DNA from: a virus
Direction: 5' to 3' (one strand)
IMG/VR virus record: IMGVR_UViG_3300005828_000017
Coordinates: 1-37,621 of that record
Length of the DNA: 37,621 nt
Shown here: positions 1-37,621 of the stretch, in pieces
Layout of the letters: each line of letters opens with the position of its first letter
Numbering within the stretch: the first letter of the stretch is position 1
The notes under the pieces: model-generated
What the model was told of the DNA's origin: nothing
Database searches by the model: none
What the model saw: the letters and a program-made list of their open reading frames with translations, nothing else
Translations under genes and position numbers: made by a program

Positions 1-1355
1 CCGGCGATCAGATACTCTTCGTCGCGACCGACGAACCGGTGATGATGCTCGCTCGCCTGCTTGACATACCACTCGAACGGGTCGAGCGTCTCTGCCCCGG
101 CCTTTGTCAAGCGCGCCGCCTCATACAACTCAGTCCAGAGCTTATGAAAAATCAGCGCGTTCTCGGGGTCGAACCTGATGTCAGCCCGCTTCAACCATTT
201 CATTAACGCCTCTGGGTGATTCGAGGCGATGATCGCGTTCTCGACAAACCACGGGCGGTCGAACGGCGTTGTCTCGTCTAGGTAGAGCACGGCCTGATCA
301 AGCTCGCGCTCGACCGAATTGGTGCCGCTGTGATGTTTGACGAAATTTATGATCGGGTCGCCGTCGTGGTGATGGTTGCGCGACCAAAAATCGAGAACAT
401 CATGACGAACGATCTTGCCCGGCTTGAGCTGATGAACGATACCGCTCGGCCCGTAAGTACACGACCTGACGTGCGGGCTGCTGAAAAACTCGTGCTCGTC
501 TCCGGTGACGATCCCCGCAATGCTCTCAAGCGGCTCGCTCTTCGTTGGCGACCATACGCCGCAGATGTCGTGAATCACGCTCTTGCTGTCGGCAATCAGT
601 TGTCTGACGTGCATGTAGTTGCCGCAAACCTCGATGACCGTCGCGCCGATGCTGTGATGAAAATCACCCTTTGCCCCAGCCGTTCCCTCGCGGTAATTCT
701 TGACGGTCATACTGCCGCTCGTGTAGGTGAGCTTAGGTATCTTGTGGGAAGCTGTCGGGGTGACGCGCATCTGAATCTGCGGGTGTCCCAGAAAAACCCA
801 CTTGTCGCCGCCGATGCTTTCGTACCCTTGAACCGGGTTCACCGTCGTCGCCTGAATCTGGTTCGCGATGATGACCCCGCGACCGTTCGCGATCTCTATG
901 GTCTGCCCCGGTTCCATCAGGTAAGGCATGACCGCCCCCGACCACATGACATCGCCCGACTGTCGATCATTCCTCTCGCTGCCCGGCGTCGCCGTTTTAT
1001 AGCTGAGCGGAACGACGTGCAGCTTCGCCCCTCGGTCTTTGCAGTACCTGAGAAGCGACTTCAATGCCGGGTGCGCGGCCGTGTCATTCTGAGCACAAGT
1101 GACGACGTGTATCTCTGTCGCGACCTGCGGCTTGAGAATGGCGGTGTTGCGCCTGACTTCACCGAACTGCTTTTGCATGACGTTGTGTCTGTTGATCAGC
1201 GCGGTCGGGTTATCTTTTCTGATGCGAGAAGCATGCCTTTTGACGATGTTCAGGCTCGCGTCAAGCTCTCGGCAGACGTCCTCCCGCGTCGGGAAAGCCG
1301 CTATGTCGTTCCACGCAGCAACTAGCTGCGCGTCTGTGAATTTTCTGCCTGACAT
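1..1355 (-). CDS. Metallophosphoesterase-like phage protein (partial, cut by left edge)
   Basis: I translated 451 open codons running off the left edge. ATG at 1355 is preceded by GAGGTG about 6 nt upstream, and the gene overlaps the RusA stop by 34 bp. Residues 20-46 look like a helix-turn-helix. Residues 82-120 resemble an alpha/beta nucleotide-binding start with VVTCAQN. Later, GDEH (285-288), NHHHDGD (327-333) and SNH (378-380) resemble the metal-ligand motifs of calcineurin-type phosphoesterases (GDxH, GNHD-like). From memory, a common phage family shows the same order, with GDxH and SNHDD motifs, and lacks a settled function. The likely role is a metal-dependent nuclease or phosphatase in DNA metabolism, which fits the neighbouring resolvase. 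The fold is inference; the open frame is certain. Confidence 0.6.
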   Translation of the reverse strand, partial: MSGRKFTDAQLVAAWNDIAAFPTREDVCRELDASLNIVKRHASRIRKDNPTALINRHNVMQKQFGEVRRNTAILKPQVATEIHVVTCAQNDTAAHPALKSLLRYCKDRGAKLHVVPLSYKTATPGSERNDRQSGDVMWSGAVMPYLMEPGQTIEIANGRGVIIANQIQATTVNPVQGYESIGGDKWVFLGHPQIQMRVTPTASHKIPKLTYTSGSMTVKNYREGTAGAKGDFHHSIGATVIEVCGNYMHVRQLIADSKSVIHDICGVWSPTKSEPLESIAGIVTGDEHEFFSSPHVRSCTYGPSGIVHQLKPGKIVRHDVLDFWSRNHHHDGDPIINFVKHHSGTNSVERELDQAVLYLDETTPFDRPWFVENAIIASNHPEALMKWLKRADIRFDPENALIFHKLWTELYEAARLTKAGAETLDPFEWYVKQASEHHHRFVGRDEEYLIA

Positions 1356-1903
1356 TCTCGCACCTCATGATATTCGATAATAACTGCCCCGGTTTCGCCC
1401 CAGAGCTTCGAAACCCTGCCATCCCAGATCGTGCAGTCGTCATCGACGTGCCCCTTGCGCGCAGCATCAAGCAGCGCTTTCTCTAGGTTGTCTTTGTCGG
1501 GTTTTTGTTGGTGCGGCTTGCCGTCCATCGCAGCGCGCTTTTTCTTTGCCCAGCTCTTCGGCATGGGCAGAACGAAAGTTATGTGATAGCCGGCGTCTGG
1601 TATGTTGACATCGTACAGCCGAACGGTATCGGCGAATAGTCTGTACTTTTGAACGGCCTTGCTCGGGTTCCACTTGTCTCGCTGGGTAGCTCGCGGCTTG
1701 CCCATTCCGGTTATCGGGTACGTCAACCTGATGATCGGCGGAAAAACGATGTACAGCTCATCAAGCAGATCATCGACGTCGAACGTATCGACGCCGAACT
1801 TTTTCATGAAGATCTCGATCGCCGGGTTCGGCCGCTCTTCGATTATCACGTCTGGCCGGTGTCGGTTAGCAATCGTCGGCTTCTGCCAGGGCGCAATGGT
1901 CAA
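1322..1903 (-). CDS. rusA: RusA-family Holliday junction resolvase
   Basis: The 193-aa product carries the RusA signature KPDKDNLEKALLD at residues 134-146, followed by VDDDCTIWD at 153-161. These supply the Asp residues (D136, D138, D154/155) that bind catalytic metal in RusA. The PMPKSW segment at 113-118 is also typical. RusA enzymes are homodimers that cut four-way junctions, and in phages they resolve branched DNA before packaging. An N-terminal extension of about 45 residues precedes the core; E. coli RusA is about 120 aa. The start is TTG, sharing TTGA with the stop of the upstream gene, with AGAGG about 6 nt before it. Function is well supported by motifs. Confidence 0.9.
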   Translation of the reverse strand: MTIAPWQKPTIANRHRPDVIIEERPNPAIEIFMKKFGVDTFDVDDLLDELYIVFPPIIRLTYPITGMGKPRATQRDKWNPSKAVQKYRLFADTVRLYDVNIPDAGYHITFVLPMPKSWAKKKRAAMDGKPHQQKPDKDNLEKALLDAARKGHVDDDCTIWDGRVSKLWGETGAVIIEYHEVRECQAENSQTRS

Positions 1904-2085
1904 GCCAACCTCTGAACAACGACCATCGGAATACCCATAAAAGTCATACAGGGCGGCAGGTTACGCGATCGCCAATGGCTATGCAACCGATCAAGCTGTT
2001 CGGGCGTGATCATAATTCTCGCCCCAGGTTTCAGGTATAGACCCTTCGCCCTGACCCATTGCTCAAGCTCTTCGACTATTGTCAT
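1900..2085 (-). CDS. Small hypothetical protein, 61 aa
   Basis: A short gene lying between coupled neighbours: its ATG lies inside the end of the upstream gene (23 bp overlap) and its TGA overlaps the TTG start of rusA. The product is mixed in charge with no membrane segment. Its middle reads MITPEQLDRLHSHW, a pattern that looks helical. I do not recognise the family. The translational coupling on both sides is the main evidence that it is real. It may assist recombination or replication by position only. Confidence 0.65.
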   Translation of the reverse strand: MTIVEELEQWVRAKGLYLKPGARIMITPEQLDRLHSHWRSRNLPPCMTFMGIPMVVVQRLA

Positions 2086-2281
2086 GCCAGCCCTTCTCGA
2101 CCGCGATGCCGGTCACCCTGTAGTGAAAAACCACTTGCTCGACTTCGCCGTTGTATCCGGCCGGCCTGCAGTATGCGAGGCTGCCTTCACTGCCGGACAA
2201 TGATAGAGCTGTCTCGATCGAGTAAGCCTCGACCCCGACGACTGACGTGTCGTCGATAAAAACGAAAAGATGAAGTCTCAT
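2063..2281 (-). CDS. Small hypothetical protein, 72 aa
   Basis: This 72-aa product starts with a beta-rich stretch (RLHLFVFIDD) and has no membrane segment or recognisable motif. The start ATG overlaps the stop of the upstream gene (ATGA) and the end overlaps the next gene by 23 bp, so it belongs to the chain that leads to rusA. I do not recognise it. Confidence 0.65.
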   Translation of the reverse strand: MRLHLFVFIDDTSVVGVEAYSIETALSLSGSEGSLAYCRPAGYNGEVEQVVFHYRVTGIAVEKGWHDNSRRA

Positions 2282-2607
2282 GATGACGTCCTGACGACTA
2301 GGTTGAGTGACCCGTCATGCTCGAAGAAATACAGCTCTTTTTTTGTGATCATATCTTGCAGAGCAACGTCGTCGACCCTATGCCCCAAATGTTCGTTGAT
2401 CTCACGCCTTGAAAAAACTGCTTTGTGCTCGCCGTCTGCAGACATGACGGTCCAGCCGAGAGAGTCTGCCATGTCGTAAGCTGAGTCGCGCTGTTCGCTG
2501 ACCTGATCGAGCATGCTGAACAACGTGTCTCCGAGTTCGCCGACGTCGCACTCTTCAACCAGCTCGGCCACGACTTCGCCGAAGTCAATATACAATTTTA
2601 TTTTCAT
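2278..2607 (-). CDS. Small acidic hypothetical protein, 109 aa
   Basis: First gene of the leftmost minus-strand chain (2607 down to 1). The product is acidic in its N-terminal half (EVVAELVEECDVGELGD) and continues with a helical section and a short C-terminal beta part. No family is recognised. The start ATG at 2607 has a GAGAGAG purine run immediately upstream. It follows a hairpin at 2658-2671, so it is probably expressed from its own start in the 2608-2700 gap or by read-through. No clear -35/-10 pair was found there. Confidence 0.7.
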   Translation of the reverse strand: MKIKLYIDFGEVVAELVEECDVGELGDTLFSMLDQVSEQRDSAYDMADSLGWTVMSADGEHKAVFSRREINEHLGHRVDDVALQDMITKKELYFFEHDGSLNLVVRTSS

Positions 2608-2657
2608 CTCTCTCGCCCTTGTGTGGTGAGTGTGACAGGGTTTTAACCTGCGTTGGG

Positions 2658-2704
2658 CCGCCTTCGGGCGGGGTCTTCACTTAGACGACACACTCGAAAA
2701 AAAA
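2658..2704 (-). terminator. Possible terminator between minus-strand gene chains
   Basis: Two elements follow the stop at 2705. A run of eight T (minus strand, 2697-2704) comes directly after the TGA. Further on, a perfect 5-bp hairpin with a TTCG/CGAA tetraloop spans 2658-2671 (CCGCC-TTCG-GGCGG on the plus strand). The T-run is preceded only by a weak stem (GTGAC/GTCAC) inside the gene end, and the strong hairpin lacks a T-run. Partial termination is plausible but not certain. Confidence 0.4.
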
Positions 2705-3022
2705 TCAGACCTGAGTGACAACCACGTTCGTCACGCCGAGCGGCGGGCTGTCGTCGATCACCGTCACGATCTCGATCTGCGGGTCACTGGCGACCCCGTT
2801 CGTGTCGATCACGGTGAACCGAAATCGCCATTCGCCGGTTTCGAGGTCGGGCACGAAAACCTGTTGCGGATCAGTCGGGCTGATGCGCGACAGCTCGACG
2901 TAGCTCGCTCCACCGTCTGCACTTATGTCAACCCTGACCAGCTCGATCTCGTCGAGCGGGAGAGCCGCCCCCTGTTGCCGCTGGGGAACGATGTCCCATG
3001 TTACGGTTACATTTTTCGCCAT
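2705..3022 (-). CDS. Fibronectin-III-like protein, 105 aa
   Basis: I place the start at ATG 3022, not the longer frame start at 3217, because AGGAG lies 9 nt upstream of 3022 and the extra N-terminus is Arg/Trp-rich and unlike a protein start. The product is beta-rich: VTVTWDI at the start, RVDISADGG in the middle, and WRFRFTVIDTNGVASDP near the end, matching the strand pattern of a single Fn3/Ig-like sandwich. There is no signal peptide. Such small Fn3 proteins in phages often decorate virions or bind host surfaces, but that role is inference. It lies downstream of another Fn3-like gene on the same strand. Confidence 0.7.
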   Translation of the reverse strand: MAKNVTVTWDIVPQRQQGAALPLDEIELVRVDISADGGASYVELSRISPTDPQQVFVPDLETGEWRFRFTVIDTNGVASDPQIEIVTVIDDSPPLGVTNVVVTQV

Positions 3023-3102
3023 CTCGTCAAACTCCTGTTTGATATTTGTGACCCCCGCGGGTCTGCTACGGCAGCGCGAACGCAGCCAGATCCAGAATCT
3101 TA

Positions 3103-3648
3103 CTAGCCATTGCATTGAGCGACCACAACTATCGGCCGGGCGCCGGTCGACGATGTCCAGACGACTGCCGAGTTCGGAACGACCCCGTACCCATTGACCG
3201 ACTGATTCGGGTCGCATGGCGTGCCAGCCGGAACCGTCCCGATCGGCACCAGCACGAACCGATCGGGCTGCTTGACGACCGTGTAGGCGACCTGACTGGT
3301 CAGGAAAATGACGGGCGGCAGCGGCTCGGTGCGAACCTCTGCCTTGATCACCTCGTTGCTGTACGCGCTCTCGTTGCCTTGCGCGTCGAGCGCCGTGGCG
3401 GCCACGAAGTAGCTGCCCGGCTCGGCCGGCACGACCGTCTGACAGCGCTGAGCGCCCGGCTCGGTTTCGGGAAACTCGACGATCTGGGTGTACATGCGAG
3501 TCGTGTCGCCGTAGTACACGCGCACGAGCGCCAAGTCGGTGAGCGCCGATCCGTCGACGTTCTCGCTCGGATTGTGCCAGCAGACCTCGAACGCTTCAGC
3601 CGACAGACTTAGCGTCAGCAGCAGAACGGTCAGTATTTTTTTTCGCAT
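3103..3648 (-). CDS. Exported fibronectin-III-like protein, 181 aa
   Basis: ATG 3648 is preceded by GAGGCG and opens with a clear signal peptide: MRKK, a Leu-rich core, then a SAEA cleavage site around residue 19. The mature part has an Fn3-like pattern (CWHNPSE; YFVAATALDAQGNESAYSN) and four cysteines that could form disulphides in the periplasm. An alternative in-frame ATG at 3738 overlaps the upstream stop, but it would bury the signal peptide. The protein is likely exported by the host Sec pathway to the periplasm or envelope. Possible roles are host-surface modification or superinfection exclusion; neither is shown by the sequence. Confidence 0.7.
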   Translation of the reverse strand: MRKKILTVLLLTLSLSAEAFEVCWHNPSENVDGSALTDLALVRVYYGDTTRMYTQIVEFPETEPGAQRCQTVVPAEPGSYFVAATALDAQGNESAYSNEVIKAEVRTEPLPPVIFLTSQVAYTVVKQPDRFVLVPIGTVPAGTPCDPNQSVNGYGVVPNSAVVWTSSTGARPIVVVAQCNG

Positions 3649-3734
3649 GTTCGCGCCTCTGTTGTTGCAGGTATTGACGACGCCGGTTTTGCGCGTCCCA
3701 CCTGACGAAAGCGGCCAACGGTGTCGGCCTGAAA

Positions 3735-4229
3735 TCATTCACTTGTAGCTCTCCGAAGCGGGTCCGACAACGCTTTTCTTGCCATCTTTCCCAGTTCGTG
3801 CGCCCCGCCACCCGTTGAACTTTGTGACGCTAGGCTAATGCCGTGCAACGCATTCTTCAGCGCAGCATTCTCTCTCAGTAAAGAATCCACCTGTCCGGTA
3901 AGCTCTCCTGTTCGTTTTACCTGCCTATCGGTCAGGCTTTTAAGCGCAGCGTTCTCGGCTTCGAGGGCTTTGATGTCTGCGTAAAGCACATAATCACCAT
4001 CGGAAGTCATCTCCATTTCGGCGTAGCACTGCCCACCATCCCCATTACATTTGCAGCTTGGGTCCAAATCAAAGCGTTTCATCCCTGCGACAGATTCATT
4101 GGCGGCGCGCAGCGCAGCATTCTCGGCTTCGAGAGTTTTTATTGCTTCGACCACCCAGGGCGCGGCCTCAACATCGGGCCGCACTCTGCTGCTGAGCGGC
4201 TCCGTCCCGAGACCAGCCGATCCCCTCAC
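3735..4229 (-). CDS. Coiled-coil protein with repeated AENAAL units, about 164 aa
   Basis: The open frame extends upstream, but that part overlaps a better gene, so I choose GTG 4229, which shares GTGA with the upstream stop. GTG 4238 is an alternative. The product has three copies of an LEAENAAL/LRENAALK heptad-like unit that predict coiled coils. A Cys-rich insert (CKCNGDGGQC) sits between the first two, possibly a metal or disulphide site. The layout recalls the variable Ead/Ea22-type accessory proteins of temperate and virulent phages, whose function is unclear. The underlying DNA repeats are similar enough to recombine. Confidence 0.6.
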   Translation of the reverse strand: MRGSAGLGTEPLSSRVRPDVEAAPWVVEAIKTLEAENAALRAANESVAGMKRFDLDPSCKCNGDGGQCYAEMEMTSDGDYVLYADIKALEAENAALKSLTDRQVKRTGELTGQVDSLLRENAALKNALHGISLASQSSTGGGAHELGKMARKALSDPLRRATSE

Positions 4230-4561
4230 TCCGTCCACCCAGGCATCGGCTCTGCGTTTGAGATGGTCGTCCGGCGATCCGGCAGTATTGAGTAAACGAC
4301 CCCATGTAGATCGGGCCTCGGAACTGTGAACAAAATCCCCTGCATTGTGTCGACCGCCCGATTGCAACCCTCTTCGCAGACGTATTTCAACACTCGCTGG
4401 ATTAAGTCGCCGTATTCTGCAGGAAGGGTTACCCACGGCCGGGTCGGATCAGCCGGAAGGTTCCTCAAATCAACCATGACCTGATGTAACTGGGCAAAGG
4501 CTATGGAATGCCTGTTGTAGTACATGGAAAGGTCGAATTCTTTGTCTGTATCAACGTTCAT
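4226..4561 (-). CDS. Hypothetical protein, 111 aa
   Basis: ATG 4561 shares ATGA with the stop of the upstream gene and has GGGAG about 8 nt upstream. I therefore reject the longer frame beginning at 4723. The product is soluble-looking, with helices in the N-terminal half (MYYNRHSIAFAQLHQVMVDL), two Cys close together (CEEGC) and a beta-rich C-terminus. No family recognised. Confidence 0.65.
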   Translation of the reverse strand: MNVDTDKEFDLSMYYNRHSIAFAQLHQVMVDLRNLPADPTRPWVTLPAEYGDLIQRVLKYVCEEGCNRAVDTMQGILFTVPRPDLHGVVYSILPDRRTTISNAEPMPGWTE

Positions 4562-4851
4562 TCCGTTGCTCCCGTGGTGGTGGATTGTCGTTTTACCCTG
4601 CTGAGCAGATGGCGCACCTCGCGCTGGTAGTCGAACCGGCTGACGAACCGGCAGTGATCGCCGAATTCGCAGTCTTTGATTATGTCGGAATTGACATACT
4701 TCACCGGGTTCGGATTCGGGCACGTCTGGCCGGGTATCATGATCGGCTCGACCGTTGTCGGCCGGGGCAGCATGGCGGCGTCAAGACGGCCGAGCTGAAA
4801 GCTCAAGACGCCCAGAGCGACCACGAACACGAACACGAACGCGGCCTTCAT
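4558..4851 (-). CDS. Single-pass membrane protein, 97 aa
   Basis: ATG 4851 shares ATGA with the upstream stop. A hydrophobic N-terminus (AAFVFVFVVALGVLSF) follows MK and predicts a signal anchor with the bulk outside the cytoplasm. Three Cys (CPNPN; CEFGDHC) and a basic C-terminal tail follow. The topology resembles small phage envelope proteins such as spanins or superinfection-exclusion proteins, but there is no coiled coil as expected for an inner-membrane spanin. The position next to the 32-aa membrane gene suggests an envelope-related cluster. Function unknown. Confidence 0.65.
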   Translation of the reverse strand: MKAAFVFVFVVALGVLSFQLGRLDAAMLPRPTTVEPIMIPGQTCPNPNPVKYVNSDIIKDCEFGDHCRFVSRFDYQREVRHLLSRVKRQSTTTGATE

Positions 4852-5219
4852 GCCGCGGTATCCAATCGGGAACCAAGCGGCAGGAAAAAACAGACGGTCA
4901 GCATCTGGTCTGCCTGAATCTCGTCGAGGCCATAGGCCGAGCACAGCTCGGCAACCAGCCCCGCGATATTCCGACAGTCAGGGTCGTGCTCAAGCTCCAA
5001 GATGCTGTTAGCCACTATGAGCTGAGCCACGGTGATCGACAGGCTGCCGCACCAGATGGCCGGACCATAGTCGCGCTCGGTGCCGGTCTCGGTGAGGTGA
5101 ACGATCTCGTCGAGCGCCGGAGCGGTCGACAATCCTGCTGACCATTTCCTGCCAAGCCTCACCGTCACGTTGATCTCGCCATATCTGAACTCGGGATTTT
5201 GAAAATACAGTTTTTTCAT
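4848..5219 (-). CDS. Hypothetical protein, 123 aa
   Basis: ATG 5219 (MKKLYFQN) shares ATGA with the end of the 32-aa gene upstream and has CGGAG about 10 nt before it. The longer in-frame start at 5252 has no ribosome site. The product has a beta-rich N-terminus and a helical middle (ITVAQLIVANSILELE) with no clear membrane segment. No family recognised. The stop overlaps the next start (ATGA). Confidence 0.65.
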   Translation of the reverse strand: MKKLYFQNPEFRYGEINVTVRLGRKWSAGLSTAPALDEIVHLTETGTERDYGPAIWCGSLSITVAQLIVANSILELEHDPDCRNIAGLVAELCSAYGLDEIQADQMLTVCFFLPLGSRLDTAA

Positions 5220-5314
5220 AATATACACGCTCCGGTTATTACAATCAAGCATAGAATGGCGATCGCCACCTTTCCGCCGTACATCGCTATCATTTGGTCA
5301 AAAACGCTAAACAT
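5216..5314 (-). CDS. 32-aa predicted membrane micro-protein
   Basis: I translated this by hand: ATG at 5314, stop TGA at 5216-5218 sharing ATGA with the next start. A GAGG ribosome site sits about 8 nt upstream. The product begins MFSVFDQMIAMYGGKV and ends in a hydrophobic run (AIAILCLIVITGACIL), a single predicted membrane helix. It is probably the first gene of the chain 5314 down to 2705. Its size and topology fit a holin-like or regulatory micro-protein, but no function can be assigned. Confidence 0.6.
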   Translation of the reverse strand: MFSVFDQMIAMYGGKVAIAILCLIVITGACIL

Positions 5315-5424
5315 TGGTCAGCCTCACCTGCGCGCGCGCAATGAGTAAGATTCGGCATCGTTCCATCGCGACCCATTCCCCTCTGTCACCATTCGCCCGG
5401 TCTCCCCCGTAAACAGTAAATAAG

Positions 5425-5615
5425 CTAGGTAGCTCTCGTAGAGGCTACTAGCTATTATTTATAATAGCCGACTGCGCACTGCGCACGGCCTTGATTTTAT
5501 TGAAGTTTTCAAAAACTGCGCGCAGTTCTGCGGAGTTCTGCGCATTCAGCCCTGATGCGGGTTGCGACCGATAGTGTTCACTAACTGCGCAAACTGCGCA
5601 TCGAACTGCGCAAAT
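5425..5615. repeat. Iteron cluster with AT-rich palindrome; candidate replication origin
   Basis: The gene-free stretch 5315-5642 holds repeated ACTGCGCA units. Exact AACTGCGCA occurs at 5583-5591, 5592-5600 and 5604-5612. ACTGCGCA occurs at 5471-5478 and 5478-5485. A perfect 14-bp palindrome AACTGCG/CGCAGTT lies at 5514-5527 and a variant TTCTGCGCA at 5536-5544. Next to them, 5451-5468 is an 18-bp AT-rich inverted repeat (GCTATTAT-TT-ATAATAGC). Iterons plus an AT-rich element just downstream of a primase-helicase gene match the architecture of P4- and plasmid-type origins. The part 5315-5424 holds only a leader to the 32-aa gene. Confidence 0.6.
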
Positions 5616-5642
5616 AACTGAATCGAATGAAAACATACCGCC

Positions 5643-7634
5643 TTATTCCTGTTCCGCTCGGACCAGCGCTTTCTTAGAGCCGTGCCCGGTGCCGGTCGTC
5701 GTGTCTTTGTAGATCAATTTGCCCTTTGCAACGAGGCTGCTCATCGCTCCCGTAAACTGCGCGGCGGTCAATCTTCTCGATCGACCGTCGACTTTTGCCG
5801 GGTGTTTCAGCTCCGCGAACTCGCGCGGGGCGAACCCCGTTCGAGCTTGCGGCGACCCGTTCATGTTGCGACCTTCGGCCTCAAACTTGTCAAAGAAGTT
5901 CATGAATTCCTGCTCAACGGTATTCAGCACCATGCCCGCGATGTCGATCGTCGGCTCTTCGAATTTGACGAGCACCCCGTTCTCAAGCTGCACTTTCGTC
6001 GGCTCGATCGGCGCCTCGCCCCGCAGCTCGAAGTGAATCTCAGCGCTCAGGTCGGTCGTTCCCTCTTTGAACATGACCATGCCTGCCGAGTACCAGCCGC
6101 GGAGCGCTGACGCGCCCCTGAGAGCGGCAAACGGCTCTTTCCGCATGTCTGCCACCTTCGTCTTATTCGCGTGATGGATCAGTACGATGGTGAGCTGCTC
6201 GCCGAACGCCTCGCGGAACCGGCCCAGCCGTTCGCGCAAGAAAATTTGCATCTGAGCGTTATCGTTCTCGCTGTCTTCCGCCCAGACCGCGGCAAGCGAG
6301 TCGATGGCCAGCACGCTCGGCACCTCGCCCTCGAACCGCTTGATCATCAGGTCGATCAGGTAGTCGACGCCCCGCTCATCGAAGGCCAGGGTCGACAGCC
6401 GGTCGGTGACGAAGAGGTTTGACGGCCTGCCACTGGCTCGGCGCTCAAGCGCCCACGGGTGAGCCAGCGCCCGCCGCTGGGTCTCGTACCACGGCATTTC
6501 AGCCTGAACCCAGGCGACGGGCACCTCGTTGGCCACCTCGCGGCCGAGAAACGTGCGGCCCCAGGCCAAGCCGAATAGCATGTCTTGCATGAGAAAGCTC
6601 TTCATGCTCTTCGGCGGGCCGGCCAGAATCACGTTGTCACCCTGCCGAAACAGCCCGTCAACCAAGTACGGCGGCTGAGCCTTTTCGCTATCCATAAGAG
6701 CAAAAAGGTCATAAATCGGCACGTCTTCGAACCTTTTCGGCTCGATCTGTATCAGTTTTTGCGGATTTCTGGCGGTGTGCGTGCGGGCGATCGAGGCGAT
6801 TGTCGTGTTCAGCTCGTTCTGGCTGAGCGGGTTCGGGTTGTTGCTGTTCCACTCGTCGAGCTTGGCCTTGACCGTCTGCAGATCATCTCCCGCCCCGATG
6901 TACTTGCCGGCCAGTCGAGAGGCCGCGACGTTGCGCTGACCCTCTGGCACCCACTCGTCGGTTATCGCCTCGCCATCTGGGCTGACCGTCGTGGCGTCGA
7001 AGTTGAGAACCCCGTCTTTGACGATCGGCCCCTCGATTGCAGACCGCCGCTTGTTGAACGCGCCGATCGCGATGACATCGTCGCGGGTGAGGTGTGGAAG
7101 AAAGGCGGCGGATACGTCGAAGCCTGTTAAATCGTCCCGAGTATAAACGTGCCCCGATTCATGCACGGAACCCTCGGCAACGACGTACCCGCCGAAACCA
7201 CGAATGTCGATGTGTGCGCCCGCACTGTTGCGCACTTGGAATTCTTCGGTCACCGCATAGTAGAAATGCGCGCCCTTTGCCGTGCGAACCCGCCGGCCGG
7301 TGACGGTGACCGCCCCGCTTTCCATAAAGGCCACGCCCTCGGCCGTGTCGGCATCGACCACCACCACCTTGACGCCCGTGGCGATCGCCCAGTTGCAGCC
7401 GGGCGCGCGCTTACACCATCCCTCGAACTCGGCGTCGGACGGTTCGCGGAGTTGATACTCCTGCCAGGGGAAGCGCGGGGTCTTCGGCCACTGCTGGCGC
7501 GCGCGCTCGATATCGCCGTCGAACCGCTTGACCATCCAGTCGGGCGGGGTCTCGCCGGCCGTGCCGAGCGGGAATAGGTGAAGACCCTCTTCTCTGAGAG
7601 TTTCGGCAGCCTCAGCCGGATTGTCAGCGGGCAC
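5643..7634 (-). CDS. Bifunctional primase-polymerase / RepA-type hexameric helicase
   Basis: A 663-aa fusion. The N-terminal part (about 1-170) is a prim-pol domain: VVDAD at 92-96 gives the DxD metal pair, GAHFYY at 121-126 supplies the His, and IDIRG at 142-146 the third acidic residue. Residues 325-520 form a RecA-like ATPase: Walker A GPPKSMKS at 339-346, QAEM at 377-380, Walker B VLAIDS at 441-446, the HHANK motif at 487-491 typical of RSF1010 RepA helicases, and Arg-finger RGASALRGW at 506-514. A basic C-terminal region (about 560-660) looks like a winged helix that may bind the origin. The start is GTG 7634, 9 bp after the upstream HTH gene. It would open the origin and prime replication. 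Confidence 0.9.
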   Translation of the reverse strand: MPADNPAEAAETLREEGLHLFPLGTAGETPPDWMVKRFDGDIERARQQWPKTPRFPWQEYQLREPSDAEFEGWCKRAPGCNWAIATGVKVVVVDADTAEGVAFMESGAVTVTGRRVRTAKGAHFYYAVTEEFQVRNSAGAHIDIRGFGGYVVAEGSVHESGHVYTRDDLTGFDVSAAFLPHLTRDDVIAIGAFNKRRSAIEGPIVKDGVLNFDATTVSPDGEAITDEWVPEGQRNVAASRLAGKYIGAGDDLQTVKAKLDEWNSNNPNPLSQNELNTTIASIARTHTARNPQKLIQIEPKRFEDVPIYDLFALMDSEKAQPPYLVDGLFRQGDNVILAGPPKSMKSFLMQDMLFGLAWGRTFLGREVANEVPVAWVQAEMPWYETQRRALAHPWALERRASGRPSNLFVTDRLSTLAFDERGVDYLIDLMIKRFEGEVPSVLAIDSLAAVWAEDSENDNAQMQIFLRERLGRFREAFGEQLTIVLIHHANKTKVADMRKEPFAALRGASALRGWYSAGMVMFKEGTTDLSAEIHFELRGEAPIEPTKVQLENGVLVKFEEPTIDIAGMVLNTVEQEFMNFFDKFEAEGRNMNGSPQARTGFAPREFAELKHPAKVDGRSRRLTAAQFTGAMSSLVAKGKLIYKDTTTGTGHGSKKALVRAEQE

Positions 7635-7643
7635 TGACTGAAC

Positions 7644-7838
7644 CTACTTACCGAGCGGCCGTAGCTCGAACGCGCTGATCTTTCCGCTTTCCTCTCGAAT
7701 GTAGATCTCTCGACCGCTGGTCGACCATCTGCTGATAGCCGCCTGAGAGAGCTTGAGTCGCTTTGCCAGTTGATCCTGAGTCTGTTCTGTTTCTTCTAGG
7801 TATTGCGCGAGAAGCCTGTCTTTCGCAGTTTTCGCCAT
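7644..7838 (-). CDS. Cro-like helix-turn-helix regulator, 64 aa
   Basis: ATG 7838 (MAKTAKDRL) has AAGGCG upstream and is preferred over in-frame starts near 7889. Residues 19-40 (TQDQLAKRLKLSQAAISRW) form a textbook HTH of the Cro/CI type, followed by a short beta part. The size and its place at the divergent control region, directly before the replication gene, fit a Cro-type repressor controlling replication and early transcription. No partner CI-like repressor is visible, so it need not indicate lysogeny. Possible targets are the palindrome CATAATTATG at 7894-7903 or the twin operators near 21760 and 22523; neither is shown. Confidence 0.85.
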   Translation of the reverse strand: MAKTAKDRLLAQYLEETEQTQDQLAKRLKLSQAAISRWSTSGREIYIREESGKISAFELRPLGK

Positions 7839-7878
7839 TATAAAAAACGCCTTGTGAAAATTTGGCAGGGGCCGACAA

Positions 7879-7906
7879 GTAATACTCAATAATCATAATT
7901 ATGCAA
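7879..7906 (-). promoter_or_regulatory. Candidate leftward promoter for the HTH-replication operon
   Basis: On the minus strand, TTGCAT (7901-7906) and TATTAC (7879-7884) are separated by 16 bp. A perfect 10-bp palindrome CATAATTATG (7894-7903) overlaps the -35 and could be an operator for the HTH protein. The match to consensus is moderate. Confidence 0.45.
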
Positions 7907-7922
7907 CAACTTTTTCAACCTA

Positions 7923-7951
7923 TTGACGACCCTGACTTTGCGCGATACTGT
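7923..7951 (+). promoter_or_regulatory. Candidate rightward early promoter
   Basis: TTGACG (7923-7928) and TACTGT (7946-7951) are separated by 17 bp, a good sigma70-type pair facing the plus-strand block whose first gene starts at 8046. A second weaker pair, TTGCCA (7975-7980) and TATTGT (7998-8003), also with 17-bp spacing, lies downstream. The two may act in tandem. Confidence 0.5.
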
Positions 7952-7964
7952 GAAACCCGTCACC
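7949..7964. promoter_or_regulatory. CRP/Vfr-like site (9 of 10 consensus bases)
   Basis: TGTGA-AACCCG-TCACC matches the CRP core TGTGA-N6-TCACA at nine of ten positions. It lies in the divergent control region, overlapping the end of the rightward -10 and about 84 bp upstream of the predicted leftward start. A single 9/10 match is expected about once by chance in a window this size, so only the location makes it notable. Confidence 0.35.
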
Positions 7965-8045
7965 AAAAAAACGCTTGCCATTGATTACCTGACGGTATAT
8001 TGTTGGCTCATCAAATACAAGTAACTGACAAAGAGGCCGAGAAAA

Positions 8046-8213
8046 ATGAACATTCAATTCATCGAAGAGATCGAGATCACTGAGCTGCCGATCCCGCCAG
8101 TCGCTGAAGTGACGCTCGAAACCGGCATGCTGTTCGTCGAGGCGCTTGAGGCGCTCGACGTCGCGCTTCCGCTTCCCGAGGTGCATGAACTCTACTTCGC
8201 GGTCGCAGCATGA
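8046..8213 (+). CDS. 55-aa highly acidic protein without Lys or Arg
   Basis: I translated this by hand. ATG 8046 follows AGAGG, and the TGA at 8211-8213 shares ATGA with the next gene. The product contains ten Glu, one Asp, one His and no Lys or Arg, giving a net charge near -11 over 55 residues. No family is recognised. It is the first gene of the rightward early block, a place where phages often keep anti-defence or host-takeover genes. Strongly acidic small proteins there (T7 Ocr is the known example) can mimic DNA. That role is inference from charge and position only. Confidence 0.7.
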   Translation: MNIQFIEEIEITELPIPPVAEVTLETGMLFVEALEALDVALPLPEVHELYFAVAA

Positions 8214-8476
8214 ACTCGGCGGCACTAGCCGCTCAGGTTTCGGCCATCCTCGACGAGTTCGAGAAAGAGAACGGGGTCGGGCCGGAGCACAGCCGGCTCG
8301 TTTATGCCATCCTTCTCGGGCAGGTTTTCAAGCGCTACTGCTCAAGGTTCGGCATGAAAAGCGCGCGCATCATCTTGCGCAATCTATACGGCGCGTTGTA
8401 TCGTGCCGAACTCAATCAAGACGCGGCCACGAAAAGCCAGATCAACCGGGCCGCCGGCAAACCGCCAAAAACTTAA
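8210..8476 (+). CDS. Small helical hypothetical protein, 88 aa
   Basis: Coupled to the acidic gene by ATGA. The product is predicted mostly helical (ALAAQVSAILDEFEKENG at the start) with a basic C-terminus rich in Lys, Arg and Pro. No motif is recognised. It belongs to the same early transcript and lies just upstream of the recombination module. Confidence 0.7.
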   Translation: MNSAALAAQVSAILDEFEKENGVGPEHSRLVYAILLGQVFKRYCSRFGMKSARIILRNLYGALYRAELNQDAATKSQINRAAGKPPKT

Positions 8477-8492
8477 ACGACAGGATATTGAC

Positions 8493-8948
8493 ATGAGCAA
8501 AGCTACCTCTGAAGAAACAACCGCCGGTAATAACGAGCCATCGCTCGACGAGCTGTTGCGCCAGCTTGTTGAGGCGAAGGCAAAGGCCGACGGGTACTAC
8601 GCTGAGAAGCGGGCGATCGAAGACCGAATCATCTCGTTCGAACTAGTCCAGCGCCACCCGATGAGCGACGGGTCGAAGACCACGAAAAGCGCGAGCTACA
8701 AGGTGACGGTCAAAGACGAGAAAAAAGCGAAGCTCTTCAGGCAGGGCGGCGCCTCGTGGGCTGACGTCTGGTCGGTGTGCGACGCCGCTGGCCTGACTGA
8801 GCAGATGATGCCGATCAAACTGGTTCGCGAGATCGACGTCAAAAAGCTCGATGACATTCAGCAGAAAAACCCCGATCTCTATTTCAAGCTCTCTGAGATG
8901 ATCGAGCGATATCAGGCTCGCCCCAGCTTCACTGTGACCGAGGTATAG
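8493..8948 (+). CDS. Coiled-coil phage protein upstream of recombination genes, 151 aa
   Basis: ATG 8493 has CAGGA about 9 nt upstream. The longer frame from 8403 overlaps the previous gene and lacks a ribosome site. The N-terminal half is an acidic helix with heptads (LDELLRQLVEAKAKADGYYA), followed by a charged beta part (SYKVTVKDEKKAKLF) and a helical end. This arrangement is common in small phage proteins located beside SSB and recombinase genes, which carry DUF names only. A role in DNA metabolism is suggested by neighbours, not by motif. Confidence 0.7.
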   Translation: MSKATSEETTAGNNEPSLDELLRQLVEAKAKADGYYAEKRAIEDRIISFELVQRHPMSDGSKTTKSASYKVTVKDEKKAKLFRQGGASWADVWSVCDAAGLTEQMMPIKLVREIDVKKLDDIQQKNPDLYFKLSEMIERYQARPSFTVTEV

Positions 8949-8950
8949 CC

Positions 8951-9160
8951 GTGGACATCAAGAGCATGAATTACGATCAGTTGATCGCCCTGATCTGCGA
9001 CGCCGATGCGCCGATGAAAGACCGGGTCGACGCCCAGTACCACCTGCAGACCCCGCCGCCCATGCAAGAAAGTCTGATCGGCAGAATCGTGATCGGTCTT
9101 TTTTATTTTTCGGCTGTTGCATTCGTCTATGCGGCGATGTTATATTCGCTTTCTTCATAA
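8951..9160 (+). CDS. Small C-terminally anchored membrane protein, 69 aa
   Basis: GTG 8951 follows two bases after the upstream stop, with an AGG upstream. The first 40 residues are soluble and acidic. The end (IVIGLFYFSAVAFVYAAMLY) is one clear membrane helix, giving a tail-anchored layout. It sits inside a DNA-metabolism operon, which is odd for a membrane protein; it could tether replication proteins to the membrane or act on the host envelope. Not recognised. Confidence 0.65.
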   Translation: MDIKSMNYDQLIALICDADAPMKDRVDAQYHLQTPPPMQESLIGRIVIGLFYFSAVAFVYAAMLYSLSS

Positions 9161-9175
9161 CCCAAAGGGTAAAAC

Positions 9176-9943
9176 ATGGCCATCTCACTCGACAGCATTC
9201 GAAAGACGAGCGACACCAAGCCGCCGCGCGTCTTGATTTATAGCTCTCACGGTGTCGGAAAGACCACGCTGGCAGCCAGCGCGCCGAACCCGGTCTTCAT
9301 TCAGACCGAAGACGGCGAGGGTTCTCTCGAAATCAACACGTTCACGCCCGGCGGAACCGTCAAGTCTTACGACGAGGTCATTGAGGCGCTCAACGTTCTC
9401 GGAACGCAAGACCACGACTTCAGAACGGTCGTGATCGACTCGCTCGATCACCTTGAGCCGCTGATCTGGTCAAAGGTGTGCGAGGTTCACGGCTGGGATT
9501 CCATCGAGACCCCCGGCTACGGCAAAGGGTACGTCGAGGCCGACGCCTACTGGCGGCAGCTTCTCGCCTACCTCGACGCCCTGCGGAATCACAAGAACAT
9601 GGTCGTTCTGCTGACCGCTCACTCCAAGATCGAGAAGTTCGAAAGCCCTGAGCACGATGCGTTCGACCGATATGACATCAAACTGCACAAGCGGGCGAAC
9701 GGTCTGGTTCAAGAGCTGGTCGACGTCATTCTGTTCGCAAACATGAAGATGCACGTTACGAAAGAAGACGCGGGCTTCAATAAGAAGCGGGCGCGCGGAA
9801 TCGCGACGGGCGAGCGGGTCATGTACACCGCAGAGCAGCCGGCATTTGTTGCCAAGAATCGCTACTCGCTACCGACTGAACTGCCGCTTTCGTGGGAAGC
9901 ATTCGAGAACGCTCTCGTTGCTGCCCGAAAGATCGCGGCGTAA
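9176..9943 (+). CDS. Sak4-like RecA-fold ATPase (AAA_24 family)
   Basis: A 255-aa single-domain ATPase with Walker A SSHGVGKT at 23-30, Walker B VVIDSLDHLE at 85-94 and a sensor-like VVLLTAHSKIEKF segment. These features place it in the AAA_24 phage nucleotide-binding family, which includes the Sak4 single-strand annealing proteins. Sak4 proteins act with a phage SSB to anneal homologous strands, and a DUF669 SSB follows here, separated by a 216-nt gap, which supports the call. Such a module would repair or recombine replicating phage DNA together with RusA. The ATG at 9176 follows a purine-rich AAAGGG. Confidence 0.85.
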   Translation: MAISLDSIRKTSDTKPPRVLIYSSHGVGKTTLAASAPNPVFIQTEDGEGSLEINTFTPGGTVKSYDEVIEALNVLGTQDHDFRTVVIDSLDHLEPLIWSKVCEVHGWDSIETPGYGKGYVEADAYWRQLLAYLDALRNHKNMVVLLTAHSKIEKFESPEHDAFDRYDIKLHKRANGLVQELVDVILFANMKMHVTKEDAGFNKKRARGIATGERVMYTAEQPAFVAKNRYSLPTELPLSWEAFENALVAARKIAA

Positions 9944-10159
9944 AGGCAAGGGCCGGTGCTCGTTTGATCGCGAGATTGATCACCCGGCCTACTCTAGCAA
10001 GAGAGGGCAATGCAAGCTGGGAGTTAGCCGCCCCCAGCTCTAAAAACAGAGGGCTGCCCGTTGGTCAATGTGGTGGAGTCATGCCCGTCACGGCGATGCC
10101 AATCGTCAACCCTCGCCTTGCAGCGGTTCGTTTCTTTTTAACCTTGAGGTAAAAGCCAG
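9944..10159 (+). other. Structured 216-nt gap inside the recombination module
   Basis: No convincing gene lies here, although flanking genes overlap or nearly touch. Several hairpins can be drawn: GGCCGG/CCGGCC (9951-9956 with 9984-9989) enclosing CTCG/CGAG (9959-9962 with 9971-9974); CTCT/AGAG (9992-9995 with 10000-10003); and AGCTGGG/CCCAGCT (10015-10021 with 10033-10039). It ends in a T-rich stretch before the SSB ribosome site. It could be a leader RNA, attenuator or small RNA. No known riboswitch or tRNA pattern was recognised. Confidence 0.45.
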
Positions 10160-10663
10160 ATGGCACAACTTAATTTCGACGCCAACAAGGTCGACCCGAC
10201 CAGCACTTACGACACGTTCCCGAAAGGTGATTACGTGATGTGCGTTCGCGAGACCGACATCAAAGCGACAAAGTCCAACACCGGCTACATGCTGGAATAC
10301 ACCGCCGAGGTTCTCGACGGCCAGTATGTCGGCCGCAAGATCTTCGGTCGCATGAATATCGACAACCAGAACCCCGACGCTCAGGCGATCGGCCAGCGCG
10401 AGCTGAGCCAGCTTTGCCACGCGGTCGGCGTGCTGCAAGTGAGCGACAGCTCTCAGTTGCACGACAAGCCGTTCATCGCGAAGGTCGGCATCGAGGTCGA
10501 TAAGTCCGGCCAGTACGACGACAAGAACGTGATCAAGCAGTTCAAGCCTATCGGTCAGGCTGGTCAGGCACCAACCGCCCCGGCGTTCCAGCCGCCTGCC
10601 CCGTCGTCGTTCCAGCCGCCTGCGACCGCCCCTGTCGGCGCGAAGCCGAGCTGGGCACAGTAG
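10160..10663 (+). CDS. ssb: DUF669-family single-stranded DNA-binding protein
   Basis: A 167-aa protein that matches the DUF669 phage SSB pattern: start MAQLNFDANKVDP, a YMLEYTAEVLDGQYVGRKI strand core, and VGIEVDKSGQYDDKN, all typical of this OB-fold group. The C-terminal 40 residues are Pro/Gln-rich with a duplicated FQPPAPSS/FQPPATAP unit. They end in KPSWAQ, a flexible tail like those SSBs use to contact partners. The duplication is visible in DNA as two 16-bp copies at 10584-10599 and 10608-10623. It would coat replication and recombination intermediates with the Sak4-like ATPase. AGGTAAAAG precedes the ATG. Confidence 0.88.
   Translation: MAQLNFDANKVDPTSTYDTFPKGDYVMCVRETDIKATKSNTGYMLEYTAEVLDGQYVGRKIFGRMNIDNQNPDAQAIGQRELSQLCHAVGVLQVSDSSQLHDKPFIAKVGIEVDKSGQYDDKNVIKQFKPIGQAGQAPTAPAFQPPAPSSFQPPATAPVGAKPSWAQ
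10584..10623 (+). repeat. Short direct repeat in the ssb tail
   Basis: The 16-base unit CGTTCCAGCCGCCTGC occurs at 10584-10599 and 10608-10623. It duplicates the FQPPA element of the flexible SSB tail. Confidence 0.85.
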
Positions 10664-10672
10664 CTTTTTTTG

Positions 10673-10698
10673 GGCGGCGCCCGCGGCCGCCTGTTTTT
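10673..10698 (+). terminator. Intrinsic terminator after ssb
   Basis: A 6-bp GC stem GGCGGC (10673-10678) with GCCGCC (10686-10691) encloses a 7-nt loop and is followed by TGTTTTTC. It lies directly after the ssb stop. This would end or attenuate transcription between the recombination module and the downstream genes, so the latter may need read-through or their own promoter. Confidence 0.65.
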
Positions 10699-10714
10699 CT
10701 GCAGGGCGATCAGT

Positions 10715-10951
10715 ATGAAAAGAAAATTCGACGCGATGAGCCTGTTCATGGCAGCCCTTGAGGCGGTCTCTGGGCCGTCATCTAATAGCGAGCGCCTGCC
10801 GAGAGTTCCATCTCTCAAAGAGCGGCGGCATGTCGACGAGCATATTCGGCTGAAGATCGAGGCCGATCGAAAGCGAGCGCGCCGGGCGGAAAAGCGCGCG
10901 AGTGACTGGGCCAAGTCGCAAGCCGGCTACTACAGAACGGCCGAACAATGA
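10715..10951 (+). CDS. Small basic hypothetical protein, 78 aa
   Basis: ATG 10715 has AGGG about 9 nt upstream. The longer frame from TTG 10670 would run through the terminator hairpin and is rejected. The C-terminal half is a Lys/Arg-rich helix (IEADRKRARRAEKRASDW), suggesting nucleic-acid or protein binding. No family recognised. Its stop is coupled to the next start (ATGA). Confidence 0.65.
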   Translation: MKRKFDAMSLFMAALEAVSGPSSNSERLPRVPSLKERRHVDEHIRLKIEADRKRARRAEKRASDWAKSQAGYYRTAEQ

Positions 10952-11433
10952 GCTTCGTCGCAAATCAGGTCAGGGTGCTGGTTGCCGAGGCGGTAGAGCA
11001 GCACGAACCGGCTGAGGCCGCGGAGATCATCGAGCGCGCGATCTTGCAGAGCGACGAGATGTTTCGCTACCTGATGACCCCGCGCTTGTCGTCGGCCGTC
11101 TGGGAGCTGATCAAGAAACGGCGACGGGAAACCGTTTCTAAAAAGCCGGCTACGTTCAAGCAGCGCGAGAAAGAGAAAGAATCGAGGGCGGCGCTCGGTC
11201 GCGCGGCCGCCCGTAACTGGCTCGCCTTCAAGATGCACAACGGGTCAGCCCTCGGCGACGCCAACCGGTCGCAGCTTCAGAGCGCGGTCGAGCATCATCG
11301 AGATCAGTCTCGTGTTGAAAATAATTATGCGTCTTTCTACGCAATGATCAGTCAATCGGTCGGCAACGAAACGGTGAAAGACGTGTTCACGTCTGAGCGC
11401 CTTGAAGGCATTGCCGGACGACTCGGGCTATGA
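10948..11433 (+). CDS. Hypothetical protein, 161 aa
   Basis: A largely helical, basic protein. The N-terminal third is acidic-helical (AEAVEQHEPAEAAEIIERAI), and the middle holds Lys/Arg runs (IKKRRRETVSKKPATFKQRE). No catalytic motif seen. It is coupled by ATGA to both neighbours, including the IS110-domain protein that follows, so the two may work together. Confidence 0.7.
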   Translation: MSFVANQVRVLVAEAVEQHEPAEAAEIIERAILQSDEMFRYLMTPRLSSAVWELIKKRRRETVSKKPATFKQREKEKESRAALGRAAARNWLAFKMHNGSALGDANRSQLQSAVEHHRDQSRVENNYASFYAMISQSVGNETVKDVFTSERLEGIAGRLGL

Positions 11434-12425
11434 ACATCGGCGGCCAAAAAACTACTGTCAACCTCGCTAGTGCTTCCGCCGATGCGCTCGACCTTAGTAG
11501 TTGTGGCACCCAATCGACGACTGTCGAGAGCGGCGACTCGGTCGCCGCACCTTTTTCTGACGCGCCCGACCATACAAGACATGATCCCCTTGCCGGATAT
11601 GTCGGGCGCGTCGAACCAGATGGTGACGGCCTTGGTAGAGATGCAACCCGAACCCGAAGTGCCGTCGCCGACTTGTGCGGCGAAATCCGAGAGCATTACC
11701 GCTCGCGCCAGGATTTCTTGAACGCAGAGAAACGGCTGACCCTGCAAACCCGCGCCATCTGCCGACGGCTGGTCGGCGGCGATGTTCCAGAGAGCCACAA
11801 GCTCTACAAGGCGATCATCGGGAAAGGCGATCACCCAGTAAAAATACTGGGCATCGGGGCCACCGCGCCATTATTGGCAGCCCGTCAGCACGTCTCTGCA
11901 GAGCGCAAGGCACGAGAAGCCATTCTCACCAAGATCGTCAAAGAGCTGCCCGTCTATCAGTTTGTCGAAGACGTGCCGGGCTTTGCCGCGCTGGGTCTGG
12001 CAATGATAATCGGCGAGGCCGGCCCGCTAGATAATTACAGCAACCCGGCAAAGCTCTGGAAACGCATGGGTCTGGCGGTCATCAATGGCGGCCGTCAGCG
12101 GCGCGTCGCCGGCGCCGAGTCTATCGAGCACGGTTACTGCCCAGAGCGTCGGGCCGTCATGTTCGTCATCGGCGACAGCATGATGAAAAAGCAGAACCGT
12201 TACCGCGCGCTGCGAGATGAACGCAAGTTGATCGAGCGCGAGAAGGCGGCGGCCGAGGGTAAGACCGTCGCGCCCGCCGCAAAAATTCCGAAAGAAAAAG
12301 CCGAGCAATTTATGAGCGAAGGTCATATACTGAACCGGGCGAACCGGTACATTCAGAAACGGCTGCTCAGAGATCTGTGGTCATACTGGCGATCAAAGGA
12401 TGATGTAAAATGCCCTGTAAGGTAA
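11430..12425 (+). CDS. Protein with IS110-family transposase C-terminal domain only, 331 aa
   Basis: Residues 180-255 match the Transposase_20 (IS110/IS116/IS902) C-terminal domain: VPGFAALGLAMIIGEAG (182-198), then LWKRMGLAVINGG (209-221) and a basic segment with the tail MKKQNRYRALRDE. The N-terminal DEDD RuvC-like domain of true IS110 transposases is absent; residues 1-80 are Ser/Asp-rich low complexity and 80-175 are helical. The SG in the domain, whose Ser is catalytic in IS110 enzymes, reads NG here (219-220). No inverted or direct repeats mark an insertion sequence. It is probably a phage DNA-binding protein derived from, or sharing a fold with, IS110 transposases, with a helical basic C-terminus. 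Confidence 0.75.
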   Translation: MNIGGQKTTVNLASASADALDLSSCGTQSTTVESGDSVAAPFSDAPDHTRHDPLAGYVGRVEPDGDGLGRDATRTRSAVADLCGEIREHYRSRQDFLNAEKRLTLQTRAICRRLVGGDVPESHKLYKAIIGKGDHPVKILGIGATAPLLAARQHVSAERKAREAILTKIVKELPVYQFVEDVPGFAALGLAMIIGEAGPLDNYSNPAKLWKRMGLAVINGGRQRRVAGAESIEHGYCPERRAVMFVIGDSMMKKQNRYRALRDERKLIEREKAAAEGKTVAPAAKIPKEKAEQFMSEGHILNRANRYIQKRLLRDLWSYWRSKDDVKCPVR

Positions 12426-12775
12426 CAACGAACTGCAGCTTGTGCGGTCAAGAGATGAGCGGCCCGTACCCGCAAAGTCTGGCCGATGCCGTTCAGGCGC
12501 TGATCGACGGACACAACGAGCTGCGCAAGTGTCATCGAGAGAACGAAGAGAAAGAAAAAGAGGATATGACATGGCGCGACCGTCACGACTCTGTTGTTGC
12601 GGCGCGCAATCATTTGAAGCGGCAGATTATCGAGATGCGTGAGGCCGGAGAAAAGCTGCCGGCAGAAAATCGCATGGACGTGATCGCCAGCCTTAGTAAA
12701 GAAGAGCTGATGATCGCACTAAACAAGAGGCTCGCAGAACTTGAGACCGCGCTAAACAAGAGGCTCGCAGAATAA
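12410..12775 (+). CDS. Small coiled-coil protein with N-terminal CxxC, 121 aa
   Basis: The start overlaps the previous gene by 16 bp and has AAGGA upstream. Residues 9-12 form CSLC with a later CH pair near residue 41, a possible zinc site. The rest is helical and strongly charged, including an EKEKE run. The C-terminus contains two copies of ALNKRLAE from a 33-bp tandem duplication. No family recognised. It directly precedes the Cas4-like nuclease, sharing one base (TAATG). Confidence 0.68.
   Translation: MPCKVTTNCSLCGQEMSGPYPQSLADAVQALIDGHNELRKCHRENEEKEKEDMTWRDRHDSVVAARNHLKRQIIEMREAGEKLPAENRMDVIASLSKEELMIALNKRLAELETALNKRLAE
12719..12772 (+). repeat. Tandem 21-bp repeat at a 33-bp interval in a gene end
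   Basis: The 21-base unit at 12719-12739 recurs exactly at 12752-12772. Each copy encodes LNKRLAE, extending a coiled coil by about 11 residues. It looks like a recent in-frame duplication. Confidence 0.85.
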
Positions 12776-13842
12776 TGGCACAGATGCCCGAACCAAAAAA
12801 CACGACGGCCGCCAAGATTCTCAAGTTCTGGGAAGATGGGGCCGAACTCGGATTTCGCGAACATCTTGGCGCCAGCATCATCGGCCGCGCGTGCTCTCGC
12901 GATATCTGGTACTCGTTCCGATGGGTGACCCCGTCGAATTTTCCCGGCCGCATACTCCGCCTGTTCGATCGCGGCAAGCGCGAAGAGGCGGTATTCATTG
13001 CCGAGCTTCAAGGCATTGGTGTCGACGTGAAAGAGACAGACCCCCGAACGGGCGAACAATGGCAATATAGCGCGCACGGCGGCCATTTTGGCGGATCTGG
13101 CGACGGTGTGGCTCTCAGCGGAATACCAGAGGCGCCGAAGTCGCCTCACATTCTTGAGTTCAAGACCCATAACGACAAGAGCTTCAAGCTGCTTGTGAAA
13201 GACGGGGTTCTGAAGGCCAAGCCCGAGCACTATGCTCAGATGCAGGTTTACATGGGTCTCTCTAAAATTGACCGGGCGCTGTACGGTGCGGTCAACAAGA
13301 ATGACGACACTCAGCATTTCGAGCGCGTCGAGTTCGACAAAAAAGATTTCGTTCAGCTAATGGAACGCGCGCGAATGATCATAACCAGCGACGCCCCGCC
13401 GGCGAAGATCTCAGACGACCCCGGCTGGTATCAATGCTCATTCTGCAACCACAAGTCAACGTGCCATAGCACGGTTACCCCGCCCCCGACGTGTCGGTCA
13501 TGCGTGCATGCCACGCCGGTCATTGACGAGGCGGCCGATGCGGTCTGGCGCTGTGAGGCTCACGATGTAAACCTGACCAAAGAGCAGCAGCTCAACGGCT
13601 GCCCCTCGCACGTCTATAGCCCGAAGATGCTAGAAAACTGGGCCGACGCGACTGACGCGATCGACCAGAGCGTCGAGTTCACTGTCAAAGCAACGGGCAA
13701 GCGATTTCTGAACGGCCCGCCGAACGCCGACGGTCTGGCTACATACAGCTCGATCGAGGTTTACCGCTGTCAAGACAAGGCGCTGCTCGGCGACAAGTTC
13801 ATCGACGAGATGAAAACCACGTTCGGGGCGACGGTATGTTAA
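12775..13842 (+). CDS. Cas4-like PD-(D/E)XK exonuclease with Fe-S-type cysteines, 355 aa
   Basis: The nuclease core shows GSGDG with D110, ILEFK with E128 and K130, and YAQMQVY (153-159) with Gln155, the D-ExK-QxxxY layout of RecB/Cas4 nucleases. C40 in GRACSRDIWY plus C221, C224 and C230 (CSFCNHKSTC) match the four-Cys iron-sulphur arrangement of Cas4 and AddB. An added C-terminal part (about 240-355) has a second Cys set (CRSC 240-243, WRCEAHD, NGCPSH) like a zinc ribbon. Phage Cas4-like enzymes are 5'-3' single-strand exonucleases, here likely feeding the Sak4/SSB annealing pathway. No CRISPR array or other cas gene is present. Confidence 0.82.
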   Translation: MAQMPEPKNTTAAKILKFWEDGAELGFREHLGASIIGRACSRDIWYSFRWVTPSNFPGRILRLFDRGKREEAVFIAELQGIGVDVKETDPRTGEQWQYSAHGGHFGGSGDGVALSGIPEAPKSPHILEFKTHNDKSFKLLVKDGVLKAKPEHYAQMQVYMGLSKIDRALYGAVNKNDDTQHFERVEFDKKDFVQLMERARMIITSDAPPAKISDDPGWYQCSFCNHKSTCHSTVTPPPTCRSCVHATPVIDEAADAVWRCEAHDVNLTKEQQLNGCPSHVYSPKMLENWADATDAIDQSVEFTVKATGKRFLNGPPNADGLATYSSIEVYRCQDKALLGDKFIDEMKTTFGATVC

Positions 13843-14246
13843 TCAAAGAGCGCTACTATTTGGCAGAGCTGTTGCTGCCCGGTCTGAAAGACCGCGAGGC
13901 GGTCTATCTTCTCGACCGAGTCCGATGGCGTGCGGCTATCGAGCGGCGTGACAAGGAAATCGAGGCGCTTGCCGCCCGCATTTTCTCCGCAATGCCGGAC
14001 AGCGAGATCACTGAGCCGACGCTCGACGTGTACCACGACCTCAAGCAAGCATGGTTCGACGACGACGAGCTGATATGTTACCGATTCCCGGCGATAGTAA
14101 TCTGCCGACACCGGGGTCAGCAATACTATCTGCGAGAGTCATATAGCCCGCAGATGGCGCTGTTAGTCTGGGACAAGCTGAATATTTTCATACCGTCGCC
14201 AGAGCGTCGGCCTGACTATTACGAGGCGCGAAATGTGGCTAGTTAG
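13836..14246 (+). CDS. Hypothetical protein, 136 aa
   Basis: Overlaps the nuclease gene end by 7 bp. The N-terminal half is helical and charged (ERRDKEIEALAARIFSAM), with a beta-rich second half (ICYRFPAIVICRHRGQQYYL). No catalytic motif or membrane segment. Not recognised. Confidence 0.65.
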   Translation: MLIKERYYLAELLLPGLKDREAVYLLDRVRWRAAIERRDKEIEALAARIFSAMPDSEITEPTLDVYHDLKQAWFDDDELICYRFPAIVICRHRGQQYYLRESYSPQMALLVWDKLNIFIPSPERRPDYYEARNVAS

Positions 14247-14415
14247 GTATTCCGGCCAGTACCCGAAAAAGAAGGTTGTTCAACACAACGGGGTCTTCAG
14301 CACTCGACGAAAGGCCCGGCGGTTCTGTCGAAACCATCAGCTTCATTTTGACAACCTTCAGATAATTCACCCAGACGGCAGTTATGAGCCGTTCAAAACT
14401 GAGAGCGATGTATGA
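14233..14415 (+). CDS. Small basic hypothetical protein, 60 aa
   Basis: Overlaps its upstream neighbour by 14 bp and the next by 4 bp (ATGA). The product is basic with an RRKARRFCRNHQ stretch that may bind nucleic acid. Not recognised. Confidence 0.6.
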   Translation: MWLVRYSGQYPKKKVVQHNGVFSTRRKARRFCRNHQLHFDNLQIIHPDGSYEPFKTESDV

Positions 14416-14663
14416 AAGCAATGACGATAAAAAAGAAGACCTCGGGCACCAGCATGCAGCGATTCACGCTCGCCCAGATATTCAGCGGAAATCAAGACCC
14501 GACCGGCCCGCTGACAGACGAGGCGCTGAAGCTCGACAGTCAGAGGCTTAAAAACCTGCAGCGGGAAAAACTCGAAGCTGACATTGCCGATTTTCTGGCC
14601 GCCGGCGGGAAGATTCAGTCTATTGCGCCCGGCGTCTGCTCGTTCAGTCAAGAGAGTTTGTGA
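14412..14663 (+). CDS. Small phage protein with GGKIQ motif, 83 aa
   Basis: The C-terminal third reads IADFLAAGGKIQSIAPGV. I have seen the FLAxGGKIQxIPxG pattern in many small phage proteins encoded in early regions, some annotated as putative regulators, but no function is established. The N-terminal part is basic (KKKTSG) and the middle helical. It is coupled by ATGA to the gene before and lies 3 bp before thyX. Confidence 0.65.
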   Translation: MKAMTIKKKTSGTSMQRFTLAQIFSGNQDPTGPLTDEALKLDSQRLKNLQREKLEADIADFLAAGGKIQSIAPGVCSFSQESL

Positions 14664-14666
14664 GTT

Positions 14667-15338
14667 ATGGAAGAGAAAAAAGAAGTTCTGAATCACGGCT
14701 TCGTCAGGCTGGTCGATCATATGGGCGGCGACTTGGCCGTCAGCCGCTCGGCTAGGGTCAGTTACGACGCGCCGCCGCGGGCGGAAGATCGGGGATTGAT
14801 CAACTATTTATGGTCGAACGGGCACACCACGCCGTTCGAAAGCACGACCTTCACCTTCGAGGTGATGGCGCCGATCTTCGTGCTGCGTCAATGGCATCGT
14901 CACCGCACGCAAAGCTACAACGAGCTGTCGGCCCGCTATCGAGAGCTGCCCGAGCTGTTCTATGTGCCCGAGCTTGACCAGATCACGACCCAGCACACCG
15001 ACAACAAGCAAATGAGAACCAACGAGCGGCACCCGCATGCGGCCGCGATTCAGGGCTTGATTGTCGCTCGCTGTCGGGAAGCGTTCGTCACTTACAAACA
15101 CATGATCGACGAGGGCTGCCCGCGCGAACTCGCTCGCGGGGTTCTGCCCGTCAACACTTATTCGCATATGTTTTGCACGATGAACATGCTCAACCTGTTC
15201 AGGTTTTTAGGTGAGAGGCTTCACGAGCATGCACAATACGAGATAAGAGTTTACGCTCAGGCAATGCTTGAGCTTGTCGAGCCGATTGCGCCGATCTCTG
15301 TCGAGGTGTTCAGGAGGTCTGCCGATCTTGGAGCTTAG
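14667..15338 (+). CDS. thyX: Flavin-dependent thymidylate synthase ThyX
   Basis: The ThyX signature RHR-X7-S is present as RHRTQSYNELSARY at 78-91, with Ser88 as the conserved residue that positions dUMP. The length (223 aa) is usual for the family. ThyX makes dTMP from dUMP with FAD, NADPH and methylene-tetrahydrofolate as a tetramer. In phages it supplies thymidine nucleotides during rapid replication, independent of the host ThyA. The C-terminus is complete, and the last 11 bp overlap the next gene. There is no sign of an intein or intron. Confidence 0.95.
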   Translation: MEEKKEVLNHGFVRLVDHMGGDLAVSRSARVSYDAPPRAEDRGLINYLWSNGHTTPFESTTFTFEVMAPIFVLRQWHRHRTQSYNELSARYRELPELFYVPELDQITTQHTDNKQMRTNERHPHAAAIQGLIVARCREAFVTYKHMIDEGCPRELARGVLPVNTYSHMFCTMNMLNLFRFLGERLHEHAQYEIRVYAQAMLELVEPIAPISVEVFRRSADLGA

Positions 15339-16989
15339 GGGTTACCAGCACGAGGCGAAAGCGTCGGTCTATAAGTATTTCGAAGAGAAGCAAGGGCACC
15401 CGCTGCTCGTGCTTCCGACCGGCGCCGGCAAGTCGGTGCTGCACGGCGCGTTCTGTGGAGAGGTTCTGACCGCATGGTCCGGCCAGAGAATACTGAGCCT
15501 GACTCATGTCAAAGAGCTGATCGAGCAGAATTCGAGCGTCATGCGAGCGATGTGGCCACATCTCGACATCGGGGTATACAGCGCCAGCCTGCGGAAGCGC
15601 GACAGATTTCAAAGCATGATATTCGCCGGCATTCAGTCGGTACACAACAAGAGCGACCAGCTCGGCGCGTTCGACCTGATCACGGTCGACGAGGCGCATC
15701 TCGTGCCGCACAAAGACGACACGATGTATCGTCGATTTCTTGACGCCCAGTTCGCCCTGAACGACAAGCTCAAGATCATCGGTCTCAGCGCGACCCCGTT
15801 CAGGCTCGATTCTGGTTTTTTGCACACTGGCGACGACGCGCTGTTCACCGACATCTGCTACAACCTGCCGATCACCAGACTGATAAACGAAGGTTACCTC
15901 GTGCCGCTGATCAGCAAGGCCGGGGTTGAGAAGATGAACACCTCGGCGATGAGAACCGTTCGCGGAGATTTCAAAACGGGCGACATGGTCGACGAGGCAA
16001 AGAGAATCATGGCCGGCGCGTGCGAAGAGATCTTCGCCTATGGCCACGACCGCGAGGCATGGTTGATCTTTTGCCCCGGCGTAGAGTACGCCGAAGAGGT
16101 TGCGGCCCATATGCGCGATGTCTACAAGGTTCGCGCTGAGTGCCTGCACGGCAAGACGCCGAGAGATGAGCGCGAGCGTATCATCGAGCAATTCAAGGCC
16201 GGGCAGATAAAGTGCCTGACAAACTGCGATATATTGACGACCGGATTCGACGCCCCGGTGTGCGATATGATCGCATTCTTGAGGCCGACAAAATCTGCAA
16301 GCTTATATATTCAAATGTGCGGCCGCGGCATGCGCTTGAACGAAGAGGCGGGGAAAACCGATTGTCTGGTTCTTGACTTCGCCGGCAACGTCTCTCTGCA
16401 CGGCCCGGTCGACACGATCAATATTGTTGACAAGATATCCGGCCAGAAAGGCGAGGTCGAACTCGAAGGCGCTACCCCGACAAAAGACTGCCCAGAGTGT
16501 AACGCGATCGTCAGCGTTCAGACCAGAATCTGCCCGTTCTGTCATTACGTCTGGCCGCCAAAGCACGACATAACGGCGAACTCGCAAGCGATCATCAGCA
16601 CACTGGCGAAGCCTGAGATTCTGCGCGTCGACGAGATTAGCTATCGGCTGCACACAAAGCCGGGCAAGCCCGACAGCATGAGAGTCACGTATCGGTGCGG
16701 CATGAGGTTCGTCGACGAATGGGTCTGCCCAGATCATGACGGCTTTGCGAAACGAAACTCGATCAAATGGCTGGTCGGCCGCGGCATGGACCGATGGACA
16801 GCCGAAGCGTCAACGGTCGAGACGTGTCTGAAGGATCAAAAATTCTTTCGCCGGCCGACGACCATCGAGGTCAGGCAAGACGGCAAATTCGATCGCATCG
16901 TGAGCTACGGTTACGAACCGGTCATCGAAAAACCCGCCGGCCCAGACTGGGAAGACACAATACCCTTTGATCAGGAGATATCTCTTTGA
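15328..16989 (+). CDS. Superfamily 2 DEAH-type helicase with zinc finger, TTG start, 553 aa
   Basis: I place the start at TTG 15328, with AGGAGGT at 15312-15318. The upstream in-frame start at 15268 has no such site and gives an Arg/Ser-rich N-terminus. From the TTG, the protein has motif I PTGAGKS at 30-36, motif II DEAH at 121-124, motif III SATPF at 154-158 and motif VI QMCGRGMR at 329-336. CPEC (388-391) and CPFC (402-405) form a zinc ribbon, followed by a C-terminal domain of unknown role. This is the Rad25/UvsW-like helicase architecture common in phages, active in fork remodelling and recombination. The gene overlaps thyX by 11 bp. Confidence 0.9.
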   Translation: MELRGYQHEAKASVYKYFEEKQGHPLLVLPTGAGKSVLHGAFCGEVLTAWSGQRILSLTHVKELIEQNSSVMRAMWPHLDIGVYSASLRKRDRFQSMIFAGIQSVHNKSDQLGAFDLITVDEAHLVPHKDDTMYRRFLDAQFALNDKLKIIGLSATPFRLDSGFLHTGDDALFTDICYNLPITRLINEGYLVPLISKAGVEKMNTSAMRTVRGDFKTGDMVDEAKRIMAGACEEIFAYGHDREAWLIFCPGVEYAEEVAAHMRDVYKVRAECLHGKTPRDERERIIEQFKAGQIKCLTNCDILTTGFDAPVCDMIAFLRPTKSASLYIQMCGRGMRLNEEAGKTDCLVLDFAGNVSLHGPVDTINIVDKISGQKGEVELEGATPTKDCPECNAIVSVQTRICPFCHYVWPPKHDITANSQAIISTLAKPEILRVDEISYRLHTKPGKPDSMRVTYRCGMRFVDEWVCPDHDGFAKRNSIKWLVGRGMDRWTAEASTVETCLKDQKFFRRPTTIEVRQDGKFDRIVSYGYEPVIEKPAGPDWEDTIPFDQEISL

Positions 16990-17372
16990 ATATAGTCACG
17001 CAAGAAGATGACCTCGGCTGCGGAATAGCCTGCGTCGCAATGGTTGCCGGCATCAGTTACGAAGAGGCGGCGGGCATCATGCCGGCACACTGTCGAACCG
17101 GAACGTTCAGAATCGACCAGATCGTCGCTCTCACATCTCTCGGGTTTCGGTGCATTCACTACTTGCCGGCCCAGATGGCGCCCGGCCGCGTGTTCATTAT
17201 CGGCGTTCCTTCTCTAAATTTGGTCGGCAGCTCGCACGACATCGTCGTCGACTGGTCAGATCCAGATGTCGGCGCGTTTCTCTTAGACCCGAATATCGGC
17301 CGCAATCGCAGGATATACGGGCAAGATGCCAGCCTGAAAAGTTACTGCGAGGTGGTCGAGGTCTTGAGATGA
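16986..17372 (+). CDS. C39-like papain-fold cysteine peptidase, 128 aa
   Basis: TTG 16986 shares TTGA with the helicase stop and has AGGAG 8 nt upstream. Gln6 and Cys12 (QEDDLGCG) match the oxyanion Gln and nucleophile of C39 peptidases. His84 (SSHDIVVDW) and Asp101 (FLLDPN) complete the usual Cys-His-Asp layout at family spacing. The size is that of a lone C39 domain. There is no transporter or signal peptide, so it should act in the host cytoplasm. Its substrate is unknown; candidates are host regulators or defence proteins. The fold call is good, the activity unproved. Confidence 0.72.
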   Translation: MNIVTQEDDLGCGIACVAMVAGISYEEAAGIMPAHCRTGTFRIDQIVALTSLGFRCIHYLPAQMAPGRVFIIGVPSLNLVGSSHDIVVDWSDPDVGAFLLDPNIGRNRRIYGQDASLKSYCEVVEVLR

Positions 17373-17986
17373 CCAAGCCGACCGGCCGGCGAGGGCTGCA
17401 ATACGTGCCGAAAGAGGGCCGGGTCGAAGATTCAGGCCGGGTCGAGCAGTACAGAGACCTGATCTTCGCCATCGGTCAGCGATTTATTACCCCCGACTCT
17501 GCGTACAATTACCACGGGGTCGACAAGGTCGCGGAAATGATCGGCATCGGGTACGGCACGATGAAGCAACGCATTGTCGGTCGCATGCGGATCTCTAACG
17601 AGATGATGGCCGCCGCAAAATGGTGGGCAAGCGAGACCGATGCGTCGATGATGATGGACCCAGACCAGCCGCATGATCGAACGTTGACCAGATCAAGCCT
17701 GTTGATGATGCTCCCGCCCGTCGATTCGTTCTCCCTCGACATGGTCGTCGGGCTGGTCAGGTATCGCGGATTCAAGACGGCCGAAAAAGCGATACACGCC
17801 AGCCTCGCCAGACTGGTCGAAGATAAATCGGTCGACAAGCTGGGTCGAGGGTTCTACCAAGTCAGACCACGTCGGACCTGCAGCATGCCGGAGTGCGCTA
17901 AGAGGCACCACGCGCGCGGGCTTTGCCGAAACCACTGGATCATGATGTATCGAGCAGACGCGCTAGACCTGTTCCCGACCGGATAG
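17369..17986 (+). CDS. Putative DNA-binding protein with HTH, winged-helix and zinc motifs, 205 aa
   Basis: ATG 17369 shares ATGA with the peptidase stop; the longer frame from 17150 runs through that gene in another phase. Residues 51-70 (VDKVAEMIGIGYGTMKQRI) look like an HTH. Residues 125-165 resemble a winged helix. The C-terminus has C171, C176, C186 and H189 (CSMPEC, ARGLCRNH), the zinc knuckle often attached to phage HNH and DNA-binding proteins. No HNH catalytic motif is present. A role as a transcription regulator is inferred, perhaps switching between early and late genes. Confidence 0.68.
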   Translation: MTKPTGRRGLQYVPKEGRVEDSGRVEQYRDLIFAIGQRFITPDSAYNYHGVDKVAEMIGIGYGTMKQRIVGRMRISNEMMAAAKWWASETDASMMMDPDQPHDRTLTRSSLLMMLPPVDSFSLDMVVGLVRYRGFKTAEKAIHASLARLVEDKSVDKLGRGFYQVRPRRTCSMPECAKRHHARGLCRNHWIMMYRADALDLFPTG

Positions 17987-18444
17987 TGAACGAACTTTTC
18001 ATTCAGCAGCGGCTCTACTGGCAGATCGGGGTCAAGCGCGAATATTGCATGCCGAACGTGTTTCTCTATGGGAGAAACGAAAGCGACTTCGTCACGCTCA
18101 CCCGCGCCGGATATGTTGACGAGTATGAAGTCAAGATCAGCCGATCAGATTTTCAAGCCGACAAGAAAAAGCATCGCCATGACCACTACACGCGAGGCCA
18201 CAAGCTTGAGTCTATAGTCAAGGGTCTGCCCAATAGGTTCTGGTATGTGGTGCCAGAGGGGCTGATCGAGACTCATGAGGTTCCGGTTTATGCTGGGCTG
18301 TTGTATGTCAGAGAAAACGGGTTCATAATCCAATGTCGGGCAGCTCCAAAGCTGCACAACAATAAAGCCGGCCCAAGCATTCCAGAGCGGATACTGCGCG
18401 CCGGCTACTTCCGACACATGGCAAAATGGGCGAGAAAGCATTGA
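17986..18444 (+). CDS. MmcB-like PD-(D/E)XK nuclease-fold protein, 152 aa
   Basis: I choose GTG 17986, which shares one base with the upstream stop (TAGTG); the earlier in-frame start would overlap the previous gene by 64 bp. Asp34 (SDFV) with Glu48 and Lys50 (EYEVKIS) gives the D-ExK catalytic pattern. The SDFQADKKKH helix and the RFWYVVPEGLI and VPVYAGLLYV strands match the MmcB family. MmcB-like proteins are tied to DNA damage repair in bacteria, and phage copies are found in replication regions. It likely cleaves or recognises unusual DNA; partner and substrate are unknown. Confidence 0.78.
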   Translation: MNELFIQQRLYWQIGVKREYCMPNVFLYGRNESDFVTLTRAGYVDEYEVKISRSDFQADKKKHRHDHYTRGHKLESIVKGLPNRFWYVVPEGLIETHEVPVYAGLLYVRENGFIIQCRAAPKLHNNKAGPSIPERILRAGYFRHMAKWARKH

Positions 18445-18785
18445 ATCAATGGCGGCATGTCGATGAGCCGGGCACTAAAAAGGCGCCGGGCGACCGGCAC
18501 GTTCTGATCGCCCGGCCGAGCGGGTTCATCAATACCCCGTGGGAAGTTCGCACGGCGCTCAATGACCCGCTGCGCGGCTGGGTCGACCCCGGCGGCAATC
18601 GGTTAAGCGAGAGCGGGGCCGAGCCTGTATACTGGCAAGAGGCGCCAGAGCAGCCGGGCTGCAAAAATTGCCTGAACTATTCAGGCGGGTACAAGGCACC
18701 TCGATGCGAGGCGGCTGATCGCGAGATCCCGCCAGAGGTTGTCGACCTCGGCTGCGAGCACTTTCTCGGAGACATACCGTTTTGA
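18426..18785 (+). CDS. Hypothetical protein with C-terminal zinc-ribbon-like module, 119 aa
   Basis: Overlaps the previous gene by 19 bp. The C-terminal 45 residues carry CKNC, RCEA and GCEHFL, a CxxC...C...C pattern that also occurs at the end of the Cas4-like nuclease (CRSC, RCEA, GCPSH). The N-terminal half (GTKKAPGDRHVLIARPSGF) is not recognised. The shared module may let the two proteins contact the same partner or DNA form. Only its Cys pattern supports zinc binding. Confidence 0.65.
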   Translation: MGEKALNQWRHVDEPGTKKAPGDRHVLIARPSGFINTPWEVRTALNDPLRGWVDPGGNRLSESGAEPVYWQEAPEQPGCKNCLNYSGGYKAPRCEAADREIPPEVVDLGCEHFLGDIPF

Positions 18786-19102
18786 CCGGCCAAATATACA
18801 GCGATCAGCCACCAATCGACCTTGAGTATGGGGTCAATTTCAGATCGCCGAGATCGCAAATTGAGCTTCAGGCCGCTGTCATGAACACGCTGGCAACCAG
18901 TCGCATCTGGCTGAACGGCTATCACTGCGTCAGGCCGAGCGACGAGTTTCTGAAGGATCTCGGCGCGACCGTGCTGACCCTGATCAACCATCAGGGCAAC
19001 TTGCTCCCCAGCCTGAACTGGGCAGAGAAAAACCCGCACGCGCCATTGAGTCAGGCTCAGCTCGACAACCCGGCGCTGTACCTGAAGATCATAAAGTCGT
19101 GA
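18782..19102 (+). CDS. Hypothetical protein, 106 aa (last gene of the rightward block)
   Basis: Starts at TTG 18782, sharing TTGA with the upstream stop, with GGAG about 11 nt upstream. The product is soluble with no recognised motif; a Trp/Tyr-rich stretch (RIWLNGYHCV) is notable. It ends facing a convergent minus-strand gene 150 bp away. Confidence 0.6.
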   Translation: MTGQIYSDQPPIDLEYGVNFRSPRSQIELQAAVMNTLATSRIWLNGYHCVRPSDEFLKDLGATVLTLINHQGNLLPSLNWAEKNPHAPLSQAQLDNPALYLKIIKS

Positions 19103-19253
19103 AATTCGCCAAAATGTGGCATATTTGACCATGCCTCTGAGACGCTCTGAGAGCGCCTGTAAGCGACGATCGCGCAAGCCGCACAGACGCACGCCCTAAC
19201 GCGCGCCTGCCAGCGGCGAAGGCGGGGAACCAGCCTGCTGCCGCCGTCTCGGG
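19103..19253. other. Convergent intergenic region
   Basis: This 151-bp gap separates the end of the rightward block from the end of a leftward one. It holds a short perfect hairpin CGCTC-TGA-GAGCG and a weaker GGCAT/ATGCC stem soon after the 19102 stop. There is no T-run on either strand, so a classical intrinsic terminator is not visible; Rho or the hairpins may end transcription. Confidence 0.5.
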
Positions 19254-19532
19254 TCATAGCGCAAAACTGGAAACAAAAGCCAAATTTGCCAGGGTCGCGA
19301 ACTTGGCGATGACCAGAACGACGAGCCGCGTCAGTATCTGACGGTCGCCCCGGTACTCGACCACGTCGAGCGTCGTCTCGGTGACGCTGGTGACCTTGTA
19401 AAGCCTGCTCTCTTGCAGCCACGACCAGACAATCCCGCCGTCGGCCGCGACCGCGTATTGCCGGTCGCTCTCGACCCGTATGATGTCGCCCTTTCTGAAG
19501 CCATCCGTCTGCATGGTGACTGTTGTGCTCAT
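19254..19532 (-). CDS. Small protein with C-terminal hydrophobic segment, 92 aa
   Basis: The N-terminal two thirds is a beta-rich soluble part (GDIIRVESDRQYAVAADGG; LYKVTSVTETTLDVVEY) like a small SH3-type barrel. The C-terminus (LVVLVIAKFATLANLAFV) is hydrophobic and may be a membrane helix. The start overlaps the upstream stop (ATGA). It is the last gene of the second early cluster. Not recognised. Confidence 0.62.
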   Translation of the reverse strand: MSTTVTMQTDGFRKGDIIRVESDRQYAVAADGGIVWSWLQESRLYKVTSVTETTLDVVEYRGDRQILTRLVVLVIAKFATLANLAFVSSFAL

Positions 19533-19846
19533 TTTTCGAATCTCACGTTTTGAGTCGCCTCGTCGATAACGAGCCAGCCCAGTGTGCGGCAGTTTGCCGG
19601 ATCTTCATGCTTGCGGTCGAATGCGTTCGACCCGAGCTTGATGTTTGAGAGGTGAAAGCGCTTGTTGTACGGTATGGTCAGCGCCGGCGTATCTCTGGGT
19701 TTCGGCCCGACGCGGGCATAGATCCGCAAATACCGCTCTTTGCGAACCTCGCAGCCTTCGGCTAAGAGGTCGCGGTCGACCATCTGTCTCGGTTTCTCCG
19801 CAAAAATTGCGGCGATTATGCCCCGTATACTACGCATCAGTATCAT
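19529..19846 (-). CDS. Hypothetical protein, about 105 aa
   Basis: I choose ATG 19846, with GGTGAG about 5 nt upstream. ATG 19837 is possible, and the longer frame from 19942 lies within the upstream gene. The product is basic with beta strands (YLRIYARVGPKPRD) and no recognised motif. The start lies inside the end of the upstream gene, indicating translational coupling. Confidence 0.6.
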   Translation of the reverse strand: MILMRSIRGIIAAIFAEKPRQMVDRDLLAEGCEVRKERYLRIYARVGPKPRDTPALTIPYNKRFHLSNIKLGSNAFDRKHEDPANCRTLGWLVIDEATQNVRFEK

Positions 19847-20162
19847 CGAACTCACCAGACCTGAGCCGCCTGACCAGATCTTCGAGCGTGTCTGCCATCT
19901 TCTCGCGATCGTATCCGTACTCGTGGCTGATGATCTCTTCAAACGAGATGACCTGCCTTGCTATCGGCTCGGCTTGGCTATTTTCGGAGTCGTTTAGCCA
20001 GATCGTGATCGAGTCGCCGCCGGGCATGAGATCGAACGTCATGCTCTCGAACATGCGCGCAAGATACTGGCGAACCGCCTGCTCAATCGCGTTCGTCAGT
20101 TCGCTGTCGAATCCCCAGTCGTCGAAATTGTAATACCCGCTCTCGAATTTTTTCTCACTCAT
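19830..20162 (-). CDS. Acidic hypothetical protein, 110 aa
   Basis: A Glu/Asp-rich, helical protein with aromatic residues near the N-terminus (YYNFDDWGF). It lies 2 bp after the upstream gene. No family recognised. The high acidity again makes a DNA-mimic or inhibitor role conceivable, without direct evidence. Confidence 0.65.
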   Translation of the reverse strand: MSEKKFESGYYNFDDWGFDSELTNAIEQAVRQYLARMFESMTFDLMPGGDSITIWLNDSENSQAEPIARQVISFEEIISHEYGYDREKMADTLEDLVRRLRSGEFDDTDA

Positions 20163-20164
20163 CG

Positions 20165-20470
20165 CTAAATCTCCGTTTTGATAATTTCGAACTCGAACAA
20201 CTTTCGCCCGGCCTTGACGTAATGGCCATATATCCAGAGAAAGCCATCGTATTCAGCGACATCGACGAGTTGTGCCGCCGTCGCCTTGACGAGCAGCTTC
20301 TCGATGCTGTCTTCGCCGTATCGGCCGCCAAGCCGGCTAACAATGCCGGCCGCCGCCATCCCGCCGAGGTATATGGTGTTCATCATCCCCGGCCCGTCGC
20401 GGTACTGAACCGCGCGACCAATTTCTTCGCGCATCTGGTCGACGCCCATCGTCAAGAGATCGTTCATCAT
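20165..20470 (-). CDS. Hypothetical protein, 101 aa
   Basis: Overlaps the large upstream gene by 4 bp (ATGA). The product has a Gly/Met-rich helical middle (MMNTIYLGGMAAAGIVSRLGG) and a beta-rich end. Not recognised. Co-transcribed with the zinc protein from 21714. Confidence 0.65.
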   Translation of the reverse strand: MMNDLLTMGVDQMREEIGRAVQYRDGPGMMNTIYLGGMAAAGIVSRLGGRYGEDSIEKLLVKATAAQLVDVAEYDGFLWIYGHYVKAGRKLFEFEIIKTEI

Positions 20471-21714
20471 GCCGCCTCAGTTTGTTGTGAGGTGGCCGAC
20501 GCCTTCGCCGGCCGCTTGAATATTCCGAACTTGCTGTCGTCACGACCGCGAGAGACCGTTGCGGTCAGGGTAACAGCGTCTCCCTGAGCCGGGGTTCCGA
20601 GCGCTCTCGGGTACGTGCCCCAGTATTTGCGGCCCTTCGAGTCTTTGATCAGCACCTTCATGACCGCCTCATCATAGAAGCCGAAGCCCGGCTCTTCTCG
20701 AAAGCTCACGATCTCGCCGGTCAGCTCGTATCGACCCTCGACTACGTCTGGCACGTCGACCAGCTCAGCGGCCTTGACGGCAGTCGCCCGATGCTTTTTC
20801 AGCAGCGTGACAGAGCTGACCAGCAGCGCGAAGTTTTGGGCGCTGACGTGACCCTGAGCGAACACTTTCTGCAGTTTTTCGATGTACTCGCCGTCGGCCG
20901 CCGCTTCGGTGATCAGCTTGGTCAGCGTCTCGACGTCTGCCCGATCGGCATCGGTTGCAGCGTACCGAGCCTTCAGCTCTGCCTGATGCGCCTGCTCTTC
21001 TTTGCTCATGTAGTTCGGTGAGGCCATCAGGAAAGAGACCAGATCGGCGGTCGCCTGACGGTCTTGATCGTATGCCACTTTCTTGCTGACGAATCCGCTC
21101 TGATTGAAGACTGAAACCGCCCAACCGATGACCGTCTCGTTGCGGTCGTAATGGGTCATCTTCATGCCCGGCGCATATTCTTCGTCGAGGCCGCCGGCGA
21201 TCGAGCCGGGGTTGCGAACCAGCTCGAACAAGCTGGCGATCTGGCTGACGCTGACGGTGAAGATGTCTTTCAGGCACTGGCGGCCGAAAACTTCGTAAGC
21301 GCCGGTCTCGGTGTTCAGCACTAGAAACGTATTCTTCCGAAAGCGGCGGGCATTGCAGTGATCGCAGTGACCGTCGGTCTCTTCAAACCCGGCAGGAACG
21401 GCCGCGCCGGGCATGGTGTGAAGGTAGCAGACCGGGCTGCCGTCAACGGCGCGCTCGAAATCATACCGGCCGACGAACTCATAGCCCTCAAGGGTGAAGT
21501 CGGCGTTGCTGATGAACGTGACCCAAGTGTAGGCGCGAAAGACATCGCGACGCGCCTTGTCAACCCCGACTTTTTCGATGACTTCGTGCATCGGGCTGAT
21601 CTTCAGAGAGCCGGCGGTGACGCGCGCGCTCTTGATCTTGGCGTTCAGCGACTTGACCTGTTTTTCGAGCTTGATGAGGTTGTCGGTAGGAACTTTGTGG
21701 GTCGCGTAGTACAT
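20467..21714 (-). CDS. Putative zinc-binding protein, 415 aa
   Basis: Residues near 117-150 hold CDHCNARRFRKNTFLV followed by GRQCLKDIF. This Cys-pair plus GRQCL pattern recurs, from memory, in uncharacterised proteins of phages and plasmids. The remainder is helical, then a beta-rich C-terminal domain (about 320-400: YELTGEIVSFREE, KVLIKDSKGRKYWG) resembling an OB-like fold. That would fit a nucleic-acid-binding role, which is inference. It starts about 28 nt after a strong predicted promoter bearing a palindromic operator, so it is likely an early, tightly controlled gene. Confidence 0.75.
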   Translation of the reverse strand: MYYATHKVPTDNLIKLEKQVKSLNAKIKSARVTAGSLKISPMHEVIEKVGVDKARRDVFRAYTWVTFISNADFTLEGYEFVGRYDFERAVDGSPVCYLHTMPGAAVPAGFEETDGHCDHCNARRFRKNTFLVLNTETGAYEVFGRQCLKDIFTVSVSQIASLFELVRNPGSIAGGLDEEYAPGMKMTHYDRNETVIGWAVSVFNQSGFVSKKVAYDQDRQATADLVSFLMASPNYMSKEEQAHQAELKARYAATDADRADVETLTKLITEAAADGEYIEKLQKVFAQGHVSAQNFALLVSSVTLLKKHRATAVKAAELVDVPDVVEGRYELTGEIVSFREEPGFGFYDEAVMKVLIKDSKGRKYWGTYPRALGTPAQGDAVTLTATVSRGRDDSKFGIFKRPAKASATSQQTEAA

Positions 21715-21748
21715 TTTCTTGCCGCCTTCGTTGTTCGATTGAGTGTCA

Positions 21749-21777
21749 ATTATGGGGTCATCGACCCCTCACGTCAA
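21749..21777 (-). promoter_or_regulatory. Early promoter P1 with palindromic operator
   Basis: On the minus strand, -35 TTGACG (21772-21777) and -10 CATAAT (21749-21754) are 17 bp apart. The spacer holds the palindrome GGGGTC-ATC-GACCCC (21754-21768). A 19-base stretch from the -10 through the operator is identical in P2 at 22511. A repressor bound there would block both promoter elements. It drives the 21714 gene and those after it. Confidence 0.85.
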
Positions 21778-21794
21778 TGACTTTTTGTAATTAT

Positions 21795-22151
21795 TTATCG
21801 ACCGCGTCTCATTCTGGCAAAATCGTCGTCGTCGCACCAGTCGTTCTCGTCATGAGCGGCTGAGCCGTATCGGGCGGCAATGGGCGCCCAGTAAGCGGGG
21901 TTTATATCTCCGCGAGCCTCAGCTCGATCGCGCAAACGACTAGCCATCTCGGCGCCGGGCCGAGCGACCGTATAAGCCTGACCCTCTTCGTACCGCACCA
22001 CCGCAGACGGGAAAGCGTTGCCGTGTGCCCAGCGGTTACCGGCCCGATCTTCGGCGACAACATAAAACTTCTCGATCACTATCGCCTCACCGTCTTCAGT
22101 CCGACCGGCTTCAGCTATGTCAGAGCGAATAAAAAATTCATAATCAGCCAT
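21795..22151 (-). CDS. Hypothetical protein, 118 aa
   Basis: ATG 22151 has AGGAG upstream. The product has a beta-rich N-terminal half (YEFFIRSDIAEAG; KFYVVAEDRAGNRWAHGN) and an acidic, Asp-rich end (DENDWCDDDDF). Not recognised. It follows the 22483 gene by 11 bp in the operon of promoter P2. Confidence 0.68.
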   Translation of the reverse strand: MADYEFFIRSDIAEAGRTEDGEAIVIEKFYVVAEDRAGNRWAHGNAFPSAVVRYEEGQAYTVARPGAEMASRLRDRAEARGDINPAYWAPIAARYGSAAHDENDWCDDDDFARMRRGR

Positions 22152-22162
22152 CTCAAAAACTC

Positions 22163-22483
22163 CTATGTTCGAAAGGTCTCGCCGGTGAAGATGTTGACCA
22201 CCGTCTCGCCGGGGCCGAATGCCGCTCGGCGTTCATAAGCCTGCTCGGCGCGCTGCTCGGCGCTCATGTTCTTTTGCGACTCGACGTACCGCTTGATCGC
22301 CGCCGCATCTTCGATTTTTCGGGTTACCAGACACTCGGTCATATTGAATTCGCACCCTACCGCCGCGAACTCTTCGAGCTTATCTGCGAAAGGTATGCGG
22401 TCGTTCGACTTCCAGCGTACCGCGCCAAAGGTGTCGACGTATGCTTTATCGTTGAATTCTGCTTTGATTTTGTCGGTGTTCAT
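22163..22483 (-). CDS. Hypothetical protein, 106 aa
   Basis: First gene under promoter P2, about 20 nt after the predicted start of transcription. The product is mixed helical with a charged middle (CLVTRKIEDAAAIKRYVES) and an AEQRAEQAYERRA helix. Not recognised. Being first behind an operator-controlled, CRP-site promoter suggests a regulatory or host-takeover role, which is inference. Confidence 0.7.
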   Translation of the reverse strand: MNTDKIKAEFNDKAYVDTFGAVRWKSNDRIPFADKLEEFAAVGCEFNMTECLVTRKIEDAAAIKRYVESQKNMSAEQRAEQAYERRAAFGPGETVVNIFTGETFRT

Positions 22484-22510
22484 GTTTTTCGCTCGCTCTA
22501 TTGAGTTCTC

Positions 22511-22539
22511 ATTATGGGGTCATCGACCCTTCGAGTCAA
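22511..22539 (-). promoter_or_regulatory. Early promoter P2 with the same palindromic operator
   Basis: On the minus strand, -35 TTGACT (22534-22539) and -10 CATAAT (22511-22516) are 17 bp apart, with GGGTC-ATC-GACCC at 22517-22529 in the spacer. It shares a 19-base identity with P1 and an AT-rich upstream stretch. The predicted start is about 22504. Confidence 0.85.
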
Positions 22540-22558
22540 TGCTATATTGTAATGATAA

Positions 22559-22574
22559 TGTGAAGCGTGTCACA
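22559..22574. promoter_or_regulatory. Perfect CRP/Vfr consensus site upstream of P2
   Basis: TGTGA-AGCGTG-TCACA matches the CRP core at all ten defined bases. Its centre (22566.5) is about 62 bp upstream of the predicted P2 start, the class I activation position (-61.5). Such a match is expected about 0.04 times by chance in this window. It suggests host catabolite or Vfr control of these early genes. Confidence 0.7.
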
Positions 22575-22584
22575 AATCGCGGGC

Positions 22585-22609
22585 AAAAAAAGGCCGGGCG
22601 AACCCGGCC
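22585..22609 (-). terminator. Strong intrinsic terminator of the tail gene cluster
   Basis: On the minus strand, a perfect 7-bp GC stem (GGCCGGG with CCCGGCC) closes a TTCG tetraloop and is followed by seven T. It begins 16 bp after the stop of the 2072-aa fibre gene and ends the late transcript just before the CRP site and P2. Confidence 0.93.
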
Positions 22610-22624
22610 AGTCGTGAGGTTTTT

Positions 22625-25600
22625 TTATGAAAGGCCGCTGATCCTGCTGCGGCCGACCGCGTCTCGTATCTCGACCTCGTTGGCAGAGAGCGGCAGGTTC
22701 GTGTTGTCGTACAGGGTGACCCCGTAGATCTTGCCGTTACCGTCTGCCGTCGCGATGTCTGTCGGGTCTTCGCCGATGAACAGACCGAGGGTTGCGGTTG
22801 TGGCGAGCACGGTGTCTGTGCCGGCCGTGCCTATCGTGGTCTCTTCAACCCCGTCGACGTACACCTCGAAGTCGTGCAGCGAGTCGCCGTTGAGCTGTAT
22901 GAAAAGATGATGCTCGGTGCCGGTGTCAAGTGTGGCTGTCCAAGTTCGAGCGTTGCCGGTGCCTCTGATATTGATGGTCAGATCGCCAGAGCCGTCTATC
23001 GAGATTACCAGCGCTTGCGCGTCGGTGTTGGCGCCCATGCCTAACACCGTGCCGACATACCCCGCCTCGATCCAGCACTCGAAGCCGCGAACGGCCGAAC
23101 CCGTCACGTAGCCGGTGAAGCCTGTCGCTATCCCGCCGTCGGCGCCGGTGATATCAACACAAAGGCCGGGCGCGCTTGGCAGTATGCCGGCGACCTGCTG
23201 CGTCACGCCAGCCGCTGATGGCGCCGCGCTGTAGTCGGGGTTGTATTGATCACGATAGACCTGAGTGACGAAAGCTGTCGGCTCATCTAGCAACCATTGC
23301 GCGATAGGCCCGTCTCTGTTTGTCAGAGCTTCCCACGCGAAGAGCTGAGTCTGCTTGTACAGCCGCGCATGACGCGCGTCGTCGAAGTCGACCGACATGC
23401 CGAAGAAAAGCTGATAACTGCCGACGAAGTCAACGTTCGGGCCGATGATCCTGTTCACCGAAAGCGTGTCTGCAACGGCCAGCACGAGGCCGTCGACGTT
23501 TTTCGATGTGGTGAAAACCCCGTCAGGCACGCCGTTCGTGTACAGGTTGCGCTCGGTGTCGCTGACTATCGTTGCAACAATGAACGCCCAGTCGCCGACG
23601 GTGATCGCGATCGAGCCTTGCTCATCAACGGCCGAGCCGTTCAAGTAGGTTCTGATCGTTGCGAAGCCGCCGACGATTCCGACAGCTATCGCGTTGTCTG
23701 TCTGATCTCTGTCGCTGATCGCGACCATCGCCGAAGTTCCTGAGTCGACCTTAAACCATCCGCCGAATGTCAACGGGTAGCCGGTTCCGCCCTGATAAAT
23801 CCCTTCAACGAAACTGCCGCTTGCGTAGCTAGAAGATCTCGGCAGGCCATTCGTCGGAATGCCAGCCCTGACTGATGTGTGCGCGTTTGTCAGCGTGAGG
23901 TTTTGTATCAGCGCGTCGTTGACTATCCAGTTCTCGGCGCCCGAGGCACTCTGGTCGATCTCGCAGAGCGGAAACAGCCAGCCGCGGAGCGATGCGTCTT
24001 TGTCGATCTCGCTGTGAATCTCAAGCATTGCCCCGGTGAACCCGAGGTAACGAAGATTTATTCGTCTGGCAATGCGGGGCGCGACCGTTCTGGCAAAGGC
24101 AGCTATGTAGTGAATATTGCCTTCATAGTATTGCGTATTGTCAGCCCTAGCGCCGATCTTGAAGCGATCGACCGCCCCGCCGGTATAAGCGTTTGCCGGC
24201 GTAGTGACTTCTGAGACCGCTTTCTTTCCATCCGCCCACCAGTTCCACCGGTCTGTGCCAGCATCATCTTGATGCGTCAGAACGTAGCAAAACGGCTGCA
24301 TATTGGCAGGGGTCGGCCCGATGACATCGGCGCTCATGCCCGTCTGAAAGAACCGAACCTCGGCGCCGGCAGAGTGTCTCAGCCTCATCTGCTCGTCAGA
24401 CGCGCCGACGTTCGTGTTGCTGAAAATTGTGGTATTTATGCTCGCGTCCATGTTTTGGCCGATGATCACGAGCGAGAAGTTATCGACCAGACCGGTGCCC
24501 TTGCTGCTCAGCAAATGGTCTGACGTGTAGTCGAGCCGGTTGGTAGCCGAGGCGTCGAAACGTTGCGGTTTTGACGAGTCGTCGGCGCCGAGCGGCACCT
24601 CTTCGTCTGTGGTGAACGTGCCGTTCGGCGTTGGCGTGATGATATTGCCGCGCAAGTCTGCCGCCGTGTTATCCTCGATCTGAAACACGTTCTCGGGGTT
24701 GAAGTCGAGAAGCACGTCGAGCAGAGACTGAAAGCCCTTGCTCTTCGCCGCGTAGAATATCCTGATATCATCTTCAAGCGGCGGGTCTGTCGTTTCCCCA
24801 TGCTCGGCCCCGAACCCTGGGTAATCGTCGGCAGCGATCGCCCCGATCGCAGTGGCAGAGCTTGCCCGCTGGTTGTGCAGATTGTGGTACAGGCTGTTGT
24901 TGATCGACCCGCCGTTCTGCCGGTAGTTCAAAAACACGTCTGTCGCTGGCGGGGTTCCGCCGGTCGCGTATGCGTTGTTCATCGCATACTGAACGCCGTT
25001 GACCCACACTTCCCAACCGGTCGACGGTCTGTTTATCGTCCAGATCTCCGACCATTCGCCGGGGAAAACGCATTGCGCGGTCGTGCGGTGAACTCTGTAG
25101 TTTCCGCCGCCCGGCTGAATAGAGATCCTGACGAACCCGCTTTGATCGACCCACGCGCTATAAAGCTCACTGTTTGTAACTTCAGACCCGAGGTTGACTG
25201 CCTCAAAAGTCCAGAGCCTGATGATGTACGCGCCGAAAGAGTCGATGTGTATGAGATTGTAGGCGCCATAAGACTGCGGCCCTTGAACATTCTTTGCCGG
25301 CCAGAAGTCGTTGCCTAACTGAAAGCCGTTTCCGCCGTAGTCTGCCGCGAAATTGATGCCGCCGTCTGTAATCGGCGAAACCTCATAACCGCTATCCCAC
25401 GCCCCGCTGTTTCCCATTTTCATAGCGTTGAGCGGGGTCGTTTTGTTGTTCAGATTCGGAGTGAAGCTGCCGGCCGAGGCGTTGCGTTCGGCTGTCGACC
25501 AGTCGAAAATCTGATACCCCTGACCTGACGGCTTGCCAAGACCGCGCGCCCACGACCAATCAAAAAACTTCGGGCCGAGAGTAACCCACGGCGACCACGG

Positions 25601-28600
25601 CTGATTTTGAATCATCCCGCGAATGACTCCGGCGAGGCTCTCCCACGATCTGCTTGACGAAAACAACGAGAAAAACATTTTCGCGTAGCCGTAGGATGAT
25701 ATGCCAGAAAAACCGCCGATGCTGAAATTTGCAGTGCCGCCGACGGCGCTGCTTGGCGTGCCGGTCCAAGGCGAGCGGCCATCTATGATCACGCCGAACT
25801 CGCCGGTGTCGTACATGAGCGCAACAGAATGCCATCGGCCATCCTCAAGGTGGCGTGCCGAATAACCAGTGATGACCTCGGTGACCGCCGACCCTTGCCA
25901 AGCGTATTGCATCTGCCCGGTCGCGGTTATAGCAAACCGGCTGCCAAGTACCGGAACCGCGTTCGCGTCGTCGTGTATGGCGATGACGCGCGGGTTCGCT
26001 TGGCCGTCCCTAACTACCTTGATCCAGAACTTTTTAGTCCAAGCGCCGACCGACGTAGACTCGTCAAGCTCTGAATTGTCAGGAACGGTAATGTTCCCGA
26101 CCCAGCCGCCGCCTATATTATGGCCCGGTATCACAATCGCACGCTGAAGAGGTTTCGGGCCGGGCGCAAGTCTACCGATAGAGCCTGCAATAGTTGCCGC
26201 GCCGCTTCCGCCGGCGACGGCGTCAAAATTGCCGGACGGCTCGGTAAGCGGGTACATCAGACCGGGCGAGGTATTTATCGCCGCAGAATATGGCGGGCCG
26301 CGCCTGTTGAAGTTGACCGGAATGACAACGGTGAACAGCCGCTCGACGGCAACCAGAGACTTGACCACCGCGGCGCCTGTTACGCTCTCTTCAACCCATA
26401 GCTCGACGAAATATTTCGAGACCGGGCCGGCATCTGCCTGCTGCTTTGCCAAGGTGTAGTTATAACCGGAGCCGGTTCCGTTGTTGAAGTCGAAGACGTC
26501 GTCGCCGGCAGGGGTGTTGCCAGAGCCTGATGGCCTGATTCTTCTGATCAGCGCCGGGCTGCCGCCGGTGTCGTCGTAAATATTCAGCAGATACTCGAAG
26601 CCAGACTCAAGAGCGGTCGCGCTCGCGTCATCCTGATATCTGGCAGTTCCGAGCTGCCGGTCTCTGTGGCGCCAGCTCATGTTGAATGCAGAGTTGATAG
26701 CAAAAGTTGCCGTCGGCCATCTGATCGAGTTGACCTGAAAGTAGCCCGGCGGGTAAGGTCTCGACGTTCTGTTTCTGAACGTATTTGATCGACTTAGTGC
26801 GCTCCCGCTCTCGCCAGTCGTGGCGACGTTAAAGAACATATAATCGACCGCGTCTGCCGCGCCGTACTCTGTATCGGTAGTTCCCATGCCGGCGGTCAAG
26901 AACCAGACGCGCGCGCTCGCCTCAAGGTCGACCGCAAGCGTGTCAATCATGCCGCGATGAACACCTGTTAGGGTGACAGTCGTGCCGGCAATGGTGAGCG
27001 AGTCATAGGCGAGAATCTCATTTTCTTCAGTCGAGTGCTCGATCAGAATATAATTTTCGCCAGAGATCCTGATCTCGTCGTCGGTCGCGCTCGCGAACTC
27101 TGACAAAGCCTGAACGTTTGTCACGTTTTCGACAATCAGGGTCGAGAATTCGTTGATATTCGCGCTCGACCTCGGGTTCACAGCGGCCTGCAGCGTGCCG
27201 ACCGGCGTGTATGGCGAGTTGCCCTCGGTCGTGTACGGGTCAGTTCCCTGCCGCTGTTCCGCTCGATATTCTAGCGAGTTCCCCTGCGGCTGCTGCAACA
27301 AGAACATCGGCTTCTCAACGCCTTCAACCGCGGTTCTGTCTTCGTCGAATTGAGCCAGAAAAAACGGCTGATCCTCGACGCGACCAACAACGGCGGCAAC
27401 CGGCGCGCCAGCGACAGGGGTATACAAAGAGGTCGGCGGGTTGCTAAACAGCGCGGCCGCTTGAGCGAACACGTCTTCGACGCAGCTCATGACGATCTCT
27501 GTCTGATCTGGCGTGCCGAAGCTGATCTTCATGACGCGCATGACAAGCTGGTCGATGCCTAGTTCTGGCTCTTCCCATATGATTACGTCGCCGGGCATCA
27601 GCGAATACGCGCTGCGATCGACAGTCAGTTCGACAGCAGCAAACGGAAAGGCGCCCTTTCTCAGCGCCCTGCTTGCGAGCTTGTTGGCGAGCGTCTTGTC
27701 ATAAACGCCGGGGTATTCCTGAGTCGCTGAGTTGTTTTTCCCGCCGAGCCGGTCATACAGAGATCGGTCTGCAGCAATCGCCGGGCTGGGTTTTTCTTTG
27801 CTGTCCCTGTTCTGAAAGTTGACCGAGACAATGTTCGTCAGTTCCTGCCAGTTTACACGCTTATAATTCTGGTATTTTATGACCTTGCCGCTGTCATAGA
27901 CCGGCAGCGCTCCGATCGTGTAGTCGTCTCGCAATAATTTGTAGTCCCAGCCGTTGAGGGCCGGCCTGTATCGGTGCTGGCCGTCAACCTGCTTTGAAAT
28001 CACGTTGAGAGTTTTTTCGAGCTGAGCCTCTTGCGTCAGTTTGAGGCTCATCATGTTGCCCTCTGCTTTCAGAGTAGCGGCTTGCGTGCCCCACGAGACA
28101 AGGTCGCCGACGTCCACGCCGAAGCCCCAGTCGTCATTGACGAAAATCTCTGCAGCGACGGCGATCGGGTTGATGTCGCGACCTGTCTGTAAGTCTGTGC
28201 CGCTGAGGCCGAGCACGTTCGGGTATGCCTCGACCTCGAACGCCATCGGGTCGAGCGATGGCGTCTCTCCGACGCCGAAATTTTCCAGCACGACATAGGC
28301 CGAATGACGATATGCAATGCCCTCTGGCTGGAAGGCAGACAAATAGCTCGACTGGTTTTGCGTAGAGCTGCCGCTGAAAAAGGTAATTCGACCAACGAGG
28401 CCGCCGCCATTTTCTTTGCCGCCGAGCAGATCCGGCAGGTTGATGTCGATCGAGACGCCGGCGTCGTTGCTGCCGGCCGTGCCTGACCAGATGACCTCGT
28501 CGTCCCAGTAGATTTTGCGAAGCGTAACCGGACCATGACAGAGCACGAGCTGCATGCCGACGTAGTAATTGTGGCCGATTGTCTGCCTCGTCGAACTGAA

Positions 28601-28843
28601 AAGTCCGGTCTTGATCTTTTTCTTGATCGGAATCGTGTTGTATTCTGTGACGTCTGCAACATGCGGGGCGGTTAGCCTTACCGCGCCAAATACGACCGGA
28701 AGTTTGCGAGTCGGGTCGATCTGCGGAAAGTTCGCCTCACCATACGGCACAGCCTCTGCGTCTTGAAGATCTGGCTTCGGGCGCAAAAGTTCGGCCGCCA
28801 CGAAGAGCGCGGCGTTCACTAGAAACAATACGAAAAATGACAT
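22625..28843 (-). CDS. J-like central tail fibre protein with multiple lectin-like modules, 2072 aa
   Basis: The start MSFFVLFLVNAALFVAAELL and the following LPVVFG...IYWDDEVIW region match the N-terminus of J-type tail-tip proteins of Chi-like siphoviruses. Residues to about 480 form the hub core and 480-870 hold Fn3-like parts. After that I see five repeated beta-sandwich (LamG/ConA-like) modules near 870-1090, 1105-1340, 1395-1590, 1625-1830 and 1845-2060. Each has a gGWF/FWIK-type strand, a W-x-F/H-VA strand and a YVDG/YTNG turn. This much longer fibre than lambda J (1132 aa) likely binds cell-surface glycans and sets host range. AAGG lies 8 nt before ATG 28843. Confidence 0.88.
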   Translation of the reverse strand: MSFFVLFLVNAALFVAAELLRPKPDLQDAEAVPYGEANFPQIDPTRKLPVVFGAVRLTAPHVADVTEYNTIPIKKKIKTGLFSSTRQTIGHNYYVGMQLVLCHGPVTLRKIYWDDEVIWSGTAGSNDAGVSIDINLPDLLGGKENGGGLVGRITFFSGSSTQNQSSYLSAFQPEGIAYRHSAYVVLENFGVGETPSLDPMAFEVEAYPNVLGLSGTDLQTGRDINPIAVAAEIFVNDDWGFGVDVGDLVSWGTQAATLKAEGNMMSLKLTQEAQLEKTLNVISKQVDGQHRYRPALNGWDYKLLRDDYTIGALPVYDSGKVIKYQNYKRVNWQELTNIVSVNFQNRDSKEKPSPAIAADRSLYDRLGGKNNSATQEYPGVYDKTLANKLASRALRKGAFPFAAVELTVDRSAYSLMPGDVIIWEEPELGIDQLVMRVMKISFGTPDQTEIVMSCVEDVFAQAAALFSNPPTSLYTPVAGAPVAAVVGRVEDQPFFLAQFDEDRTAVEGVEKPMFLLQQPQGNSLEYRAEQRQGTDPYTTEGNSPYTPVGTLQAAVNPRSSANINEFSTLIVENVTNVQALSEFASATDDEIRISGENYILIEHSTEENEILAYDSLTIAGTTVTLTGVHRGMIDTLAVDLEASARVWFLTAGMGTTDTEYGAADAVDYMFFNVATTGESGSALSRSNTFRNRTSRPYPPGYFQVNSIRWPTATFAINSAFNMSWRHRDRQLGTARYQDDASATALESGFEYLLNIYDDTGGSPALIRRIRPSGSGNTPAGDDVFDFNNGTGSGYNYTLAKQQADAGPVSKYFVELWVEESVTGAAVVKSLVAVERLFTVVIPVNFNRRGPPYSAAINTSPGLMYPLTEPSGNFDAVAGGSGAATIAGSIGRLAPGPKPLQRAIVIPGHNIGGGWVGNITVPDNSELDESTSVGAWTKKFWIKVVRDGQANPRVIAIHDDANAVPVLGSRFAITATGQMQYAWQGSAVTEVITGYSARHLEDGRWHSVALMYDTGEFGVIIDGRSPWTGTPSSAVGGTANFSIGGFSGISSYGYAKMFFSLFSSSRSWESLAGVIRGMIQNQPWSPWVTLGPKFFDWSWARGLGKPSGQGYQIFDWSTAERNASAGSFTPNLNNKTTPLNAMKMGNSGAWDSGYEVSPITDGGINFAADYGGNGFQLGNDFWPAKNVQGPQSYGAYNLIHIDSFGAYIIRLWTFEAVNLGSEVTNSELYSAWVDQSGFVRISIQPGGGNYRVHRTTAQCVFPGEWSEIWTINRPSTGWEVWVNGVQYAMNNAYATGGTPPATDVFLNYRQNGGSINNSLYHNLHNQRASSATAIGAIAADDYPGFGAEHGETTDPPLEDDIRIFYAAKSKGFQSLLDVLLDFNPENVFQIEDNTAADLRGNIITPTPNGTFTTDEEVPLGADDSSKPQRFDASATNRLDYTSDHLLSSKGTGLVDNFSLVIIGQNMDASINTTIFSNTNVGASDEQMRLRHSAGAEVRFFQTGMSADVIGPTPANMQPFCYVLTHQDDAGTDRWNWWADGKKAVSEVTTPANAYTGGAVDRFKIGARADNTQYYEGNIHYIAAFARTVAPRIARRINLRYLGFTGAMLEIHSEIDKDASLRGWLFPLCEIDQSASGAENWIVNDALIQNLTLTNAHTSVRAGIPTNGLPRSSSYASGSFVEGIYQGGTGYPLTFGGWFKVDSGTSAMVAISDRDQTDNAIAVGIVGGFATIRTYLNGSAVDEQGSIAITVGDWAFIVATIVSDTERNLYTNGVPDGVFTTSKNVDGLVLAVADTLSVNRIIGPNVDFVGSYQLFFGMSVDFDDARHARLYKQTQLFAWEALTNRDGPIAQWLLDEPTAFVTQVYRDQYNPDYSAAPSAAGVTQQVAGILPSAPGLCVDITGADGGIATGFTGYVTGSAVRGFECWIEAGYVGTVLGMGANTDAQALVISIDGSGDLTINIRGTGNARTWTATLDTGTEHHLFIQLNGDSLHDFEVYVDGVEETTIGTAGTDTVLATTATLGLFIGEDPTDIATADGNGKIYGVTLYDNTNLPLSANEVEIRDAVGRSRISGLS

Positions 28844-28844
28844 A

Positions 28845-29660
28845 TTAAGCCTTGTCTAAACCTTTCTCGAATGGGTTGACATCGGTCGGCGTGTATGGGT
28901 ATCCGCCATAATTGATGATGTTTCCGTAGCTTGTGCAGTCAGCGGTGTCGCGCTTGCATCCTTCGATCACCCTAACGATCGAGCCGACCTCGATCTCTGG
29001 AATCGGGTAGCGAACCGTGAAATCGCCGCCACTATAAGCCACAACCATGCCTTGAGCAAAGTCGCCAGAGAGCTGAATCTGACCAGTGTCGAACCTAACG
29101 GTCGGCGCGCTTATGCCCGAAACGGTGAACGTCAGGCCATCGACAGAAATTGCGGTGACCGTCCCGAGCTGGTCATACAGGTTTTCGTTGAGCGTGCAAC
29201 GAGCGTCGAACAGCGTGTGCTGACATAGCAAACCGAAACCGCGCCGCGGCCCGGTCTTCGAAATGATGTCGCTCAGCGGCCGACAGAGCATCTTCAGAAT
29301 CCCGCCCGAGTAATTCGAGCCGGTCACAAAGCCGGCCCAGAATGCACGGTCACCAGTAGGCTGACGCTGGGTGATGGCCACCTGACTCAACCCGGCCGGC
29401 GGCCTGGGTATAAACGCGGCGACCAGCGGGGCAGCATTCTCGTCGCCTATGGCGACCTCGATCGTCAGCTCACTGGCCGGCTTTTCGGCAGAATATGTCG
29501 GCTGATTGCGACCAATAGCTGCCGGCAAGTACGTTCTCGGCGTCAGAGCCTGCTCGGTTGATGCGTCTGTTAAAGAGACTAGGGTGCTGCCGAGCGTGAA
29601 AGCATAAAGCTCGATCGGCCGGCTGCCCTGTATTGATATTTCATCAGAGTTGAAACTCAT
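28845..29660 (-). CDS. Tail-tip protein of the BR0599/DUF2163 type, 271 aa
   Basis: The pattern CQHTLFDARCTLNEN and the C-terminal GCKRDTADC...YGGYPYTP match the BR0599-like tail proteins that sit before the J-type hub in siphoviruses and gene-transfer agents. The conserved Cys residues (four in these motifs) likely bind metal or pair. It would join the distal tail to the central hub. The stop overlaps the fibre gene region by spacing only (1-bp gap). Confidence 0.85.
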   Translation of the reverse strand: MSFNSDEISIQGSRPIELYAFTLGSTLVSLTDASTEQALTPRTYLPAAIGRNQPTYSAEKPASELTIEVAIGDENAAPLVAAFIPRPPAGLSQVAITQRQPTGDRAFWAGFVTGSNYSGGILKMLCRPLSDIISKTGPRRGFGLLCQHTLFDARCTLNENLYDQLGTVTAISVDGLTFTVSGISAPTVRFDTGQIQLSGDFAQGMVVAYSGGDFTVRYPIPEIEVGSIVRVIEGCKRDTADCTSYGNIINYGGYPYTPTDVNPFEKGLDKA

Positions 29661-31387
29661 GATTCGACCACTTCTTTCAAAGGTATGTTCACAATCGCGT
29701 CGTCGAGCCTGAAGTGCTCGATCGACAGTTTGTCAAGATCCTGACGCACCAGCAACATGAAACTGATTCTTGCGACGTTTGCGGCCGTCACGAGCTGGGT
29801 CGTGTTGCCGCTCAAGAACAGCCGCTCACCGGTGACGGTTAGCTCGCTGCCGGTAATGCGTCGATAAATTACCGATCCGTCGACATATTCGATCCTGATG
29901 TCTCTTCGGCCGCCTGGGTTGGCCTCGATGAAGCGCTCGTACCCGACGGTCTTGACCTCGATCTCGTTGTTCGTCCCGACCTGATCAACATCGACCGATA
30001 GATCTTTCTTGCTGGTAGGTAGCCAGAATGCTTTTTGACGGCCTCGGCGCGCGTGCAGCCATCCGCGGAGCCGCTGAAGCTCTGCCCGGTCTTCGACGTA
30101 GATCGTGAAGCCCTGAACCTCTGTATATGCCTGGGTTCTCAGCGTTCTGTGAACGAAGTTCGGGTTCGCCTTTCCGACCCGGCCTCTGATGATGTTCTTG
30201 CCGATCGTGCGCTGATACTGCTCAGACCTCAGCGTGAGACCGTCTTCCCAGACGGGCGCGCCGAGGTATGTGGCAAAGCCTGTTTCGCTCGCCAGATCAA
30301 AGCGCTCAAGAATGTCGAACGTGATGACGAAGCGCCTGACCCCGTCAGCGACCCAGACGTCCTGTTGAACGCCGTCTCTGAAGACCGCCGTGTTCATCGG
30401 CATGACCATAGTGCCGGCCGGCCATGCTCCGAGCAGCGGCCCCTGAAGATTGATCGTCGTTCCGGCGACGGTGTCAATACTTACCGCCTCGAACTGATCC
30501 TTGTCGACGAATATGACGGCAAGCCCGCCCGCCCTGAACTCTGTGCTTGCCGTTGTCCCGACGACGATCGACGTGTCGCTCACGCTCGCCGAGTTCGTCA
30601 GGGTCGTCTGGTCTTCCCATACTGGCAGGCCGATCTGTCGCTCGAACCAGTCCCACAAGAGCAGCTCAAGCTGAACACTTTCTTGATCATCGAGCACGAA
30701 TTGCCGGGTCAGTGATCTGGTCGGAATATCGCGAGACGAAACACGCTGCTCGATGCCGCGCTCTTTTTCGTTGATGTCGGTGTACCACTCAAGAACTTCG
30801 TTCATGACAGCCTGCGGCTCGAAGCCGAAAAGAACCAGACGGCTGCCCGTCACGAAGTTAGTTAGACTGACGCCGTCCGCGAATTGAAAGTCGATCAGCA
30901 TGTTCAGGGTCGGCGCGCCGTCTTCGCTGACTTCCCAGACGTAGACTTCTGACTGATGAGCGCCGAGCGTGAACGGCGTCGATGTAGTGCCGCTTATCCA
31001 CTGGAATCCATCGGCCCCAGTCAGCACTATATTGTTGACTATCCTCGCGTGATCGACGTTCTCGCCCGCGTTGTATATCTCGACAGTCCGTTGTTGTGGC
31101 GAGACAATGTTGCCGAGCGCGTAGCCGTCTTTCGGGATGATGTGAACCCGGTTTTTCCAGAATAGGTCGTACCAGCCCTCGATGAGAATACCCTTGTTCG
31201 ACCCGAAGTTCTGAACGTGCCGCGCGTAGGTCGCCGGGGCATTTATTCGTTCGCTTTTTGCGCCGTAACCTACGCGACTCGGCTCTGAGTGAATACCGAT
31301 GATCGGCGCGATGAATACGGGCGCAATCGTTCCCGGCCTTATAAAGTTGAAGCCTCCGACGATTGCAATGCCAGGATTGTCAGCCAT
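29657..31387 (-). CDS. Distal tail protein, 576 aa
   Basis: A large beta-rich protein with repeated strand-turn units. A segment QAEFR-like around DRAELQRLRGWLHARRGRQKAFWLP resembles the distal-tail/minor tail protein family in which a FWLP-type motif ends the first half. It is coupled to both neighbours (ATGA, TAATG) in the tail cluster. Function is inferred from order: tape measure, two tail proteins, this gene, BR0599, J. Confidence 0.7.
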   Translation of the reverse strand: MADNPGIAIVGGFNFIRPGTIAPVFIAPIIGIHSEPSRVGYGAKSERINAPATYARHVQNFGSNKGILIEGWYDLFWKNRVHIIPKDGYALGNIVSPQQRTVEIYNAGENVDHARIVNNIVLTGADGFQWISGTTSTPFTLGAHQSEVYVWEVSEDGAPTLNMLIDFQFADGVSLTNFVTGSRLVLFGFEPQAVMNEVLEWYTDINEKERGIEQRVSSRDIPTRSLTRQFVLDDQESVQLELLLWDWFERQIGLPVWEDQTTLTNSASVSDTSIVVGTTASTEFRAGGLAVIFVDKDQFEAVSIDTVAGTTINLQGPLLGAWPAGTMVMPMNTAVFRDGVQQDVWVADGVRRFVITFDILERFDLASETGFATYLGAPVWEDGLTLRSEQYQRTIGKNIIRGRVGKANPNFVHRTLRTQAYTEVQGFTIYVEDRAELQRLRGWLHARRGRQKAFWLPTSKKDLSVDVDQVGTNNEIEVKTVGYERFIEANPGGRRDIRIEYVDGSVIYRRITGSELTVTGERLFLSGNTTQLVTAANVARISFMLLVRQDLDKLSIEHFRLDDAIVNIPLKEVVES

Positions 31388-32805
31388 TAGGTGACAACGA
31401 GGTCAGGGTTTCTGATCAGGTAGCCCCACTTCTCGGAAGATCCGGCGCCCGAGCCGTTCTTTGTATACATTGGCACGACCATGAATTTGTCGCCGACAGA
31501 GTCTTGAAAAACCGAGTAGGCGTCAAGGTTTGTTATGTCGGCCAGAAAAACGTCAGGAATAATACACATAGGCGCATGCTGGGCTGCCGTTGACAGATAG
31601 TTCTGCGTGTTGAACGTCCCGAAGATTGTGATCGGGTACGCCTCAGACTGCCCAGAAAAAGCTGACGGCGAGTAGGATATCAAAAATCCGCCGGCGCCGA
31701 GAAAGTGCGGGTACGGGGCCGCGTTGTAGTGCGTCGGCGCGTCAAAGCTGGCGCCGCCATAAGCGCCGAACAACATAAACCCTCGACCGTTTGCGTCAGA
31801 CGGCGCCCCGCCGCTGTGGAAATTTTCAGCATACACCGCGCCGGGGTTGGCGCCGTAATTGAAGTTTTCGTCATAGGTTTCGATCAGATCCCCTTGAAGC
31901 CAGGGCGCCTGATTCGTCTGACCGCTCACGTTTTGCCCGGCATCGAATATATCGCCGCACATATAATTGCCGCCAGTGTATTCGACAAGCTTGACAACCT
32001 CGCCGAAGCTGAACTTTCTATATATTCCGGTGTCTGTCTCGATGACCACTATGAACTGAAGCGGGTTCTCTGGCGTTGCAGACCCTGCGTCAACGGAAGT
32101 GATCAGCCGCGCGCGAATGTACGGCGGGGTCGTATACATTCCGGTGACGCCACAATTCCAGATCGTGTCGTCAGATCTTGGCGTCGCGCAAAATCCGCTT
32201 ATTACCTGAAGGTCTTGGAGTGTCAGCTCTTCGCTGACCGTAACAACGTCGCCGGTGTCGAAGGTGTCTATATCTTTTCTTCCGCCGTTGGCGATCTCTC
32301 TGATCTCAATAGAGTCGTTCGTGAATGTCGTCGTTGAAATTTGTGATATTTCGTACAAACCATTGTTTGCAGGGGTTGCGGCGTCAGCCACTCTTATGAG
32401 CTGGCCGGCCGAGTAGCCCGCGGCGGTCCAGTTTGTGAACGCCCCGCCAGTCGATCTAATTTCCTGAGATCCGCCGGCGTTGACGAAGTCAACCGTCACA
32501 CTGGCCGGGGCAACGGTTTGCAGAATAGAGAGTGCAGACACCGGCGCGATGTTGAATTGAAACGACGAGGTCACTGATGCGCCCTCGGCGTTCCCGCCTT
32601 TGCTCAGGTAGAGAGTCAGCAAAGAGTCTTGATGAAATGTTTCTGCCTGCGGCCGCTCAAGAATAACGCGCAAGTCATTGGCCCCGACGCTGCCCTCGCG
32701 ACGCTCTTCTGTGAATCTGTAATTCGTGACCAGCTCGGTCGCGAGCCAGTCCATCAAATCGCTCTCGTTGTCTAAGCTCGCTACCGGTATATCTATGACT
32801 GCCAT
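31387..32805 (-). CDS. Tail-associated beta-repeat protein, 472 aa
   Basis: An N-terminal alpha/beta segment is followed by a beta-repeat (GAFTNWTAAGYSAGQLIRV, then NNGLYEISQIST) that also occurs in the next upstream gene. The C-terminal 250 residues are Gly/Tyr/Asn-rich, like adhesin or fibre domains. Probably a structural tail component; not matched to a named family. Confidence 0.68.
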   Translation of the reverse strand: MAVIDIPVASLDNESDLMDWLATELVTNYRFTEERREGSVGANDLRVILERPQAETFHQDSLLTLYLSKGGNAEGASVTSSFQFNIAPVSALSILQTVAPASVTVDFVNAGGSQEIRSTGGAFTNWTAAGYSAGQLIRVADAATPANNGLYEISQISTTTFTNDSIEIREIANGGRKDIDTFDTGDVVTVSEELTLQDLQVISGFCATPRSDDTIWNCGVTGMYTTPPYIRARLITSVDAGSATPENPLQFIVVIETDTGIYRKFSFGEVVKLVEYTGGNYMCGDIFDAGQNVSGQTNQAPWLQGDLIETYDENFNYGANPGAVYAENFHSGGAPSDANGRGFMLFGAYGGASFDAPTHYNAAPYPHFLGAGGFLISYSPSAFSGQSEAYPITIFGTFNTQNYLSTAAQHAPMCIIPDVFLADITNLDAYSVFQDSVGDKFMVVPMYTKNGSGAGSSEKWGYLIRNPDLVVT

Positions 32806-32815
32806 TTTTTTTACC

Positions 32816-35050
32816 CTAATCTAACAAGAGCGCCGCAAAATCTTGCTGCCCTGCTTTTTCGTGATTCTGCCCGACGATGTAAACCTTTCCGCCCTGAAGT
32901 ATTCTATTTTTCGTCACCTGATCGGTGCCGGGTATGAAAAACACGTTCTTGAAGTCGGCCACGATATTAAAGTCAGGGTTGATCATGCAGGCCGTTATCG
33001 GAATTAGCGGGTATTCTCTGTTCGGGTTCGGGGTCACCGTGGTCGGCGTTGCCCTGAGAGCGTTCGCGAATGTGTACATCTTCGCCGGGTTCGTCAGCGC
33101 CGTGCCGACCACCGGCTGAAGGTTCGACGCCCCGCCATTTATAGGAACGGTTATGTTTACACTCAAAGGCGAATACGGAACCGTGTGCATCTCGACATAA
33201 GCGTTCGTCGGCGCAAAAACCTGCGTGCCGTTTGCCGTATGAACCCATGCGACCGAAAAGTATTGCCCGTCGACCCATCTGTGCCAACAAGACGAGTCGC
33301 TCTTTGGATCTGCCGGGTCTGTTGTCCCTGTCTTGTCAACACCAAACGGGAAGAAATTGTAGAAGTCGCCAGTTCCGGCCGCGCCGCCGCCTGACTGCCA
33401 GCCCATGCCGCCATTGAACATCGGCCGAGGGTGCTGGTTCTGACTGCCGTGAACTCTTCCGAACCCCTGATAAAACCACTCAGTAACTGAAGATCCGACC
33501 ACCGCCAAGCCGGCCGCGAACTCGCCGTCGCCTGTCATGTATGTCTCTTGCGGGTCGATCGAGAGGTACATATATGTCGGCCGACTTGCGTTGCCGAGTG
33601 AGTTGAACGCGCCGTCAGACACCGCGTCATATACCCTCATCTCGACATTTTGAAGCGCGCTTGACGGGAATTGAGCTTGCCATCCGCAATAGACGGTCTG
33701 AGGGTTGTTGATCGGATCTGCGCCCGGTCCTATGCCGATCCATTCGCTCGTGTAGTTGCCGTCAGCGTTCGGAACTGGCGGCAATAAGCCGACCTGATCA
33801 ACCCCGCTACCGAGGTATCTGTGCTCTGTCCACTTCTGAATGATGCTGTTTCGAGGGGTGACCGTGATCGAGGCCGGCAAGGTTTCAGCAACCAAGCCCT
33901 CACCGCCGTCGACAGTCAAGACCGTTGCGGTCGGCGCGCCCTTGATGAGAAAAAGCCCGTTGTTCGATACCGTGTCTTGAATCTCAATCAGCCCGCCATC
34001 GACGAACCCGTCGTCAATCCAAGACCCGCCGTCGTCGCGCGTAATGGTGTCATCTGTGCTGATGGCGAGAACCGGGTCAGATGATACGGTGAACCGCGGC
34101 ACGAGCGTCACCTCGACAGCCGCTTCGCTGCCGGTGAAATCGCCGATGTTCAGTGTAATCGTTCTCGCAGTGACCGCGGTGATCACATAGCGGCCGTCTT
34201 CGCCGGCAGAGTCGATAATCTCAACAACCCCGCCCACCTCAAAGCCATCGCGCAAAAAGCTCCCGTTGTAGTCGTCGCGCGTGATCGTGTCAGCGGCCCC
34301 GCCGTTCTCGTTGAGGTCGACAGTTCTGACCACGCTCAGGCTGTCGTGCAAAGAGAAGGCGCCGCGCTCTAGCGTGAATTCAGCATAATCGTTGACAGCC
34401 CATGACCCGCCGTCGTCCATGCTCAGCCAGATCGTGCCGTCTTTGGCCATGAACTCAATCTCGCTCATCATCCAGCCGATATGATTATTCCCGCCCGACT
34501 GGTCTTCTCGAACATCAAAAACAGACCCGCCGGTCGCCGGCCTGACGGTGATGGTTTGACCGGTTTCGGTTGCCAGACTGTCTAACCCGTTGACCGTGAT
34601 GGTGTCGTTCGTCGTGCTGGTCGTGGTGATCGAAGCCACGCGGAAAACGTTATTATTTCCCGCCGTTGTCGCGCCAGACACTCTGATCAGATCGCCAACA
34701 ACGACCCCTGCCGTTGACCAGTTTGTCGAGTCGGTCGAGATGATCGTGCCGCCGCTGTTAAAATCTGCGGCGACTCCGGCTATTGCTGTCTGATAAGATC
34801 CGCCGACGCCCTTGCCGACAACAACGGTCGCCCTGTAAGTCGTCCTCGGGCAACCGACCTCTGGCGCGATGAACAGCAAGTCGCCGGCCGGTCTGGCGCC
34901 CGCGGCGGCCGCAAGCTCATAAGCGACCCCGAGGTTCGCTATGTCGTCGTGATCGTTGCCTCTTACGACGCGCGGGGCATCGAGCATCATCGCCCTGAGA
35001 GACCTGATGAACCCGTTGTGCCCCTTCGTGAATAGGGTTTCGTGTGCCAT
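32816..35050 (-). CDS. Tail protein with tandem beta-repeats, 744 aa
   Basis: Contains three or more copies of a unit of about 55 residues of form DTITRDD-gsw-DGF-GG-IEI-NNGLFLI, near residues 90-160, 245-300 and 330-390, and related to one in the neighbouring gene. The repeats flank variable regions. The remainder is Gly/Asn-rich. It lies between the tape measure and tip genes and likely forms part of the tail tip or side fibres. Not matched to a named family. Confidence 0.72.
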   Translation of the reverse strand: MAHETLFTKGHNGFIRSLRAMMLDAPRVVRGNDHDDIANLGVAYELAAAAGARPAGDLLFIAPEVGCPRTTYRATVVVGKGVGGSYQTAIAGVAADFNSGGTIISTDSTNWSTAGVVVGDLIRVSGATTAGNNNVFRVASITTTSTTNDTITVNGLDSLATETGQTITVRPATGGSVFDVREDQSGGNNHIGWMMSEIEFMAKDGTIWLSMDDGGSWAVNDYAEFTLERGAFSLHDSLSVVRTVDLNENGGAADTITRDDYNGSFLRDGFEVGGVVEIIDSAGEDGRYVITAVTARTITLNIGDFTGSEAAVEVTLVPRFTVSSDPVLAISTDDTITRDDGGSWIDDGFVDGGLIEIQDTVSNNGLFLIKGAPTATVLTVDGGEGLVAETLPASITVTPRNSIIQKWTEHRYLGSGVDQVGLLPPVPNADGNYTSEWIGIGPGADPINNPQTVYCGWQAQFPSSALQNVEMRVYDAVSDGAFNSLGNASRPTYMYLSIDPQETYMTGDGEFAAGLAVVGSSVTEWFYQGFGRVHGSQNQHPRPMFNGGMGWQSGGGAAGTGDFYNFFPFGVDKTGTTDPADPKSDSSCWHRWVDGQYFSVAWVHTANGTQVFAPTNAYVEMHTVPYSPLSVNITVPINGGASNLQPVVGTALTNPAKMYTFANALRATPTTVTPNPNREYPLIPITACMINPDFNIVADFKNVFFIPGTDQVTKNRILQGGKVYIVGQNHEKAGQQDFAALLLD

Positions 35051-37290
35051 TACTGTGCCACTCCAAGAGCCGCGCGGAATATCGCCGGGTCGGCCTGTAT
35101 TGCTGTGATAATTTGCTGGCGACCTGCCGCCGTTCCCATTGCCGCGACGATCGCCTGCGGGTCTTGCTCAACGATGACGATCGGCGGCGCCGCCTGCTGC
35201 CCGCCGAGCTGACTATTCGGTGTCACCTGACCATTCTGTGACGGGGTGAACAGTTCCGGCCCGCGCTCGCCGACAAGCCTGCTCTGGCCCGCCGGTATCT
35301 CGCCGCCCATCGCGTTGCCTGATGGGGCGAAGCTCTTAGCCGCCGCCGTGAAAAAGCCGCCAAAACCGCCGCCTGTCGCCCCTGCTGCGGCATTGAAGAA
35401 AGCCTCAAGAGCTTTTGCCGCCAGCAGCTCGGAAAGCATGCGCCTGATCGTGTCGATAAAGCCGCGGAGCAACCCGTCGAGACCGTCTTGAAACGGGTCG
35501 AACAGAAAGTTCGCGAACTGATCCTGCATGTTGCGAGCCGCCTGCTCGGCAAATTTGCTCATTTGATCGGTCGTCTCGTTGGCCTTCTCTTTCGCCTCGT
35601 CGAGCTGCTCGATCAGTCTGGCGATCGCGTTGTCGCCGCCCTCGACGCCCTCAAAGAACCCGGCGTTCGACAGCTCTTGCGCCTCGGCAAGCTCGGCCGT
35701 CAAAACCTCGACCTCGGTCAGCGTTCCGCTGACGATGTTTTTCGCCCGCTCAAGCGCCTCTGCCGTACCATCTGCCTCGGCCGTGGCCTCTCTCAACTGA
35801 CCTTTGAGCTGCTCGATCACCCTCAGATCTTGCTGGCTGGCGTCACCGCCAAGCAGCCCAAGCGCGCCGAGACGCTGGGCCTCGACCAGCTCGTCTTGAA
35901 TCAGCTCGATCTCGCTCTTCGCCCCCTGCAGCAGTTTTTCGGCCGCCTTGATGTCGTCTTCGCTGATCGGCGAGGCGGCCGCGCCGCCAGCGCCTTTAGA
36001 CTCGTCAGCCTTCGGCGGGTTGGCTGCCAGCTCACGCAGAGCCGCGACCTGTTTGTTCGTCGCATCAAGCTGAGCCAGAACCGCCTGGGTGACGACGTCT
36101 TCTTTGCCGGCCAGAGTGTCGAGCAAACTTGACCGCTCTCTTCCGAGTCGATCAAGCTCTTCGGTCGACTCGACGACGTCGTCTGTCGCATCCTCGACGC
36201 TGCTGAGCGCGTCAACGATGACCAGATACGGAGAGGCTGCCAGTCTGGCAGCCTGCTGTATACCCTCTGGCAGCTCGTTGATCGCCGCGTTTGCGTCACG
36301 ACTGGCAGCCGCCGCGCTCTCAAGAACGTCGTTAAAGAATCCGCCCTCTGCGCGAGCCTCGGCAATGCTTCCGCCGATCGAGGCGAAGGTGCCCTCGACG
36401 GCGTTGATCGCGATCTCGATCTGCGTGAAGAATTGGTCGAGCGTGCCGAAAAGCTGAATCGTGAACGCGCGAGCATTGCCGACCAGCTCGACGATATCCG
36501 GCCTCAAATTCGAGATGCTGTCGCCAATTCCCGCAAAAGCGGTGCCCAGTATCTCGCCGAGTTCGAGGTCACCGATTACTCTGGTGATTGAGTTCGCGGC
36601 CAGCAAGAACCCCTGCTCAATGGTTGGCGCGATCTGCTCGAATTCTGCGTTCAACTGCTCGGCGTTTTTCAACACCGCGCCGAACACTCGCTCGCTGGTC
36701 AGCGCCCCCTCGGCGCCCAGTTTTTTCAACTGGCCCACGCCGACCCCGAACTCGTCGGCAATTACCCTTGCAAGTCTGGCGTCGTTTTCCAGAATTGCAG
36801 TCAGTTCCTGCGACTGCAGAACGCCAGAGCCGAGAGCTTGACCGAACTGCAGCGAGGCGCTCGCCGCCTCTTGAGCGGTTGCGCCGGAGATCTGCAGAGA
36901 CTGGGCGAACGCCTCGGAAACCTTCAGAACTTCCGCTTGACTGGCGCCGAGGTCTTGACTAGCTCGCGAGATACGCGCGACCAGATCGGCCTGCGCCTCA
37001 TACGATGATCGAGTTCGCTGAGCTTGCGCGAATACCAGCTCATTGAGGTTGTTCAGATCGGCTGTGCTGTTGGTGATCAGCCTCAGCCTGTTCTGAATCT
37101 GGGTGAAGCTGTCAGCCGCCTGAGCGACTTTTCTGATTGCTGCCGCGCCGAATGCGGCGGCGATGATGCCTTGAAGCTGGCCGACGCCTCGACCAGCAGC
37201 GGCCGCGCTTGTGCCGATCCCACCGATGGCCCGGCCCGCCTCGCGCGCGCCGTTCGCCCTTACTCTGATTTCGATGTTTTCGGTTGCCAT
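35050..37290 (-). CDS. Tape measure protein, 746 aa
   Basis: The N-terminus shows the phage tape-measure pattern (TENIEIRVRANGAREAGRAI; SFTQIQNRLRLITNSTADLNN) and a long helical, Ala/Gln/Glu-rich middle (for example LKKLGAEGALTSERVFG). The Gly/Ala-rich end (AAAGATGGGFGGFFTAAAKS) may be a membrane-active segment. Tape measures set tail length at about 0.15 nm per residue, so a tail near 110 nm is expected. It lies between a chaperone-like gene and the tail-tip genes, as usual. Confidence 0.9.
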   Translation of the reverse strand: MATENIEIRVRANGAREAGRAIGGIGTSAAAAGRGVGQLQGIIAAAFGAAAIRKVAQAADSFTQIQNRLRLITNSTADLNNLNELVFAQAQRTRSSYEAQADLVARISRASQDLGASQAEVLKVSEAFAQSLQISGATAQEAASASLQFGQALGSGVLQSQELTAILENDARLARVIADEFGVGVGQLKKLGAEGALTSERVFGAVLKNAEQLNAEFEQIAPTIEQGFLLAANSITRVIGDLELGEILGTAFAGIGDSISNLRPDIVELVGNARAFTIQLFGTLDQFFTQIEIAINAVEGTFASIGGSIAEARAEGGFFNDVLESAAAASRDANAAINELPEGIQQAARLAASPYLVIVDALSSVEDATDDVVESTEELDRLGRERSSLLDTLAGKEDVVTQAVLAQLDATNKQVAALRELAANPPKADESKGAGGAAASPISEDDIKAAEKLLQGAKSEIELIQDELVEAQRLGALGLLGGDASQQDLRVIEQLKGQLREATAEADGTAEALERAKNIVSGTLTEVEVLTAELAEAQELSNAGFFEGVEGGDNAIARLIEQLDEAKEKANETTDQMSKFAEQAARNMQDQFANFLFDPFQDGLDGLLRGFIDTIRRMLSELLAAKALEAFFNAAAGATGGGFGGFFTAAAKSFAPSGNAMGGEIPAGQSRLVGERGPELFTPSQNGQVTPNSQLGGQQAAPPIVIVEQDPQAIVAAMGTAAGRQQIITAIQADPAIFRAALGVAQ

Positions 37291-37293
37291 GCT

Positions 37294-37621
37294 CTACCGC
37301 TTTTTGCTTGCCTTCTCTTGACGCGCGGCTTCCGCCTTGCGCCTTTCCTCGAACACCTTTTCGAGCGCATCATTGCATTCGAAGATGCTCTCTCTCAATC
37401 TCTCGAATAAGCCGGGCGACAAATCGTATCGCCTCGCGTATCCATCTATCGCGGTCCAAGGTATTGACCTGAACTGCGTCTTGTCATGCTGCAGATCGAG
37501 AAAGGCGCGAAGAAAGAAAACGTCTTCGGCGCCTAGCTCTGGCTCACGCGCTGATTCGGGAACCGGCCGGCCCATCTTCTCGAACTGCTTGCGCGTCTTT
37601 TCCCAGCGTTCCGAGTCAAGC
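37294..37621 (-). CDS. Probable tail assembly chaperone (partial, cut by right edge)
   Basis: The open frame continues in phase to the right edge (LDSERWEKTRKQFEK before the first internal ATG at 37575), so the gene is incomplete. The visible product is charged and helical, ending in a KAEAARQEKASKKR tail. Tail assembly chaperones usually lie directly before the tape measure gene, often made by a ribosomal frameshift; whether a frameshift exists here lies outside the window. The role is inferred from position. Confidence 0.6.
   Translation of the reverse strand, partial: LDSERWEKTRKQFEKMGRPVPESAREPELGAEDVFFLRAFLDLQHDKTQFRSIPWTAIDGYARRYDLSPGLFERLRESIFECNDALEKVFEERRKAEAARQEKASKKR

Follow-up and report, generated by a model that had tools for sequence, protein, structure and literature searches.

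Primase-polymerase or RepA-type helicase genes with a replication origin nearby are already known from pRN1, P4, and the IncQ plasmids. ORF904 of pRN1 joins a prim-pol, an SF3 helicase, and a winged helix and has its origin downstream of the gene, that origin being a large stem-loop without iterons at which no specific binding was seen; the alpha protein of P4 also carries primase, helicase, and winged helix in one protein, and it binds origin repeats (PMC4234260). The IncQ plasmids, represented by RSF1010, keep the RepA helicase, the RepB' primase, and the RepC initiator as separate proteins, so that helicase, primase, and DNA-binding parts are all encoded by the element, and their oriV combines iterons of about 20 bp with an AT-rich segment. 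The primase of P4 alpha is of the Toprim type, and its helicase belongs to a class different from that of the protein described here.

The locus that we compare with these systems lies in a window of 37,621 nucleotides, the whole stretch of DNA analyzed, which comprises positions 1 to 37,621 of the IMG/VR virus record IMGVR_UViG_3300005828_000017. A gap at 5253-5642, bounded by a gene at 4848-5252 and by rep at 5643-7634 (both on the minus strand), contains a repeat array, and the features of the gap and of its rep side are as follows.

5425-5453, no strand: imperfect stem-loop past the array, where the rep transcript may end
5451-5468, no strand: AT-rich 18-bp inverted repeat GCTATTATTTATAATAGC, exact, with arms GCTATTAT-TT-ATAATAGC; candidate unwinding element
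5470-5485, plus strand: iteron block 2, two overlapping copies of ACTGCGCA
5484-5496, minus strand: near-consensus IHF site AATCAAGGCCGTG, one mismatch to WATCAANNNNTTR, weak by itself
5514-5527, no strand: 14-bp palindrome AACTGCGCGCAGTT, two iterons head to head
5530-5544, plus strand: degenerate iterons GCGGAGTT and TTCTGCGCA
5583-5612, plus strand: iteron block 1, three copies of AACTGCGCA (5583-5591, 5592-5600, and 5604-5612) at spacings of 9 and 12 bp
5643-7634, minus strand: rep, primase-polymerase/RepA-like helicase/winged-helix fusion, 663 amino acids, GTG start
5685-5828, minus strand: predicted C-terminal winged helix of rep, about residues 603-650, putative iteron binder (from models and covariation)
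6159-6707, minus strand: AAA_25 RepA-type helicase domain of rep, residues 310-492 (Pfam, 2e-23)
7137-7598, minus strand: Prim-Pol domain of rep, residues 13-166 (Pfam, 3.7e-20)
7644-7838, minus strand: gene for a small Cro-like HTH protein, immediately preceding rep and co-oriented with it

Exact ACTGCGCA, which reads TGCGCAGT on the rep-sense strand, occurs five times in the whole window, always inside 5471-5612; with degenerate copies included, the array spans 5470-5612 and starts about 30 bp past the rep stop codon. The first-pass annotation had counted at least six copies, a number that exact matches do not reach but that holds once near-copies, two of them contributed by the palindrome, are counted. 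Its palindrome of two repeats and its AT-rich inverted repeat were both found as described. The word ACTGCGC is present seven times in the gap and once more at 5756, within the 3' end of rep. No other 8-mer of the window is packed as densely as ACTGCGCA, with its five copies per 150 bp, and in 100 dinucleotide shuffles the maximum 8-mer count per 150 bp was 2 or 3, once 4, and never 5. Short repeats clustered far above chance beside an initiator gene, with an AT-rich segment next to them, are what is expected of an iteron-type origin. GC skew, which had been suggested as a check, turned at about 8 to 10 kb and gave no pointer to 5.4 kb; it is uninformative here because the skew follows gene direction.

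The reading of the adjacent gene as a prim-pol/RepA-helicase fusion was borne out by Pfam, which recognized Prim-Pol, PriCT_1 (residues 223-285, 8e-12), and AAA_25. A profile built from 60 relatives had RSF1010 RepA (1g8y, E = 3e-4) as its sole PDB match, and the structure model of rep aligned with RepA (1nlf/1olo) at a TMt of 0.72 to 0.73 over the helicase part, with DnaB and other RecA-fold proteins outscoring RepA by E-value. Judged from sequence and model together, the helicase belongs with the RecA-fold RepA proteins of RSF1010/IncQ and is not of the SF3 type. The full-length model was poor at the N terminus, and its C-terminal helices were of low confidence. In a separate model of the C terminus of a relative, L139 (57 sequences, pLDDT 80.9), the structural elements follow one another as in a winged helix; compared with the PDB the model gave no significant match (best E, 0.15), and the non-significant matches include many winged-helix regulators of the Fur, PerR, and MarR types.

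Like pRN1, the window has a fusion of primase, helicase, and predicted winged helix with the putative origin 3' of its gene, but in place of the SF3-type helicase characteristic of P4 and pRN1 its rep carries the AAA_25/RecA-fold RepA. The first-pass annotation had likened the locus to P4-like and plasmid origins; IncQ is a closer parallel than the SF3-type pRN1 because the helicase is an RSF1010/IncQ-type RepA. A RepA-like hexameric helicase, iterons beside an AT-rich segment, and element-encoded helicase, primase, and (in the window, predicted) DNA-binding parts are common to the window and IncQ. No DnaA box (TTATNCACA) was found in the window, and host DnaA may therefore be dispensable. Yet the window is not a member of IncQ: it has one fusion in place of three proteins, and its iterons are short (about 8 to 10 bp), irregularly spaced, and in both orientations. 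Also unlike IncQ, many rep relatives have IHF sites, and the Prim-Pol primase of the window is replaced in some relatives by a different kind.

The nearest relatives are the loci L130 and L131, whose rep is about 53 to 56% identical to that of the window over its length and whose modules are syntenic with the window on either side of the gap; in L130 a Cro-like gene also precedes rep. In L131 (7983-9849), the rep resembles that of L130, and an internal deletion, either an assembly error or real, splits the frame. Among the other window genes, 3-1355 matches a PHROGs "DNA transfer protein" (phrog_1745), has no Pfam match, and is 70% identical to L131:14168-15841, while the 331-amino-acid product of 11430-12425 matches the transposase-labeled phrog_4285 (E = 1.5e-16), its syntenic neighbors in L131 being recombination genes. 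The window further encodes a ThyX thymidylate synthase (14667-15338) and a 2,072-amino-acid tail protein (22625-28843).

The L130 gap bears directly on the proposal, made with the original observation, that absence of the repeats from close relatives would speak against an origin. The word ACTGCGCA is indeed not found there, but the gap has an array of its own: CRRAGTT occurs six times in the 160 bp next to the rep stop, whereas the remaining 11 kb of the locus has a single further copy on the same strand and five on the opposite one. Also in the gap are a TA-rich tract, two matches to the IHF consensus, and two copies of a direct repeat of about 37 bp. The end AGTT is common to GCGCAGTT of the window and GCAAAGTT and TCAGAGTT of L130, from which we infer that the two sets of repeats are one array that has diverged. 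Absence of a given repeat is a misleading sign in this family because relatives keep the array in place with other repeat words.

A query of viral contigs with the single rep protein gave no relative, and a rep alignment had to be used to collect the family. Viral and genome contigs together yielded at least 114 members; 55 of these were non-redundant and had at least 350 bp downstream of rep. An array was scored when a single 8-mer occurred four or more times in the first 400 bp past the rep stop; by that rule 31 of these 55 had one, compared with 39 of 2,592 control windows (1.5%) from the same loci. When members were split by length, arrays followed 30 of 42 fused proteins and none of the 9 stand-alone AAA_25 paralogues (p = 1e-4); by the same criterion the other 12 fused members have no strong array of exact words, and some of them perhaps have degenerate repeats. 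The words vary from clade to clade (AGTTGGGA, AGTTGGCA, AGTTGCCA, CAGTTTCG, GTTCCGCA, CAGATTGC, ATATGAG, GAGTTGCT, and others), and an unseeded motif search also recovered the iterons. Separately, at L019:3644-3739, about nine ACTGCGCACCA units lie head to tail near a contig end.

The primase varies within the family: the window and L130 have a Prim-Pol, L150 has a zinc ribbon of the DnaG type, phage WO has a Toprim-like domain, and the primases of other members had no Pfam match. Wolbachia phage WO (HQ906665, KX522565) has the same layout as the window: behind its AAA_25 RepA come AAGTTGGCA iterons, a TA-rich tract, and an IHF site that matches exactly. It differs from the window in the Toprim-like primase domain of that RepA. 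Arrays were also found with helicases of other types, in Acidithiobacillus phage AcaML1 and in the Spartinivicinus ruber phage-plasmid pC. The latter (L254 and L255, NZ_CP048881.1) is circular and carries two structural-gene sets; its Prim-Pol/DUF3987 gene is followed by six copies of ATGTGAAA and, as in L130 and WO, a TA-rich tract in the array region, and its gene table, which is incomplete, lists no classical plasmid rep gene. In the more distant RepA-like phages Tolls, Shrew, Tlacuache, ctLpZ231, and ctjLE16, no array lies directly downstream.

The repeat word itself points to the part of Rep that may read it. Among 24 non-redundant array-bearing members, which share ancestry, iteron similarity correlated with protein identity at 0.48 for the C-terminal part, 0.36 for the helicase, and 0.23 for the N-terminal part. 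The C-terminal effect persisted after correction for helicase identity (partial, 0.34; Mantel p = 0.006), while the helicase effect after correction for the C terminus was 0.04 (p = 0.38). In a sliding window, covariation with the iteron sequence peaked at residues 600-634, and some single helicase or N-terminal columns scored high too. There is thus a statistical link, at the level of sequence, by which the word tracks the C-terminal domain (about 600-634) and not the helicase or primase. The covariation and the winged-helix model of the L139 C terminus together lend support to the earlier suggestion that a C-terminal winged helix is the putative binder.

The position of the arrays also weighs on whether they could be operators, either for a repressor such as the Cro-like HTH protein (7644-7838) or for autoregulation of rep. 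The 30 array-bearing members have 204 word copies within about 430 bp of the rep stop and 8 elsewhere in the loci, that is, 15.8 per kb near the stop compared with 0.028 per kb elsewhere; since these members were selected for the downstream word, its scarcity elsewhere is the informative figure. The HTH gene, which immediately precedes rep on its strand, speaks for an operator, but the word is absent upstream of rep in the window, and only 3 of 212 copies in the 30 members fall within 500 bp upstream. With the array at the 3' end of rep and its word following Rep's own C terminus, we regard an operator as very improbable.

A second motif between the iterons, which matched the IHF consensus WATCAANNNNTTR, was spotted by eye, used as a seed, and then retested as a fixed, unfitted consensus. 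It occurred in 16 of 41 downstream regions compared with 3 of 1,123 control windows (Fisher 2e-22, a value that does not apply to a blind hypothesis, because the motif was first noticed in these same sequences). Fifteen of 17 consensus sites lie on the rep-sense strand, and the reversed pattern was found in one region only. Iteron-type origins often, though not always, contain a site for such an architectural protein; the window has a single one-mismatch site (5484-5496), possibly by chance.

Repeats are combined with IHF sites in attP and in cosB as well, and both settings have to be weighed. An attachment site, a parS-like partition site, or a transcript-end element would be one way to read the array, and the stem-loop past it would suit the last of these. 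Nevertheless, no site-specific integrase was recognized beside the array in the window or in the relatives checked, and a terminator alone would need neither word-conserved iterons nor IHF sites, making this group of explanations very improbable. The downstream genes seen in the relatives checked include a RuvC-like resolvase, a ParB_N-methyltransferase, and one Mu-type transposase, with neither terminase nor site-specific integrase among them. ParB_N-N6/N4-methyltransferase fusions stand shortly past the array at L143:10465-11724, L199:7765-9420, L227:7810-9072, and L244:7062-8351.

The other setting is a packaging site, in which TerS-binding repeats and an IHF site would act as in lambda cosB or pac. 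It draws on the fact that ACTGCGCA arrays sit in terminase small-subunit-type genes of many IMG/VR phages. Against it, no terminase was recognized in the window, a partial virus record, or beside the relatives' arrays; the array stays with rep as other neighbors change; and the word tracks the Rep C terminus, with no array after the paralogues that lack the C-terminal domain. We therefore hold packaging to be most unlikely.

A scan of viral contigs for three copies of ACTGCGCA was set aside as a route to relatives, as it returned mostly these coding arrays, a different setting. Arrays of ACTGCGCA or GTGCGCA inside terminase small-subunit-type genes occur at L004:3890-3932, L003:794-843, L075:3592-3629, and many other loci, directly after an N-terminal HTH-like segment; the L004 gene is a Terminase_2. 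These coding arrays are possibly TerS-binding packaging sites. Because the octamer recurs in this way, sharing it is no evidence of a shared system, and it should not serve as the sole criterion for calling origins.

The reading first proposed, an iteron-type origin adjoining the primase-helicase gene, is the best supported, given the non-random array, its family-wide position, and the link between word and C terminus. It is highly probable on these sequence grounds that 5451-5612 is the replication origin at which the product of the neighboring rep gene acts. By analogy, the best reading would be a Rep-specific iteron origin in which the three-protein IncQ (RSF1010) system is condensed into one polypeptide. 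The predicted C-terminal winged helix would bind the ACTGCGCA iterons, host IHF would bend the DNA where a site exists, and the iterons with their bound protein would unwind the AT-rich inverted repeat. The helicase domain, of RepA type, would then load onto the exposed strand, and the Prim-Pol domain would lay primers for the host polymerase. This order of binding, bending, melting, helicase loading, and priming is the most likely one by comparison with IncQ, P4, and other iteron origins.

What appears to be new is the family-wide layout of iterons and IHF sites 3' of phage RepA-type fusions, with paired divergence of word and reader. No earlier description of it was found in the open-access literature searched, a limited scope that is not proof of absence; searches on ACTGCGCA, on prim-pol with iterons, on IncQ-like phage replication, and on Sfi21 origins, similarly limited, returned nothing on point, and the word "iteron" is absent from a WO genomics paper (PMC9203015).

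We suggest tentatively, at slightly less than even confidence, that these loci represent a widespread and hitherto unrecognized class of phage replicon in which a one-polypeptide IncQ-like initiator, made of an interchangeable primase, a RepA helicase, and a fast-evolving winged helix, is served by its own 3' iteron/IHF origin, and in which word and reading head co-diverge, giving related phages mutually distinct origin specificities. A rule of looking for the origin in the 400 bp that follow a RepA-type fusion gene yields predicted origins for a large family that includes phage WO. The iteron words paired with C-terminal domains form a natural series for testing changes in initiator specificity, and the same pairs predict which related phages would compete for, or ignore, each other's origins.
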